From: Methylomonas aurea
Lineage (GTDB): Bacteria; Pseudomonadota; Gammaproteobacteria; Methylococcales; Methylomonadaceae
Assembly: GCF_024505045.1 (NCBI RefSeq)
Contig: NZ_JANIBM010000022.1
Span: 1 to 64,000 of the forward strand
Direction: 5' to 3'
DNA length: 64,000 nucleotides
The notes under the pieces: model-generated
What the model saw: only the letters and a program-made list of their open reading frames with translations
Told to the model about the DNA's origin: nothing
The model's database searches: none
Shown: piece after piece, positions 1 through 64,000 of the stretch
Position numbering within the stretch: the stretch's first letter is position 1
Layout of the letters: each line of letters opens with the position of its first letter
Translations under genes and position numbers: made by a program

Positions 1-253
1 CCGCGGCGCTAGCGTTTCGCCGCGGCCGGACTCGGCACGCTTTGTTTTCAACACCATCCCGACTATCCGAAAATTCGCTTTCGGAAAACTCCTTTCGGCA
101 CGGCCAAAACCCTGAGCCATCGAAAAAATCCGCGCACTGTTTCAAACATTTGCCAACCGCCAGAATCTTTAATTTAAATACCCTATTCGGCTAACAGACT
201 TTTTCGGTATTACGGCGTATGTTTTCGCCATTTTCAACCGCCAGGAGAACGCC
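1..253. other. non-coding left edge with inverted repeat
   Basis: No convincing gene is visible in this stretch. The first 25 bases form a perfect 8-bp inverted repeat (CCGCGGCG at 1-8 against CGCCGCGG at 18-25, loop of 9), which may be the tail of a terminator or repeat that extends past the window edge. The rest is AT-richer than the neighbouring genes and presumably carries the promoter of the small gene at 254; I could not pick out a confident -35/-10 pair. Confidence 0.4.
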
Positions 254-475
254 ATGTCAGAGCCTCCCTTAGCCGCCCATTCGATCACGTTATCCGAACA
301 GATCAATCAGAATTTTTTTATGCATAAAGGTTACGAAGTATTCGCCAATTTAAAATCGCACGACGCCGTCTCGCTGTTCGATTCTTACTTTTTACCGCAA
401 AAAACCATTGCCTCGTCAATTACCCACCAGCCTTGCCAAATCAGTTTTATCGGCAAGTTTCTAAAGCTGGGCTGA
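254..475 (+). CDS. small hypothetical protein (73 aa)
   Basis: A short reading frame with a good ribosome binding site (AGGAG about 6 bases before the ATG). It is followed 11 bases after the stop by a strong hairpin, so it has the outline of a real single-gene transcript. The product is soluble, has no signal peptide or membrane segment, and matches no family I recognise. It contains one Cys and several Phe/His residues. Codon use is less GC-biased than in the following gene. It could be a lineage-specific small protein or a chance frame; the RBS and hairpin favour a gene. Confidence 0.5.
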   Translation: MSEPPLAAHSITLSEQINQNFFMHKGYEVFANLKSHDAVSLFDSYFLPQKTIASSITHQPCQISFIGKFLKLG

Positions 476-486
476 CATAATCGGAA

Positions 487-516
487 GCCGGCCTGTCTTA
501 CTCAAGATAGGCCGGC
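487..516. terminator. strong hairpin after small gene
   Basis: GCCGGCCT at 487-494 pairs perfectly with AGGCCGGC at 509-516, extended inward by TCTT/AAGA around a four-base loop. No T tract follows, so it is either a weak intrinsic terminator or a 3'-end stabilising hairpin for the gene ending at 475. Confidence 0.5.
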
Positions 517-637
517 CATTCTCGCCTTTCGGCATACTGCCGATTCTCCGTTTCCCGCCGGCCAAATCTATTGACACATTTCTGACATATTCGCTGTCTA
601 GAATTCGCGCCATACCGTTTATTCTGGACTCCATTCG

Positions 638-2359
638 ATGATCGACGCCGAACGCATACTGCATGAAACCTACCCCGACTTCAAATTAGGCAAGGACAAC
701 ACATTGGTGGTGAAAGCGTTGAAAAAGCTGATCCACGAAGACGATTTCAACGACGTGATCCGCAAAAACCAGCACTTACGCGGCTTTGCGTTTTTAGACA
801 AACTGCTGAAATATTTCAACTTCAGTTACCAGGTCGGTAACGATTCCTATAACAACATTCCGGCCGAAGGCCGGCTGATCATCGTTGCCAACCACCCGAT
901 CGGCACGCTGGACGGGCTGGCCTTAGTCAAACTGATCCGCTCGGTCCGGCCCGACGTACGCATTGTCGCCAACCGCGTGTTATCGCACATGGAACCGTTG
1001 CAATCGATCTTCCTGCCGGTCGACGTACTGTCCGAAAAAAAGAAGTTCAAGGATGTGTACAAGACCATGATCGACGCGTTGGAAAACGAAGAAGCCGTGA
1101 TTTTTTTTCCGGCCGGAGAAGTCTCGCGCATCACGCCCAAGGGTATCCGCGACGGCGCCTGGCAAAGCGGATTCGTCAAACTGGCGCGCAAAACCCAGTC
1201 GCCGGTACTGCCGATTTATATCAAAGCCAAGAATTCGGCCTTGTTTTATAGCGCCTCGACGCTTTACAAACCGCTGGGCACGATGTTGTTGGTCAAGGAA
1301 ATGTTCAACAAAAAAGGCCAGGAAATCAAATTTCTGGTCGGTGCGCCGGTGCCGTTCCAAGCGCTCGCCGACAGCACGGAAACCAACAAACAACTCAGCC
1401 AGCGCTTTCGCAAACATGTGCAAAACCTGGGCAAGAAAAACAAGGCGCCGCTGTTCGATACCGTCGCCACCGTGGTGCATCCGTCCGATACCAAGGCGGT
1501 CAAAAAGGCCTTGTTCCAGTCCCGCCTATTGGGCGAAACCCGCGACGGCAAAAAGATTTTTTTGTACCAGTTCCGCGATGACTGCCCGGTGATGCAGGAG
1601 ATTGCCCGGCTGCGGGAATTGACCTTCCGCACCGTGGAAGAAGGCACCGGCCTTGCCCTGGACTTGGATAAGTTCGATATCTATTACAGCCACATCGTGT
1701 TGTGGGACGACAACGATCTGGAAATCGTCGGCGCCTACCGCATCGGCGACGGCCCGGCTATCATGGCCAGCCACGGCATCGACGGTTTTTACACGCAAAC
1801 CCTGTTCGATTTGCGCGGCGAGCTCGTCGACTACTTGCCCAACAGCATCGAACTGGGCCGCAGCTTCGTCCAACCGCGTTATTGGGGCCAACATAGTCTG
1901 GATTATTTATGGTACGGCATCGGCGCTTATTTGCGGGAACGGTCGGACATCAAGTACCTGTTCGGCCCGGTCAGCATCAGCAACGCCTACCCGCACGCCG
2001 CCAAAGAATTGATCATCGGCTTTTACCGCCAGCAATTCGGTGCCGAGCCGCATCAAACCAAAGCACGCAAGCCGTTCGTCATTTCCGAGGCCGGTCAGGC
2101 CTTCGCCGCGAGCGAATTCAATGCCGACTACTCGACCAGTTTCAAGGTACTGAACAGCGAATTGAAAAAACTCGGCGTCAAAGTGCCGACGCTTTACAAA
2201 CAATACGTGGAATTGTGTGTCGATAAAGGCTGCCATTTCATCGATTTCAACATCGACCCGGACTTCAACAATTGCATCGACAGCCTGATCATGGTCGAAG
2301 TCGACAAAATCGCACCGAAAAAACGCCAGCGTTATATCGAAAAATCGTTGGCCGGCTAA
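638..2359 (+). CDS. olsF: two-domain acyltransferase, OlsF-like ornithine lipid synthase
   Basis: The N-terminal half is a PlsC-type lysophospholipid acyltransferase with the histidine motif NHPIGTLDG (85-93; H86, D92) and the later block FFPAGEVSR (156-164). The C-terminal half (about 300-480) is an OlsB/hemolysin-type GNAT-like N-acyltransferase with IELGRSFVQPRYWG (404-417). OlsB-like enzymes put a 3-hydroxyacyl chain on the ornithine amino group, and OlsA-like enzymes then esterify that hydroxyl. Fusions carrying both activities are known as OlsF. The product would be a phosphorus-free membrane lipid, made at the inner membrane. It is followed 24 bases later by an M14 peptidase gene and may be co-transcribed. 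The family assignment is firm; the exact substrate amino acid is inferred. Confidence 0.8.
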   Translation: MIDAERILHETYPDFKLGKDNTLVVKALKKLIHEDDFNDVIRKNQHLRGFAFLDKLLKYFNFSYQVGNDSYNNIPAEGRLIIVANHPIGTLDGLALVKLIRSVRPDVRIVANRVLSHMEPLQSIFLPVDVLSEKKKFKDVYKTMIDALENEEAVIFFPAGEVSRITPKGIRDGAWQSGFVKLARKTQSPVLPIYIKAKNSALFYSASTLYKPLGTMLLVKEMFNKKGQEIKFLVGAPVPFQALADSTETNKQLSQRFRKHVQNLGKKNKAPLFDTVATVVHPSDTKAVKKALFQSRLLGETRDGKKIFLYQFRDDCPVMQEIARLRELTFRTVEEGTGLALDLDKFDIYYSHIVLWDDNDLEIVGAYRIGDGPAIMASHGIDGFYTQTLFDLRGELVDYLPNSIELGRSFVQPRYWGQHSLDYLWYGIGAYLRERSDIKYLFGPVSISNAYPHAAKELIIGFYRQQFGAEPHQTKARKPFVISEAGQAFAASEFNADYSTSFKVLNSELKKLGVKVPTLYKQYVELCVDKGCHFIDFNIDPDFNNCIDSLIMVEVDKIAPKKRQRYIEKSLAG

Positions 2360-2383
2360 GCCGCGCCGTCTGCAGACAGCCCC

Positions 2384-3400
2384 ATGAAACAACGTTCATT
2401 TCCGGAACTGGAGCAGTTGGAAGCGATTGCCGCCCGCTTGGGCAATCGTGCCCGGTACGAGATCGTCGAAACCGTCGAACACGCCGGCCGCCGGTTCCCG
2501 ATCCACTGCCTGACGATAGGCTCCAGCGCGGCGGACGTGCCGGTGCTGGCCTACTTCGGCGGCGTACACGGCCTGGAAAAAATCGGTTCCGAAGTGATCT
2601 TGGCCTATCTCCATACGCTGTGCGAATTGCTGGACTGGGACGAAGAATTGAACCAACGTTTAAGTAAAGCCCGCCTCGTGTTCATGCCGCTGGTCAATCC
2701 GGTCGGCGTGTTTCGCGGGACGCGCTGCAACGGCCGCGGCGTGGACCTGATGCGCAATTCGCCGATCGAAAGCGACGGCAATACCCGCTTATACAGCGGC
2801 CAGCGCCTCAGCCCGAAACTGCCCTGGTACCGCGGCGACGAATCCAAAATGGAAAAGGAAGCCCAGGCGCTATGCCGGGTGGTACACCGCCATCTGTTCG
2901 ACGCACCGCTGGCGATTGCCGTCGACTTGCATTCCGGCTTCGGTATTCACGACCGCCTGTGGTTTCCGTACGCGTCCAGGCAAACGCCCTACCCCGATCT
3001 GGCCGATGCCTATGCCTTAAAGCGCTTGTTCGACCGCTGCTACCCGCACCATTTTTATAAAATCGAGCCGATGAGCCAGGAATACGTGATCAGCGGCGAT
3101 TTATGGGATTACCTGTACGACGACTTCACCGACCGCTATCGGCAACGCAAACTGTTTTTACCCCTAACGTTGGAGATGGGTTCCTGGCTCTGGCTGCGGA
3201 AAAGCCCGACCCATTTATTTCAACGCCACGGCTTATTCCATCCGCTGTTACCGCACCGCCAACAACGCATATTGCGTCGGCATTTAACGCTGTTCGACTT
3301 CCTGTTTCGTTGCCTGTTATATCCAGGGCAATGGGCGAAACTCGATACTCAACAGGCGGACGAAAACCGGCGCCGAGCCCTGGAGCTATGGTATGGCTAG
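2384..3400 (+). CDS. M14-family zinc carboxypeptidase-like protein
   Basis: A 338-residue soluble protein with the zinc-binding HxxE (H62, E65), a downstream NPxG block, the substrate-binding Arg-Asn region (GVDLMRN, R124), the third zinc ligand in DLHSG (H183) and a candidate catalytic Glu in LTLEMGSW (E264). This layout fits metallocarboxypeptidase M14 and the related succinylglutamate desuccinylase-like amidohydrolases. There is no signal peptide, so it acts in the cytoplasm. The substrate cannot be read from the sequence. The gene overlaps the following hydrolase by 8 bases, indicating translational coupling. Confidence 0.8.
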   Translation: MKQRSFPELEQLEAIAARLGNRARYEIVETVEHAGRRFPIHCLTIGSSAADVPVLAYFGGVHGLEKIGSEVILAYLHTLCELLDWDEELNQRLSKARLVFMPLVNPVGVFRGTRCNGRGVDLMRNSPIESDGNTRLYSGQRLSPKLPWYRGDESKMEKEAQALCRVVHRHLFDAPLAIAVDLHSGFGIHDRLWFPYASRQTPYPDLADAYALKRLFDRCYPHHFYKIEPMSQEYVISGDLWDYLYDDFTDRYRQRKLFLPLTLEMGSWLWLRKSPTHLFQRHGLFHPLLPHRQQRILRRHLTLFDFLFRCLLYPGQWAKLDTQQADENRRRALELWYG

Positions 3401-4172
3401 CGGCGTCGGTCGGGATTGGTTGCTGTTACGCGGCCTGTGCCGGGAAAACGGCCATTGGGGCGAGTTTCCCAGCCTGCTGCAATCCGCTTTTCCCGGTTCG
3501 AGCGTAAGCTGCCTGGATTTGCCGGGCGCCGGCACCTGCCATCGGGAGGCCAGTCCGCAACGGATTGAATTGATTACCGAATTAGTGCGCCAGCGGGCGG
3601 CGGCAAACGGATTATTGGAGCGGCCGACCACGATTCTGGCCATGTCGTTAGGCGGCATGGTGGCTTGGGAATGGTTGCAGCGTTATCCGGACGACATCGC
3701 CGGCGTTGCGCTACTGAATACCAGCTTCGCCGGGCTCAGCCCGTTCTTCCACCGGCTGCGCTGGCAGAGTTACCGGCGGTTTCTGCAAATTTTGCTGGAA
3801 AAGGATATATACCGCAGAGAGTTATCGATTATCCGTCTGACCAGCAACCGCCGCGAATCCGATCACGAATTGGCTGCAATCTGGGCGAATATTCAGCAAC
3901 AACGGCCGGTCACGATCAGAAATGCGCTGCGCCAGCTATGCGCAGCGTCGCGCTATCGCCCGGCTCCTTACAGAAACCAAGCGCCGGTGTTATTGTTGAG
4001 CGGTAAAGGCGACAGAATCGTCGCCGAGAAATGTTCGAAAGCCATCCATAGTCGCTGGAATATTCCTTTGCTTAGCCACCCTTGGGCCGGTCACGACCTG
4101 ATACTGGACGACGGAATTTGGGTGGCTAAGTGCCTACAGGAGTGGACGCAACAGCTATCCGAAATTACTTGA
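3393..4172 (+). CDS. alpha/beta-fold hydrolase
   Basis: A 259-residue alpha/beta hydrolase. The nucleophile elbow is AMSLGGM (S85), the acid is probably D207 in GKGDRIV, and the histidine is H234 in AGHD, giving a complete triad in the right order. The N-terminus is a little short for the fold and lacks a clear HG oxyanion motif near residue 13, where RG is found. It overlaps the M14 gene by 8 bases, so the two form an operon and may act on the same substrate class (ester or amide). The 3' end overlaps the convergent H-NS-like gene by 8 bases. Substrate unknown. Confidence 0.8.
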   Translation: MASGVGRDWLLLRGLCRENGHWGEFPSLLQSAFPGSSVSCLDLPGAGTCHREASPQRIELITELVRQRAAANGLLERPTTILAMSLGGMVAWEWLQRYPDDIAGVALLNTSFAGLSPFFHRLRWQSYRRFLQILLEKDIYRRELSIIRLTSNRRESDHELAAIWANIQQQRPVTIRNALRQLCAASRYRPAPYRNQAPVLLLSGKGDRIVAEKCSKAIHSRWNIPLLSHPWAGHDLILDDGIWVAKCLQEWTQQLSEIT

Positions 4173-4482
4173 TTTCGAATTCGGATTTATCGTGGCCCGC
4201 GGCTAGCAGTTCCTGCATCCATTTCGGCGCCAGTCCTCTGCCCGACCATGTCAACGTCGCATTATTCGGGTTACGATATCTCGCCGCCACTTTGGAAATT
4301 TTTCTTTCCGATTTTTTATCGCCATCGTGGATATCGACCACCACGCCGATAGACGCAGCCAATTCCTTAATTTGAGCGATAACTTCTTTACGTTTACTAG
4401 ACTGCCTTTCTTTCAAGGCTTTTTCGGCATTATCGATAACGGCTTGTAACTCGGCTTCGGATAGTTTATTAAAATCAGTCAT
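4165..4482 (-). CDS. H-NS family nucleoid-associated protein
   Basis: The start at 4482 (MTDFNKLSE) is preferred because GAGGA lies just upstream; a further in-frame ATG at 4512 has no such site. The N-terminal 60 residues are a charged coiled-coil oligomerisation region. The C-terminus carries the DNA-binding core of the H-NS/StpA class, with the residues TWSGRG followed by PKWM. Such proteins bind curved AT-rich DNA and silence acquired genes. At about 105 residues it is slightly shorter than enterobacterial H-NS, typical of the compact H-NS-like proteins of other gammaproteobacteria. Monocistronic by appearance. Confidence 0.85.
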   Translation of the reverse strand: MTDFNKLSEAELQAVIDNAEKALKERQSSKRKEVIAQIKELAASIGVVVDIHDGDKKSERKISKVAARYRNPNNATLTWSGRGLAPKWMQELLAAGHDKSEFEIK

Positions 4483-4544
4483 ATTTTCCTCTTTAATGAA
4501 AAGACGGCACAAATTCTATCACTAACTTTTAGCGAAAAAAACTA

Positions 4545-5252
4545 TTATTCCGCGGATAATAAAAATTTCACTTCGGAGTATACCTTACCTTTCTTATCCG
4601 ACAACCTTACTTGCCACTCTCCGACATCCTTATACGATAAAATTCTACTGGACCACCCCTTGAAGCGCATATCTTTTAATTCCAATTGTTTATGTTGAAC
4701 CACCTGTTTGTTTCGCAACCACTCGTGGAATAACACTTGCCCTCCTAGGTTTCGAATCTCGGTAAAATAAAACAATTCCAGCGGTTTCCCTTTAACCACG
4801 GCAAACGCGCCTTGAACCGGTTGATCCGGTTCATTGTCTTTCAAGCGGGTATTCAGTGACGCCCTAATCACCCGGCGATCGAAAATAATAGCGACCGGAC
4901 TGCTGGCTTGCAGCCCAGCCTTGGTGTTATCAGGCGACGGCGGCACAGCCTTGGCGTCTACCTTATTATTAATATCCTTAGCCTCGGCCGCCGGCCGCTC
5001 CGGGACGATAGCGGCGGAATCCGGATTCGATTCCGGCTCTTGAACTTTTGCCGCCGGTTCGGTCTGAGTATTGCCGGCTTGGTCGGCTCGGCTGAACATA
5101 AAGTACAAAAACAGCAAAAATAGCACTAATAAAACCAAGGCAATAACGATTCTGCCAGTATGCCAAACAGTAATAGTCTGCGGCTCGATTGCCGGCTTTG
5201 CCGTTTTAGATTTATCGTAATTTATTTTGATAACGACTCTATTATCTGCCAT
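4545..5252 (-). CDS. DUF2914 domain membrane-anchored protein
   Basis: Residues 1-32 are cytoplasmic and basic, a single membrane segment follows (about 33-53), and then a Pro/Ala/Glu-rich linker. The C-terminal 110 residues form a DUF2914 domain (FDRRVIRASL through GEWQVRLSDKKGK), predicted periplasmic. DUF2914 is a small beta-rich domain of unknown role, often found in membrane-anchored or signalling proteins. The gene is divergent from sucA, with 130 bases between the starts holding both promoters. Function unknown. Confidence 0.75.
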   Translation of the reverse strand: MADNRVVIKINYDKSKTAKPAIEPQTITVWHTGRIVIALVLLVLFLLFLYFMFSRADQAGNTQTEPAAKVQEPESNPDSAAIVPERPAAEAKDINNKVDAKAVPPSPDNTKAGLQASSPVAIIFDRRVIRASLNTRLKDNEPDQPVQGAFAVVKGKPLELFYFTEIRNLGGQVLFHEWLRNKQVVQHKQLELKDMRFKGWSSRILSYKDVGEWQVRLSDKKGKVYSEVKFLLSAE

Positions 5253-5382
5253 GCCTTTTCCTTATTAATAAAAACCGAACCTATGCCAAAACCGCGAACC
5301 GGAACTGCAACCGGTGCTTGGTAATATAGCATTTTAGCTCTAACATAATTAACCCCACTTGCCGATAACCAGGACGTTTGCA

Positions 5383-8220
5383 ATGAGTAGCCTGCTTAAA
5401 GAATTCGAAGAGTCTTCCTCGCTGTACGGCGGCAACGCCCACTACGTCGAGTACTTGTACGAACAATACCTGAACGCCCCTGAGACCATAAACCCGAGTT
5501 GGCGCGCCCGCTTCGACGCAATCCGTAGCGGCTCGACCGAAGACACCCCGCACAGCGCCATCGTCGACCGCTTCGAAAAATTGGCTATCGCCGAACCCGG
5601 CAAACTAGCCCGGATGCAAGGCTTTACCGAGCAAAGCGTGAAGAAGCAATCCGCCGTGGCCCGTTTGATCAACCACTACCGGGTCAAAGGCCACCAAATC
5701 GCCGCCAACAACCCGCTACGCGGTTCGCCCACCGTCCCGGCCGATCTCGAGCCGCTGTATTACGGCTTGACCGAAGCCGATATGAGCACGCTTTTCGACA
5801 CCGGCGGTTTATGCGGCATCGATCGATTGCCGCTGAAAGCCATCCTGCAGACCTTGAAGGAGATCTACTGCGGCAGTATCGGCAGCGAATACATGCATAT
5901 CGTCGACGACGAATCCAAGCGTTGGATCAGAGACAAGTTGGAAGGCGCCAAGCCCGATTTCTCCAGCCATCCGGAAAAGCGCATCTGGCTGTTGAAGCTA
6001 TTAATCGCCGCCGAGGGTCTGGAGAAATTCCTGCACCGCAAATACGTCGGCCAAAAGCGTTTTTCGCTTGAAGGCGGCGAGTCGCTGATCCCGATTCTGG
6101 ACGAGTTGATCCAGCGCGCCGGCGAACACAAGGTGAAGGAAATCGTGATCGGCATGGCCCACCGTGGCCGGCTCAATGTTTTGATAAACATACTCGGCAA
6201 AAGCCCTGCCGTGTTGTTCGGCGAATTCGAAGGCACCCACACCTCATCGCCCGGCGTACTGACCGGCGACGTCAAGTACCACCAGGGTTTCTCGTCAAAC
6301 ATTGCCACGCCCGGCGGCCCGATTCACTTGACGTTGGCCTTCAATCCGTCGCATCTGGAGATCATCAACCCGGTCGTGGAAGGTTCGGTCAAAGCCCGCC
6401 AGGACCGACACGGCGTCGGCGGCATCGATGCGATCGTGCCGATTTTGATACACGGCGACGCGGCGTTTGCCGGCCAGGGCATCGTCATGGAGACGCTGAA
6501 CATGTCGGAGACGCGGGCGTTTTCCACCGGCGGCACCGTGCATATCGTCATCAACAACCAGATCGGCTTCACCACCAGCAATCCGTTCGACGCCCGCTCC
6601 ACCTTATATTGCACCGACGTGGCCAACATGATTCAGGCGCCGGTGTTCCACGTCAATGGCGACGATCCGGAGGCCGTGATTTTTATCACCCAACTTGCGC
6701 TGGATTACCGCAACACCTTTCATAAAGACGTGGTAATTGATTTGATTTGCTACCGCCGCCACGGCCATAACGAAGCCGACGAGCCGGCTGCTACTCAGCC
6801 CATGATGTACAAAGCGATTCGCGACCACCTGACGCCGCCGCAAATTTACGCGCAGAAATTGATCGTCGACGGCGTCATCGACGAGGCCGGCGTGCACCAA
6901 CTGGAACAGCATTATTTGCAGCAGTTGAACGAAGGCTTGCCGGTTTCGCGGCCGATTATCGAAAACAAGGCCTATTCTTACTCGGCACGCTGGGAACGGT
7001 TTCTGAACAAACATTGGGACATGCCGGCCGACACCTCGGTATCCCTGGATCGGATTCAGTTCTGCAACCAACGCCTGCAATCTTTACCGGAGGGTTTCGA
7101 ATTGCATCCGCGCGTGGCTAAGGTCATGGAAGACCGCAACAAAATGGCGGCCGGAGAAATGCCGATGGATTGGGGCTTTGCCGAAAACATGGCTTATGCC
7201 ACCGTGTTGATGGACGGTTACGACTTGCGTCTGACCGGCCAGGACATCGGCCGCGGCACGTTTTCCCACCGCCACGCCATTCTGCTGAACCAGGCCAACG
7301 GCGAAAATTACATACCGCTGAAGCATTTGGCCGAAAACCAGGGCCGGGCGCAAATTTTCAACTCACTGCTATCGGAAGCCGGCGTACTGGGCTTCGAATA
7401 CGGCTACAGCTCGACCGAACCGAACAAGCTGGTAATTTGGGAAGCCCAATTCGGCGACTTCGCCAACGGCGCCCAAGTCGTGATCGACCAATTCATCAGC
7501 TCCGGCGAAACCAAATGGGGCAAACTCAGCGGCTTGGTAATGCTGTTGCCGCACGGTTTCGAAGGCCAAGGCCCCGAGCATTCCTCGGCCCGCCTGGAAC
7601 GCTATCTGCAATTATGCGCCGACCAGAATATCCAGGTGTGCGTACCGACCACCCCGGCCCAAATTTTCCATTTGCTGCGCCGGCAAGTGGTGCGCGAATA
7701 CCGCAAGCCGCTGATTGTGATGAGTCCGAAAAGCCTGCTGCGCCATAAACTGGCGGTGTCGGAGCTGGGCGAATTGGTTAACGGCGAATTTCAGACCGTG
7801 ATCGGCGAACTGGACGATATCGACCCGTTTCACGTCACCCGCTTGATTCTATGCGCCGGCAAGGTTTACTACGACCTGCTGGAGACCCGCCGCGCCGACA
7901 ATCTGCAACACGTCGCGATCGTTCGCATCGAACAACTGTATCCGTTCCCAAACGACCGTTTCAAACAGGAGATTGACAAATTCCCCAATCTGGAACAAAT
8001 CTACTGGTGCCAGGAGGAACCTAAAAACCAAGGCGCCTGGTACCAAAGCAAACACCATTTCTTCGACTTGGTGGATAACAATATTCCGATTCATTATGCC
8101 GGCCGCCCGCCGTGCGCAGCACCGGCCGTGGGCAATTACAAAACCCACTTACAAGAACAACGTGCGGTAGTTCATGCCGCTCTCTATGGAAACAACGAAG
8201 GAAACAAACATGAGCTTTGA
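5383..8220 (+). CDS. sucA: 2-oxoglutarate dehydrogenase E1 component
   Basis: A 945-residue thiamine diphosphate-dependent E1 subunit that decarboxylates 2-oxoglutarate and passes the succinyl group to the E2 lipoyl domain. Recognisable blocks are the N-terminal [16 protein letters not shown] segment that binds the complex core, GMAHRGRLN, the ThDP-binding GDxAF...N region ([19 protein letters not shown]) and [15 protein letters not shown]. The start at 5383 (MSSLLKEF) has AGGA upstream and fits family N-termini better than an ATG 24 bases earlier. The stop overlaps the sucB start. Full length and intact. No lpd (E3) gene follows, so that subunit must be encoded elsewhere. Confidence 0.97.
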
Positions 8221-9400
8221 TATTTTGGTACCCAGCCTACCCGAATCGGTGTCCGACGCCACGCTGGTCGCTTGGCACAAACAGACCGGGGAATGGGTCA
8301 ACGAAGGCGAAAATCTGGCCGACCTGGAAACCGACAAAGTGATTCTGGAAGTGCCGGCCCCGAAATCCGGAACGTTGGAAACCATCGTCGTCCAAGACGG
8401 CGAAACCGTGGTCGGCGGCCAGTTGCTGGCCAAGCTCGATCCGCAGAGCGCCAAGGCGGCCGCGCCGGCGGCAAAGCCTGAAGAAGCGCCGCTCAGCCCG
8501 TCGGTACGCAAATTGGTGGCCGAAAACGAACTCGACCCGACCTCGATTGCCGGCTCCGGCAAACACGGCCGGATTCTGAAGAGCGACGTACTGGACTATT
8601 TGCAGGAACAGCAAGCGCAGCCGGAACCGGCGCCCGCCGCCGCTGCGCCGACGGCAGATACCAGCCATTCTCCGCTTTCGGCGACGGCCATCGCCGCCTT
8701 GCGGCCTGAGCAACGGGTACCGATGACCCGATTGCGGGCCAAGGTCGCCGAGCGCCTGTTGCAGGCCCAACAAAACGCCGCAATGTTGACCACTTTCAAC
8801 GAAGTCAACCTGAAAGCGGTTATCGAATTGCGCAACCAATACAAAGACCGTTTCGAAGCCAAGCACAATATCAAACTCGGCTTCATGTCGTTTTTCGTCA
8901 AGGCCTCGATAGAAGCCTTGAAACGCTTCCCGGCCATCAACGCCTCGATCGACGGCAGCGACATCATCTACCACGGTTATTACGACATCGGTATCGCCGT
9001 CACGACCCAGCGCGGCCTGATCGTGCCGATTTTGCGCGATGCCGATCAGCTCGATTTCGCCGGTATCGAAAAAGGCATCCACGACTTCAGCAACAAGGCC
9101 CGCAACGGCTCGATCAGCGTCGAAGACCTCAGCGGCGGTACCTTTACCATCACCAATGGCGGCATCTTCGGCTCGATGCTGTCCACACCGATTTTAAACC
9201 CGCCGCAATGCGCGATTTTAGGCATGCACGCCATCAAGGACCGGCCGGTGGTTGAGAACGGCGAAATCGTGATCCGCCCCATCATGTACCTGGCCTTGTC
9301 TTACGACCATCGCCTGGTGGACGGCAAGGAAGCGGTGCAATTCCTCGGCATCATCAAAGAATGTCTGGAGGCCCCGGCGCACCTGTTACTCAACATCTAG
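8210..9400 (+). CDS. sucB: 2-oxoglutarate dehydrogenase E2, succinyltransferase
   Basis: Begins at 8210 ([13 protein letters not shown]) after GAAGGA, overlapping the end of sucA by 11 bases. The N-terminal lipoyl domain has the lipoylated lysine in [10 protein letters not shown]. An Ala/Pro-rich linker follows, then a peripheral subunit-binding domain ([18 protein letters not shown]... GRILKSDV) and the catalytic acyltransferase domain ending in [13 protein letters not shown] with the active-site His. The length of about 396 residues is normal. It forms the core of the complex with SucA and is clearly co-translated with it. Confidence 0.97.
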
Positions 9401-9453
9401 CTCGTCGGCGCCGGCCCACTCTGCGTTCGGCGCCAACTTTGGACCCTACTGAC

Positions 9454-10101
9454 ATGCGCTACACCATCATCCCCGTCACCGCCTACCAGCAAAACTGCAC
9501 CCTACTCTTCTGCGAACAAACCCATAAAGCCGCCCTAGTCGATCCGGGCGGCGACATCGATTTGTTGCTGAGTGAAGTAAAAAAGCAAGGAGTCGAACTG
9601 GAGGCCTTACTGTTGACCCACGGCCATCTGGATCATGTCGGCGGCACGGCGGAATTGGCCGCCAAGTTGTCGCTACCGATCATCGGGCCGCAGCGAGAAG
9701 ACGACTTCTGGATCAAATTATTACCGGAACAATGCCGCATGTTCGGCTTCCCGGAATCGGCCGGCTTCACGCCGCAGCGCTGGCTTAACGACGGCGACAC
9801 GGTCACGGTCGGCAACGAAGTACTACAGGTCATCCACTGCCCCGGGCATACCCCCGGCCATGTGGTGTTTTTCAGCGAAACGGAACGGCTGGCGCTGGTT
9901 GGCGACGTCTTGTTCAAAGGCTCGATCGGCCGCACCGATTTTCCGAAAGGCGACCACCAAACCCTGATCGATTCTATCGTCAACAAACTCTGGCCGCTGG
10001 GAGAAGACATCAAATTCATTCCCGGCCACGGCCCGATGTCGACCTTCGGCGCCGAAATGCGCAGCAACCCTTACGTCGGCCGTTACGCCATTTCGTCTTG
10101 A
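9454..10101 (+). CDS. MBL-fold hydrolase, glyoxalase II-like
   Basis: Start at 9454 (MRYTIIPVTAYQQNC). A 215-residue metallo-beta-lactamase fold protein with THGHLDH (HxHxDH), a later metal ligand in HCPGHTPGH, an Asp in GDVLFKGSIGRTD and the last His in IPGHGP. This is the short YcbL/type II glyoxalase subgroup, which hydrolyses S-lactoylglutathione-like thioesters. It lacks the longer C-terminal glutathione-binding domain of classical GloB. Its location 53 bases after sucB suggests possible read-through, but no shared pathway is evident. Confidence 0.85.
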   Translation: MRYTIIPVTAYQQNCTLLFCEQTHKAALVDPGGDIDLLLSEVKKQGVELEALLLTHGHLDHVGGTAELAAKLSLPIIGPQREDDFWIKLLPEQCRMFGFPESAGFTPQRWLNDGDTVTVGNEVLQVIHCPGHTPGHVVFFSETERLALVGDVLFKGSIGRTDFPKGDHQTLIDSIVNKLWPLGEDIKFIPGHGPMSTFGAEMRSNPYVGRYAISS

Positions 10102-10149
10102 TCGCAGTAGCCGTCTAGTCGAACAGCAGCGGTTAAGGCTTTAGAGAAG

Positions 10150-10169
10150 GGTGCCGCCACGGCGGCACC
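10150..10169. terminator. perfect hairpin between convergent genes
   Basis: GGTGCCGCC at 10150-10158 and GGCGGCACC at 10161-10169 are perfect inverted repeats. They lie between the hydrolase ending at 10101 and the convergent gene ending at 10238. No T tract is present on either side, so it is only a plausible bidirectional 3'-end structure. Confidence 0.45.
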
Positions 10170-10237
10170 TGACAATGGGCAATCTGCTGAAACCGTCGCC
10201 ATTGGAACAGAACGAAGAGCGGATTGCCTCGGGAGAA

Positions 10238-11059
10238 TTAAGGAATGCCGGCAGGTAATTCGGACGCGTCGGTCGAGTTCAGGCAGGTCGGATGACCAAA
10301 GCCCCCTGCACTTTTCCCGTCGCCACCGATATCGTAAACGATGTTGTCCGGACGCAGCGGATCGCCGCTGACGCCGCCGACACCATGAACATGATCCAGA
10401 CCCAGTATATTTCTAAGCCGCCAGGCGATATTGTGGTCCGCACACGAGGTATCGCCGCTCAAACCGATACCGCCGACCAGAGTGCGCCCGGCGCCATACA
10501 AGCCCAAGCCGCCGCCGAATACGTTGACGCCGCCGATTTTTTTGCCGACCAGCGGGTCGACCGGAGTACCGTACAGCCCTTGATTGCCGCCATAAGCCGC
10601 CTCGGTATCTACCGGATTGCTCTCCTGCAACCCAAACAAGCTACCGCCAGGTTGCACCGCCGCGTATAAATTTGCGGTGGACAAAGCCAATCCGTTCGGT
10701 TTGCCTGATCCGGCAGAGGCCGATGACGAATCAAGGCTCAAGGAATTGGCAGTATTGGCTTTTTGCGCCGAAATTACCCGGCTAGCCGGCCATTGCGCAG
10801 CACGGTTGCTACCGGAAAATGCCACAGCGCAGACCACGCCATCGCGATTGACGATAGTCGCCCACATGTGCAGATTCAATCCGCTGGTTTCCGTGCTGAC
10901 CGCTTGGTTCAGCGCGGCTTTCAACTCGGCATGGCTAGGCAAGCCCCGGCAGGCGGAGCCAACGCCTTTGCCTTTGTCGCCTAAATCCCGGTCTGCCAAT
11001 GCATTACCGGCACTGAGCAGTGCGGCGACGGAAGCGGCAAGTACTAGTTTCATATTCAT
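10238..11059 (-). CDS. secreted HbpS/GlcG-family protein (heme-binding-like)
   Basis: Start at 11059 (MNMKLVLAAS), preceded by a GGGG-rich ribosome site. The N-terminus is a classical signal peptide ending near NALADRD. The rest resembles the GlcG/HbpS (DUF336) family: an N-terminal helix with AELKAALNQAV, then WATIVNRDGVVCAVAFSG and RVISAQKANTANSLS, and a Gly-rich central region GGVNVFGGGLGLYG with a GDTSCADHNIAW segment. Members bind heme or act as extracellular small-molecule sensors. The family's usual length is about 140-160 residues; here there is a long C-terminal extension with two or three extra Cys. It is likely periplasmic or exported. The heme-binding role is inferred from the family only. 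Confidence 0.75.
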   Translation of the reverse strand: MNMKLVLAASVAALLSAGNALADRDLGDKGKGVGSACRGLPSHAELKAALNQAVSTETSGLNLHMWATIVNRDGVVCAVAFSGSNRAAQWPASRVISAQKANTANSLSLDSSSASAGSGKPNGLALSTANLYAAVQPGGSLFGLQESNPVDTEAAYGGNQGLYGTPVDPLVGKKIGGVNVFGGGLGLYGAGRTLVGGIGLSGDTSCADHNIAWRLRNILGLDHVHGVGGVSGDPLRPDNIVYDIGGDGKSAGGFGHPTCLNSTDASELPAGIP

Positions 11060-11272
11060 GTCTATCCCCCTGATTGTTTTTGTTATCGGTTGCGGTTGCG
11101 GCACAAACATAAGGCATGCGCCGACCGGAATGGAAGACGCGGCAGACTCGGACCGAGTAGCCGCGGATGGATTCTAGTCTCGGCGGCAAGCAGGGGTCAA
11201 TCGTACCTGCAGGGGTATTTGGCGTCGAACCGAATTGCAAAGTATGGATTCGGCGGATGCCTAAGCCGTCCG

Positions 11273-11761
11273 TCAGAACCAATAATGCAAGATCAAGCAG
11301 GCCACAGCACCCGCGGCGATATCGTCCAGCATGATGCCCAGCCCGCCGTCGACATGGCGGTCCAGCCATTTGATCGGCCAAGGTTTCAGGATATCCAGTA
11401 GCCGAAATAGTGCGAACCCGGCCAACAGACTCTGCCAGGAGAAAGCAACACCGAGCATGGTCACCAAGAAGCCGGCGATTTCGTCCCAGACGATGCCGCC
11501 GAAATCGTGCACCCGCAGTTTGTCAGCGGCGCGGCTGCAAATCGCCACTCCACCGACGATTGCTGCCAGTGTCGCCAAGCCGTAAACGACGCTGCCGGTT
11601 TGGACCAATAGTAGATAGAGCGGAATGGCGGCGGCCGTACCGAACGTGCCAGGCATGAACTTCGACAGGCCGGAGCCGAAACCGAACGCCAAAAACAACA
11701 CCGGATCGCTGAGGATTTGCCGTGCGCTTAACCGGCTGTTTCCGTAATATTCTCTAAGCAA
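11273..11761 (-). CDS. pgpA: phosphatidylglycerophosphatase A
   Basis: Dephosphorylates phosphatidylglycerol phosphate at the inner membrane. Family blocks visible are GSGLSKFMPGTFGT, DEIAGFLVTM and FRLLDILKPWPI, with three or four hydrophobic segments. No ATG fits the family start; a TTG at 11761 (LREYYGNSRL follows) gives the normal length of about 162 residues, overlaps the end of thiL by 8 bases and has GAGG about 11 bases upstream. A longer frame reaches back inside thiL and is rejected. It is the last gene of the rib-nusB-thiL run, an order common in gammaproteobacteria. Confidence 0.9.
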   Translation of the reverse strand: MLREYYGNSRLSARQILSDPVLFLAFGFGSGLSKFMPGTFGTAAAIPLYLLLVQTGSVVYGLATLAAIVGGVAICSRAADKLRVHDFGGIVWDEIAGFLVTMLGVAFSWQSLLAGFALFRLLDILKPWPIKWLDRHVDGGLGIMLDDIAAGAVACLILHYWF

Positions 11762-12689
11762 AATGCTGATAACCTCTGGCCTGAATGTTTTCGATACGCC
11801 CTGCCCGACGCATGCGCAGACCGGGCTCGGCCTCAATGACACCGACGCAGTGGCAGCCGGCCGGCACCTTTGCCGCCGCGGCCGCCGGCACGGTGAAGCA
11901 CAGTTCATAGTCGTCGCCGGCGCTCAACGGCAGCGTCCAGTCCGAGCTGGTTGCGATGTAGTCGCTCACCGCAGCCGACAACGGCAGCTTGTCCCAATCG
12001 AGCACGGCACCGACGTCGCTTTGTTGCAGAATATGGCCCAGGTCGGCAGCCAAGCCGTCGGAAATATCGATGCATGCGCTGGCGATACCGCGCAACGCCA
12101 AACCGGTCTCGATTCGCGGCAGCGGCCGGTCCATCCTTTGCAAAGCGAGTTCATTATTGAGGCCCGGCAAACCTTTTCTGATCTTGAGCCCCAAGCCGGC
12201 GTCGCCGATAGGGCCGCTGACGAAAACCAAATCGCCGGGTCTGGCGCCGGAACGCAACAAGGCTTGGCCGCGCGGCACCGCACCCATGGCCTGCACCGTC
12301 AATGTCAGCGGTCCGGAGGTGGTGTCGCCGCCGACCAGATCCACCCGATATTGCCGAGCCAGGGCCAGAAAACCATCGGCAAAAGCTTGCAACCAGAATT
12401 CGTCGACTTTCGGCACGGTCAACGCCAGCGTCACCGCAAACGGCTCCGCGCCCATCGCCGCCAGATCGCTGAGGTTTACCGCCAATACTTTATGCCCCAA
12501 GGCATTCGGATCGACATCGGCAAAAAAATGCACGTTCTCGACCATCGTGTCGGCGGTGACGGCGATCTGGTAGCTATCGGGCAGATTCAGCAAGGCGCAA
12601 TCGTCGCCGATGCCGAGTTGATTGAACGGGTGTTGCAGCGCCGATCCGGCAAAGAAGCGCCGGATCAGGTCGAATTCGCCCAGCGCCAT
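11754..12689 (-). CDS. thiL: thiamine-monophosphate kinase
   Basis: Phosphorylates thiamine monophosphate to the diphosphate cofactor, using ATP. The N-terminus MALGEFDLIRRFF and GIGDDCALL match the family, followed by AVTADTMVENVHF, NLSDLAAMGA (metal/ATP binding), DLVGGDTTSGPL and CIDISDGLAADLGHI. At 311 residues it is standard. Its ATG overlaps the nusB stop as TGATG, and its 3' end overlaps pgpA, so it is translationally coupled on both sides. The product is also needed by the ThDP enzyme SucA. Confidence 0.96.
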   Translation of the reverse strand: MALGEFDLIRRFFAGSALQHPFNQLGIGDDCALLNLPDSYQIAVTADTMVENVHFFADVDPNALGHKVLAVNLSDLAAMGAEPFAVTLALTVPKVDEFWLQAFADGFLALARQYRVDLVGGDTTSGPLTLTVQAMGAVPRGQALLRSGARPGDLVFVSGPIGDAGLGLKIRKGLPGLNNELALQRMDRPLPRIETGLALRGIASACIDISDGLAADLGHILQQSDVGAVLDWDKLPLSAAVSDYIATSSDWTLPLSAGDDYELCFTVPAAAAAKVPAGCHCVGVIEAEPGLRMRRAGRIENIQARGYQHFA

Positions 12690-13135
12690 CAGTCACCGGT
12701 TTTGTGGCGTTGTTTGGCGGCGATTTCCACCGCGCGCTGCTTCTGCGCCACTTTATCGAGAATACCGTTGACGTATTTGTGGCTGCCGTCGGCGCCGAAA
12801 TCCTTGGCCAGATTGACGCCCTCGTTGATGATGACCTTGTAAGGGGTTTCCAGACGGTTGATCAATTCATAGGCGCCAATGCGCAGAATCGCCCGCTCCA
12901 CCGGATCGATTTTCTCCACCGGCCGATCGACGAACTCGGCCAACGCAGCGTCGATCACGTCCAGTTGTTTCGGGACGCCGTGGAACAGTTCGCTGAAATA
13001 GGTTTTCTGGGCGCCTTTCAAATGCTCTTCTTCCAGAAAATAGGTCTCGATCCGGGTCAGACTGTCGCCCGACATCTGCCACTGGTACAAGGCCTGCACC
13101 GCGCATTTTCTAGCGTTGGTTTTTGCCTGGCTCAT
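12689..13135 (-). CDS. nusB: transcription antitermination protein NusB
   Basis: An all-helical 148-residue protein that works with NusE (S10) at boxA sites for rRNA antitermination. Recognisable features: SQAKTNARKCAVQALYQWQMSG at the N-terminus (start residues only), a central helix near VDAALAEFVDRPVEKI, DPVERAILRIGAYEL, and the C-terminal INEGVNLAKDFG...YVNGILDKVA signature. ATG at 13135 overlaps the ribH stop as TGATG; a TTG one codon earlier is less likely. It sits between ribH and thiL as in many gammaproteobacteria. Confidence 0.96.
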   Translation of the reverse strand: MSQAKTNARKCAVQALYQWQMSGDSLTRIETYFLEEEHLKGAQKTYFSELFHGVPKQLDVIDAALAEFVDRPVEKIDPVERAILRIGAYELINRLETPYKVIINEGVNLAKDFGADGSHKYVNGILDKVAQKQRAVEIAAKQRHKTGD

Positions 13136-13623
13136 CAATTGCCCTGGTTGCCTTTCAGAGCCTTAAACAGGCTGACCATTTCGATTGCGGACAGAGCGGC
13201 TTCGGCGCCTTTATTGCCGGCTTTGGTGCCGGCGCGTTCGATCGCCTGCTCGATGCTATCCACCGTCAACACGCCGAATGCAACCGGGACATCGTACTGC
13301 AATGCCACTTGGGCAATGCCTTTGACGCACTCCCCAGCCACGTATTCGAAATGCGGCGTGCCGCCGCGAATCACGGCGCCCAAGGCGATGATCGCATCAT
13401 ACTTTTTACTGGCGGCGATACGTTGCACCACCATTGGCAGTTCGAAGGCACCCGGCGCCTTGACTAGCGTAATATCGTTGCGGTCGGCGCCGTGGCGGAC
13501 CAATGCATCGATCGCGCCGCCTTCCAGTTGTTCGACGATAAAGCTGTTGAAGCGCGAAGAGACGAGACAAAACTTGCCGCCTTGCGCCGAAAAATTACCT
13601 TCTACGGTAGTGACTGTTGCCAT
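13135..13623 (-). CDS. ribH: 6,7-dimethyl-8-ribityllumazine synthase
   Basis: Condenses 5-amino-6-ribitylaminouracil with 3,4-dihydroxy-2-butanone 4-phosphate, the penultimate step of riboflavin synthesis. Start at 13623 ([11 protein letters not shown]), with AGGT upstream. Motifs: VSSRFNSFI (substrate binding), [28 protein letters not shown] with the catalytic His, and [12 protein letters not shown]. At 162 residues it is the usual length for an icosahedral or pentameric enzyme. It lies 38 bases downstream of ribBX. Confidence 0.97.
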
Positions 13624-13661
13624 GTATTTACCTGATGAGTGAGAGATTGAAATTACTGCGG

Positions 13662-14774
13662 TCAATTGCCGGCATCGATATGCTCGACCACTTCCAGATC
13701 GAATCCGGACAAGCCTATATATTTTTTTTGCGCGCCCATCACCTTGAGTCGGCGCACGCCCAGGTCGGACAAAATCCGCGAGCCGGCACCGGTGGTGCGC
13801 CAATCGGCGTCGGCGCTGAGATCGCGGCTGTGTTTGACGCCGTGGTCCTGCATTTGGTAGCTATGGATCAATTCGACCAGATCCTTATTGTTTTCTTTCT
13901 GCCGGATCAGGACCAGGACGCCGCGACCGGCCTCGGCGATATTTTTCAGCGCCTCGCGCACCGGCAGACTGCAATCGCTGCGTTTGGAGAACAACAAATC
14001 GTCGATCACGTTACGTGCATGTACCCGCACCAATACTGGCTCGTCACCGGCCACGTCGCCCATGACCAAGGCCAGATGGACGTTATCGTCGTTGCAATCC
14101 TGGTAGGCGTACAAGCGGAAATCGCCGAACTCGGTCGGATAGGCGCATTCGCTGATGCGTTCCAGCGTGTTTTCGTGCTTGATCCGGTAATGGATCAAAT
14201 CGGCAATCGTGCCGATTTTCAGATTATGGCGTTCGGCAAACGCCTCCAAGTCGGGACGGCGAGCCATAGAGCCGTCGTCGTTCAGAATTTCGACGATTAC
14301 CGCGGCCGGTTCGACACCAGCCAACCGCGCCAGATCGCAACCGGCTTCGGTATGCCCGGCCCGGTTCAGCACGCCGCCGGCCTGGGCCATCAGCGGGAAA
14401 ATATGGCCCGGCTGGACCAAATCGCTGGGTTGGGCCTGTTTGGCAACGGCGGCTTGCACCGTCAGGGCCCGGTCCGCCGCAGAAATGCCGGTGGTAACGC
14501 CCTCGGCCGCCTCGATCGACACGGTGAAATTGGTGGTATAGGGGGTTCGGTTGTCGTTGACCATCAGCGGCAGTCGCAATTGCTGGCAACGTTCGCGGGT
14601 CAAGGTCAAACAGATCAGGCCGCGGCCGTACTTGGCCATGAAATTGATATCTTCCGGCCGAACGAATTCCGCTGCCATCAACAAATCGCCTTCGTTTTCG
14701 CGGTCTTCATCGTCCATGATGATGACCATCTTGCCTTGGCGCAGATCGCCGATGATTTCTTCTATGCTGTTCAT
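13662..14774 (-). CDS. ribB: DHBP synthase with degenerate GTP cyclohydrolase II domain
   Basis: Residues 1-200 are an intact 3,4-dihydroxy-2-butanone 4-phosphate synthase: [17 protein letters not shown] (21-37), [11 protein letters not shown] and [13 protein letters not shown] (141-153). Residues 206-365 have the fold order of GTP cyclohydrolase II, but the zinc site is broken. Where RibA has HSEC and CDC, this protein reads HARN and SDC (about 252-268), so two of three zinc cysteines are gone. This matches the RibBX variant described in Proteobacteria, in which RibA activity must come from a separate gene. Overlaps ribE by 4 bases (ATGA). Whether the dead domain regulates the enzyme is unknown. 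Confidence 0.92.
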
Positions 14775-15427
14775 TGGATAAAGCCTGCGTCGTGAAGTAG
14801 CGCCTCGGTGATGGTTCCCCGGCCGCGGGCCGCGGCGTCGCCTTGCATCAGGCGTTCCAGATAGCGGGCCAGCAGATCGACTTCCAGATTGACCCGATCG
14901 CCAACTTCGGCCTGGCCGAGCGTGGTTTCCTGCAAGGTGTGCGGCACGATATTTACGGCAAAGGTGGCGCCGTCGACGCTGTTGACCGTCAGACTAATGC
15001 CGTCGATGCAAATCGAGCCTTTTTCGGCGATATACTTGGCCAATGGATCGGGCGCTTTAAATTTGAAGCGCCAGGAGCGGCCGTCGGCGCGTTTTTCCAG
15101 AATTTGGCCGATACCGTCGACGTGACCGCTGACGATGTGCCCGCCCAGCCGGCTGCTTGGAGTCAGGGCCAATTCCAAATTGACCGGCATGCCCGGTTTG
15201 GCCTGACTTAAGGTCGTGCGCGACAGCGTCTCGTTCGACACGTCGGCACTGAAGCGATGCTCGGCCAATTCGACCGCGGTCAGGCAGACGCCGTTGACGG
15301 CAATACTGTCGCCGAGCGCGCAGTCTCGCAGCGACAGTTTGCCGGTGGCGATACTCAACCGGCAATCGCCGCCCCTGGGTTGAACCGCCGCGATCTGGCC
15401 GACGGCTAAAACAATTCCGGTAAACAT
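14771..15427 (-). CDS. ribE: riboflavin synthase alpha chain
   Basis: Dismutates two lumazine molecules to riboflavin. A 218-residue protein made of two similar beta-barrel halves. The first begins [12 protein letters not shown], with [12 protein letters not shown]; the second has [19 protein letters not shown] and [15 protein letters not shown]. The internal duplication is typical and complete. The C-terminal tail is basic and variable. The stop overlaps the ribBX start. No FMN riboswitch is visible upstream; it is read through from ribD and the small secreted-protein gene. Confidence 0.96.
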
Positions 15428-15463
15428 GGTATTCGCTCGATGATTCGGGTTGGCGTTGGAACG

Positions 15464-15718
15464 TCAGCGTTTTTGCGGCTGCTCCGCCGGTTGCGCGGCA
15501 GAATCCTGGGTTTTATCGGCTTTTTGCGGCTTACGATAAACGGTTACCGATTGGTAGACACCGCTATGATAATCGTAAATTTCGATATCGTGCTCCTCGC
15601 CGACGTATTTGCCGCCTTCGATTTTAACGGTTTTCGAGGTTTTCGATTCGTCGTCCTCGGCGCCGGCCCAGCCCGGCAACAAAAGCAATGGCAACGTAAA
15701 AATAATGACAGTCCTCAT
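15464..15718 (-). CDS. small exported hypothetical protein (84 aa)
   Basis: A signal peptide (MRTVIIFTLPLLLLPGWAGA, cleavage near residue 20) precedes a roughly 64-residue mature protein. The mature part is polar, with a SVTVYRKPQK stretch and a Gln/Pro/Lys-rich tail. No Cys is present. I recognise no characterised family. It lies between ribD and ribE on the same strand with 12 and 36 bases on either side, so it is probably transcribed with them although nothing links it to riboflavin. Likely periplasmic. Confidence 0.65.
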   Translation of the reverse strand: MRTVIIFTLPLLLLPGWAGAEDDESKTSKTVKIEGGKYVGEEHDIEIYDYHSGVYQSVTVYRKPQKADKTQDSAAQPAEQPQKR

Positions 15719-15730
15719 AACGGCTAGCCC

Positions 15731-16828
15731 CTAATCGGAAATCGCTTGCGGGCGGTACAGCAACCGTAAATCCGGGCCTACTTGCCGCGCTTCCGCCAAA
15801 TAAAGTTTTTTCTTGTCTTGCAGGCGCTGCAACTCCGGCATCCGGAACAGGCCGCGCCCACTGTCGCCCAAAACGCTAGGCGCCATGTAAATCAACCACT
15901 CGTCGACCAGGCCGCTATTCAACAAAGCGCCGTTCAAGGTCGCGCCGGCCTCGACCCAGACCGTGTTGATCTGCCGCTCTGCCAGCAACTTGCACACCTG
16001 GTGCAAATCGGTTCGTCCGGCTGTCGCGTCGACTTGAAATACCTTGTAGCCGGCATCCAGCAGTCGCTGCCGCTTCACCGAGTCGCTGCTTGAAGTGACG
16101 ATCCAGACTTCCGCGGCATCTTGCAACATCCGCGTCGCCAGCGGAATGCGCAACCGACTGTCCAGCACCACTTTCACCGGTTGCACGACATCGAAATCGA
16201 CTCTGGCACTCAGCGAAGGATCGTCAGCCAGCACGGTTTCGATTCCGGTCAAAACGGCGCTGCTGGCGGCCCGCCAACGTTGGACATCCTGCCGCGACTG
16301 CGGCGATGTGATCCACTGGCTTTCTCCGCAAGCCATCGCCGTGCGCGCGTCCAAACTCATCGCCAATTTGCTGCGAATCCACGGCAAACCTTGGCTCATC
16401 CGTTTGAAAAAGCCGCGGTTCAAATTTTCCGCTTCGCTTTGCAATACGCCGCAGGCCACCTCGATACCGGCCGCGGCGAGTTGCTGCAAGCCCCGGCCGG
16501 ATACCAGCGGATTCGGGTCTTGCATCGCGGCGACGACCCTGCTGACGCCGGCAGCAATCAACGCATCAGTGCACGGTCCGGTCTTGCCTTGATGACTGCA
16601 AGGCTCCAGCGTGACATAGGCCGTAGCGCCGCGGGCGTCGCCGGCCCGGCTTAAGGCGTCGACTTCGGCATGAGCGTAACCGGCGCGTTGGGTCCAGCCC
16701 TCGGCAATGATTTCGCCATGTTTGACCAACACGCAGCCGACGTGGGGATTGGGATCGGTCGTGTAAAGACCGTTTTGCGCCAGTTTCAAGGCCCGCGCCA
16801 TAAAAGCGGCGTCTTGGCTAGACGTCAT
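15731..16828 (-). CDS. ribD: bifunctional riboflavin deaminase/reductase
   Basis: The N-terminal deaminase domain has the zinc site HAEVDAL plus [15 protein letters not shown]; the C-terminal half is the NADPH-dependent reductase, with [13 protein letters not shown] and [13 protein letters not shown]. It converts the pyrimidine from GTP cyclohydrolase II to 5-amino-6-ribitylaminouracil phosphate. At 365 residues it is full length and both active sites look intact. It overlaps nrdR by 11 bases, a conserved pairing in proteobacteria. Confidence 0.97.
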
Positions 16829-17276
16829 GCTTCTGCAAATTTTCGATCACGGCCGTGAAATCGGAGACATCCTGGAAACTGCGGTAAACCGAGGCGAAGC
16901 GCACGAAGGCGACATGGTCCAGCGCTTTCAATTCGTTCATCACCATCTCGCCCAGCTCGCGCGCCGGAATTTCCCGCTCGCCTCTGGCCGTCAATGCCTT
17001 TTTGATCCGGCTCAGCGCGGCTTCGACCGCATCGACCTGCACCGGCCGTTTCTCCAGTGCGCGCTGCATGCCTGCCCGCAGTTTTTGCTCGTCGAAACTC
17101 TGCCGGGCACCGTTACGTTTGATGATGCGCGGGAGGGTTAATTCCACCACTTCGAACGTCGTAAACCGCTCCTTGCAGGCCACGCACTCGCGCCGGCGCT
17201 TGACCTGGTCGCCGTCGTCGGCAAGACGGGTGTCGATCACCCGCGTGTCTTGTGCTGCGCAAAACGGACAACGCAT
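16818..17276 (-). CDS. nrdR: transcriptional repressor NrdR
   Basis: A 152-residue zinc-ribbon/ATP-cone repressor of ribonucleotide reductase genes. The ribbon is CPFC at 3-6 and a later CVAC pair at 31-34. The ATP-cone follows ([12 protein letters not shown]-type block, here [16 protein letters not shown]). The sequence [16 protein letters not shown] near the C-terminus is diagnostic. Being the first gene of the rib-nusB cluster, it probably shares its promoter with ribD; the 66 bases upstream separate it from the channel gene. Confidence 0.97.
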
Positions 17277-17342
17277 GTTAAAAATCGAGGCTCGGTTTAA
17301 AGCGCGGCATTTTATTACAGAACCGGGTTATATTGAAGTCGG

Positions 17343-20300
17343 CTAGTAGTTGGCGCCGCCCTCGTTCAAAACACCTTTGGCGACCGAACGGATATGCACG
17401 TCGCGTTGCGGATACGGAATTTCGATATGGTGGGCCTTTAGCGCTTCGTAAATCTGGATATGCAATTTATGGGTAGCGACAACCCGGTCGCTCAACTCGC
17501 GCACGAACACATTGACCTTAAATTCCAATGCGTTTTCGCCGAAACCGACGAAACTAATCGTCGGCTCCGGATCGGCCAGAACCTGCTCAGTATTTTTCAC
17601 CGCCTGGCTCAAAATCTGTTCCACCACCTCGATATCGGTGCCGTAGGAAACGCTGACCGGAACCACAACCCGGGTGACGGTATCGGACAGGGTCCAGTTG
17701 ATCAGCCGGTCGGTGATGAAAGTCTTGTTCGGTACCACCAGCTCCTTGCGATCCCAATCGACGATGTGGGTAGCCCGCATTTGAATCCGGCTGACCCGGC
17801 CGGTAACGTCGCCGACCGTGACGGTGTCGCCGACCCGAATCGGCCGTTCGAACAGCAAGATGATGCCCGATACCATATTGGCGAAGATCTCCTGCAAGCC
17901 GAAACCCAAACCGACGCTGAGCGCCGCCACCAGCCATTGCACCTGAGACCAACTGCCGCCCAGTTCATTCGCCACGGCCAGAAAGGCAATGGCAACCAAG
18001 CTGTAACGCACCAACTGTATCAGAGCGTAACGCCCGCCGGCAGTCATTGCGAACTTGCCGGCGGTGATCAGATCGACCAGAGTCGGGAAATTAGTGACGA
18101 ATAAAAATGCCAGTCCAACGTAAACCAGGCACAGCAACAGGTTGATCAACGTGACCGGCTGCAGAATCTGCTTGCCTTCGACGAGTTGGCTATACTGCCA
18201 GAGCACGATTTGGTCGAACACCGAAAAAGCCGGCAAGATATCGCTCCAAATCCACCACACCCCGACCACGACCAGCACCGCAGTGACCGTAGTCAAAAAC
18301 TGGTGGCCTTGCTGGTTGATTTTGGAAATATCCAGCAATTCTTCTTCGATTGCCGCCCCGCCGTCGGTACCGGCCGCGGCGGCGGCCTGCTCGATCTGCT
18401 TGCGCTTCTGTCGGGCATTCTGCAGAGCCAACCTGCGCTGGGTGTTGCGCAACCAGCGCAATACCAAGGCCTGAAACAAAGCGACGAAGAATACCAGCCG
18501 CAGACTGTCGATCAGCTTTTCTTCCAGCTCCAGCGCACTTTGGTAATAACCGGCCACGGCAAAACCGATAATCGCCAACGGCGTCAGCACCGCGATCGCA
18601 TACCAAACATAGCGCAAGCGACTGAACCAACCGTCGGACTGTTGGTAAAAATAACGCCCCAGGCCGGTTTGCGGCTGAGTCAAACGGTGAAAAATGTAGC
18701 TGAAGGTCAGCATCATCACGATCAACGCGGTACGCCCCAAGGCATAACTGTGCTCGGAAAACAAGTCGCTACCGGTCATGGACATGATGAACACGCAGGG
18801 TAGCAACAGAAAGCGGGCCCACTTCATCTGGCCATAAAGCAAGTTAGTCGCATGCTCCGGCCAGTGGAACAAGGTCTCGGCGATGCCGTCGGGTTTGAAC
18901 AAACGAAAGAAGAATTGCACGACAAACAGCGACAGCGCCGTCACGACCATGCCTTCGGCAAAGGCATGGCTGAAAAAATCGGCGCGGGCATTCAACAACA
19001 ACACCCCACCGATCCAGGCCATCAACAAGGCGCCGTAAAGAGACAACAGCATCAAATACCCCATCCCCGACAGAATCTGGCCGAAACTATGGGCTATCGG
19101 GTTCTTGTCGAGCAATTGCGCCAGCTTGCGTTTCAGGTTCGCTCGAAAACGCCAGTGCAATACCACGATCCCCAAACCAATCAGCACCAGCAGCGGATAA
19201 TTCGCGATGCTCTCGCCGAAATTTGCCGCCACCCGCCACCAGTTGCCGGGGTTCAGAAACCAGGCCAACGACGAGAAAATGTCTTGCAGATAATATTTGT
19301 CGATCACCGGTGCGCTGGGCACCCAGAGCAGACGCTGGTCGAGGTAGGCGCTGAATTTATCGGCCACGCCCAGCATTTGTTGCAGACTGAAATCGACATC
19401 GCCGAGTAAGCGGCCGTAGTCGTTATAACTGGCGGCCAGCCGCATCACCAAATCCTTCCGGTCGTTCAGCAGCATGCGCAATTCGGTACGAATCCGCAGT
19501 TTCTCGGCGTCGTCGGTGTCGGCCGGCAATTGGCCGATCTGATTCAACAATACCTGATTGACGTCGGCCAATTCCTTTTTGGCTTCGTCCAACTTGAACA
19601 TTTCCAAGCTGACCACGGCGATCTGTTCCTGGATGTCATCATTCAACTGGGCGAATTGTTTGCGCTGCGGCACATTGCGCCGTTGTTCGCGCAACAAGTT
19701 GCCCAAAGCCGGACTCAAACCGGCCAGGTTGATTTTTTGCTCGGCGCTTTGAAAGTCTTTTTCCAACTGCTTGCTGCGGGTATCGATCTCGGTCTTTTGC
19801 AGCAGGTATTGCTCCATGTTCTTGTTGATATCCTGCAGGCTGCGGTTGTACTGCATGTTCCGCTTGGTCGCATCTCTGATGAAAGGATGTTTACCCTCGG
19901 CATCCTTCTCGGCCTGCGCCAATTCCGCCCGTTCCTTGTCGATTTCCTGCTGGCGCCGGTCCAGTAAAAAATTATCCAGATCGGCAATCACCAGGCTTTG
20001 CAACTCGCGCTGCAACGTGGCCAGATGCATCCGGTCCTTTTCGACCTGCAAACGCAACGGGCTGCTGATATTTTCCAGCTCCAAGGTTTTCAACGTGCTG
20101 TTCAGCAGGCGAATCCGGGTATCCAATTGAATCTGCCGCGCTTCGCGCTCATAGATCGTGTCGGCGGCGCGCGCGGCCAGGGTTTGCTGTTCCTGCAAAC
20201 TGGAAGCCTGTTTGTTTTTGAGTTCGGCGACTTTTTCCCGGATCAGTTGCGGCCGGCCGTTCAGTTCGCCGATTTGGGCCTCGATCCGGCTAATCTCGGC

Positions 20301-20720
20301 ATCCAGATCGCTGAGTCGGGTTTTTTCGATGATCAAGCGCTGTTCCAACTCATCGGTCGGGATCAAAGCCAGCTTTTCCGACTTGCGGTTTTTTAGGCTG
20401 CTTTCCGCCTCGGCGATTTGCCCGGCGATTTGTTTCGACACCACCGGATAGAGATTCAACGCCTGTTTGAAGGACTCGGCCTGAGCGTCCTGGGCTTCGG
20501 CCTCGCTTAAATTGTCCTCGCTTTCCCGGTAAGCGGCCAGGATCCGGTTTTTGGCCTCTTCGCTCAGATTTTGTTTATCTTTGACCAATTGGACGCGCTG
20601 CTGGATATCGGCCCGCGACACGGTTTTCATAGCCGTACTGGGCGTTGCGGCATAACCGGCATCGGCCATGAGCAACGCTGTTAAAAAAAACAGAGCGTGC
20701 AGAAAAAAATGAAAGTTCAT
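17343..20720 (-). CDS. large MscS-family mechanosensitive channel (MscK/MscM type)
   Basis: A 1125-residue protein. A signal peptide (about 1-24) leads into a long periplasmic coiled-coil region (about 25-480) rich in Glu/Leu/Gln. Ten or so membrane segments follow, then the MscS pore and cytoplasmic vestibule from about 915: [30 protein letters not shown]-type blocks (shown in part), [16 protein letters not shown] and a C-terminal [10 protein letters not shown]. Length and domain order match E. coli MscK and MscM. It releases solutes on hypo-osmotic shock. The start codon lies only 45 bases from the divergent aldolase-like gene. Ion specificity cannot be assigned. Confidence 0.9.
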   Translation of the reverse strand: [1125 protein letters not shown]

Positions 20721-20765
20721 GAGTTAGTGTATTACCTCAATCGAAAATTACCGTCTGGAGCATTT

Positions 20766-21419
20766 ATGCCGAATGATCGCGAGGGCGTGATCAAATACCG
20801 CCTCGACCACCAATACCGGACGTTGCCAAGCGATGCGGATTTGTGCGAAATCAATGCCTGGCGCGCCATCATATTCCGGCTGGGCCTGATTGGTCGCATC
20901 GCCGACAAATACGATGGGCTTGGCTTCGGCAACATCAGTATCCGGCGGGCTCCCGGCCAGAACGGCTTTTTGGTTTCCGCGACCCAGACCGGCCACCTGC
21001 CCCAGCTCGGCCGGGAGCATTATGCCTGGGTCACCGCCGCGTCGCCGCAACAGAACCATCTACAGGCTCAAGGCCCCGCGCAACCGTCCTCGGAAGCCCT
21101 GACCCACGCCGTGATCTACCAGCGACTACCGAATGTGCAGGCCGTGATTCATGGGCATTGTCCGGAACTTTGGCACAATACCGCAAAATTACGGCTGGCG
21201 CATACCGCCGCGCACATCCCCTACGGCACCCCGGAAATGGCGAGTGCCGTGGCGAGTCTACTGGAAGCGACCGCAAACAACGATAGCGGAATATTTACCA
21301 TGCTGGGGCACGAAGACGGCGTAGTGGCGTTCGGCACCTCGCTAAAGCAAGCCGCCGAAGCTTTGATCGGCCGTTTAGCCCAGGCCTTGGCGCTTGAGCA
21401 AAACCGGCCTGCCCGTTAG
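20766..21419 (+). CDS. class II aldolase/adducin family protein
   Basis: The start at 20766 (MPNDREGVIKYRLDH) has TGGAG five bases upstream and leaves room for the divergent channel promoter; an upstream ATG at 20697 would run into that gene. The fold is shown by GFGNISIRR (metal/phosphate loop near residue 60), the metal ligand pair in HGHCPELW, and a later His in LGHEDGVVAFG. Members include fuculose and ribulose phosphate aldolases and methylthioribulose dehydratase. This one is too divergent for a substrate call. Cytoplasmic, about 217 residues. Confidence 0.75.
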   Translation: MPNDREGVIKYRLDHQYRTLPSDADLCEINAWRAIIFRLGLIGRIADKYDGLGFGNISIRRAPGQNGFLVSATQTGHLPQLGREHYAWVTAASPQQNHLQAQGPAQPSSEALTHAVIYQRLPNVQAVIHGHCPELWHNTAKLRLAHTAAHIPYGTPEMASAVASLLEATANNDSGIFTMLGHEDGVVAFGTSLKQAAEALIGRLAQALALEQNRPAR

Positions 21420-21452
21420 AATGCCAGGTTTATTAGAGTTTATTAATTGAAC

Positions 21453-21707
21453 ATGCCGGAAATCATCATCTACACCACGAAAATTTGCCCTTATTGCACG
21501 ATGGCGAAACGCTTACTGGAGCGTAAGGGCGCCCGTTATACCGAAATCAACGTCGATGCCGAGCCTGGATTAAGGGAGCAGATGATGGAAAAAACCAAAC
21601 GTCGCACGGTGCCGCAAATTTTTATCGGCGAGCGCCACATTGGCGGCTTCGACGATTTGCATGAACTGGACATGAACCGGGAGCTGGATCCGTTGCTACA
21701 GGATTGA
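21453..21707 (+). CDS. grxC: glutaredoxin 3
   Basis: An 84-residue dithiol glutaredoxin with the active site CPYC (residues 11-14 of MPEIIIYTTKICPYC), followed by TVPQIFIGERHIGGFDDL (cis-Pro and glutathione-binding GG). It reduces protein disulfides at the expense of glutathione. A TTG two codons upstream could extend it, but ATG at 21453 fits the family. It follows the aldolase-like gene by 33 bases on the same strand. Confidence 0.95.
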   Translation: MPEIIIYTTKICPYCTMAKRLLERKGARYTEINVDAEPGLREQMMEKTKRRTVPQIFIGERHIGGFDDLHELDMNRELDPLLQD

Positions 21708-21719
21708 AGTTCCGCAGAA

Positions 21720-21748
21720 CCGGGCTTCAGGGAAACTCCGTCGCCCGG
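21720..21748. terminator. weak hairpin between grxC and PilZ gene
   Basis: CCGGGC at 21720-21725 pairs with GCCCGG at 21743-21748 in the 52-base gap between convergent genes. The loop is long (17 bases) and no T tract follows, so this is only a possible shared 3'-end structure. Confidence 0.3.
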
Positions 21749-21759
21749 AATCGAGCGCT

Positions 21760-22338
21760 TTAGCGAATAGTGACTAGCTGCAAGCCGATTCGAGTACTGA
21801 TTTCGTTACTGTCGAACCAGACGATTTTGCCCAAAGCGCTGAGGCCCAACTCCGGGCATTGCACTTTGACCGGAGCATTGAGCTTGATCGCCGGCGCACT
21901 GCCCGCCAACTTTAAGCACATGCCTTCCACCGAACGGTCCACGCCGTCCACCGTGAAACGTTCCTTGTCGACGAACAACTCGGCCTTAAAATGTTCGGCC
22001 TTGCGGTAGCCGCGGCGCTTACGCCATAGTTTCTGAGCGTTATGCACCACATCGCGAAATTCCAGACCCATCATGATCCGGTTGCGGTCGCGTTTGACCC
22101 AGACGATGTCGACTTCCCCGGCCAACTGCAGTTCGGCGACGAAAATTTCTGCGCGCCGGCTTTGCTCCAGCATGACCTCGAAATCCCGAATAGTCGTCAA
22201 CAAATCGCCTGGCATCACTTCCAGCATCGCGCCGTTCAGAGAAACGTCGTAGCAATTGATTTGCAAGGTCTCGCCACCGACGTAGAGCCGCCCCTCGGCA
22301 TTGAAATTTTTTCGGTATTCTTTTCTTTCCTGGAACAT
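21760..22338 (-). CDS. tandem PilZ-domain protein
   Basis: A 192-residue soluble protein with two PilZ-like halves. The first starts with ERKEYRKNF and has DVSLNG; the second starts with RRGYRKAEHF and has DRSVEG. In PilZ domains the RxxxR and D/NxSxxG motifs bind cyclic di-GMP. Both halves keep the Arg pair and the Ser/Gly, so both might bind. The usual final residue of the second motif is altered in neither. It has no output domain, so it probably acts by protein contact. It sits alone between grxC and metZ; the partner is unknown. Confidence 0.75.
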   Translation of the reverse strand: MFQERKEYRKNFNAEGRLYVGGETLQINCYDVSLNGAMLEVMPGDLLTTIRDFEVMLEQSRRAEIFVAELQLAGEVDIVWVKRDRNRIMMGLEFRDVVHNAQKLWRKRRGYRKAEHFKAELFVDKERFTVDGVDRSVEGMCLKLAGSAPAIKLNAPVKVQCPELGLSALGKIVWFDSNEISTRIGLQLVTIR

Positions 22339-22414
22339 GCGCGGAATCTCTAAGGAATTTCGGACAAAGATAGCTTATTTTTGACTTTACGTTCGCTGCC
22401 CCGTCTGCCCGCCT

Positions 22415-23605
22415 CTAGGCCAGACCCAATCCGGCCGCTAAATCGGCCTTGATATCGTCGAGATTTTCCAGACCGACCGAAATCCGCACCAGGCTGTCCT
22501 TGATTCCGGCTTCGGCGCGGGCCTCCGGCGTCAAGCGGCCATGGGTTGTCGTCGCCGGATGGGTGATCGTGGTCTTGACATCGCCCAGATTGGCTGTGAC
22601 CGACAGCATCCGCGTCGCATCGATTAAACGCCAGGCTTCTGCCTTGCCGCCCTTCAGTTCGAAACTGACCACCGCGCCGAAATGGCTTTGCTGGCGTTTG
22701 GCCAGTTCGTGCTGGGCATGCGACGCCAGCCCCGGATAATGCACCTTGGCAACGGCGTCCTGCCGCTCCAGCCATTGGGCCAGGGCGAAGGCACTATCGC
22801 AATGCGCTTTCATCCGAATCGCCAACGTTTCCAAACCACCGGCAAATACCCAGGCATTGAACGGGCTCAACGTCGCACCGCCGGTGCGCAAATACGGATA
22901 GACCTGTTTTTCGATGATTTCTTCGTTAGCGACCACCGCACCGCCGACACAACGTCCCTGACCGTCGATGTACTTGGTCGCGGAATGCACGACGATGTCG
23001 GCACCCAAGGTCAACGGCTGCTGCAGAATCGGCGTGCAAAACACATTGTCCACCACCAACAGGCAACCGTGGCGGTGGGCGATGTCGGCCAAGGCCCGAA
23101 TATCGGCGATTTCGATCAGCGGATTCGACGGCGTTTCCAGAAACAGAAAGCGGGTATTGGGCTTGATGGCCGCTTCCCAGGCGGCCGGATCGGTCAAACT
23201 GACGAAATCGGTTTCGACGCCGAATTTGCCGAAATAATTTTGAAAAGCCAGGACGGTGTTGCCGAATACGCTGCGCGAACACACCACATGGTCGCCTGCC
23301 TTCAATAGAGCCATACCTACCGCCATGATCGCCGCCATGCCGGAGGCAAACGCCAGACAGCGCTCGCCCTTTTCCATCAGCGCCAGGCGCTCCTGGAATG
23401 CGCTGACAGTCGGGTTGGTAAAGCGCGAATAAATATTGCCTGGCTGCTGACCGGTAAACTTCAGCGAGGCTTCCTCGGCCGAGCCGAACACGTAGCTGGA
23501 GGTGGCGAAAATCGGCATGCTGTGTTCGCCCTCGTGGGTCCGCTTCTGGCCGGCGCGTATGGCTTGGGTCTCCGCGGCATATTCCTGCCAATCCGGTTGA
23601 TTCAT
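22415..23605 (-). CDS. metZ: O-succinylhomoserine sulfhydrylase
   Basis: A PLP-dependent Cys/Met metabolism enzyme, 396 residues. The N-terminus has TQAIRAGQKRTHEGEHS and PIFATSSYVF; the PLP lysine is in HSATKYIDGQG; FLETPSNPLIEIADI and SVTANLGDVKTTITHPA complete the family pattern. Together with the location after purF, as in Pseudomonas, this points to MetZ, which makes homocysteine from O-succinylhomoserine and sulfide, rather than to MetB or MetC. The start lies one base beyond the purF stop. Confidence 0.92.
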   Translation of the reverse strand: MNQPDWQEYAAETQAIRAGQKRTHEGEHSMPIFATSSYVFGSAEEASLKFTGQQPGNIYSRFTNPTVSAFQERLALMEKGERCLAFASGMAAIMAVGMALLKAGDHVVCSRSVFGNTVLAFQNYFGKFGVETDFVSLTDPAAWEAAIKPNTRFLFLETPSNPLIEIADIRALADIAHRHGCLLVVDNVFCTPILQQPLTLGADIVVHSATKYIDGQGRCVGGAVVANEEIIEKQVYPYLRTGGATLSPFNAWVFAGGLETLAIRMKAHCDSAFALAQWLERQDAVAKVHYPGLASHAQHELAKRQQSHFGAVVSFELKGGKAEAWRLIDATRMLSVTANLGDVKTTITHPATTTHGRLTPEARAEAGIKDSLVRISVGLENLDDIKADLAAGLGLA

Positions 23606-23606
23606 A

Positions 23607-25115
23607 TTATTTCGCCACCTGCATTTCTATGATGAAGCTGCTGCTATTGCGGGTTTCTTGGGCATGATCGTTGCGCAGTGCCTCGATTTTGGCCAGATAG
23701 GCATCGTCGATATCGCCGGTCACGTAATCGCGACTGAAGCAGGACGTGTCGAAGTGCGCGATTTTCGGATTGCCCCGGCCGACCGCTTCGATCAAATCGT
23801 CGAGATCTTGATAAATCAATTTATCGGCTCCCAGTTCCCGGCACACCTCGTCTTCGCTACGGCCGTGGGCGATCAACTCGCGCGCGGCCGGCATATCGAT
23901 CCCATAGACATTGGGGTAACGTACCGGCGGCGCGGCGGAGGCGAAGTAAACCTTTTTGGCGCCGGCGTCGCGGGCCATCTGGATAATCTGCTCCGAGGTG
24001 GTGCCGCGCACGATGGAATCGTCGACCAGCAATACGTTTTTACCGTCGAATTCCAGCGAAATCGCGTTCAGCTTTTGCTTAACCGACTTTTTGCGCAGTT
24101 TCTGGCCGGGCATGATGAAAGTGCGGCCGATGTAACGGTTCTTCATGAACCCCTCGCGAAACTTGACCCCCAGATCGTGGGCAATTTGCGAGGCGGCGGT
24201 GCGGCTGGTATCCGGAATCGGAATCACCACGTCGATGTCGTGGTCCGGCCATTCCCGCTGGATTTTTTCGGCCAGCTTTTTGCCCATCCGCATCCGCGCC
24301 TTGTAAACCGAGATGTTGTCGATGATCGAATCCGGCCGGGCAAAATAGACATATTCGAAAATACACGGGCAATGGTCGATGGTTTCGGCGCACTGGCGGG
24401 TGTGCAATTTGCCGGAAGCCTCGATGAATACCGCTTCGCCCGGCGCCAGATCGCGAATCAGGCGAAAATCCAAGACATCGAGGGCGACGCTCTCCGAAGC
24501 GATCATGTAATCGACGCCATCCTCGGTTTTGCGTTCGCCAAACACGATCGGTCTGATGCCGTGCGGATCGCGAAACCCCAACACGCCGAAGCCGGCGATC
24601 ATCACCACGACCGCATAAGCGCCGCGGCAACGTTTATGCACGGCGCTTACCGCTTGAAATACGTCGTCTACCGTCAACCTCAGTTTGCCGAATTGCTGCA
24701 ATTCGTGGGCGAACACGTTCAACAAGACTTCCGAATCCGAGTCGGTATTGATGTGGCGCTGGTCGTCGACGAACACCTGCCGCTTCAACTCCTCGGTATT
24801 GGTCAGATTACCGTTGTGGGCCAGGGTCAGACCGAACGGCGAATTGACGTAAAACGGCTGGGCCTCGGCGGAACTGGTGCAACCGGCGGTCGGATAACGC
24901 ACGTGGGCAATACCCATATTACCCTTCAATTTCATCATCTGTTCGGGCGAAAACACGTCTCTGGCCAGACCGTTGTCCTTGCGCAAATGCAGGCGGCCAC
25001 CGTCGCAGGTGACGATGCCTGCCGCGTCCTGGCCGCGGTGCTGCAACACGGTTAATGCATCGTACAAGTCTTGGTTAACACTTTGATTGGAAACAATAGC
25101 GGCAATACCACACAT
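23607..25115 (-). CDS. purF: amidophosphoribosyltransferase
   Basis: The first committed enzyme of purine synthesis, 502 residues. The N-terminal nucleophile is Cys2 ([11 protein letters not shown]) of the Ntn glutaminase domain, with HVRYPTAG and AHNGNLTN; the phosphoribosyltransferase loop is [14 protein letters not shown]. The propeptide is absent, as in proteobacterial enzymes. It lies between cvpA and metZ, an arrangement conserved in gammaproteobacteria. All key residues are visible. Confidence 0.97.
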
Positions 25116-25127
25116 AACTGATCCGGA

Positions 25128-25646
25128 TTATCGATAATGAATGTAATCCGCCAAACCGGCCGGCAACTGGCTTTTCAACCAGATCGCCAAGGCTTGAAAC
25201 GGAGGAATGAGAACGGATTGTTTCCACCAGGGATCTTCCGGCAGCGGCGTGACTCCGGCCAGAATTACCAGCAGGGAAACCAGCACGGCCCCGCGGACGA
25301 TACCGAACAACATACCAAGCAGGCGATCGCTGCCGCTCAGGCCGGTTTTCTCGATCAGTTGGCTCAACAGGAAACTGATCAGACTGCCTAGTATCAACGT
25401 GGCGAAAAAAAGCAAGCCGAAACTGGCGGCGATGCGCGCCGACGGGTAGCTGATCGTGGTTTGCAGCAACGCAGAAAGCTCGCGGCTGTAATGGGTCGCC
25501 ACCCAAACCGCCGCAATCCACAACACCAAGGCAAAGGCTTCCTTGATGAAACCGCGAACCAGACCCATGACCGCCGACATGGAAATGACGGCGATGATGG
25601 TGTAATCAACCCACAGCAGTTTGTCCCAAGGCAGCAAATCCGGCAT
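25128..25646 (-). CDS. cvpA: CvpA family membrane protein
   Basis: A 172-residue inner membrane protein with four hydrophobic segments. The family start (WVDYTIIAVISMSAVMGLVRGFIKEA, in part) and GSDRLLGMLFGIVRGAVLVSLL are both present. In E. coli it is required for colicin V production and is linked to envelope stress; the molecular function is unknown. It lies 12 bases upstream of purF and is likely co-transcribed with it. Confidence 0.92.
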   Translation of the reverse strand: MPDLLPWDKLLWVDYTIIAVISMSAVMGLVRGFIKEAFALVLWIAAVWVATHYSRELSALLQTTISYPSARIAASFGLLFFATLILGSLISFLLSQLIEKTGLSGSDRLLGMLFGIVRGAVLVSLLVILAGVTPLPEDPWWKQSVLIPPFQALAIWLKSQLPAGLADYIHYR

Positions 25647-25688
25647 CGTTCAGTAATTTAGCAAAATGCCCAAACGGGTTAAAACCGG

Positions 25689-26510
25689 TTATTCGTCGGC
25701 GGAAACGAAGCTGTTGACGTTGATCTGCGCCAATTTGGCCTTGACGGCCTGGGCTTTGGCTTTATCGACGATCGGTCCGATCCGAACTTTGAAGACGGTG
25801 CCTTTGTCGCCGGCGACTTCTTTAACTGTTGCGGCAAAACCCTGTTGCTTCAAACTCTCCTGCAAACTGGCGGCATTCGCTTTCTGGCTGAAAGTGCCGA
25901 CCTGTAAATACCAGCGGTTGGTGTCCTCGGCCGGGGCGACAGGCTTGACCGCAGGCGGCGCTACCGGCGCTTGGGTCTGTAGTTCCGGTTTCGCTTCGGC
26001 TGGTTTTGCCAGCGGCTTCAACGGTTTGGGCACCGGGGCGACACCCGGTAAAGCTTGAACCGAAACGGCGGGTTTCGCCGGTTTCGGCGCGAGCGGCAAA
26101 TCCTCCGCTTCGGCTGGTTCTTCGTCCGCCGGGGCGATAGCCCGCGCCGGAGCCTTGGCAGCGGAGGCTGCGGATGGCGTTAACGGCGCCGCTTCCCTAG
26201 CGCTCAATTTGATTTGCGGCTTGGGCGCTTCGAATTCGGCCTCGGCTTCGCCTTCTTCCACGAATTTTGGAGCCGGCTTGGCCGCTGGGACCGCAGCCGG
26301 AGCGGAGGCCTCAGGCACGTCTTCCACTTTTTCCGGAAGCGGCATGATTTCCACTTCCTGCGCTTTGGCAGGCAATTCTGGAATTTTCAGTTCGCTGATA
26401 TTCTTACCCGTTTCGTCGATAGGATCGTCGAATAACATCGGTACGAAAATCGCGGCCAGTGCGGTAATGACCGCCGCACCTATCAATCGCTGTTTCAATT
26501 CTTGATCCAT
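25689..26510 (-). CDS. dedD: SPOR-domain protein, DedD-like
   Basis: The start at 26510 (MDQELKQRLIGAAVI) is chosen because AGAGG sits 7 bases before it; a GTG at 26519 is the alternative. One membrane segment (about 9-27) is followed by a long Pro/Ala/Glu linker (about 60-190) and a C-terminal SPOR domain (WYLQVGTFSQKANAASLQ... KVRIGPIVDKAKA). SPOR domains bind denuded glycan strands at the division septum. The linker is longer and more acidic than in E. coli DedD. It lies between folC and cvpA. Confidence 0.9.
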   Translation of the reverse strand: MDQELKQRLIGAAVITALAAIFVPMLFDDPIDETGKNISELKIPELPAKAQEVEIMPLPEKVEDVPEASAPAAVPAAKPAPKFVEEGEAEAEFEAPKPQIKLSAREAAPLTPSAASAAKAPARAIAPADEEPAEAEDLPLAPKPAKPAVSVQALPGVAPVPKPLKPLAKPAEAKPELQTQAPVAPPAVKPVAPAEDTNRWYLQVGTFSQKANAASLQESLKQQGFAATVKEVAGDKGTVFKVRIGPIVDKAKAQAVKAKLAQINVNSFVSADE

Positions 26511-26521
26511 TCCGATCACCT

Positions 26522-27787
26522 CTAGGAAAATTTAGCCAAATATTCGGATACCAGAAAAAACGAGCCGAACACCAAAACCAGCTCGTCCGGCCCGGCTGCG
26601 GCCAACGCCGCTTGAAACGCGGCCGAAAAATCGGCGAAACCGGTTTCGACGTTCGCCATATCCAACTGCCGAAAATAAGATTCAACCAATTCTGGCTCCG
26701 CCGCACGCGGATTATCGAGCGGCGCCAGATACCATGTTGTAACCCGCTCCCGCATCATCTCAACCACCGTAGCGATATCTTTGTCGCGCATCATCGCGAA
26801 CACGGCATAAATGGTGATATCGGGAAAATAGTCGCTCAGATATTCGACCAACGTGCCAACCGCTTGCGGATTGTGGCCGACATCCAACAATATGCGCGGT
26901 TTGCCGTCGACCAGTTGAAACCGGCCCAGCAGGCTGGCCCGGAGCAACCCGGTGCGGATGGCCAGTTCACCGACCGGTAAGCGATCTTGTAACGCCGATA
27001 CGGCCATCAGCACGGCGGCGGCATTTCGATACTGGTGTTCGCCTTTGAAGGCCGGGGTCGGCAAATCGCAGTAGGCTCGGTCGCCAGCACGCCATTCCCA
27101 GGTTTCGCCCAGCTTACGGTAGGAGAAGGCTTGGCCGAGTTGATAAACTTCGGCGCCAATCTGTTCGGCCACTTGCCGTAACGAAGCCGGTGCCGCGGCA
27201 TCGCCGATCACAGCAGGCACCGATCGCCGAAAAATACCGGCCTTTTCCCGGCCTATCGCTTCCACGGTATTGCCCAACCAATCGACATGGTCCAGCGCGA
27301 TCGTGGTTACCACTGCAACATCAGGGTCGACAATGTTCACCGCATCTAGCCTGCCGCCCAAACCCACTTCCAATAGCTGCACATCCAGACCGGCTTCGGC
27401 GAATAAACACAGCGCCGCCAACGTGCCGAACTCGAAATAACTGAGGCTGGTGTCGCCGCGAACCGCGTCGATTTGGGAAAACACCCGGCAAATGTCGACA
27501 TCATCCACGGCCCGACCGTCGATTCGAATTCTTTCGTTATAGCGCAAGATGTGCGGCGAGGTATAAGCGCCGACTTTATAGCCCTGGGCCCGATACACCG
27601 CCTCCAAGACGGCCACACACGAACCCTTGCCGTTGGTGCCACCCACCGTGACGGTCAAAGGTTTTGTCTGTGTCGGATTCAGCTTTTGATAAACCCCGGC
27701 CACCCTGGCCAAACCCAAATCTATCGAACGTGGATGTAATTGTTCCTGCCAAGCCAACCAGGCTTGCAGCGAATCGAAACGCGCCAT
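26522..27787 (-). CDS. folC: dihydrofolate synthase/folylpolyglutamate synthase
   Basis: A Mur-ligase type ATP-dependent enzyme of 421 residues. The P-loop is GGTNGKGSCVAVLEA (about 48-62), followed by TSPHILRYNERIRIDG, the metal site region FEFGTLAALCLFAE, and DHVDWLGNTVEAIGREKAGIF. It adds glutamate to dihydropteroate and to folates. The stop codon abuts the dedD ribosome site. It is 11 bases from accD. Confidence 0.95.
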   Translation of the reverse strand: MARFDSLQAWLAWQEQLHPRSIDLGLARVAGVYQKLNPTQTKPLTVTVGGTNGKGSCVAVLEAVYRAQGYKVGAYTSPHILRYNERIRIDGRAVDDVDICRVFSQIDAVRGDTSLSYFEFGTLAALCLFAEAGLDVQLLEVGLGGRLDAVNIVDPDVAVVTTIALDHVDWLGNTVEAIGREKAGIFRRSVPAVIGDAAAPASLRQVAEQIGAEVYQLGQAFSYRKLGETWEWRAGDRAYCDLPTPAFKGEHQYRNAAAVLMAVSALQDRLPVGELAIRTGLLRASLLGRFQLVDGKPRILLDVGHNPQAVGTLVEYLSDYFPDITIYAVFAMMRDKDIATVVEMMRERVTTWYLAPLDNPRAAEPELVESYFRQLDMANVETGFADFSAAFQAALAAAGPDELVLVFGSFFLVSEYLAKFS

Positions 27788-27798
27788 TTCGACCGCTG

Positions 27799-28722
27799 TT
27801 AGTCCTGAATCGGCAAGGTTTCGCTGATTGGACTTTGGGCCGTATCTCCGCTTTCGCCCGAGGCAGCAACGCCGCCGCGCAAAATCGCCAATATGCCGGC
27901 TATTTTATCGCGCATCTCGCGGCGATCAATGATCATGTCGATGGCACCATGTTCCTGCAGGAACTCGCTGCGTTGAAAACCCTCCGGTAATTTTTCCCGC
28001 ACCGTCTGTTCTATTACGCGCGGCCCGGCGAATCCGATCAAAGCATCCGGCTCGGCGACATTGATGTCGCCCAGCATCGCCAAGCTGGCGGAAACACCGC
28101 CCATGGTCGGGTCGGTCATGAAGGAAATGTACGGTATCCCGGCTTCCGCCAGTTTGGTCAACGCCGCGCTGGTTTTGGTCATCTGAAACAACGAAAACAA
28201 AGACTCCTGCATCCTGGCGCCGCCGCTGGCGGTGAAGACAATAAACGGCGCGCCGCTACGCAGGCTTTCGTTGACGCCGCGGACGAAACGCTCGCCCACC
28301 ACAGACCCCATCGAACCGCCCATGAATCCGAAATCGAAGGCCGCCGCCACAATGGGATAACCTTGCAAAGTGCCCTTCATCACCACTAGGGCATCGTTTT
28401 CGTTACTTTGTTTCTGCGCCTGACTGATGCGGTCTTTGTAGCGTTTGCTGTCTTTGAATTTGAGCGGATCGGCCGGTTTCAGGCCGGCGCCGATTTCCTG
28501 GCGATTGTCTTCGTCCAGAAACATGTTCAGCCGCTTGCGTGCGGAAATCCGCAAATGATGTTCGCACTTGGGGCATACGCTGAAGTTTTTCTCCAACTCG
28601 GCATTAAACAGTATCGCGTCGCAGCGTGGACATTTGTTCCACAAACCTTCCGGCACCGTGGTGCGCTTTTGCGACGATTCGGTTCTTATTGCAGAGGGAA
28701 CCAGTTTCTCAAACCAACTCAT
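27799..28722 (-). CDS. accD: acetyl-CoA carboxylase carboxyltransferase beta subunit
   Basis: A 307-residue subunit with the zinc ribbon CPRC...CPKC near residues 32-54 and the carboxyltransferase core containing [23 protein letters not shown]-type blocks (in part) and [27 protein letters not shown]. It joins AccA in transferring carboxyl from biotin to acetyl-CoA for fatty acid synthesis. It is placed between trpA and folC, as usual in gammaproteobacteria. The C-terminal tail of about 20 residues is Ser/Gly-rich and variable. Confidence 0.97.
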
Positions 28723-28746
28723 TCGGGGTGTTCTCCGCTAGGTAGC

Positions 28747-29550
28747 TCAGTGGTCCATCGCTTGGCGCATGGATTTTAATAATTCGATAATTTCGCGTTT
28801 GGCCTGCTCGGGGTCGTCGAGATTGGCTTCAACCTTGCTGATCAGCGCGCTGCCGACCACGACGCCGTCGGCGATAGCTGCGATCGTCCGCGCTGTCTCG
28901 GCATCCTTGACGCCAAAGCCGACGCCGACCGGCAAATCGGTGTTGGACTTGATCATTTGCAATTTGTCTTGGACGTCGGCAGTGTCCAAATGACCGGCAC
29001 CGGTGACGCCTTTCAACGAGACATAGTAAAGATAACCGCTGCCGACCTCGTGCATTTTACGAATCCTATCCGGCGTGGTGTTCGGCGCCAACAGAAAGAT
29101 CTGGTCGATGCCGCGCTCGCGCAGCAATTTGACGCAGTCCTCCGATTCTTCCGGTGGCAAATCGACTGTCAACACGCCGTCGACGTCGGCGCGCTGCACC
29201 GCGTTGGCAAAACCTTCGTAACCCATGATCTCGATCGGATTCAAATAGCCCATCAACACCAGCGGCGTAGTCTGGTCGGTCTTGCGAAATTCCATTGCCA
29301 TCGTCAGCACTTTGCGCAAGCCGACATGATGAGCCAGGGCGCGCTCGCTGGCGCGCTGAATCACCGGGCCGTCGGCCATCGGATCGGAAAACGGCACACC
29401 CAGCTCGATAACGTCGGCGCCGGCCTTGACCATTTCGTGCAACATCGGCACGGTGAACTCCGGGTAGGGATCGCCGGCGGTAATGAACGGAATCAAAGCC
29501 TTGCGCCCGGATGCTTTCAATTCGGCGAATTTAGCGGCTAAACGGCTCAT
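28747..29550 (-). CDS. trpA: tryptophan synthase alpha chain
   Basis: Start at 29550 ([12 protein letters not shown]), overlapping the trpB stop as ATGA. A TIM barrel of 267 residues that cleaves indole-3-glycerol phosphate. Motifs: PFITAGDP, the catalytic Glu in [17 protein letters not shown], the catalytic Asp in [11 protein letters not shown], and [11 protein letters not shown]. It pairs with TrpB, whose coupled translation keeps the subunits in balance. Confidence 0.97.
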
Positions 29551-30767
29551 AGACTGATTCCCTCGCGTTGCATGATGGTGTGCATGTCCTTGTCGCCGCG
29601 GCCTGACAGGTTGACGACAATAACTTGGTCTTTGCGCATCGTCGGCGCCAACTTCATCGTATAGGCCATGGCATGGCTGGATTCCAGCGCCGGAATGATG
29701 CCTTCCATCTTGGTCAGCGCGTGGAAACCCTGCAAGGCCTCTTCGTCGGTAATGTTGGGATATTCGGCCCGGCCTATGTCTTTCAGCCAAGCATGTTCCG
29801 GTCCGACGCCGGGATAATCCAGGCCGGCGGAAATCGAATGGGTTTCGATGATCTCGCCGTCGTCGTCCGCCATCAGATAGGTGCGGTTGCCGTGCAGTAC
29901 TCCGGGGCGGCCCGCGGATAATGGCGCGGAATGACGACCGGTAGCGATGCCGTCGCCGGCCGCTTCGACGCCGTACATTTTGACGCCGAGGTCGTCGATG
30001 AACGGATAGAACAAGCCGATCGCGTTAGAACCGCCACCGACGCACGCGACCAGAGCATCGGGCAACTTACCGGCCTGCTCCAGGCATTGCCGACGCGCCT
30101 CGCGGCCGATCACGGCCTGGAAATCGCGCACCATCGCCGGATAAGGATGCGGGCCGGCCACGGTGCCGATGATGTAAAAAGTGTTATCGATGTTGGTGAC
30201 CCAATCGCGTAACGCTTCGTTCAACGCATCTTTAAGCGTCTTCGACCCGGACTCGACCGGCACTACGGTAGCGCCCAGCAGCTTCATCCGGTACACGTTC
30301 AGCGCTTGGCGGGCCACGTCTACCGCGCCCATGTAGACCACGCATTCCAATCCCAGGCGCGCCGCGACGGTCGCTGTGGCCACCCCGTGCTGGCCGGCGC
30401 CGGTTTCGGCGATGATGCGGGTCTTACCCATGCGTTTGGCTAGCAAGGCCTGGCCGACGGTATTGTTCACTTTATGGGCGCCGGTGTGATTCAGGTCTTC
30501 GCGCTTCAGATAAATTTGCGCACCGCCCAAATGCTGGCTCCAGCGTTGAGCGTGATACAACGGTGACGGCCGGCCGACATAATCGCGCAGATCGGCGTCC
30601 AGTTCGGCGATAAAATCCGGGTCTTTAATATAACGCTGGTAGGCTAGATTGAGTTCGGTAATCGCCGGCATCAGCGTCTCTGCCACAAAGATGCCGCCAT
30701 AAGGACCAAAATGCCCTCTGGCGTCCGGCATGTCGTACTTGTCACCCAAAGGGTATGTGTCAGTCAT
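29547..30767 (-). CDS. trpB: tryptophan synthase beta chain
   Basis: The start at 30767 ([15 protein letters not shown]) is preferred over an in-frame codon 9 bases upstream. A PLP enzyme of about 406 residues with the lysine in [25 protein letters not shown], and the phosphate-binding [10 protein letters not shown]. It combines indole with serine. It follows trpF by 5 bases. Together with trpF and trpA it supplies the last tryptophan steps; trpC, D, E and G are not in the window. Confidence 0.97.
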
Positions 30768-30772
30768 AATTC

Positions 30773-31393
30773 TCAAGTCGCTCGATTAGTTTTTCTTATG
30801 AATTCGGCCATTTTCGCCGCATCCTTGACGCCCTTCCCGGCTTCGACACCGCTGCTGACATCCAACGCATACGGCTGTACCGCAATCACCGCCGCGGCAG
30901 CGTTCTCCGGCGTCAAACCGCCGGCCAATATCAAGGGCAGCGATCGCCTTTGCGGAATCAAATCCCAATCGAAACCGCTACCGCTACCGCCCGGCAAGCC
31001 CGGATGGTAGGCATCCAGCAACAGCCCGGAGGCATCGGCATATCGACTCTCCAACTGCGCTACGTCAATGCCCGGCCGCATCCGAACGGCCTTGATATAC
31101 GATTTGCGATAGATCCGGCAGGCTTCCGCCGGCTCTTCGCCGTGAAATTGCAGGCAATCTACCCGTACTCTATCCAGTACTTGCCGAATCATGTCCGGTT
31201 CGGCATCGACGAACAAGGCTACCACGCTGACGAACGCCGGCAAGGCTTCGCTGATCGCCGCCGCTTGCTCTATCTCGACATGACGCGGACTGGGCGGGTA
31301 AAACACCAACCCTATCGCATCGGCACCCAGCCGACCGGCCTGCACGGCATCGTCGACATTGGTAAAGCCGCATATTTTAACGCGGGTACGCAT
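30773..31393 (-). CDS. trpF: phosphoribosylanthranilate isomerase
   Basis: A TIM-barrel enzyme of about 206 residues performing the Amadori rearrangement in tryptophan synthesis. The catalytic Cys is in RVKICGFTN near the N-terminus; [38 protein letters not shown] and [16 protein letters not shown] are all present. The start at 31393 (MRTRVKICG) matches the family; an ATG four codons upstream (31405) is an equal-quality alternative. It is the first gene of the long trp-acc-fol-pur-met run. Confidence 0.95.
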
Positions 31394-31461
31394 AGCCAAG
31401 CTCATAAAAAACGGCCGCGTAGCATACCACAGCTGTTCGGGAAATCATGCCCGCGCCAGAT

Positions 31462-31487
31462 AAAAAAGGCCGGACGAACCAGCCTTT
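31462..31487 (-). terminator. rho-independent terminator
   Basis: Read on the minus strand, AAAGGC, a short inner stem and GCCTTT are followed by a run of six T. It lies about 20 bases past the stop of the DUF2231 gene and upstream of trpF, so it separates the two transcription units. Confidence 0.75.
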
Positions 31488-31507
31488 GCCGCGCCGGGAG
31501 CGGCGCA

Positions 31508-32296
31508 TCAGTGACCATGTTTGTGGTTATGCTCATGCTGGTGCAGGTGGTTCGCCGGCGCAGGCTCGGCCTGCGGATGAGGCGCGTCATCCTGATGAAT
31601 CGCACTACCCAATCCCAGCTCCTGTTTTACGACCGGCTCTTCATGGTCGACCGGTTGGTCGAAATCGGGAGCGCCATGTTCGTGTTCCAGCGCCGCAGCC
31701 CGGTTCGCGTCGGCTGCCGCCTCGACCGCCACACCGTATTTGTAGACCATCAAGCCGCCCAAATCGGCCGTGAACGCCAACAAACCGGCGAGCAAACCCG
31801 CCAGCAGTAAATAGAACGCGTTGGCCGGACCGACCGGATGGGTTTTGCCAATTCCGCGCCATACCGCCAAAAACGCGGCAAGACCGAATACGGCTACCCC
31901 CAGATGCTCGTGGTTTTCCATGATTTCGTGAACGTCGCCGCCGTGGGCTACCGTATCCGCCGCAATAAAACCGAAGGTCGCGGTAATTCCGGCAAAACCG
32001 ACGCCAAGGTATAACAACCAACCTGCTACTCGACGCCACTCCGCGCGCGCCGCCAAGCTACCGGCCAAATCGACCGCAAAAAACAGACTCAACAGCGCGA
32101 TCGGAAAATGCACGAACAGCGGGTGCAAATTCTGCAACGCCGAAATTCCCGGCAGTAAACCTTCAAAGGTTTCGCCAGGCGATTGCCGCAGCGCGGTTTC
32201 GAGAAACGACAGCAGGGCCTCGACCCCGCCGGCCACGCCGCCGCTGTCGGCGCCGCCATGTATCGAAAATCGGATTTGGCTACCTAATTCCAACAT
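31508..32296 (-). CDS. DUF2231 membrane protein with His-rich tail
   Basis: A 262-residue protein with a DUF2231 domain: LHPLFVHFPIALLSLFF (near 57-73) and four membrane segments, with conserved His residues in the membrane region (HENH-like MENHEHLG). The last about 65 residues are acidic, then strongly His-rich, ending HQHEHNHKHGH, a likely metal-binding tail. DUF2231 proteins occur with cytochromes and metal-handling genes; function is not established. The gene is 33 bases from apbE on the same strand, which suggests a membrane redox context. Metal binding by the tail is inferred. Confidence 0.75.
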   Translation of the reverse strand: MLELGSQIRFSIHGGADSGGVAGGVEALLSFLETALRQSPGETFEGLLPGISALQNLHPLFVHFPIALLSLFFAVDLAGSLAARAEWRRVAGWLLYLGVGFAGITATFGFIAADTVAHGGDVHEIMENHEHLGVAVFGLAAFLAVWRGIGKTHPVGPANAFYLLLAGLLAGLLAFTADLGGLMVYKYGVAVEAAADANRAAALEHEHGAPDFDQPVDHEEPVVKQELGLGSAIHQDDAPHPQAEPAPANHLHQHEHNHKHGH

Positions 32297-32329
32297 GAAT
32301 CCCCCCGTTCTCGGCGCACCGGCCTTGGC

Positions 32330-33358
32330 TCAATTGATCGTGACTGCGGTTGAAGTCGTCAGCGCCCGGGTCTTGCTTTCGACGAATTCGCTGCCGCGCT
32401 GCTGAATGAACAAAGCCTGCAATTTCTCGTTATCCGCCAACTTCATACCCTCTTCCTGGCCCAGACAAAGCAAGGCCGTCGACCACGCGTCGGCTACCGT
32501 CGGATTTTCGTGAAAAACCGTCACCGCCACCAAATCGTGCATCACCGGCCTGCCGTTGCGCGCATCCAGAATGTGGCTGTACCGCTGGCCTTTCAGATCG
32601 AAATAGTGGCGATAAGTGCCGCTGGTCATCACCGCCATCGGCGCATCCTTCGGCAAAGTCACCGTCTTATGCATCATTCTTTCGCCGGGTAACGGCTTTT
32701 CGACGGCGATGACCCAGGCTTTGCCGTCGGGTTTATGGCCATTCGATTTCAGTTCGCCGCCGATTTCGACCAGATAATTTTCTATCCCCAAGTGTTCCAT
32801 GGCTTCGGCAACTTTGCCAACACTGTAGCCCTGGGCGATGGAGGACAAATCGACGCGAAGACTTGGTAATTTCTTCAACAAATGCACGTCGTCGACGATT
32901 TCCAGTTTGGACATGCCGACGTTAGCCAACGCGGTATCGATAGCAGCCTGGTCCGGCACGTGCAATTCGTCGTTTTGAAAACCCCAAAGTTCGAATATAG
33001 GCTTGACGGTCAGATCGTAACAACCGGAACTAAGCTGGCTGACTGTTTGCGCGACGCGGACCAGGGCAACGATTTGCGCGTCCACCGTCTGGCCGACCGT
33101 CGCCGCAGACACATTGAATTGCTCGATTTCGGAGTCGGGCCGGTAGTTCGACAACATTTTGTCCAGATCCGCCAGCGTCTTGCCGACCTCGGCCTGCACT
33201 TGCTTGCCATCCACAGCCTGCTCCGACCAATAGCTGACATGGTAAGTGGTACCTTGGGCAAAGCCCTCGAATTTCTGCACCGGTACCTGCGGTTCGCCGC
33301 CACAAGCCCCCAGCAATAGCCCGCCCAGTATCGGTCCGATCCATGCCGTCCGTATCAT
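32330..33358 (-). CDS. apbE: FAD:protein FMN transferase (ApbE lipoprotein)
   Basis: A 342-residue periplasmic lipoprotein: lipobox LLLGACGG with Cys19. It uses FAD and Mg to attach FMN covalently to Thr or Ser of flavoproteins such as NqrB/NqrC or RnfG. Family blocks: QGTTYHVSYW, VDLSSIAQGYSVGKVAE and MVTSGTYRHYFD, with the metal-binding HILDARNG later. The flavoprotein target is not in the window. It is flanked on the same strand by the isochorismatase-like gene and the DUF2231 gene. Confidence 0.93.
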   Translation of the reverse strand: MIRTAWIGPILGGLLLGACGGEPQVPVQKFEGFAQGTTYHVSYWSEQAVDGKQVQAEVGKTLADLDKMLSNYRPDSEIEQFNVSAATVGQTVDAQIVALVRVAQTVSQLSSGCYDLTVKPIFELWGFQNDELHVPDQAAIDTALANVGMSKLEIVDDVHLLKKLPSLRVDLSSIAQGYSVGKVAEAMEHLGIENYLVEIGGELKSNGHKPDGKAWVIAVEKPLPGERMMHKTVTLPKDAPMAVMTSGTYRHYFDLKGQRYSHILDARNGRPVMHDLVAVTVFHENPTVADAWSTALLCLGQEEGMKLADNEKLQALFIQQRGSEFVESKTRALTTSTAVTIN

Positions 33359-33379
33359 TTATCCCCCACGATGGTGTTT

Positions 33380-33946
33380 TTAACGCAATAAACTGGAAAT
33401 CGTTTTGAACCGTTCGTGGCTGGCGTCACGCAACCATTCGAACATTACCGACTCGTGGCAGCCCAGCGTTACACCCTGTTGCTGCATGCGCTGCAAAGCA
33501 ATGGCCTTGTGTTCGGCACGCCGCGAGCAGACCGCGTCGGTTACCACGTGCACCTGGTAACCAAGACAATCCAACTCCAATGCAGTTTGCAGCACGCACA
33601 CATGGGTTTCTTGGCCGGCCAGCACTACCTGCTTGCGCCCCAATGTCGCCAACGTAGCGTTAAAGCCCTCCGCCGCGCAGCAGGAAAACCCGGTTTTGGC
33701 GAATACAGGTGCCGCGGCCGGCAATCGTTCCAACAAATTGGCCTGAGTCGGTCCCAGACCTTGCGGGTACTGTTCGGTCACGATGACCGGCACATCCAGC
33801 AAAGCCGCCGCTCGCAGCAGGCGTTCGCAGTACTGCGACATCTGTTGCGCTTCCACTTCCGGCATGGCCGCGCTGAGGCGGGTTTGAATATCCACCAACA
33901 GCAAGACGCTGCGACTCGCGTCGAGTAAATTGGGATGAGAAGACAT
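33380..33946 (-). CDS. isochorismatase-like cysteine hydrolase
   Basis: A 188-residue protein with the catalytic triad of the family: D19 (LLLVDIQ), K84 (FAKTGFS) and C117 (ETHVCVLQTA), with the cis-peptide motif preceding the Cys. It resembles the YcaC-type hydrolases rather than true isochorismatase. Substrate unknown; relatives cleave amides and ureas. It lies 3 bases downstream of smpB and 21 bases from apbE, so it may be co-transcribed with both. Confidence 0.85.
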   Translation of the reverse strand: MSSHPNLLDASRSVLLLVDIQTRLSAAMPEVEAQQMSQYCERLLRAAALLDVPVIVTEQYPQGLGPTQANLLERLPAAAPVFAKTGFSCCAAEGFNATLATLGRKQVVLAGQETHVCVLQTALELDCLGYQVHVVTDAVCSRRAEHKAIALQRMQQQGVTLGCHESVMFEWLRDASHERFKTISSLLR

Positions 33947-33949
33947 GGC

Positions 33950-34435
33950 TCAGCCGTGTTTCATGATGCGCGCTTTGTCGCGTTGCCAATCTTTGTCCTT
34001 GGCCGCGGCACGCTTATCGTGCAGTTTTTTACCTTTAGCCAAGCCGATTTTCAGTTTGGCGCGACCTTTAATCCAGTACATGGACAGCGGGATCAGAGTG
34101 TAGCCTTTGCGTTCCACCGAACCGATCAACCTGTTCAGTTCGCGCCGGTGCAACAGCAGCTTTTTGCGCCGCACCGCGTCCGGATTGACGTGGGTAGAAG
34201 CGGATAGCAGCGGCGAAACGTGGGCGCCGCACAGCCAGGCCTCGCCGCGTTTGATTTCGACGTAGCTTTCCTTTAGCTGCACCCGGCCGTCGCGCAGACT
34301 CTTCACTTCCCAACCTTCCAACACCAAACCGGCTTCGAATTGCTCGTCTATCGTGTATTCGTGCGTGGCTTGCCGGTTTACGGCAATGGTGTTGTCGTTG
34401 GCTTTGGAGTCCTTTTTCGATTTTTTGGCGGCCAT
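33950..34435 (-). CDS. smpB: SsrA-binding protein SmpB
   Basis: A 161-residue protein that binds tmRNA and delivers it to stalled ribosomes. The N-terminus [11 protein letters not shown] is a basic extension, then [29 protein letters not shown] (in part), and the C-terminal tail [25 protein letters not shown] that folds in the mRNA channel. Intact. No ssrA gene is visible in the 98-base gap or elsewhere nearby. It is divergent from the transporter gene at 34534. Confidence 0.97.
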
Positions 34436-34533
34436 CTGAAGCTTGGATTTTTTAGACTGACTGAAAACGTGAATTTTGTTATTTTACTCACACACCCGCT
34501 AAATAACGACTTAAAAAACACAGGGCGCAACAC

Positions 34534-35892
34534 ATGAGCGATAAAACCCGATCCATTCACGGCGAATGGTCCTCCCGCTTTGCTTTTATTTTGGCCGCCA
34601 CCGGATCGGCAGTGGGATTGGGTAATATCTGGAAATTCCCTTACATCACCGGCCAAAACGGCGGCGGCGCCTTCGTGATGGTGTATCTGGCCTGCGTCGC
34701 CGCGATCGGCATACCGATCATGATCGCCGAGATCATGCTCGGCCGGCGCGGTCGGCAAAGCCCGATCAACACCATGCAAAGCCTAAGCGCGGAAGCCGGG
34801 GCCGATCCGCGCTGGCATTATCTGGGTTGGCTGGGCATGATCGCCGGCTTTCTGATTCTGGCCTACTACAGCGTGATTGCCGGCTGGGCCATGGCCTATA
34901 TTTTCAAGGCCTTCTTCGGCGGCTTCTTCGGCACCGACGCCGGCGAGGTCAAAGCCATATTCGACGGCCTGATGGCCAGCCCGATCCAGCAGTTGTTCTG
35001 GCATACGCTGTTCATGATAGTTACCATGCAGGTAGTGATGCGCGGCGTGCAGGGCGGTTTGGAAAAAGCGGTCCGTTTTTTGATGCCGGCCCTATTCGTG
35101 ATTCTGATGATATTGGTGGCTTACGCAATGTCGTCCGGCGCGTATGAGCAAGGCATCGAATTTCTGTTCAGTCCGGATTTCAGCAAAATCGACGCCGATG
35201 CAGTATTGACCGCGATGGGCCACGCCTTCTTCACTTTAAGCCTGGGCATGGGCGCCATCATGGTTTACGGCTCCTACCTGCCCGGCCATGTCTCGATCGC
35301 CAAAACCACGTTCTTTATCGCCGGCGCCGATACCATCGTCGCGTTGCTGGCCGGCATCGCCATCTTCCCACTGGTGTTCGCCAACAACCTCGAAGCCGCG
35401 GCCGGACCGGGACTGATCTTTCAAACCCTACCGTTGGCTTTCGGCCACATGGGCGGCGGCTGGCTGTTCGGCGTGCTGTTTTTCGTTTTGCTGTTTTTTG
35501 CGGCGCTGACCTCCTCGATTTCGTTGATCGAACCTGCAGTGGCCTGGCTGGTGGAAAATAAGGAGATCGAACGCCATCGCGCCTGCGTCTGGGCCGGCAG
35601 CGCCTGTTGGGCGTTGGGCGTGGCCGTGGTGTTTTCGTTCAACATCTGGTCCGGCCATAAATGGTTCGACAAAAATCTGTTCGAATTGCTGGATTATCTG
35701 ACCGCCAACCTGATGTTGCCGATCGGCGGCTTATGCATCGCCCTGTTTGCCGGCTGGACCATGCGCCAAACCGATACCGAACAGGAATTGGAATTGCCGG
35801 AGCAAGGTTTTCAGGTCTGGCAATTTTTGATCAAATACGTCGCACCGGTCTCGGTCTTTCTGGTATTCCTGCACGTACTCGGAGTGCTGTAA
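34534..35892 (+). CDS. sodium-dependent NSS-family transporter
   Basis: A 452-residue LeuT-fold transporter with 11-12 membrane segments. The signature GSAVGLGNIWKFPYI in TM1 holds Na/substrate-binding residues, followed by QNGGGAFVMVYL. TM6 is probably around SLGMGAIMVYGSY and the Na2-site region around FFAALTSSISLIEP. Bacterial members import amino acids such as leucine, tyrosine or tryptophan with sodium. Substrate not determinable. The stop is immediately followed by the ratA ATG, so the two are likely co-transcribed, an unusual partner for ratA. Confidence 0.88.
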   Translation: MSDKTRSIHGEWSSRFAFILAATGSAVGLGNIWKFPYITGQNGGGAFVMVYLACVAAIGIPIMIAEIMLGRRGRQSPINTMQSLSAEAGADPRWHYLGWLGMIAGFLILAYYSVIAGWAMAYIFKAFFGGFFGTDAGEVKAIFDGLMASPIQQLFWHTLFMIVTMQVVMRGVQGGLEKAVRFLMPALFVILMILVAYAMSSGAYEQGIEFLFSPDFSKIDADAVLTAMGHAFFTLSLGMGAIMVYGSYLPGHVSIAKTTFFIAGADTIVALLAGIAIFPLVFANNLEAAAGPGLIFQTLPLAFGHMGGGWLFGVLFFVLLFFAALTSSISLIEPAVAWLVENKEIERHRACVWAGSACWALGVAVVFSFNIWSGHKWFDKNLFELLDYLTANLMLPIGGLCIALFAGWTMRQTDTEQELELPEQGFQVWQFLIKYVAPVSVFLVFLHVLGVL

Positions 35893-36330
35893 ATGATCAC
35901 GGTGGTCCAAAAAAGCGCGCTGGTGAAATTCTCCGCGCAGCAGATGTTCGATCTGGTCGACGACATCGAATCCTATCCCAAATTTCTGCCCTGGTGCTCC
36001 GGCAGCCGGGTATTGCGCCGCGAAGGCGACATCGTCGAAGGCCAGATCGACATCGCCAAAGCCGGCTTTCACAAGTCGTTCACGACCCGCAATAAAGTCG
36101 ACCGCGGCGGCCGGATTCAAATCAGCCTGCTGGACGGTCCGTTCAAATCGCTGGAAGGTTTTTGGAGCTTCATGCCGCTGCGCGAGGACGCCAGCAAAAT
36201 CTCGCTGGATCTCGAGTTCGAAATTTCCAGCGCCTTCGCCAGCTTAGCGTTCGGCCCGGTGTTCAATCAAATCTGCAACACCATGGTCGGTTCCTTCACC
36301 CAACGCGCCAAAGCCCTGTATGGCGGTTGA
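35893..36330 (+). CDS. ratA: RatA/Coq10-family START-like protein
   Basis: A 145-residue START-like fold: VEDIESYPKFLPWCSGSRVL-type block near the N-terminus (VDDIESYPKFLPWC here) and a C-terminal AFGPVFNQICNTMVGSFTQRA. Close relatives are E. coli RatA (YfjG), which can inhibit 70S formation when overproduced, and Coq10, which binds ubiquinone. The ancestral role is more likely lipid or quinone binding. The next gene (ratB) starts inside its last codons; both normally lie next to smpB, here separated by a transporter. Confidence 0.9.
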   Translation: MITVVQKSALVKFSAQQMFDLVDDIESYPKFLPWCSGSRVLRREGDIVEGQIDIAKAGFHKSFTTRNKVDRGGRIQISLLDGPFKSLEGFWSFMPLREDASKISLDLEFEISSAFASLAFGPVFNQICNTMVGSFTQRAKALYGG

Positions 36331-36601
36331 TCCGATTCAAGTCGAAGTGGCCTACGCGCTACCGGAACGGCAAATTCTGATCCCGCTGACGCTGGCGGCC
36401 GGCACTACGGCAGGCCAGGCCATATCCGCGTCGAACATCGCCAGCCAAATTCCAGACATCGATCTAGCACAACAAACCATTGGTATCTTCGGTGCGGTCT
36501 GCACCGCGGATAAAGTTCTGGCCGACGGCGACCGGGTCGAAATTTACCGGCCGCTACGGAAAAATCCGATGGAGGCCAGGCGGGAACGGGTGAAAAAATA
36601 A
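36320..36601 (+). CDS. ratB: RatB/RnfH family ubiquitin-fold protein
   Basis: A 93-residue beta-grasp protein (UPF0125/RnfH), with EVAYALPERQILIPLTL at the N-terminus, IGIFG and the C-terminal DGDRVEIYRPLRKNPMEARRER. It overlaps ratA by 11 bases. Function is unknown; the name RnfH reflects neighbourhood in other bacteria. The conserved pair suggests joint action with RatA. Confidence 0.9.
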   Translation: MAVDPIQVEVAYALPERQILIPLTLAAGTTAGQAISASNIASQIPDIDLAQQTIGIFGAVCTADKVLADGDRVEIYRPLRKNPMEARRERVKK

Positions 36602-36908
36602 ATCGGCGCGGCAGGCAATCATTGGAAAGCGCGGATGGCGCGGCAAATCATTGTGCCGCAGCTCGCCAAACGGACTTATAACCCATAAACCATACCGAAT
36701 ATGCCGGCTTTCGCGTCAGCCGATGCTTTCTCGGAGACCAATCCAGCATTCCATAAATCCCAACCGCTTCCAATCCGGCATTGGGTTTAATTGCACAGCT
36801 GCTGAACGCGGCTGCAGCGAAACTCCACTGCGCTCAGCAACGACCAAACCCAGCCGCAAACACTTTTTTATTTTCGGTCTCAGTAGTAGGGCATCCGGTC
36901 GGCACTGG
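36602..36908. other. non-coding gap, possible hairpin
   Basis: About 300 bases between convergent ratB and the GNAT gene hold no credible gene. GCGGCA at 36640-36645 and TGCCGC at 36654-36659 can form a hairpin about 40 bases after ratB, a possible weak terminator without a T run. Otherwise I see nothing. Confidence 0.4.
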
Positions 36909-37385
36909 TTACGCCGCTCGACCGTCAGACAACAGCGCCCGCATCACGCTAACTCGGCTGCCGCGGTAGATGTCCTCGGCAATCTCTTGCCAGCCCAACC
37001 TTTCGTAAAATGCGGCGCGATCCGGCGTAAACAGGTACAAATAGCGATAACCAGCTGCCGCGGCCTGAGCCATCGTATGCAAGACCAACCGACCGCCGAT
37101 TCCCTGCCGGCGAAACTCGGGAGCGACAAACACGCTAGCCAACCAGGGCGACCATTGCGGCCGACTGTCCATATCGCTGGCCACAATTGCCGCCGAACCC
37201 ACCGGCCGCCCCTGATGCTCGCAAACGAAAGTGGACGGAATCAAACCTTCCTGTAAATAGGCCTGCATCCTGGCGATGCGCATGGGCAAAGTCTCGCCAG
37301 GATTCAGATACGCCCATTCGGCTTGGTGCCATGCGGCGAGGGTCGGCAGATGCTGGGGTACGGCGGATAAATCGACGATGGGCAT
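36909..37385 (-). CDS. GNAT family acetyltransferase
   Basis: A 158-residue GNAT with the acetyl-CoA loop RRQGIGGRLV in motif A, preceded by LASVFVAPEF, and a C-terminal YLFTPDRAAFYERLGW motif B. The start at 37385 (MPIVDLSAVPQ) is the first ATG; a TTG four codons earlier is possible and neither has a clear ribosome site. Substrate unknown; the fold also covers protein, amine and antibiotic acetyltransferases. Divergent from the hybrid kinase gene, sharing about 215 bases of upstream DNA. Confidence 0.8.
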   Translation of the reverse strand: MPIVDLSAVPQHLPTLAAWHQAEWAYLNPGETLPMRIARMQAYLQEGLIPSTFVCEHQGRPVGSAAIVASDMDSRPQWSPWLASVFVAPEFRRQGIGGRLVLHTMAQAAAAGYRYLYLFTPDRAAFYERLGWQEIAEDIYRGSRVSVMRALLSDGRAA

Positions 37386-37600
37386 ATTGCGCGGCAATGT
37401 TGTCAGATTGCTTGCAATTATACGAAACAGGAGTCCATTGCCCCATCCTCAACGCGTAACGTGCGGCCCGCGCCGGTTTGACAAGTACCGCCGGCGCGGC
37501 ATGTTAACCCTGCCTGCCCCGCCCGCTCTAATAGCGTTGCAGCGCCGCCGAGATTCGGCGTAACATCGGTCGCACTGCCATCCCAGCGAGGCTAAACCAG

Positions 37601-41286
<3,686 letters not shown>

Positions 41287-41290
<4 letters not shown>

Positions 41291-42267
41291 AAGACAGTTA
41301 CAAACTGCTGTTGGTCGACGACGAACCGAACAATCTGAAGGTGTTGCAGCAAATTCTGAAAGACCGCTACGAACTGATTTTTGCGATCAACGGCGAAAAA
41401 GCCCTGGCCGCTGCCCGCGACCACCGCCCGGATCTGATTCTGCTCGACATCATGATGCCTGATATGGACGGTTACCAGGTCTGCACCCGTTTGAAAGCGG
41501 AGGCCGGCACGGCGAAGATTCCGGTCATTTTCGTCACGGCGATGGGCGAAACCGAAAACGAAGCCTACGGCTTCGACGTCGGCGCGGTCGACTACATTCA
41601 AAAGCCGGTGTCCGGACCGATCGTGCTGCGCCGGGTGCAAACCCACCTATCGCTGGTCAGGGTCGAGGAATTGGACGATCTGGCTCGCGCCGCGATCGAA
41701 ATGCTCGGCGCCGCCGGCCATTACAACGACCCCTATACCGGCGACCACATCTGGCGGATGGCGGCCTATTCGGCCGCGCTGGCCCGCGCCGCCGGTTGGA
41801 GTCCGTCGCAAGTGGAAATGGTCAAACTGGCCGCGCCGACCCACGACACCGGCAAAATCGGCATTCCGCATGCGATATTGAAAGCGCAAACCGGCCTGGC
41901 CGGCCGCGATTGGGAAATCATGAAAACGCATTCGCAAATCGGCTACGACATTCTGAGCAAGACCGACAATCCGGTCTTCAAGATGGCCGCGGAAATTGCG
42001 CTTTACCACCACGAACGTTGGGACGGCGGCGGCTATCCGGCCGGATTGGCCGGCGCAGCCATCCCCGAATCGGCGCGCATCGTCGCGATTGCCGACGTGT
42101 TCGATGCGTTGAGCAGCAAACGGCCTTACAAAGAACCGTGGCCGTTGCAAACCGTGTTGGATACGATGCGCAGCGGTGCCGGCACCCATTTCGATCCGCG
42201 CTTGCTGGAGCTATTCCTGGGCATCATGCCGGAAATATTGGCGTTGCAGGCGCAGTTCGCACCCTGA
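41287..42267 (+). CDS. HD-GYP response regulator, probable c-di-GMP phosphodiesterase
   Basis: A 326-residue protein: an N-terminal receiver (LLVDDEPNN, phospho-acceptor D54, K at 106 in IQKPV) and a C-terminal HD-GYP domain. The HD pair is H186-D187 (THDTGKIGIP), followed by the downstream His in KTHSQIGYDIL and HHERWDGGGYPAGL. All metal and GYP residues are present, so hydrolysis of cyclic di-GMP is expected. The start ATGA overlaps the kinase stop, so the two form a two-component pair. Confidence 0.92.
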
Positions 42268-42279
42268 ACCGGCAACGCG

Positions 42280-42780
42280 TCAGAGCAGCAGCGGCGCGTT
42301 AGCCAGTTCGTCGGGATTGGCGCGGGCGCCGGCCGGAAAATGCCGCTGCAAATGCGCGCTAATAGCCGCGATACCGGACAGTACCCCGGCCTCGAAATCG
42401 CCGCGGCGAAATGAGTTCTCCATGTCCCGGCAAATCCGTTGCCAACCCTCCTCCCCGACCTTGCCGTTGATGCCGCGGTCGGCAACGATGTCCACCTGGC
42501 GGTCGGCCAGTAACAGGTAAATCAATACGCCGCTGTTGTGCTCGGTGTCCCACACCCGGTCCAGCGCGAAGATTTCCAGGGCTCTGGCTCGCGGCGTAGT
42601 CGCACGCAGCAGATCGCCGATATCGAGCGCGCCTTCCACGGCGAAGCGCAATTCGCCCAGATGCGTTTGCTCGCTGGCCGCGATTGCCGCTTCGATGGCG
42701 CGCAGGCTGGATTTCGGAAACGCCCGCTTTACGCACCAAGGGCCGCTGAAAACGTGTTTGAAAAATCGAACCATCCCCAT
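42280..42780 (-). CDS. TPM-domain cytosolic protein
   Basis: Start at 42780 (MGMVRFFKHV), 5 bases after the upstream stop, with GGTGG acting as ribosome site. A 166-residue protein of the TPM_phosphatase fold without signal peptide: HLGELRFAVEGAL, RARALEIFALDRVWDTEHNSGVLIYLLLADRQVDIVADRGI (in part) and WQRICRDMENSFRRGDFEAG. This is the usual third gene in lemA-TPM-TPM clusters. Function unknown; related domains have been tied to membrane protein maintenance. Confidence 0.85.
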   Translation of the reverse strand: MGMVRFFKHVFSGPWCVKRAFPKSSLRAIEAAIAASEQTHLGELRFAVEGALDIGDLLRATTPRARALEIFALDRVWDTEHNSGVLIYLLLADRQVDIVADRGINGKVGEEGWQRICRDMENSFRRGDFEAGVLSGIAAISAHLQRHFPAGARANPDELANAPLLL

Positions 42781-42785
42781 ACCGT

Positions 42786-43637
42786 TCACCACCGCCCGGA
42801 AGCGCCGCCGCCGCCGAATCCGCCGCCACCGCCGGAAAAACCGCCGCCTCCGCCGCCGAATCCGTCGAAACCGCCGCCGTAATAACCGCCGCGGCGGCCG
42901 CGGTTGTCGCTTAACGAAATTGCAAACGCCATAAACGCCAGAATAAAAGCTAGCAGTAAACCGCCGCCGAGCAGCCAAACTGCCGCGCCGACCGCGCCGC
43001 CTGTGAGCAGGCCGCCGAGAAATTTGCCGAATATCGCTCGTAACAGGCCGCCGATGAAGATTGCCGCGATGAACAGATGCGGCAAATACTGGCTGAACCG
43101 CTCGCCGGCCGGCCCGGACTGCACCGGCGGCAACGGCTCGCCTCGAATCAAACCGATCAGGCTGTCTACGCCGGCGTTAATGCCGCCGGCAAAGTCGCCC
43201 TGGCGAAATTTTGGGATCATGATGTCTTCGATGATGCGTTTGGCCAACGCATCCGGCACGACGCCTTCCAGGCCGTAACCGACCTCGATGCGCGTGGTGC
43301 GGTCGTCCTTGGCCAATAACAACAGAATGCCGTCGTCGACGCCCTTGCGGCCCAGCCGCCATTGCTCGACCACGCGGATCGAATATTGGGCAATGTCTTC
43401 CGGCCGGGTGCTGGCCACAATCAAAACCGCAATCTGGCTGCCCTTCTGCGCCTCGAACTCGGCCAACTTTTGCTCCAACGCCGCTTGCTGGGCCGGAGTC
43501 AGGGCGGCTACGGTATCGGTGACGCGCCGGCTCAATTCCGGAATCGGCGTCTGTTGCGCCGCCGCCTGGCCGATCAGGGCGAAGCAGACTGAAATCAACG
43601 CCAGATATCGCCGCCAACACAGAAGGCAGTCGCTCAT
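42786..43637 (-). CDS. TPM-domain membrane protein, YgcG-like
   Basis: A signal peptide (about 1-27, ending GQAAAQ) leads to a periplasmic TPM domain (about 35-170; LLLAKDDRTTRIEVGYGLEGVVPD), then two membrane segments (about 190-240) and an extreme Gly/Phe-rich C-terminus ending in GGGGASGRW. The same architecture is found in YgcG. It is encoded 2 bases after lemA and very probably co-expressed with it. The Gly-rich tail is low complexity and may be a flexible membrane-surface linker. No catalytic role is proven for this domain. Confidence 0.88.
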   Translation of the reverse strand: MSDCLLCWRRYLALISVCFALIGQAAAQQTPIPELSRRVTDTVAALTPAQQAALEQKLAEFEAQKGSQIAVLIVASTRPEDIAQYSIRVVEQWRLGRKGVDDGILLLLAKDDRTTRIEVGYGLEGVVPDALAKRIIEDIMIPKFRQGDFAGGINAGVDSLIGLIRGEPLPPVQSGPAGERFSQYLPHLFIAAIFIGGLLRAIFGKFLGGLLTGGAVGAAVWLLGGGLLLAFILAFMAFAISLSDNRGRRGGYYGGGFDGFGGGGGGFSGGGGGFGGGGASGRW

Positions 43638-43639
43638 GT

Positions 43640-44230
43640 TTATTTACCGAAATCGACGGCCGGCGCGGTGGAAATCGCTTTTTCGTTGTCGACGCTAAAC
43701 GACGGCTTGGTTTTGTAACCGAACAGCATCGCCGTCAGATTGCTTGGAAACGAGCGCACCGTGACGTTGTATTCCTTGATTGCGGCGATGTAACGGTTGC
43801 GGGCCACGGTAATCCGGTTTTCGGTGCCTTCCAGTTGCGCCTGCAAATCGCGGAAATTGGCGTCGGCTTTCAAATTGGGATAATTTTCCGAAACCACCAA
43901 CAGCCTGGACAGCGCCGAACTCAACTCGCCCTGCGCCGCCTGAAACTTGGCGAAGGCCTGTTCGTCGTTGACCAATTCCGGGCTGGCCTGAATCGCCCCG
44001 ACCCTGGCACGGGACGCCGTCACCGCTTCCAGCACTTCTTTTTCGTGGCCGGCATAGCCTTTTACGGTATTGACCAAATTAGGCACCAGATCGGCGCGGC
44101 GCTGGTACTGGTTCAATACCTCCGCCCAACTGGCATTGATCTGCTCGTCCTGGCTCTGAAAGGTGTTGTACCCGCAACCGGACAACTGTAACGACAAGAA
44201 CAGAAAAAAAATCGATGACCATTTTTGCAT
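43640..44230 (-). CDS. lemA: LemA family lipoprotein
   Basis: Start at 44230 (MQKWSSIFF), with GGAG upstream. A lipoprotein signal with Cys19 (LQLSGCGYN) precedes a helical LemA domain of about 175 residues containing NQYQRRADLVPNLVNTVKGYA, ENYPNLKADANFRDLQAQLEGTENRI and YNVTVRSFPSNL. The family is found with TPM genes in many bacteria and has no settled function. It is divergent from the nitrate operon, with 638 bases between the starts. Confidence 0.93.
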   Translation of the reverse strand: MQKWSSIFFLFLSLQLSGCGYNTFQSQDEQINASWAEVLNQYQRRADLVPNLVNTVKGYAGHEKEVLEAVTASRARVGAIQASPELVNDEQAFAKFQAAQGELSSALSRLLVVSENYPNLKADANFRDLQAQLEGTENRITVARNRYIAAIKEYNVTVRSFPSNLTAMLFGYKTKPSFSVDNEKAISTAPAVDFGK

Positions 44231-44542
44231 TGTTGACTCCTGATAGAACGGCGAAGCCGATCCAGCATAACACGCAGCCGCCACAGCTTGAGAATTAAAC
44301 CGGACAACCTATCGCGGGATTTGTGCTGCATGGATTGGTCAAGAAAATCGCAGCCCCATCCCGAACCAGCCTTCTCCATCAAAAGATCGCACCGGTTGGG
44401 TCGAGTTTCACCAGTGCCTTCCAAAGCGGAACCCGCATTTTTGCTTTCCAAACGACGAAGCCTTGAATTCGGTAGAGTTCAATCAGGCACCAGTATGGCT
44501 GGCAATCAAACTGCATTTGCACCGTTTTGACTCTGATTTATC

Positions 44543-44559
44543 CGCACCATAGGGGTGCG
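44543..44559 (+). promoter_or_regulatory. NtrC-type binding site
   Basis: GCACC-ATAGG-GGTGC at 44544-44558 is a perfect palindrome of the NtrC consensus GCAC(C)-N5-GGTGC, about 155 bases upstream of the sigma-54 promoter, a normal enhancer distance. Weaker partial sites are seen at 44389-44403, 44487-44501 and 44518-44523. The 300 bases before this, back to lemA, show no other clear feature. Confidence 0.7.
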
Positions 44560-44645
44560 AAACGCCCAAACAGGAATCAACGGCAAACGATCTAAAACAA
44601 CAACAAGAGCGAAAACTTCTCGGCCAGACTCGACGGGCGCATTGC

Positions 44646-44658
44646 AATCGATTGATTA
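44646..44658 (+). promoter_or_regulatory. candidate IHF site
   Basis: AATCGATTGATTA matches the WATCAANNNNTTR consensus except at one position and lies in an AT-rich stretch between the NtrC site and the sigma-54 promoter, exactly where IHF usually bends DNA for enhancer contact. Inference from position and consensus. Confidence 0.45.
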
Positions 44659-44699
44659 TTAATGTTTTTTACCAAGAAGGCTCAAAAAAAAATAAAAAA

Positions 44700-44715
44700 T
44701 GGCATTACAGTTGCT
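44700..44715 (+). promoter_or_regulatory. sigma-54 promoter of nitrate operon
   Basis: TGGCAT-TACAG-TTGCT matches the TGGCAC-N5-TTGCW consensus with one difference, and GG (44701-44702) and GC (44713-44714) are 10 bases apart, as required. Transcription would start near 44726, giving a leader of about 143 bases before nrtA. Confidence 0.75.
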
Positions 44716-44756
44716 TAGGATTTACCAACACCCAAAGCAGGGTTACTAACTTAACC

Positions 44757-44770
44757 GCTCATTGTTGAGC
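44757..44770 (+). promoter_or_regulatory. leader hairpin with ANTAR-like hexaloop
   Basis: GCTC at 44757-44760 pairs with GAGC at 44767-44770 around the hexanucleotide ATTGTT, which has A at position 1 and G at position 4, the pattern bound by ANTAR-type antiterminators such as NasR. A second stem (GGTTA/TAACC, 44741-44756) lies directly upstream but its loop CTAACT does not fit the pattern. Confidence 0.45.
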
Positions 44771-44779
44771 AAACAAGAC

Positions 44780-44834
44780 AAAGGCGTCTTGCGCTGGATT
44801 CGATTAAGAATCCGAGCGCGGACGCCTTTTTTTT
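44780..44834 (+). terminator. intrinsic terminator in operon leader (attenuator)
   Basis: AAAGGCGTC (44780-44788) pairs with GACGCCTTT (44821-44829), continued by GCGCT/AGCGC and GGATTC/GAATCC around the loop GATTAA, and is followed by eight T. It lies upstream of the nrtA start (44869) and downstream of the sigma-54 promoter, so it would stop the operon unless antitermination occurs. Confidence 0.85.
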
Positions 44835-44868
44835 GGCCCGAACTTTTTAATCGTAGACAGGAACCGAC

Positions 44869-46263
44869 ATGAAACCAGCCCAGACGCCCGCTCCCAAGAA
44901 ACTGTTTGCCGCCGTCGCCACCGCGATCGCGTTGGCCGGAATGAGTTTTTCCACTCCATTGCAGGCCGGTGCCAAGCCCGAGAAAGAGGATTTGAAATTC
45001 GGCTTTATCAAACTGACCGATATGGCGCCCTTGGCGGTCGCCGCCGAAAAAGGCTTTTTCGAAGAGGAAGGCCTGTTCGTACAGCTTGAGGCTCAAGCGA
45101 ACTGGAAAGTAGTGATGGACCGGGTCGTCAACGGCGAGTTGGACGGCTCGCATATGCTGGCGCCGGCTCCGTTGGCAGCCGGTGTCGGCTTCGGCACCAA
45201 GGCCGACATCGAAGTCCCGTTCAGTATGGGTTTTAACGGCAACGCGATTACCGTATCCAACGATATCTGGAAACAGATGAAAGCCAATGTACCGGCGGAA
45301 GGCGGTAAACCGGTACATCCGATCAAGGCGGATTATTTGAAGCCGGTGGTCGATAAATACAAAACCGAAGGCAAGCCATTCAATATGGCGATGACCTTCC
45401 CGGCCGGCTCCCATAACATCAAACTGCGTTATTGGCTGGCGGCGGGCGGCATTAACCCAGGCTACTACTCGCCGCCGCAGGACATTTCCGGCCAGATCGG
45501 CGCCGACGCGATGCTGTCGGTCACGCCGCCGCCGCAAATGCCGGCCACACTGGAGTCCGGCACGATCTTTGGCTATTGCGTCGGCGAACCCTGGAACCAG
45601 CAAGCCGTATTCAAAGGCATCGGCGTGCCGGTCATCACCGACGAAGAACTCTGGAAAGATACGCCGGAAAAAGTGTTTGGGGTAACCAAAGCCTGGGCTG
45701 AAAAATATCCCAACACCTATCTGGCCGTGACCAAAGCACTGATCCGAGCTGCAATCTGGCTCGACGCCGAGAACAACAAAAACCGCAAGGAAGCCATCGA
45801 AATGCTGTCGCAAAAACAATACGTCGGCGCCGACGTCGAGGTACTGGCGGCCAGCATGAACGGCACCTTCGAATACGAAAAAGGAGACAAACGTTCGCTA
45901 CCCGACTTCAACACCTTTTTCCGCCACGGTGCCAGTTATCCGTCCTACAGCAGCGCGATCTGGTATCTGACCCAATTGCGGCGCTGGGGCATGATCAACG
46001 AATACAAACCGGATAATTGGTATCTGGAAACCGCGAAAAAAGTCTACCGCCCCGACATCTATCTGGCGGCCGCGAAAGAACTGGTGGCAGAAGGCAAGGC
46101 CAAGGCCGAAGACTTTCCGGCCGATACCGGTATCAAACCGTCGCAAAACTTCTTCATCGACAAAATTCCGTTCGACGCCAACAAGCCTAACGATTATCTG
46201 GCCAAGTTCCCGATCGGCCTGAAAGGTAAGCAAACCGTGTCCGGCGGCAAAGTCGTGGATTAA
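44869..46263 (+). CDS. nrtA: nitrate ABC transporter substrate-binding protein
   Basis: A 464-residue NrtA/CmpA-family periplasmic binding protein. The signal peptide has lysines KK at 14-15 and a hydrophobic core, cleaved near QAGA; there is no twin-arginine. Diagnostic segments: FIKLTDMAPLAVAAEKGFFEEEGL, the MLAPAPLAA ligand region, GSHNIKLRYWLAAGGI and CVGEPWNQQAV. Cmp (bicarbonate) and Nrt (nitrate) are close relatives, but the downstream nitrate reductase settles nitrate or nitrite as substrate. CAGGA precedes the ATG. First gene of the operon. Confidence 0.93.
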   Translation: MKPAQTPAPKKLFAAVATAIALAGMSFSTPLQAGAKPEKEDLKFGFIKLTDMAPLAVAAEKGFFEEEGLFVQLEAQANWKVVMDRVVNGELDGSHMLAPAPLAAGVGFGTKADIEVPFSMGFNGNAITVSNDIWKQMKANVPAEGGKPVHPIKADYLKPVVDKYKTEGKPFNMAMTFPAGSHNIKLRYWLAAGGINPGYYSPPQDISGQIGADAMLSVTPPPQMPATLESGTIFGYCVGEPWNQQAVFKGIGVPVITDEELWKDTPEKVFGVTKAWAEKYPNTYLAVTKALIRAAIWLDAENNKNRKEAIEMLSQKQYVGADVEVLAASMNGTFEYEKGDKRSLPDFNTFFRHGASYPSYSSAIWYLTQLRRWGMINEYKPDNWYLETAKKVYRPDIYLAAAKELVAEGKAKAEDFPADTGIKPSQNFFIDKIPFDANKPNDYLAKFPIGLKGKQTVSGGKVVD

Positions 46264-46378
46264 CAGAACCTTGGTGGGTGCTCTGAAAAGGAAGTGGTTT
46301 AGTGCAAGGACGCTTTTTTACCCAGGCAAGCTAATAAATCACCTGAATTGATTGATAACCTTTCGATAGGTAAGCGCG

Positions 46379-47392
46379 ATGGCTAACAAACTGATTAAAT
46401 TTTTCAACATCACCGGCCTAACCTGGTTCGTGCCGCTGGTCAAAATCGCCGCCGGCGAGAATCCGGCCCAGCAAATGCGGCAATTGTTTCTGGTCATGGG
46501 CGTTCCCGTCATCGCCTTTGCCATGTTCCTGGGTTTGTGGAGCGTGTCCGCTTCCGGCGTCAAAACCAGCCTGGGCGCGATTCCCGGACCGATTGCGGTC
46601 TGGGGCGAAGTCGGCGGCCTGATCGAAGAGCATGTCTCGGAACAGACCAAGAAAGCGGAGTTTTACCAACGCCAGGAACAACGCAACAAGGAAAAACTGG
46701 CCGAAGATCCGAATGCGGAAATCAAGATTCGCCCCTACACCGGCAAACCGACCTACCTGGACAAAATTCTGACCAGCCTGCGTACCGTATTCGCCGGCTT
46801 TGTGATTGCAACCTTGGTGGCAGTGCCGCTCGGCATTCTGTGCGGCATGAGCCCGGTGCTCAATACCGCGTTCAACCCGCTGATCCAAATTTTCAAACCG
46901 GTGTCGCCGCTGGCCTGGCTGCCTATCGTGACGCTGGTGGTTAGTGCGGTCTACGTCACCAGCGAAGACTCGTGGTTCGAAAAATCCTTCATCACCTCGG
47001 CCATCACCGTGACGCTGTGCTCGCTGTGGCCGACGCTGATCAACACCGCCGTCGGCGTATCGTCGATCGACCGCGATCTGGTCAACGTCGGCAAGGTGTT
47101 ACGGCTGGATTGGTCGACCCAGATCAAACGCATCATCCTGCCGTCCGCCCTGCCCTTCATCTTCACCGGCATGCGCTTGTCGCTGGGCGTGGGTTGGATG
47201 GTATTGATCGCCGCCGAAATGCTAGCGCAGAACCCGGGTCTGGGCAAATTCGTCTGGGACGAGTTTCAAAACGGCAGCTCCAACTCGCTGAGCCGGATTA
47301 TGGTTGCGGTGTTCACGATCGGCATCATCGGCTTCGTCCTCGACCGCATCATGCATTCGCTGCAAAACCTGTTCTCGTTCCAAAAAGCTTAA
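46379..47392 (+). CDS. nrtB: nitrate ABC transporter permease
   Basis: A 337-residue inner-membrane permease with one N-terminal segment (about 38-58), a charged loop and five more segments. The EAA-type loop near the C-terminal third, contacting the ATPase, is represented by [23 protein letters not shown] (in part). The fold is that of NrtB/SsuC/TauC. AGGTAAG is the ribosome site. A 115-base gap after nrtA holds no visible gene. Substrate specificity follows from the operon. Confidence 0.93.
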
Positions 47393-47402
47393 GGACGCCG
47401 CC

Positions 47403-49157
47403 ATGAACGCAGCCCAAGCCAAAATCATCGAACTTTCCATGCATAAACACGCCACCGTTTCCCCTGCCAACGATCCGATCAAACCGTTGGTGGAACTGAA
47501 AAACGTCTGCAAATCCTACGGCGAGGGCAATAGCCGCACTTCGATTCTGAAAGACATCAACCTGGACATCAAGGAAGGCGAATTTATCGCCATCGTCGGC
47601 TTTTCCGGCAGCGGCAAAACCACGCTGGTCTCGCTGATCGCCGGTCTGATCTATCCTGACAGCGGCGAACTGCTGAAAAACGGCCAGGCTATTCGCGAAC
47701 CAGGGCCGGACCGCGGCGTGGTATTTCAAAATTATTCGCTGATGCCGTGGCTGACCGTCTACGAAAACGTGGCGCTGGCGGTGGATGCGATCTTCAAGGA
47801 CTGGACGCCGCAGCAACGCCGCGCCCACACCGAGAAATACGTCAACATGGTCAATCTGGGCCGGGCGATGGATAAAAAGCCGTCGGAACTGTCCGGCGGC
47901 ATGCGCCAACGGGTCAACGTCGCCCGCGCTTTGGCGGCCAACCCGGATATCCTGCTACTCGATGAACCGCTTAGTGCGCTGGATGCTTTGACCCGCGGCA
48001 ATCTGCAGGACGAAATCCTGCAAATCTGGGAACAGGACCGGAAAACGGTGATTCTGATCACCAACGACGTCGACGAAGCCATCTACATGGCCGACCGGGT
48101 GATTCCGCTGAAACCCGGTCCGGATGCCACCTTCGGTCCGGATTTCGTCATTGATTTGGAACGGCCGCGCGACCGCACCGCCTTGAACCACGATCCGGAA
48201 TTCAAACGCCTGCGCGCCGAAATCACCCGTTACCTGATGGACATCGGCCTGCAAAAAACCCAAGCCGAGATCGGCGACAAACTGAAGCTGCCCAACGTGC
48301 GCCCCAACACCAGCAACGACTGGAAACTGGATACCTCGGCTTTGAAACCGAGCCAGGCCGATCTGGGCCGGCCGCGTTACCTGGAATTCTCCAACCTGTC
48401 GAAAATCTATCCGACGCCGGACGGCAACAGTACGGTGAAGGTGGTGGACGGCTTCGATCTGAAAATGAAAAAAGGCGAGTTCGTCTCCATCATCGGCCAC
48501 TCCGGTTGCGGCAAATCGACCGTGTTGTCGATGACCGCCGGCCTCAACGAAATCTCCGAAGGCGGCATCATTCTGGATAACCGCGAAATCACCAGCGCCG
48601 GTCCGGACCGCGGCGTGGTATTTCAGGCCCCCAGCCTGTTCCCTTGGCTGACCGCGTTCGACAACGTCATGCTCGGCGTCGATAAAGTCTATCCGCACGC
48701 CAGCCAGGACGAGCGCGAGGACATCGTCGAATATTATCTGACCCGGGTCGGCCTGGCCGACAGTATGTTCAAGAAAGCCGCCGACATGTCCAACGGCATG
48801 CGCCAGCGGGTCGGCATCGCCCGCGCCTTCGCCTTGTCGCCTAAACTGTTATTGCTCGACGAACCGTTCGGCATGCTCGATTCGTTGACCCGCTGGGAAT
48901 TGCAGGAAGTGCTGATGGAAGTTTGGGAACGCACCCACGTCACCGCCATCGTCGTCACCCACGACGTCGACGAAGCGATTCTACTGGCCGACCGGGTGGT
49001 AATGATGACCAACGGCCCGCACGCCAAAATCGGCAAGATCCAGGAGATCGACCTGCCCCGGCCGCGCAGCCGCAAGGCCTTGCTCGAACATCCCGATTAT
49101 TACCAATACCGGGAGAGCCTGTTGACCTTCCTGTCCGAATGCGACCACACCCACTGA
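47403..49157 (+). CDS. fused dual-ATPase subunit of nitrate ABC transporter
   Basis: A 584-residue protein with two ABC ATPases, start at 47403 (MNAAQAKII). Domain 1: Walker A GFSGSGKT (66-73), signature LSGGM (163-167), Walker B D187-E188, but Asn221 stands in the H-loop (TNDVDEA). Domain 2: Walker [10 protein letters not shown] (365-373), signature MSNGM (462-466), Walker B D486-E487, intact His520 (THDVDEA). So the site built from NBD1 Walker residues and the NBD2 signature has two changes, whereas the other is consensus. Cyanobacteria keep these as separate NrtC and NrtD. There is no NrtA-like extra domain. Confidence 0.88.
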
Positions 49158-49198
49158 TTTTTTAACGCTTACTCGTTTTTATTTGCCAAGGGGGCATT

Positions 49199-50512
49199 AT
49201 GCCATTGCAGAAAAACCAATTACCGTCCGCCACGCTGCTGTCGATGGCAATCGCCAGCGCGCCGGCCTCCGCCGACCTGACCAAGGAGGTGGAAGATGCG
49301 CTGAATTTTTACCATTACGGCAGCAACGGCGCGGTAAAACTGGACTTGAACTACCGCTGGGAAAACGTCGACCAGGACCAGGGCCCGGTGATTCCCGGTA
49401 AAGCGCCGCGCCGGGTCGAGACCGCAAACGCCAACACCGCCCGCCTGCGGCTGGGTTTGCTGTCGCCGACGTTCCACGACTTCCAGGCTTATGTCGAATA
49501 TGAAGGCAACTATGCGTTGCAGGAAGATTACGACCAGGGCGGCACCACCACTAACCGCCACCGCGACTATTCGCTGGTTGCCGACCCCGACCGCAGCGAA
49601 TTGAATCAGTTTTGGCTGAGTTACAAAGGCATCCCGGATACCTTGATCAAAGTCGGCCGCCAACGCATCAAATTCGACGACGACCGCTTCATCGGCAACG
49701 TCGGTTGGCGGCAAATGGAAATGACTTACGACTCGATACTGCTGACCCACAACAACCAGACCATTTTCGGCCTGACCGTCAACGCCGGCTATCTGGACCA
49801 CATCCAAAACATCTTCGGCGAAACCGAAACCATCAATGCCCCGATCCTGAACCTGAACTACAAAGTCGGCGACTGGGGGAATATGATCGGTTACGGCTAT
49901 TGGCTGGACTACCGGCAACGCGAAAACTACCACAAATCGTCGCAGACTTACGGCTTGCGCTTCGACGGTAAGTCGCCGCAGTTTTTCGACAAATTGAATT
50001 TTCTGTATACCGCGGAATGGAGCAACCAGCTCGACTACGGCGACAATCCCAATCATTATCAAGCCGACCGCTTCAACTTCATGGGCGGTGTCAGCGCCTT
50101 CAACCTGAGTCTGCAAGGCGCTATCGAACAGCTGAACGGTTACGGCTATACCAATAACGTCACGAGCAGCAACGGCAGCACCTACAAATCCTTCCAGACC
50201 CCGCTCGGCACCAACCATGCCTTCCAGGGTTGGGCGGATTTGTTCCTGACCACGCCCGCCGCCGGTATTCGCGACGTGTTCGCCACCGCCACCTACAAAA
50301 TGATGAACGACAGCCTGATCGTCACCGGGGTCTACCACGACTTCTACGACGATACCGGCGGCATCGAGTACGGTAGCGAATGGGATTTCTCGATCTTGAA
50401 GAAATTCGGTAAGCACTACTCCTTGTTAGCCAAGTACGCCAATTTCAACACCGAAAACGCGGCGTTTACCGATACCCAAAAAATCTGGCTGCAAGCCAAC
50501 GTCAGCTTCTAA
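49199..50512 (+). CDS. alginate-export-type outer membrane barrel protein
   Basis: A 437-residue protein with a cleaved signal peptide (near SAPASAD, about residue 22). The mature chain is full of alternating beta strands ending in WLQANVSF, a typical aromatic C-terminal Phe. Segments such as LNYRWENVDQD, RLRLGLLSPTFHDFQAYVEYEGN and WLSYKGIPDTLIKVGRQRIKFDD resemble the AlgE/OprE-like alginate export family. Here it probably acts as a diffusion pore for nitrate into the periplasm. GGGGG precedes the ATG at 49199. Substrate inferred from context. Confidence 0.75.
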   Translation: MPLQKNQLPSATLLSMAIASAPASADLTKEVEDALNFYHYGSNGAVKLDLNYRWENVDQDQGPVIPGKAPRRVETANANTARLRLGLLSPTFHDFQAYVEYEGNYALQEDYDQGGTTTNRHRDYSLVADPDRSELNQFWLSYKGIPDTLIKVGRQRIKFDDDRFIGNVGWRQMEMTYDSILLTHNNQTIFGLTVNAGYLDHIQNIFGETETINAPILNLNYKVGDWGNMIGYGYWLDYRQRENYHKSSQTYGLRFDGKSPQFFDKLNFLYTAEWSNQLDYGDNPNHYQADRFNFMGGVSAFNLSLQGAIEQLNGYGYTNNVTSSNGSTYKSFQTPLGTNHAFQGWADLFLTTPAAGIRDVFATATYKMMNDSLIVTGVYHDFYDDTGGIEYGSEWDFSILKKFGKHYSLLAKYANFNTENAAFTDTQKIWLQANVSF

Positions 50513-50520
50513 AACCCCGT

Positions 50521-50547
50521 CGGACCGGGTGTTGCTGGCCCGGTCCG
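50521..50547 (+). terminator. GC-rich hairpin inside nitrate operon
   Basis: CGGACCGGG (50521-50529) and CCCGGTCCG (50539-50547) are perfect inverted repeats around a 9-base loop, 8 bases after the barrel gene stop. There is no T run. It may stabilise or partly attenuate between the transporter genes and the reductase genes. Confidence 0.45.
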
Positions 50548-50574
50548 GCTACTGAATAGTTACTAGACAAAGCG

Positions 50575-51798
50575 ATGAAACTGAAACTGGTAGTCATAGG
50601 CAACGGCATGGCAGGTATGCGTACCGTCGACGAATTGCTGCAATTGGCGCCCGAACGCTATCAAATCACCGTGTTCGGCGCCGAGCCGCACGGCAATTAC
50701 AACCGGATCATGTTGACTCCGGTACTGTTCGGCGCCAAGAGCATTGCCGAGATCATGATTCACGACTTCGATTGGTACCGCAAACACCGCATCACTCTGC
50801 ACTGCGGCCCGGACAAAACAGTGGTCGACGTCGACCGCGCCCGGCGCCGGGTGATAGCCCGGGACGGCACCGAAGCCGAATACGACTATCTGCTGCTGGC
50901 CACCGGTTCCCTGCCGTTGATGCTGGACATCCCCGGCCGCGAATTGCGCGGCGTGTTGGGATTTCGCGATATTGCCGACGTGCAAACCATGATTGCCGCC
51001 GCGGCCAGCAAAACCCACGCAGTCATCCTCGGCGGCGGCTTGCTCGGCCTGGAAGCCGCCAACGGCCTGTTGCAGCGCGGCATGCAGGTCAGCGTGGTCA
51101 ACCGCGCCGGCCATCTGCTGAACAAACAACTGGACCGGCAAGCGGCCGGATTTTTACAGCAACAACTGGCCGGCAAAGGCATCGAATTCCATCTCGGCTG
51201 CACGATAGGCCGCATTCTCGGCGAGGACGGCCAGATCCACGCCGTGCAGCTCAGCAACGGCGAAATACTGCCGGCGGACCTGCTGGTGATGTCGACCGGT
51301 ATCAAACCTAACATCGCCTTGGCCGAACGCATCGGTTTGCAATGCGAGCGCGGCGTCATCGTCGACGATCTAATGCAAACCAGCGATCCGCGGATTTTCT
51401 CGGTCGGCGAATGCGTGCAACACCGCGGCGAATTGTTCGGCCTGGTCGCGCCGGTGTACGAACAGGCCAAAGTCTGCGCCCGCCAATTGTCGGGCCACGC
51501 CGGCAGCATTTACCAAACTCTGTCCTCGGCGACGATGCTGAAAGTCACCGGCATCGATCTGTTTTCGGTCGGCGATTTCGAGGGCGACGCCGACTGCCAA
51601 ATTCTGCAATTGATCGACCACGGCCTCGGCGTCTACAAGAAAATCGTATTGCGCGGCGACATCGTGATCGGCGTGATCTTGTACGGCGACACCAGCGATA
51701 GCGCCTGGTATTTGAATCTGGTCAAGGACAAGACGCCGATTGCCGCGATCCGCGATCGCCTGATGTTCGGCCAGACGCCGTTGGCCGCCGCCGCTTAA
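50575..51798 (+). CDS. FAD/NAD(P)H reductase of assimilatory nitrate reductase
   Basis: A 407-residue pyridine nucleotide-disulfide-type reductase like the N-terminal part of NirB and Klebsiella NasC. FAD motif VVIGNGMAGMR (7-17), NRIMLTPVLFG, NAD motif ILGGGLLGLEAANGL, FAD-end DPRIFSVGECVQH. It would pass electrons from NAD(P)H to the nitrate reductase. It stops where NirB would begin its [2Fe-2S] and siroheme region, so it cannot reduce nitrite. It lies 10 bases from nasA. Confidence 0.88.
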   Translation: MKLKLVVIGNGMAGMRTVDELLQLAPERYQITVFGAEPHGNYNRIMLTPVLFGAKSIAEIMIHDFDWYRKHRITLHCGPDKTVVDVDRARRRVIARDGTEAEYDYLLLATGSLPLMLDIPGRELRGVLGFRDIADVQTMIAAAASKTHAVILGGGLLGLEAANGLLQRGMQVSVVNRAGHLLNKQLDRQAAGFLQQQLAGKGIEFHLGCTIGRILGEDGQIHAVQLSNGEILPADLLVMSTGIKPNIALAERIGLQCERGVIVDDLMQTSDPRIFSVGECVQHRGELFGLVAPVYEQAKVCARQLSGHAGSIYQTLSSATMLKVTGIDLFSVGDFEGDADCQILQLIDHGLGVYKKIVLRGDIVIGVILYGDTSDSAWYLNLVKDKTPIAAIRDRLMFGQTPLAAAA

Positions 51799-51808
51799 CC
51801 GTTACGCC

Positions 51809-54490
51809 ATGACTCTAGCAACCGTTAAAACCACCTGCCCCTATTGCGGCGTCGGCTGCGGCATCGAAGCCACGGTCGAAGATCCCGTTGCGCATCGGGT
51901 CACCATCAAAGGCGATCCCGAACATCCGTCCAACTTCGGCAAATTATGTTCGAAGGGCGCCACGCTGGGCGATACCGTCTCGCTGGAAAACCGCTTGCTC
52001 TACCCTGCCGTCAACGGCCAACGTTGCGATTGGGATAGCGCGCTCGATCACGTCGCCAGCCGCTTCCGGCAGATCATCGCGGAACACGGACCGGACGCCG
52101 TGGCGTTTTACGTTTCCGGCCAATTGCTGACCGAAGACTATTATGTCGCCAACAAACTGATGAAAGGTTTCATCGGCTCGGCCAATATCGATACCAATTC
52201 CCGCTTGTGCATGTCGTCGGCCGTGGTCGGCTACAAACGCGCCTTCGGCGCCGATACCGTGCCCTGCAGTTATTCCGACCTGGAACTGGCCGATTTGATC
52301 GTGCTGGTCGGTTCCAACGCCGCCTGGTGCCACCCGATTGCGTTTCAACGCATCCGCAAGGCCAAGGATAACAATCCGCAGTTAAAAGTCGTCGTCGTCG
52401 ATCCGCGCCGCACCGCCAGTTGCGATATCGCCGACCTGCATCTGCCGTTGAAACCGGGCATGGACGCGCTACTGTTCAACGGACTTTTATGCCACCTGCA
52501 GCGCGATGGCCGAATCGACCACGACTACGTCGCCAATTTCACCAACGGCTTCGCCGAGGCGCTGCGCCAAGCCGAAGCCAGCGCCGGTTCGGTGGCCGCG
52601 GTCGCCGCCGGTTGCGAGCTGGACCCGGCCGATGTCGCCCAATTTTTCGCTTGGTTCGCCGATACCGAACGCAGCGTCACGGTTTATTCGCAAGGCATCA
52701 ACCAATCCAGCTCCGGATCGGACAAATGCAACGCCATCATCAACTGCCATCTGGCGAGCGGCCGGCTGGGCAAACCTGGCATGGGACCTTTTTCGTTCAC
52801 CGGCCAACCCAATGCGATGGGCGGCCGCGAAGTTGGCGGTCTGGCCAACATGCTGGCAGCGCACATGGACTTGGACAATCCGGTGCATGTCGACCGGGTC
52901 GGCCGGTTTTGGCACAGCGAACGAGTGGCGAACAGACCCGGATTGAAAGCGGTGGACATGTTCGAGGCTATCGCCGCCGGCCGGATCAAGGCGGTCTGGG
53001 TCATGGCCACCAATCCGGTGGTGTCGATGCCGGACGCCGACCGAGTCAAGCAAGCGCTGCAACGCTGCGAATTCGTCGTGGTATCGGATTGCATCGCCGA
53101 TACCGACACGGCCCAACTCGCGCACGTATTGTTGCCTGCCACCGGTTGGAGCGAAAAGGACGGTACCGTGACCAATCTGGAACGGCGCATTTCACGGCAA
53201 CGGCCGTTGTTTCCGGCTTCCGGCGAAGCCCGCCACGACTGGTGGATCATTAGCCGGGTGGCGCAACACATGGGCTTTACCGAGGCCTTCGCTTACCAAT
53301 CCAGCTCCGAAATCTTTCGCGAACATGCGGCGCTGTCGGCTTTCGAGAACGACGCCGAACATCAATTACGCGACTTCGATTTGTCGGCCTTCGCCGCGAT
53401 CGACCAGACCGAATTCGATGCACTGCAACCGGTGCAATGGCCGGTAACCCGCGACCGGCCCCAAGGCAGTCCGCAACTCTTCGCCGACAAACTTTTTTAT
53501 ACCGCCGACCGCAAGGCCAGATTTATTCCGGTCGCGCCGCAAGGGCCGCGCCATAGCGTCGACGCCAACTACCCGTTCACGCTGAACACCGGCCGCTTGC
53601 GCGACCAATGGCATACGATGACCCGCACCGGACTGGCCGCAAAACTGAATGCGCACCGGCCGGAGCCCTTCGTCGAAATCCATCCCGCCGACGCCGAGCG
53701 TTTGCATCTGAAGAACCGCAGTCTGGCCCACATCGAAAGCCGTTGGGGGCAAATGTTGGCCCGGGTCGAAATCGGCGCCGGCCAACGCCAAGGCAGCTTG
53801 TTCGTCCCGATGCATTGGACCGGGCAATTGAGCAGCCACGGCCGGATGGGCGCCTTGGTCAACCCGGTGGTGGACCCCTACTCCGGCCAACCGGAAAGCA
53901 AACAGACTCCGGTCAGAATCACGGCCTGGCCGGCCACCTGGTATGCGACGATCCTGGCGCGGCAACCGTTGACGATCCGGGATTGCGAATACCAGGTCAA
54001 AGTCCGCGGCGACCAGTTTTACCGTTACGAGCTTGCCGGCAGCGGCGCCGGCAAAGACTGGCGCCAGTGGAGCCGGGATTTGTTTGCCGAGCACGGCATG
54101 GCCGGCGCGGGCGACTGGCTGGAATACAGCGATCTGCAGGCCGGCTATTACCGTTGCGCCTACGTTAACGACAATCGACTGCAAGTCTGTCTGTTGGTCG
54201 GACCGGATTTCGAGTTGCCGGAGCCGGGCTGGTTGTGCAGCCTGTTCCCGAAACCGGAACTGAGCCGCAGCGAACGCCTTGCCTTGCTCAGCGGCCAGCC
54301 GCCGAAAGGCGAAGCCGATATTGGCCGAATCGTCTGTTCGTGTTTCAATGTCGGCGAAAAAACCATTCAACAAGCGGTGCAAGCCCAAAAGTTACAAAGC
54401 GTGGCAGCGATCAGCGCCTGCCTCGGCGCGGGCAGCGGCTGCGGTTCCTGCGTCGCCGAATTGAAGGAGTTTTTGCCTCAGCCCGGTTAA
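51809..54490 (+). CDS. nasA: assimilatory nitrate reductase catalytic subunit
   Basis: An 893-residue molybdopterin enzyme reducing nitrate to nitrite. The N-terminal [4Fe-4S] cluster is bound by C10, C13, C17 and C47 (CPYCGVGC...KLCSKG). The Mo-bis-PGD body follows, with MSSAVVGYKRAFGADTVPCSYSD, and a C-terminal molydopterin-binding domain (NTGRLRDQWHTMTRTG). Residues 838-893 form a BFD-like [2Fe-2S] domain with C843, C845, C878 and C881, so electrons can come from the neighbouring reductase. No signal peptide: cytoplasmic. No nitrite reductase follows. Confidence 0.96.
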   Translation: MTLATVKTTCPYCGVGCGIEATVEDPVAHRVTIKGDPEHPSNFGKLCSKGATLGDTVSLENRLLYPAVNGQRCDWDSALDHVASRFRQIIAEHGPDAVAFYVSGQLLTEDYYVANKLMKGFIGSANIDTNSRLCMSSAVVGYKRAFGADTVPCSYSDLELADLIVLVGSNAAWCHPIAFQRIRKAKDNNPQLKVVVVDPRRTASCDIADLHLPLKPGMDALLFNGLLCHLQRDGRIDHDYVANFTNGFAEALRQAEASAGSVAAVAAGCELDPADVAQFFAWFADTERSVTVYSQGINQSSSGSDKCNAIINCHLASGRLGKPGMGPFSFTGQPNAMGGREVGGLANMLAAHMDLDNPVHVDRVGRFWHSERVANRPGLKAVDMFEAIAAGRIKAVWVMATNPVVSMPDADRVKQALQRCEFVVVSDCIADTDTAQLAHVLLPATGWSEKDGTVTNLERRISRQRPLFPASGEARHDWWIISRVAQHMGFTEAFAYQSSSEIFREHAALSAFENDAEHQLRDFDLSAFAAIDQTEFDALQPVQWPVTRDRPQGSPQLFADKLFYTADRKARFIPVAPQGPRHSVDANYPFTLNTGRLRDQWHTMTRTGLAAKLNAHRPEPFVEIHPADAERLHLKNRSLAHIESRWGQMLARVEIGAGQRQGSLFVPMHWTGQLSSHGRMGALVNPVVDPYSGQPESKQTPVRITAWPATWYATILARQPLTIRDCEYQVKVRGDQFYRYELAGSGAGKDWRQWSRDLFAEHGMAGAGDWLEYSDLQAGYYRCAYVNDNRLQVCLLVGPDFELPEPGWLCSLFPKPELSRSERLALLSGQPPKGEADIGRIVCSCFNVGEKTIQQAVQAQKLQSVAAISACLGAGSGCGSCVAELKEFLPQPG

Positions 54491-54509
54491 CTCGACGCGC
54501 ACAAGGACC

Positions 54510-55685
54510 ATGCCTGAAAAATCAACGCTATTTCCCTATTTTCAACCCATCATTGCGATAGCCAGCAGCAAAATCGTCGGTTACGAAGCCTTGGCCCGCC
54601 AAAACGATGCCAAGGGCAATGTGGTTTCCGCCGGCGCCCTGTTCTCTTCCGCCGATGTGGACATCAAACAGCGTACCGAACTGGACCGACAGGTACGCTG
54701 GCAAGCCCTGGAAAAATTCTCGCAGCAGGCCGATAGCCAAACCTATCTGGCGCTGAACATTTCGGCGGCCTGGATCGAGAATTTGCGCCAACTCAATGCC
54801 TTGCCGACCCTGCGCATGCTGGAAGAGTTGAATATCGACCGCCAACGCATCGTCGTCGAAATCTCCGACGCCCACGTCGATCCGCACAAGTTGAAACAGA
54901 TCGTGCAGCGTTACCGCAAACACGGCCTGCGGGTGGCGATCGGCGACTTCGGCGCCGGTTCCTCGCAACTGGAACGGGTGATCGCAATCCAGCCCGACAT
55001 CATCAAGATCGATATGCGTTTGTTCAAGCGCGCCGCCCGCGGCAGCAGCATCGCCACCGACATCGTGCATCTGATGTCGCGCCTGGGCCAACGCACCGGC
55101 GCCCGCATCGTCTGCGAAGGCGTGGAAAGCGACGAGGAATTTTTATTCGGCTTGAACTGCGGCGCCCAATTCATGCAGGGCTTTTTGTTCGCCAAAGCCG
55201 AAGCCGATTTCCTGCCTGTCAACAGTTTCGAGCAACACGTGGCCTCGCTGCGCAGTAAATTCGTCAAGAACACGCTGCCGCGGGTACAAAAGGAGATCAA
55301 CGCGATCAACGCCACCAAGGCTTTGATTTATCGCTTGGCGCAAACGTTGCAGGACGATTTCAATCTGAACGAGCTGGTCAGTTGGAATTTCACTCAAAGC
55401 GGCGTGATCCGGTTCTATCTGTGCAACAACCAGGGCGACCAGATTTCGCCGGATTTCAATTTCAACGAAAACCAATGGTTTACCGATCCGCGCAAGATCG
55501 GCTTCAACTGGTCCTGGCGGCCTTATTTCTTCCAACTGCTGGCCTTGGAAAACTGCGGCGACCGCGACCGGGTGGTCACCTCGGAGCGCTACCGCGATTT
55601 CGAGACCAGCCAGCTCTGTAAAACCTTGGCACTACGCCTGGACCACGAGCGAATTTTGCTGGTGGACACGGTGGCTGGCGATTAG
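54510..55685 (+). CDS. degenerate EAL-domain protein with YkuI-like sensor
   Basis: A 391-residue soluble protein. The EAL domain (about 5-250) keeps E26 (YEALAR), N83, E117, K166, E203 and Q223, but the metal-binding DDFG is IGDFG (G145 in place of the first Asp), so phosphodiesterase activity is doubtful and it may only bind cyclic di-GMP. Residues about 270-391 look like the PAS-like C-terminal domain of YkuI (NFTQSGVIRFYLCNNQ, FNENQWFTDPRKIGFNWSWRPYF). It lies 19 bases after nasA, so it belongs to the nitrate operon. Confidence 0.8.
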   Translation: MPEKSTLFPYFQPIIAIASSKIVGYEALARQNDAKGNVVSAGALFSSADVDIKQRTELDRQVRWQALEKFSQQADSQTYLALNISAAWIENLRQLNALPTLRMLEELNIDRQRIVVEISDAHVDPHKLKQIVQRYRKHGLRVAIGDFGAGSSQLERVIAIQPDIIKIDMRLFKRAARGSSIATDIVHLMSRLGQRTGARIVCEGVESDEEFLFGLNCGAQFMQGFLFAKAEADFLPVNSFEQHVASLRSKFVKNTLPRVQKEINAINATKALIYRLAQTLQDDFNLNELVSWNFTQSGVIRFYLCNNQGDQISPDFNFNENQWFTDPRKIGFNWSWRPYFFQLLALENCGDRDRVVTSERYRDFETSQLCKTLALRLDHERILLVDTVAGD

Positions 55686-55717
55686 CCCCTGATTGTTCGT
55701 ATCGGCCGCCGAGTCGA

Positions 55718-56047
55718 TTGGGCCATGGCCTTGCGACTCACCATAAATTGCAGGTTATTCAGGCGCAGTTGCTGCAATCGGAAAAAATGTCGTCGATTGG
55801 CCAACTCGCGGCTGACATTGCTCGCTACGCCATCGAAAAACACGGCGTGATCACGATCGCGACAGGCTGCGGCGACGGCCGGGTCTGGATCGAAATCGGC
55901 GACACCGGCTCCGGAATGACCGACTAGCAACCGGGCTGCATTTTCGATGCCTTTTACACGACCAAACCGGTCGGCAAGGGTACCGGCCTGGGTTTGACGA
56001 TTTCTTAAGGGATTGTCAAAAGACACGGCGAAAACGCCGGCGCATAA
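55718..56047 (+). pseudogene. remnant of sensor histidine kinase
   Basis: A decayed HK. The first part reads QAQLLQSEKMSSIGQLAADIA, the typical lead-in to the phospho-acceptor helix, then jumps straight to HATPase text: IEKHGVITIATGCGDGRVWIEIGDTGSGM, a stop TAG at 55925, FDAFYTTKPVGKGTGLGLTIS, a stop TAA at 56006, GIVKRHG, a final TAA. The phospho-acceptor His and the N-terminal half of the ATPase domain are deleted. It directly follows the EAL gene and its reading frame has no clear start. Confidence 0.8.
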
Positions 56048-56091
56048 CACCGCATCCCGTTACGCATCGGCCCGGATTCAAACGGTTCGGA

Positions 56092-59000
56092 TCATTTTAG
56101 TTTACTGAGATCGGTTTGTTCATAGTGGATGACCGCATCCTGCATGGCCTTGCGTAAGTCATCATCGTCCCAGGGCTTGGTTTGATATCTGTAGATTTCG
56201 CCTTTGTTGATCGCCTCGGTGATCGAAGTGACGTCCGCATAACCGGACAGGATCATTCTGACCATACGAGGGTGCATGACTTTGACTCGCGACAAAAACT
56301 CGGTCCCGCTCATCCCGGGCATCCGTTGATCGGAAAGTATCACCATCACAGGATTGTTGGCCAACAATTCCAGCACCTCTTCACCGCTGCCTGCCGTCAG
56401 AATTTCATAGCCATCCCGACGCAGGCATCGTCTCAAGGCCGACAATATATTGGGCTCGTCGTCCACCAGCAAAATGGTGGCTTTGTGTTCGTCGACCGGC
56501 ATGGCCACTTTGGTTCCAGCATTCAAGAGCCGCACAATTTCGCCGGCGGGCAATGGGCGGCTGAAGCAATAGCCCTGGATCTGGTCGCACTGCAGTTTTT
56601 TCAGATAAGACGCTTGGGCCTGAGTTTCCACGCCTTCGGCGATGATTTTCAACCCCAGGCTATGCGCCATGGCAATGGTGGCCTGCACAATTACCGCGTC
56701 ATTGGCATCGCTGACGACGTTATCGATAAAGCTTTTATCGATCTTCAATTTATCGACCGAAAATTGCTTGAGATAGGAAAGAGAGGAATAACCCGTGCCG
56801 AAGTCGTCGATCGAAAGATGAATACCCAATAATTTGAGTTGCTTCAGCAGGACCTGGGTTTCCGCTACATCGGTCATCAACACGCTTTCTGTCAATTCCA
56901 GATCGATGCAATGCGCCGGCAATCCGGTTTCCTCGATTAACTGCCGTATCAAATCGACCAGATCGCCGGATTGCATTTGCACGGCCGAGGCATTGACCGC
57001 AACCAAGAAATTATGATGGGTCAGCCCGGCATCCAGCCATTGCTTTGCTTGCAGCATGGCTCGCTTCAAGATCCAGTTTCCCAATGGCATGATCAAACCC
57101 GATTCCTCGGCCAACGGGATAAATTTGACCGGCGGCAGAAAACCCTGGAGCGGATGATTCCAGCGCACCAACGCTTCCAGACCGATGATGGTGCCCGACG
57201 CCAGATCGATCTGCGGTTGGTAGTAAAGCTCGAATTCTTCGCGCGCGATGGCATGGCGTATGTCATTCGTGAGCGCTATTCTGGAGAGCAATTGTTCGTT
57301 CATTGTCCGTTCGAAAAAACGGAGGTTGGAGAGCTTGTCCGATTTAGCGTGATTCAACGCAATCCCTGCCCGCTGCACCAATTCGGTGGCAGACTTGCCG
57401 TCGGTCGGATAAAAACTGATGCCGATCTTGGCCTCAAGGTGAATTTCATGTTCGCTCAGAATCACCGACTCGGTGATCGCCGCCAGCAGGGCTTCAGCCA
57501 GTTGTTCGGCATCCAATGGACTATTGATGCTGGGACAAGCGATATTGAAGTTGTCCTTTGCCATTCGGCTGACGATACCCTCGCTTCCGGCAGCCTTGAC
57601 CAGTCGATTGGCAACGACTTTCAGGGTCTGATCACCAATTTCATAGCCATAGGTATCGTCGATCGTATGAAAATTACCGATATCCAGGCGCAAAACCGCG
57701 ATGGCATGGCGTTGGCGCTCGGCCTCGGCGATGAGGGACGACAATTGATCGTCGAAAAAAAACTGATTCGGCAGGCCGGTAACCGGATCGTAACGCGAGA
57801 GTTCGGTGATGCGATCCTCCATCTGCCGGGTCTGGGTCAAATCGTTGACGATCGCCACAAACACGGGCGGCTGATCGTCCGTTATCTCCAGATGCACCTC
57901 GACCGGATACAAACTGCCGTCTTTGCGGCGATGTACGGTAGAAAAATCGCAACGGCTTTTGAGGCCGGCTCTCAGCGGAGCGCATAACAATTCAAACGTC
58001 TCTTTTGGCAGGTCGGGTTTGATATCCAACGGCGTCATTTGTTCGAGTTCCTGCATCGTGTAGCCCAGGTTGTCGCGACCACCTTGATTGACGTCTATGA
58101 AGCGCAGCGTCTCGCTGTCAAAAATGTAGATTTCATTGGTGGAACGTTGCAAGACGTGGGAAAAACGTTCGGCTTTTTTCTCGATACGCTTCCGCTGCAC
58201 GATACGCCAAATATCGTTAGAAATGAGCTGGACCGTTTCGACATCCAGATCGGTGTAATCGACCGGTTTGTTGCCAACTCCCGCCAACATCACTACTTTG
58301 CCGTTTTCGATGACCGGTACCGAGATCAGGCGGAGCAACTCGGAATGGCCTTCCGGTAGGCCGTGTTTGTTCGGATAGTTCGGGTAGTCGTTGAAAATGA
58401 CTGGTTGGCGCTTCTTCACTGCATCCGCCCAGATGCCGGCCTGACTGACCGGGTAGTGCTTGTCGTAGGCGACATGACAGTAGTGCTTCAGGGTACGGCG
58501 CGACCAAGTCACCAGTTCGATGATTTCTTCATCGTCGTGTACGAAATGCACAAAAGCAATTTTGCTACCTGTCAGGTCTTCCGCCAGTTCCATGCCGCGC
58601 TGCATGAAATCGGTTTCGCTCAGTTCCTCCGACGCTTTGGGCAGTTGCAGCAGGCCTTGAGCGCGCTGCGCCAACAGTATCAAGCGCTGCTCGTTTTCCA
58701 TGCGCTGGGTGACATCGATAGCAACCCCATCCCAAATGACGCTGCCATCGGCTTGCAACTGCGGACTGGATTGCACGGCAATCCAGCGCTGACGGCCATC
58801 GGGAAGTTTGAACAGCAAAGTCCCCTTGTAGACTTTTAATTCCCGCAAGCACTCGGCTTCGTCCTGGCGATAGCCCTCGAGGGAATCGGGGGTCATTTGG
58901 GCAAATAATGGATCGGCATCCTTCAGTAGTTGCAAGGGTTGCAGCCCATGCAATGTCTCCACGCCCGCACTGATATAACGAAAACCGCCCCGACCATCCT

Positions 59001-60315
59001 GCCCTATCTGATACCGGTAAACGTAACCGTCCGGCAGGTTGTCGCCCATTACCCGCAATTGGTGTTCCCTTTCGCGCAAAGCAGCCTCGGCCTCGACTCT
59101 GGCGCTAACATCGTGGAGCAGACCGTCGATCGTCGTCACATCGCCCTGTGGGGTGCGGTTCAGTTTGGTGAATTCCTCAATCCAGATCCAATGGCCATCT
59201 CCATGCAAGAATCGATATTCCAAGCGGTAGTCATCCGGGCCATGAGCGATATGCTCGCGGATTTCGGCTTCGACACGCACCAGATCGTCGGCAGGCAGTA
59301 AATTAGCGAATTTGATCTTGCCGGAACGCAGATCTTCCGCACGATAGCCCCAATTCGAAATGTTGGGACTGATGTAGCTGACCGGCCAGTCCTCTGCATT
59401 TCGCCAGGTAATAGCGATCACTGGAGAACGGCTGACGATGCCATCGAGATGCTGTAACTCGGCGTTGCGCAGTTCTATCAGTTGTTCGAAATATTGATGG
59501 AGTCGACTCAGTTCCAGATGGGTGCGCACTCTTGCCCTTACTTCGTCGATATCAAAGGGTTTGGTAATGTAATCGGCGGCGCCAATCGAAAACCCGCGCA
59601 CCTTTTCCACCGAACTATCGATCACACTGACGAATATGATTGGAATGCGAGTGCCTACCGCCGTTGCCTTGATACGCCGACACACCTCGTAGCCATCGAC
59701 TTCCGGCATCAGAATATCCAGTAGAATCAAATCCGGCGGTTTGGGGCCCAGCACAATGTCGATTGCCTTACGGCCGTTGTTAGCCACCATGATGCGGTAT
59801 TCGTCATTCAACGCTTCGGCCAGTTCATGGATGTTTTCCGGCATATCGTCCACCAGCAGCAGGGCCGGGCGCTCTTCCCTGACCAGAATCTTCTCGCTGA
59901 GGGATACCAGCGGTTTGCGTCGATAGTGACGCAATTCCAGCTGGGTCTTGATGCGCTGTTTCAATAGCTCGGGATTGACCGGTTTGGCAATGTAATCCGC
60001 GGCTCCCAATTTCAGCCCGGTGGCTTCGTCGGCAGACTCCGACAACGCGGTGACGAAAATAACCGGAATATCGGCAGTGGCGGGGTCGGTTTTCAGCCGA
60101 CGCAATACTTCATAACCGTCCATGCCGGGCATTTTGATATCCAGTAAAACCAGATCCGGTCCGGGAATACGATAGGCAATTTCCAAGGCTTTTTCGCCGT
60201 TGGTTGCGGCCAAAATCGCGTAATCGTCGCGCAGAGCGCTCAACAAGGCGTGCAGGTTCTCGTTAACGTCATCGACGATCAGGATGCGGGGCTTGCCGTT
60301 TTTAGAGTCAGGCAC
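56092..60315 (-). CDS. multi-domain regulator: REC-REC-PAS-PAS-GAF-PAS-GGDEF-EAL-REC
   Basis: A 1407-residue soluble protein. Receivers at about 8-125 (D59) and 150-270 (D200), PAS at about 290-405 and 425-540, GAF at about 560-705, PAS at about 715-830, GGDEF at about 840-1000, EAL at about 1015-1260, receiver at about 1280-1395 (D1329). The GGDEF signature is AKDNF (about 919-923), so cyclase activity is lost. The EAL domain keeps [26 protein letters not shown] and AEGVE, so it should hydrolyse cyclic di-GMP. It follows the upstream hybrid kinase by 13 bases, so that kinase may phosphorylate it. Confidence 0.92.
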
Positions 60316-60328
60316 GATAGGTTTGCGG

Positions 60329-63300
60329 TTATGGTGAAAGGTTAATGGCCAAACGTTGCTGTAATGCAGCCAACAAAGCCAGCGCTTGGTCTATGTTGAA
60401 TACGTCAATCTCGGCGGCGATCTCGTCGATGGCCGTTTCCAGGTCGCTGCCGCTGACCCCGAAACGCAACTCGGTGATTAACTGCTCGGCGGCGCCCAGA
60501 TCGGATTCCAATACCTCCGTCAGCTCGCTTATTTTAGTCGCGATGGCAACGGGGGATAATGGGACGCCGGATACCGGGATGTTTGCCGAAGCCACGACCA
60601 GGCTATCGATGTCGGTCATGATCTGTTGTAACAATTCGTCAAATTGTTGGAGTTCTTCGGATGTTGGCTGGCGCTGTTGTTTAAGCGTGCTGTCGACGCC
60701 AGAGATGCATTCAAACAGCTTATTGGCGCCGATATTGCCTGCCACGCCTTTCAGCGAGTGGCAATACTGTTCCGCTGGCGTCAGATTGTCGGCCTGCAAT
60801 AGACGCCGTAATTCCTCGACAGCGTTGGAATAGTGTTCGCGAAACCGTTTCAGCTGCTTGCGATAAGCCGCTTCCTTGCCGCCGATGCGGCGAATGCCCT
60901 CGATCGCTTGCAGACTTTGCAGGGCCAATAATTCCGGCGAACAGTTGCTGCTCCCGGCCGCCCGACTGCCAGACTCGGAGGATGTCTGTTTCAGCCATTT
61001 GGCCAAACAGGCAAACAACAGTTCCGGTTCGACCGGCTTGGTGACATGGTCGTTCATCCCGGCAGCCAAGGTTTTTTCGGCGTCTTTGGCCATTGCCAGC
61101 GCGGTCATGGCGATGATCGGCAGGGTAGCATAGCGTTCGTTACCGGTCTGTCGGCTCAGGTCGCGAATTCGGCGCGTCGCTTCCAGACCATCCATCACCG
61201 GCATTTGAATATCCATCAGCACGCAATCGTATCGAGTTTGCTGCACCATGGTTAAAGCCTCCTGGCCGTCGACGGCTTCATCGACCTGAAAATTCATGCT
61301 GCGCAGTAATTCGATGGCGAATTCCCGATTAATGGCGTTGTCTTCCACCAATAACACGCGCTGGCCGGAAAAATCGGGTGGCGCCATGAAATGACTGCAA
61401 GACGACGAACCCTCCTGCCGACTGGCCAAATTCCCGCGACCCAATACCGACAGCATGCTATCCAACAGAGAGGAAGGCGATACCGGTTTGATCAAAAAGC
61501 CATCCACCGCGGCCTGATGCGCCAGCGACATCACATCTTCCCGGCCATAAGCCGTGATCATGATGACTTTGGGCTGATACTTGATGGCCGGATCGGTGTG
61601 AATGCGACGTGTCACTTCGTCGCCGTTCATGCCGGGCATGCGCCAGTCCATCAGCACCAGCTCTATCGGTTGCTCGGCAGTCGACTCCAGCTGTTCGATG
61701 GCCGCGATGCCGTTCGCTGCAACGTCAACCTGCATTTGGAAGTAACGCAGCATTTCCGCCAGGATTTCCCGCGAGACCTGATTGTCATCGACCACCAGTA
61801 CCCTAACGCCTTTCAGCAAAGGCCCGGTTTGAGCCAGCAATTCGCGCCGATGCGACTCCGCCCTTTGCGAGATGTGCAGAAGTAACGTGCAGCTTATGGT
61901 AGTGCCTTTGCCGGGTTGCGAATCCTCAACCCAAATGCGCCCGCCCATGGCTTCCACCAAATGTTTACAAATGGCCAAGCCAAGCCCGGTACCTCCGAAG
62001 CGCCGGGTAGTCGACTCGTCTGCCTGGGTAAATTTTTGAAACAGCCTGCTTTGCAATGCCGCATCCATACCGATACCGGTGTCGCGGACCGAAATTTGCA
62101 AGGTCACCACATCCTCTCGCACGTTCAGCATGCGGAAAGCCAGTTCCACTTCACCGCGCTCGGTAAATTTGATCGCGTTGCCGCATAGGTTCAGCAATAT
62201 TTGCTTCAGACGCAAAGGATCGCCGAGCAGAGGCGATGGAATGTTCACATCGTAACGGACCAGAAACTCGACGCCTTTCTGCTCGGCGTGGAGACCGACC
62301 GTATCGGTCAGTTGTTCAATGACGCTATCCAAGGCGAATTCCGCGGTTTCGAACTCCAGTTTGCCGGCCTCGATCTTGGAGAAGTCGAGAATGTCGTTGA
62401 TGATGCCGAGTAACGAATGCGCCGCCCCCTGAGCCTTGCTCAAGTGGTTATACACTGTCAAAGGCAAATCTTGCTTCAACGCCAGATACAGCATGCCTAA
62501 AATCGCATTCATCGGCGTGCGAATTTCATGACTCATGTTGGCCAAAAACTGACTCTTCGCCAGAGTGGCGGCCTCGGCATCCTGGCGGGCTAGTTCCAGT
62601 TCGCGGGTCCGCGCCGCCACCAGTTCTTCCAGGTTGTGGCGGTAAGACTCCAGTTCCAAGGCGATGTGTTTTTTCTCGGTGATGTCTTCCTTGATCGCCA
62701 GATAATGGGTAATGGCGCCGTTGGGCTGCCTCACTGGCGTAATCTGCGCCCATTCGATGTATTCGCTACCGTCCTTGCGCCGATTGATCAACTCGCCGGA
62801 CCAGCTCTGCCCCTCAGCCAGGCGCGACCACATCTCGTCGTAGGTGGCCCGGTCTGTCTTCCCCGATTGTAGAATGCGCGGATTTTGATGCAGGGCTTCT
62901 TCGCGACTGTAACCGGTCACCCTACTGAAATGGCGGTTGACGTATTCGATCTCGGCATCCAGATTGGTAATGACGATACTGTTGGGGCTTTGCTCCACCG
63001 CCAACCACAATTTACGCAATTCGGATTCGGCTTGCTTGAGTTCGGTGATATCGGTAATGACGGCGACACGGCAATGGCGCTCGGAGAACTCGATGTCGTG
63101 CGAGCGAACGATGATGTCGATCAGCGAGCCGTCTTTGCGTATGTGTTGCCATTCGCCGACATAGGCAAAACCGTGCAAACTGGCCGACAAATCGGCAATG
63201 GCCTGCTTTTGGGCTTCCGGGTAAAAATCGGTGAGCTTTAACGCAACCACTTCCTGTTGGCTGTAACCGTAGAGCGCGGTAAACGCATCATTCACCGCCA

Positions 63301-64000
63301 CCATGGCAAGCGAACCTCGCTCGTAAATCAACATCGGTGCCGGATTGTGATCGAACAAATGGCGGAACTGTTGCTCGATTTGTTTGCGTTCGGTGATATC
63401 GGACCAGATCAGGGATAGATAGTGGCGACCGTGAATGTCGATGACCTTTATGCTGACATGGACGTTGCGCAAGGAACCGTTCTTGTGGCGACGCAAGGTA
63501 TCGAATTGGGCGCCGCCCGCCGCCATGAACTCGTTCGTCATGCGTTTGACGGTATCGGCATCGAATTCGCCTTGAATATCGGGTAGATGCAAATCGGCAA
63601 ACTCTTCGCGGCTATAGCCCAGGCTGTTGCAAGCCGCGTCGTTGAATTCGATGAATTCGAAGGTTTCCGCATCGATCAAGGTAATCGCATCGCGCGCTTG
63701 CGAAACGATGGAACTGAAAATACGTTCGCGGGTGCGCGCTTTTTCTTCGATGAGGCGCCGCCGCACGACACTGCTCAATCTCTCCGCGACCGCATCGATC
63801 AGGAGTCGTTCTTCTGTCAAAAACGGGCCTTCCTGTTGTCTGGGTTTGGGTTGAAGATAGCCTACCGTTATTCTCCCCACTGTCGCTCCATCGATTACCA
63901 GGGGCGCACTCAGCGAATCCAGGGGCGTCCGGAAATTGTCGGTGCTAAAGTTTTGCCCATCCCATTCGATGCAGGCGGCCGCACTCTCCGGATGGAGCCA
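60329..64000 (-). CDS. hybrid sensor histidine kinase, 5' end beyond window
   Basis: The frame is open to the right-hand edge, so at least 1223 residues are present and the start is missing. The first 75 or so residues resemble the end of a GAF-like domain; then come three PAS domains, HisKA with NMSHEIRTP, HATPase ([16 protein letters not shown]), two receivers ([16 protein letters not shown]) and an HPt domain (HSLKGVAGN). No membrane segment is visible in this part. The His, two Asp and HPt His are all intact, allowing a complete relay, possibly ending on the downstream REC-EAL protein. GTG at 63880 is probably not the true start. Confidence 0.9.

Follow-up and report, generated by a model that had tools for sequence, protein, structure and literature searches.

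An EAL-YkuI_C protein encoded at the end of a Methylomonas nitrate operon lacks one metal ligand and is a candidate c-di-GMP receptor

Introduction

Why should a set of genes for nitrate uptake and reduction end in a gene for an EAL-domain protein, and what can that protein do when the metal-binding DDFG motif of its EAL domain is altered? The question is raised by a window of 64,000 nucleotides of Methylomonas aurea DNA (the whole stretch that was analysed), in which an EAL-YkuI_C gene directly follows a nasA-type nitrate reductase gene. A first-pass annotation, made from the sequence of the window, had proposed that the product is a cyclic di-GMP (c-di-GMP) receptor that couples nitrogen supply to lifestyle, rather than an enzyme. 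To our knowledge, the role of YkuI-type proteins is unclear. Judged by title or the start of the abstract, none of the literature matches listed dealt with an EAL protein encoded in a nitrate operon or belonging to an ANTAR regulon; most subscription journals lay outside the scope of that search, which makes this a weak sign of novelty. Here we describe the gene, its control signals and its relatives, and weigh what the altered protein may do.

Results

The EAL-YkuI_C gene closes a nitrate assimilation operon

The features of the locus are collected in Table 1. The product of the last gene scores above the Pfam cut-offs for both of its domains, and its predicted structure (mean pLDDT 90.4) aligns over the full length with YkuI in its complex with c-di-GMP (2w27_B; TM-score 0.85, 23% identity), so that the protein belongs to the EAL family and, as far as a predicted model can tell, to the YkuI type within it. 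The nearest named record is a protein of M. koyamae SM2 (97% identity). The sole basis for a relation of the YkuI_C domain to Cache domains is a weak match to the sensor protein 3by9 (E = 0.00044), whose domain we take to be a Cache domain.

Table 1. Features of the nitrate operon and of its leader in the window
Feature	Coordinates	Strand	Evidence or remark
sigma54-type -24/-12 site TGGCATTACAGTTGC, TGGCA-N6-TTGC	44700..44714	+	consensus match only
ANTAR (NasR/NasT)-type antitermination leader	44717..44836	+	model R1, 91.1 bits (one of 21 training sequences); paired and covarying helices
hairpin ACCC-AAAGCA-GGGT, A1/G4 hexaloop	44730..44743	+	helix 1 of leader alignment A3
hairpin GCTC-ATTGTT-GAGC, A1/G4 hexaloop	44757..44770	+	helix 2 of leader alignment A3
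third hairpin CAAGAC-AAAGGC-GTCTTG, A1/G4 loop	44774..44791	+	overlaps 5' arm of terminator
intrinsic terminator AAAGGCGTC...GACGCC + T8	44780..44834	+	helix 3 of A3, largely invariant; pairing in 100% of cells across 21 leaders
nrtA-type nitrate-binding protein	44869..46263	+	NMT1_2, 323.8 bits
nrtB-type ABC permease	46379..47392	+	TIGR01183, 158.3 bits, under cut-off 209.05
nrtC/D-type ABC ATPase, two domains	47415..49157	+	TIGR01184, 608.5 bits, cut-off 291.8
Alginate_exp-family outer-membrane porin	49199..50512	+	PF13372, 37.9 bits
NAD(P)H flavoprotein reductase, nasB-like	50575..51798	+	Pyr_redox_2 and Rubredoxin_C
nasA-type assimilatory nitrate reductase, BFD [2Fe-2S] domain	51809..54490	+	NCBIfam NasC, 455.4 bits, under cut-off 1100
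EAL-YkuI_C gene, last of the nas operon	54510..55685	+	391 aa; ORF, Pfam and predicted structure
EAL domain, residues 4-229	54519..55196	+	PF00563, 151.9 bits, cut-off 31.3
codon 145 GGC (Gly), DDFG position 1	54942..54944	+	equivalent to RocR D295, PA3825 D160
YkuI_C domain, residues 237-386, perhaps Cache-like	55218..55667	+	PF10388, 55.1 bits, cut-off 26

The gene starts 19 nt past the end of the nasA-type gene and on the same strand (54490 to 54510), exactly the gap reported in the first-pass annotation. The nasA-type product carries Molybdopterin, Fe4S4, Molydop_binding and BFD domains and reached an NCBIfam cut-off in none of the matches listed; the names nasA and nrtB thus rely on domains and on scores short of the NCBIfam cut-offs. 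The 19-nt gap leaves no room for a usual promoter, and a scan of 44200-56200 for sigma70-type sites returned two (4.6 expected), neither of them before the EAL gene. A separate promoter with unrelated regulation, which the first-pass annotation had named as counter-evidence, is rejected as far as sigma70-type sites in this interval go.

On the 3' side of the EAL gene lies the remnant of a histidine kinase gene (55820-56026; 44.6% identity over 74 aa to a kinase at locus L182), and related kinases (about 40% identity) are found downstream at loci L002, L003 and L004. A downstream kinase as the constant partner of the EAL protein is unsupported, since its presence varies and the window holds a remnant. 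Convergent with the nas operon, the minus strand at 56092-60315 encodes a 1407-aa protein with three receiver domains, PAS, GAF and GGDEF domains and an EAL domain of the DDFG type.

A sigma54-type element and an ANTAR-type leader precede the operon

Upstream of the nrtA-type gene, at 44700, stands a -24/-12 element that makes the operon a candidate for sigma54 dependence by consensus match; such an element likewise heads the leaders of relatives. ANTAR target leaders are described in PMC3369936 as containing hairpins with A1/G4 loops, one of which overlaps a terminator, and for Paracoccus PMC3795266 reports binding of NasT to a nasA leader. The leader in the window has this architecture, with two A1/G4 hairpins, the second overlapping the terminator (44757-44770, 44774-44791 and 44780-44834). 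The model and alignment were built from 21 leaders; L127 contributed three, L167 two and every other locus one. In them 98.7% of the cells pair and 19 cells have changed on both sides, and neither value was reached by any of 500 shuffles. Two of the five covariation measures, the number of both-sided pairs (3) and that of further pair types (9), were no higher than in the shuffles. No Rfam RNA reached the gathering score in the window.

When the model was run against its own genome (150 of 1268 candidates scored), two matches were obtained, one at the nas operon (itself used in training) and the other, weakly, before nirB (E = 0.006), where the site also carries the exact core GACAAAGGCGTC. 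The nirB product scores 1096.8 bits for TIGR02374 (cut-off 578.35). In the same region (L191:8323-13353), divergent from this nirB, lies the only ANTAR gene found in the genome; it encodes a REC-ANTAR protein and follows, with a 4-nt overlap, a NarK-type MFS gene (TIGR00886, 308.8 bits, just under the cut-off of 311.7). A NasS-like paralogue of NrtA was not found: the single NrtA-type match in the genome (E ≤ 0.001) is nrtA itself, and the NasS-NasT pair, in which NasS is a paralogue of NrtA, is accordingly not seen in this genome.

The first Asp of the DDFG motif is replaced by Gly in nasA-adjacent orthologues

The DDFG motif of the protein reads IGDFG, with Gly145 in the place of the first Asp. 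The first-pass reading of GDFG was correct and is shared, as the same GGC codon, by 16 of the 17 orthologues that lie next to nasA (hereafter the nas clade); what it had missed is a second change, in the ELTE-type motif at positions 119/120. Position 119 is Ser in 17/17 of the nas clade and Thr or Asn in 14/14 other Methylomonas copies, and position 120 is Asp or Asn within the clade. Since GGC is common to 16 genomes, Gly145 is beyond chance, and a sequencing or annotation error is excluded.

Over 90 aligned copies of the family, position 145 is Asp in 72 (including L015), Gly in 16, Asn in one and unreadable in one; the 73 copies outside the nasA-adjacent set have Asp in 71 and Asn in one, the region being absent from one. 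Gly145 thus occurs in 16/17 nasA-adjacent orthologues against 0/72 other readable ones. The sole nasA-adjacent exception, L015, has GAC and hence DDFG, and comes from a genome that is 78% complete. The cultured strain Methylomonas sp. LW13 has GDFG (locus L036). In the genome of the window, all 30 other EAL domains compared (the best 30 of 45 EAL matches) have DDFG. Eight positions mark the nas clade against 70 other full copies (residue in at least 16/17 of the clade, absent from the 14 other Methylomonas and in at most 3/56), and two of these, 119 and 145, lie in metal motifs. Q12, E26, R30, N83, E117, D146, K166, D168, E203, E206 and Q223 are kept in 17/17. Altered metal motifs of other kinds are present at L128 (DHYG, with EVI), L130 (DSFG), L149 (DNFG) and L161 (NNFG, with EVL), none of them directly after nasA.

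In PA3825 the first Asp of the motif, Asp160, holds metal M1 together with Glu39, Asn98 and Asp130, and also M3 in the product state, while the second Asp holds M2 (PMC5301497); in RocR, D295 and D296 are both among the metal ligands listed in PMC7911125. With Gly145, the protein lacks the complete set, including both Asp residues of DDFG, required of an active EAL phosphodiesterase. Because loss of the first Asp removes the M1 (and M3) ligand, we predict very little or no hydrolysis, and judging from the sequence we regard impaired catalysis as likely. Weak metal binding with slow hydrolysis is conceivable, because E26, N83, E117, D146 and E203 remain. An altered metal site next to a conserved nucleotide pocket is the pattern of a degenerate EAL receptor, to which the protein would belong on these residues, although such a site is not in itself a sign of ligand binding.

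The altered site is a derived state of one maintained clade

Orthologues (E ≤ 1e-60) were found in 31/37 genomes of the genus and 89/237 of the family. Seventeen of the 31 genus copies (L001-L017) lie directly after nasA with gaps of 17-36 nt, 16 of them with GDFG and one with DDFG; the other 14 (L018-L030 and L122) are not after nasA and all have DDFG, and ten of these 14 genomes have nasA elsewhere (E ≤ 1e-150). Short flanks limit the reading of neighbours at L116, L118 and L122. The phylogeny of nasA-adjacent EAL genes that the first-pass annotation had called for places all 17 on one side of one branch (SH-aLRT 94), in a quick search without bootstrap over 87 copies and two outgroup rows, with the motif columns and three partial rows (L141, L180 and L181) left out. 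On this tree position 145, the Asn of L161 included, needs at least three changes; as L015 falls inside the nas clade, its DDFG is either a reversal or a sign of two losses. The altered site is a derived feature of a single clade within Methylomonas, not one that nitrate-linked EAL-YkuI_C proteins share in general.

NG86 omega, computed for 34 pairs drawn from 12 of the 17 copies, is 0.019-0.062 over the whole gene and 0.009-0.076 over the EAL domain; four DDFG relatives, compared in six pairs, give much the same (0.035-0.058). Since omega is low, the gene is maintained; with no internal stops besides, a pseudogene is excluded. Genes on the 3' side of the EAL gene differ among the seven loci examined.

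Orthologues of other genera carry nitrogen-type signals

We compared 73 loci of the family that lie outside the nas clade (L109-L181); the flanks of some are short. On the EAL strand, 167-607 nt upstream of the gene, the leader model matched at L127 (a training sequence), L146, L165, L167 and L176; weak matches at L155, L173 and L175 ran over the chosen EAL start, and a leader-type element at L160 was found by a pattern scan. At L155, L160, L173 and L175 the hairpins immediately precede the start codon and lack a terminator. All nine orthologues with leader-type elements of their own belong to genus g21 and have DDFG. At the 14 other Methylomonas loci the model found no leader before the EAL gene, its one match (L111) lying at nrtA. 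Sigma54-type elements occur within 300 nt upstream at 16/73 loci, where the loci's own rate predicts 1.1. Four of these elements are doubtful: those of L157 and L168 may be decayed ANTAR coding sequence, and those of L122 and L180 fit the consensus poorly.

At L141 (g38), L147 (g33) and L150 (g20) the EAL start follows the end of an ANTAR coding sequence after 3, 11 and 13 nt, respectively; each of these sequences is an open frame with the domain above cut-off. Eroded ANTAR tails precede the EAL gene at L127, L162, L165, L167 and L176 (scores 48-93, against 38 for the best of 730 shuffles), with borderline cases at L168 (39) and L149 (37). In the neighbour survey, ANTAR gaps were counted from where the tblastn match stops, and the match at L130 looks truncated. 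Nitrate-type genes (nrt, nas, nirB or ANTAR) were present within about 8 kb at 22/73 loci. One of them, L133, has the gene row nrtABC-porin-EAL-MCP-nasA in another genus and its EAL domain keeps DDFG, so a nitrate operon alone does not bring the loss of the metal ligand. ANTAR is present in 69/89 genomes with an orthologue and 70/148 without, and nrtA in 74/89 and 75/148 (neither comparison corrected for relatedness). Co-occurrence is thus partial rather than strict, and since 7/9 genomes of genus g36 with an orthologue lack both nrtA and ANTAR, the use of the EAL-YkuI_C family is wider than nitrate.

ANTAR-type leaders also lie 3' of the EAL gene (L127:10677-10801, L165:11315-11440, L167:10708-10832 and L155:8055-8175), followed at these four loci by a PAS-MCP chemotaxis gene (MCP domains were read in the copy at L158); these are hints of nitrate-regulated chemotaxis receptors in that genus.

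The adjacency to nasA in 17/17 copies, the sigma54-type site with the ANTAR-type leader, and the nitrogen and nitrate signals at orthologues elsewhere uphold the link to nitrogen supply made in the first-pass annotation. We consider it very likely that the EAL-YkuI_C gene is part of the operon and tied to nitrogen.

Discussion

The EAL-YkuI_C protein would be made together with the proteins of nitrate uptake and reduction. We infer that the sigma54-type promoter answers nitrogen limitation and that the NasT-like ANTAR protein of this genome acts at the nrtA leader as an antiterminator in response to a nitrate signal. The family probably descends from an active c-di-GMP phosphodiesterase. In the clade of Methylomonas whose gene follows nasA, the first Asp of DDFG was lost; there hydrolysis is predicted to have vanished or become very weak, and the c-di-GMP pocket stays. 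The present role may be the binding of c-di-GMP, perhaps with a small ligand in YkuI_C, and output through a changed partner. The earlier proposal of a receptor rather than an enzyme is plausible, because omega is low, the M1 ligand is gone and the pocket residues have been retained, and a c-di-GMP receptor function is our best guess, rather better than even. The fuller statement, that a nitrogen-linked phosphodiesterase has become non-catalytic or barely catalytic, probably binds c-di-GMP, is made with the nitrate proteins and acts on a partner, has in our judgement a slight balance of probability in its favour.

The protein could still be a phosphodiesterase whose remaining ligands hold metal well enough, in which case switching on the operon would bring c-di-GMP down, either slowly or with a different metal or pH. 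Conservation of E26, N83, E117, D146, K166, E203 and E206 in 17/17 copies would fit this, as would the DDFG of L015 inside the nas clade and of the orthologues with leader-type elements of their own. However, the M1 ligand is gone, the adjoining EITE motif has changed in the same clade, and Gly has been kept in 16/17 copies alongside low omega; we regard continued hydrolysis as unlikely. YdiV and CsrD act by protein interaction independently of c-di-GMP, and a module of that kind might, for example, hold a regulator or enzyme of nitrate assimilation. The altered metal site is in keeping with such a role, and in other genera the gene of an ANTAR regulator is the direct neighbour, but the pocket residues checked are all kept in 17/17 copies, and a nucleotide-free role would not need them, which leaves this reading improbable.

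Another form of partnership is suggested by the ANTAR coding sequences that in three genera stop 3, 11 or 13 nt short of the EAL gene, the eroded tails in a fourth and the lack of a NasS-like paralogue here: in this methanotroph family the EAL-YkuI_C protein might be the signalling partner of the NasT-like antiterminator, in the place of NasS, with c-di-GMP or a YkuI_C ligand gating nitrate-responsive antitermination and the nas-clade protein a pure receptor. We consider this a long shot. Finally, the gene might be a passenger at the operon end with a generic role, Gly145 being neutral or slightly harmful; 14 other Methylomonas carry the gene away from nasA, ten of them with nasA elsewhere. 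Against a passenger, adjacency has been kept in 17/17 copies (17-36 nt) though the downstream genes differ among the seven loci examined, omega is low, and nitrogen-type signals stand at the orthologue in other genera, so that we regard this reading as very unlikely.

The locus offers a natural case of a c-di-GMP enzyme that lost one metal ligand in the clade where its gene joined a metabolic operon. Controls are built in, since sister species have orthologues with DDFG and one clade member has DDFG too. A YkuI-type protein is moreover given a defined setting here, that of nitrate assimilation with signals of the sigma54 and ANTAR types, and because the setting is defined, the role of a YkuI_C protein becomes testable.

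Among known systems, the leader resembles those of NasR and NasS-NasT in its A1/G4 hairpins, one of them overlapping the terminator (PMC3369936), and the single ANTAR protein found in the genome has the REC-ANTAR architecture of NasT (PMC3795266). The differences are that nrtA is the sole NrtA-type match in the genome, with no NasS-like counterpart, and that in three other genera the direct neighbour of the ANTAR gene is the EAL-YkuI_C gene. YkuI of Bacillus subtilis (2bas, 2w27) shares the order EAL then YkuI_C, the full-length fold and a sequence match of 145.4 bits; it has Asp first and Asn second in the motif, whereas the Methylomonas protein has Gly first and Asp second, and this Asp-Asn makes YkuI an inexact model. 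The active EAL phosphodiesterases RocR and PA3825 share the fold and nearly all active-site residues, but retain the first DDFG Asp, the M1 ligand, where the Methylomonas protein has Gly. FimX and LapD also have an EAL domain with an incomplete metal site, and theirs is binding without hydrolysis, according to PMC3527489, PMC3032553 and PMC7288161. FimX keeps 4/10 catalytic residues and LapD has a degenerate GGDEF domain as well, whereas the Methylomonas protein has lost one metal ligand and carries YkuI_C.
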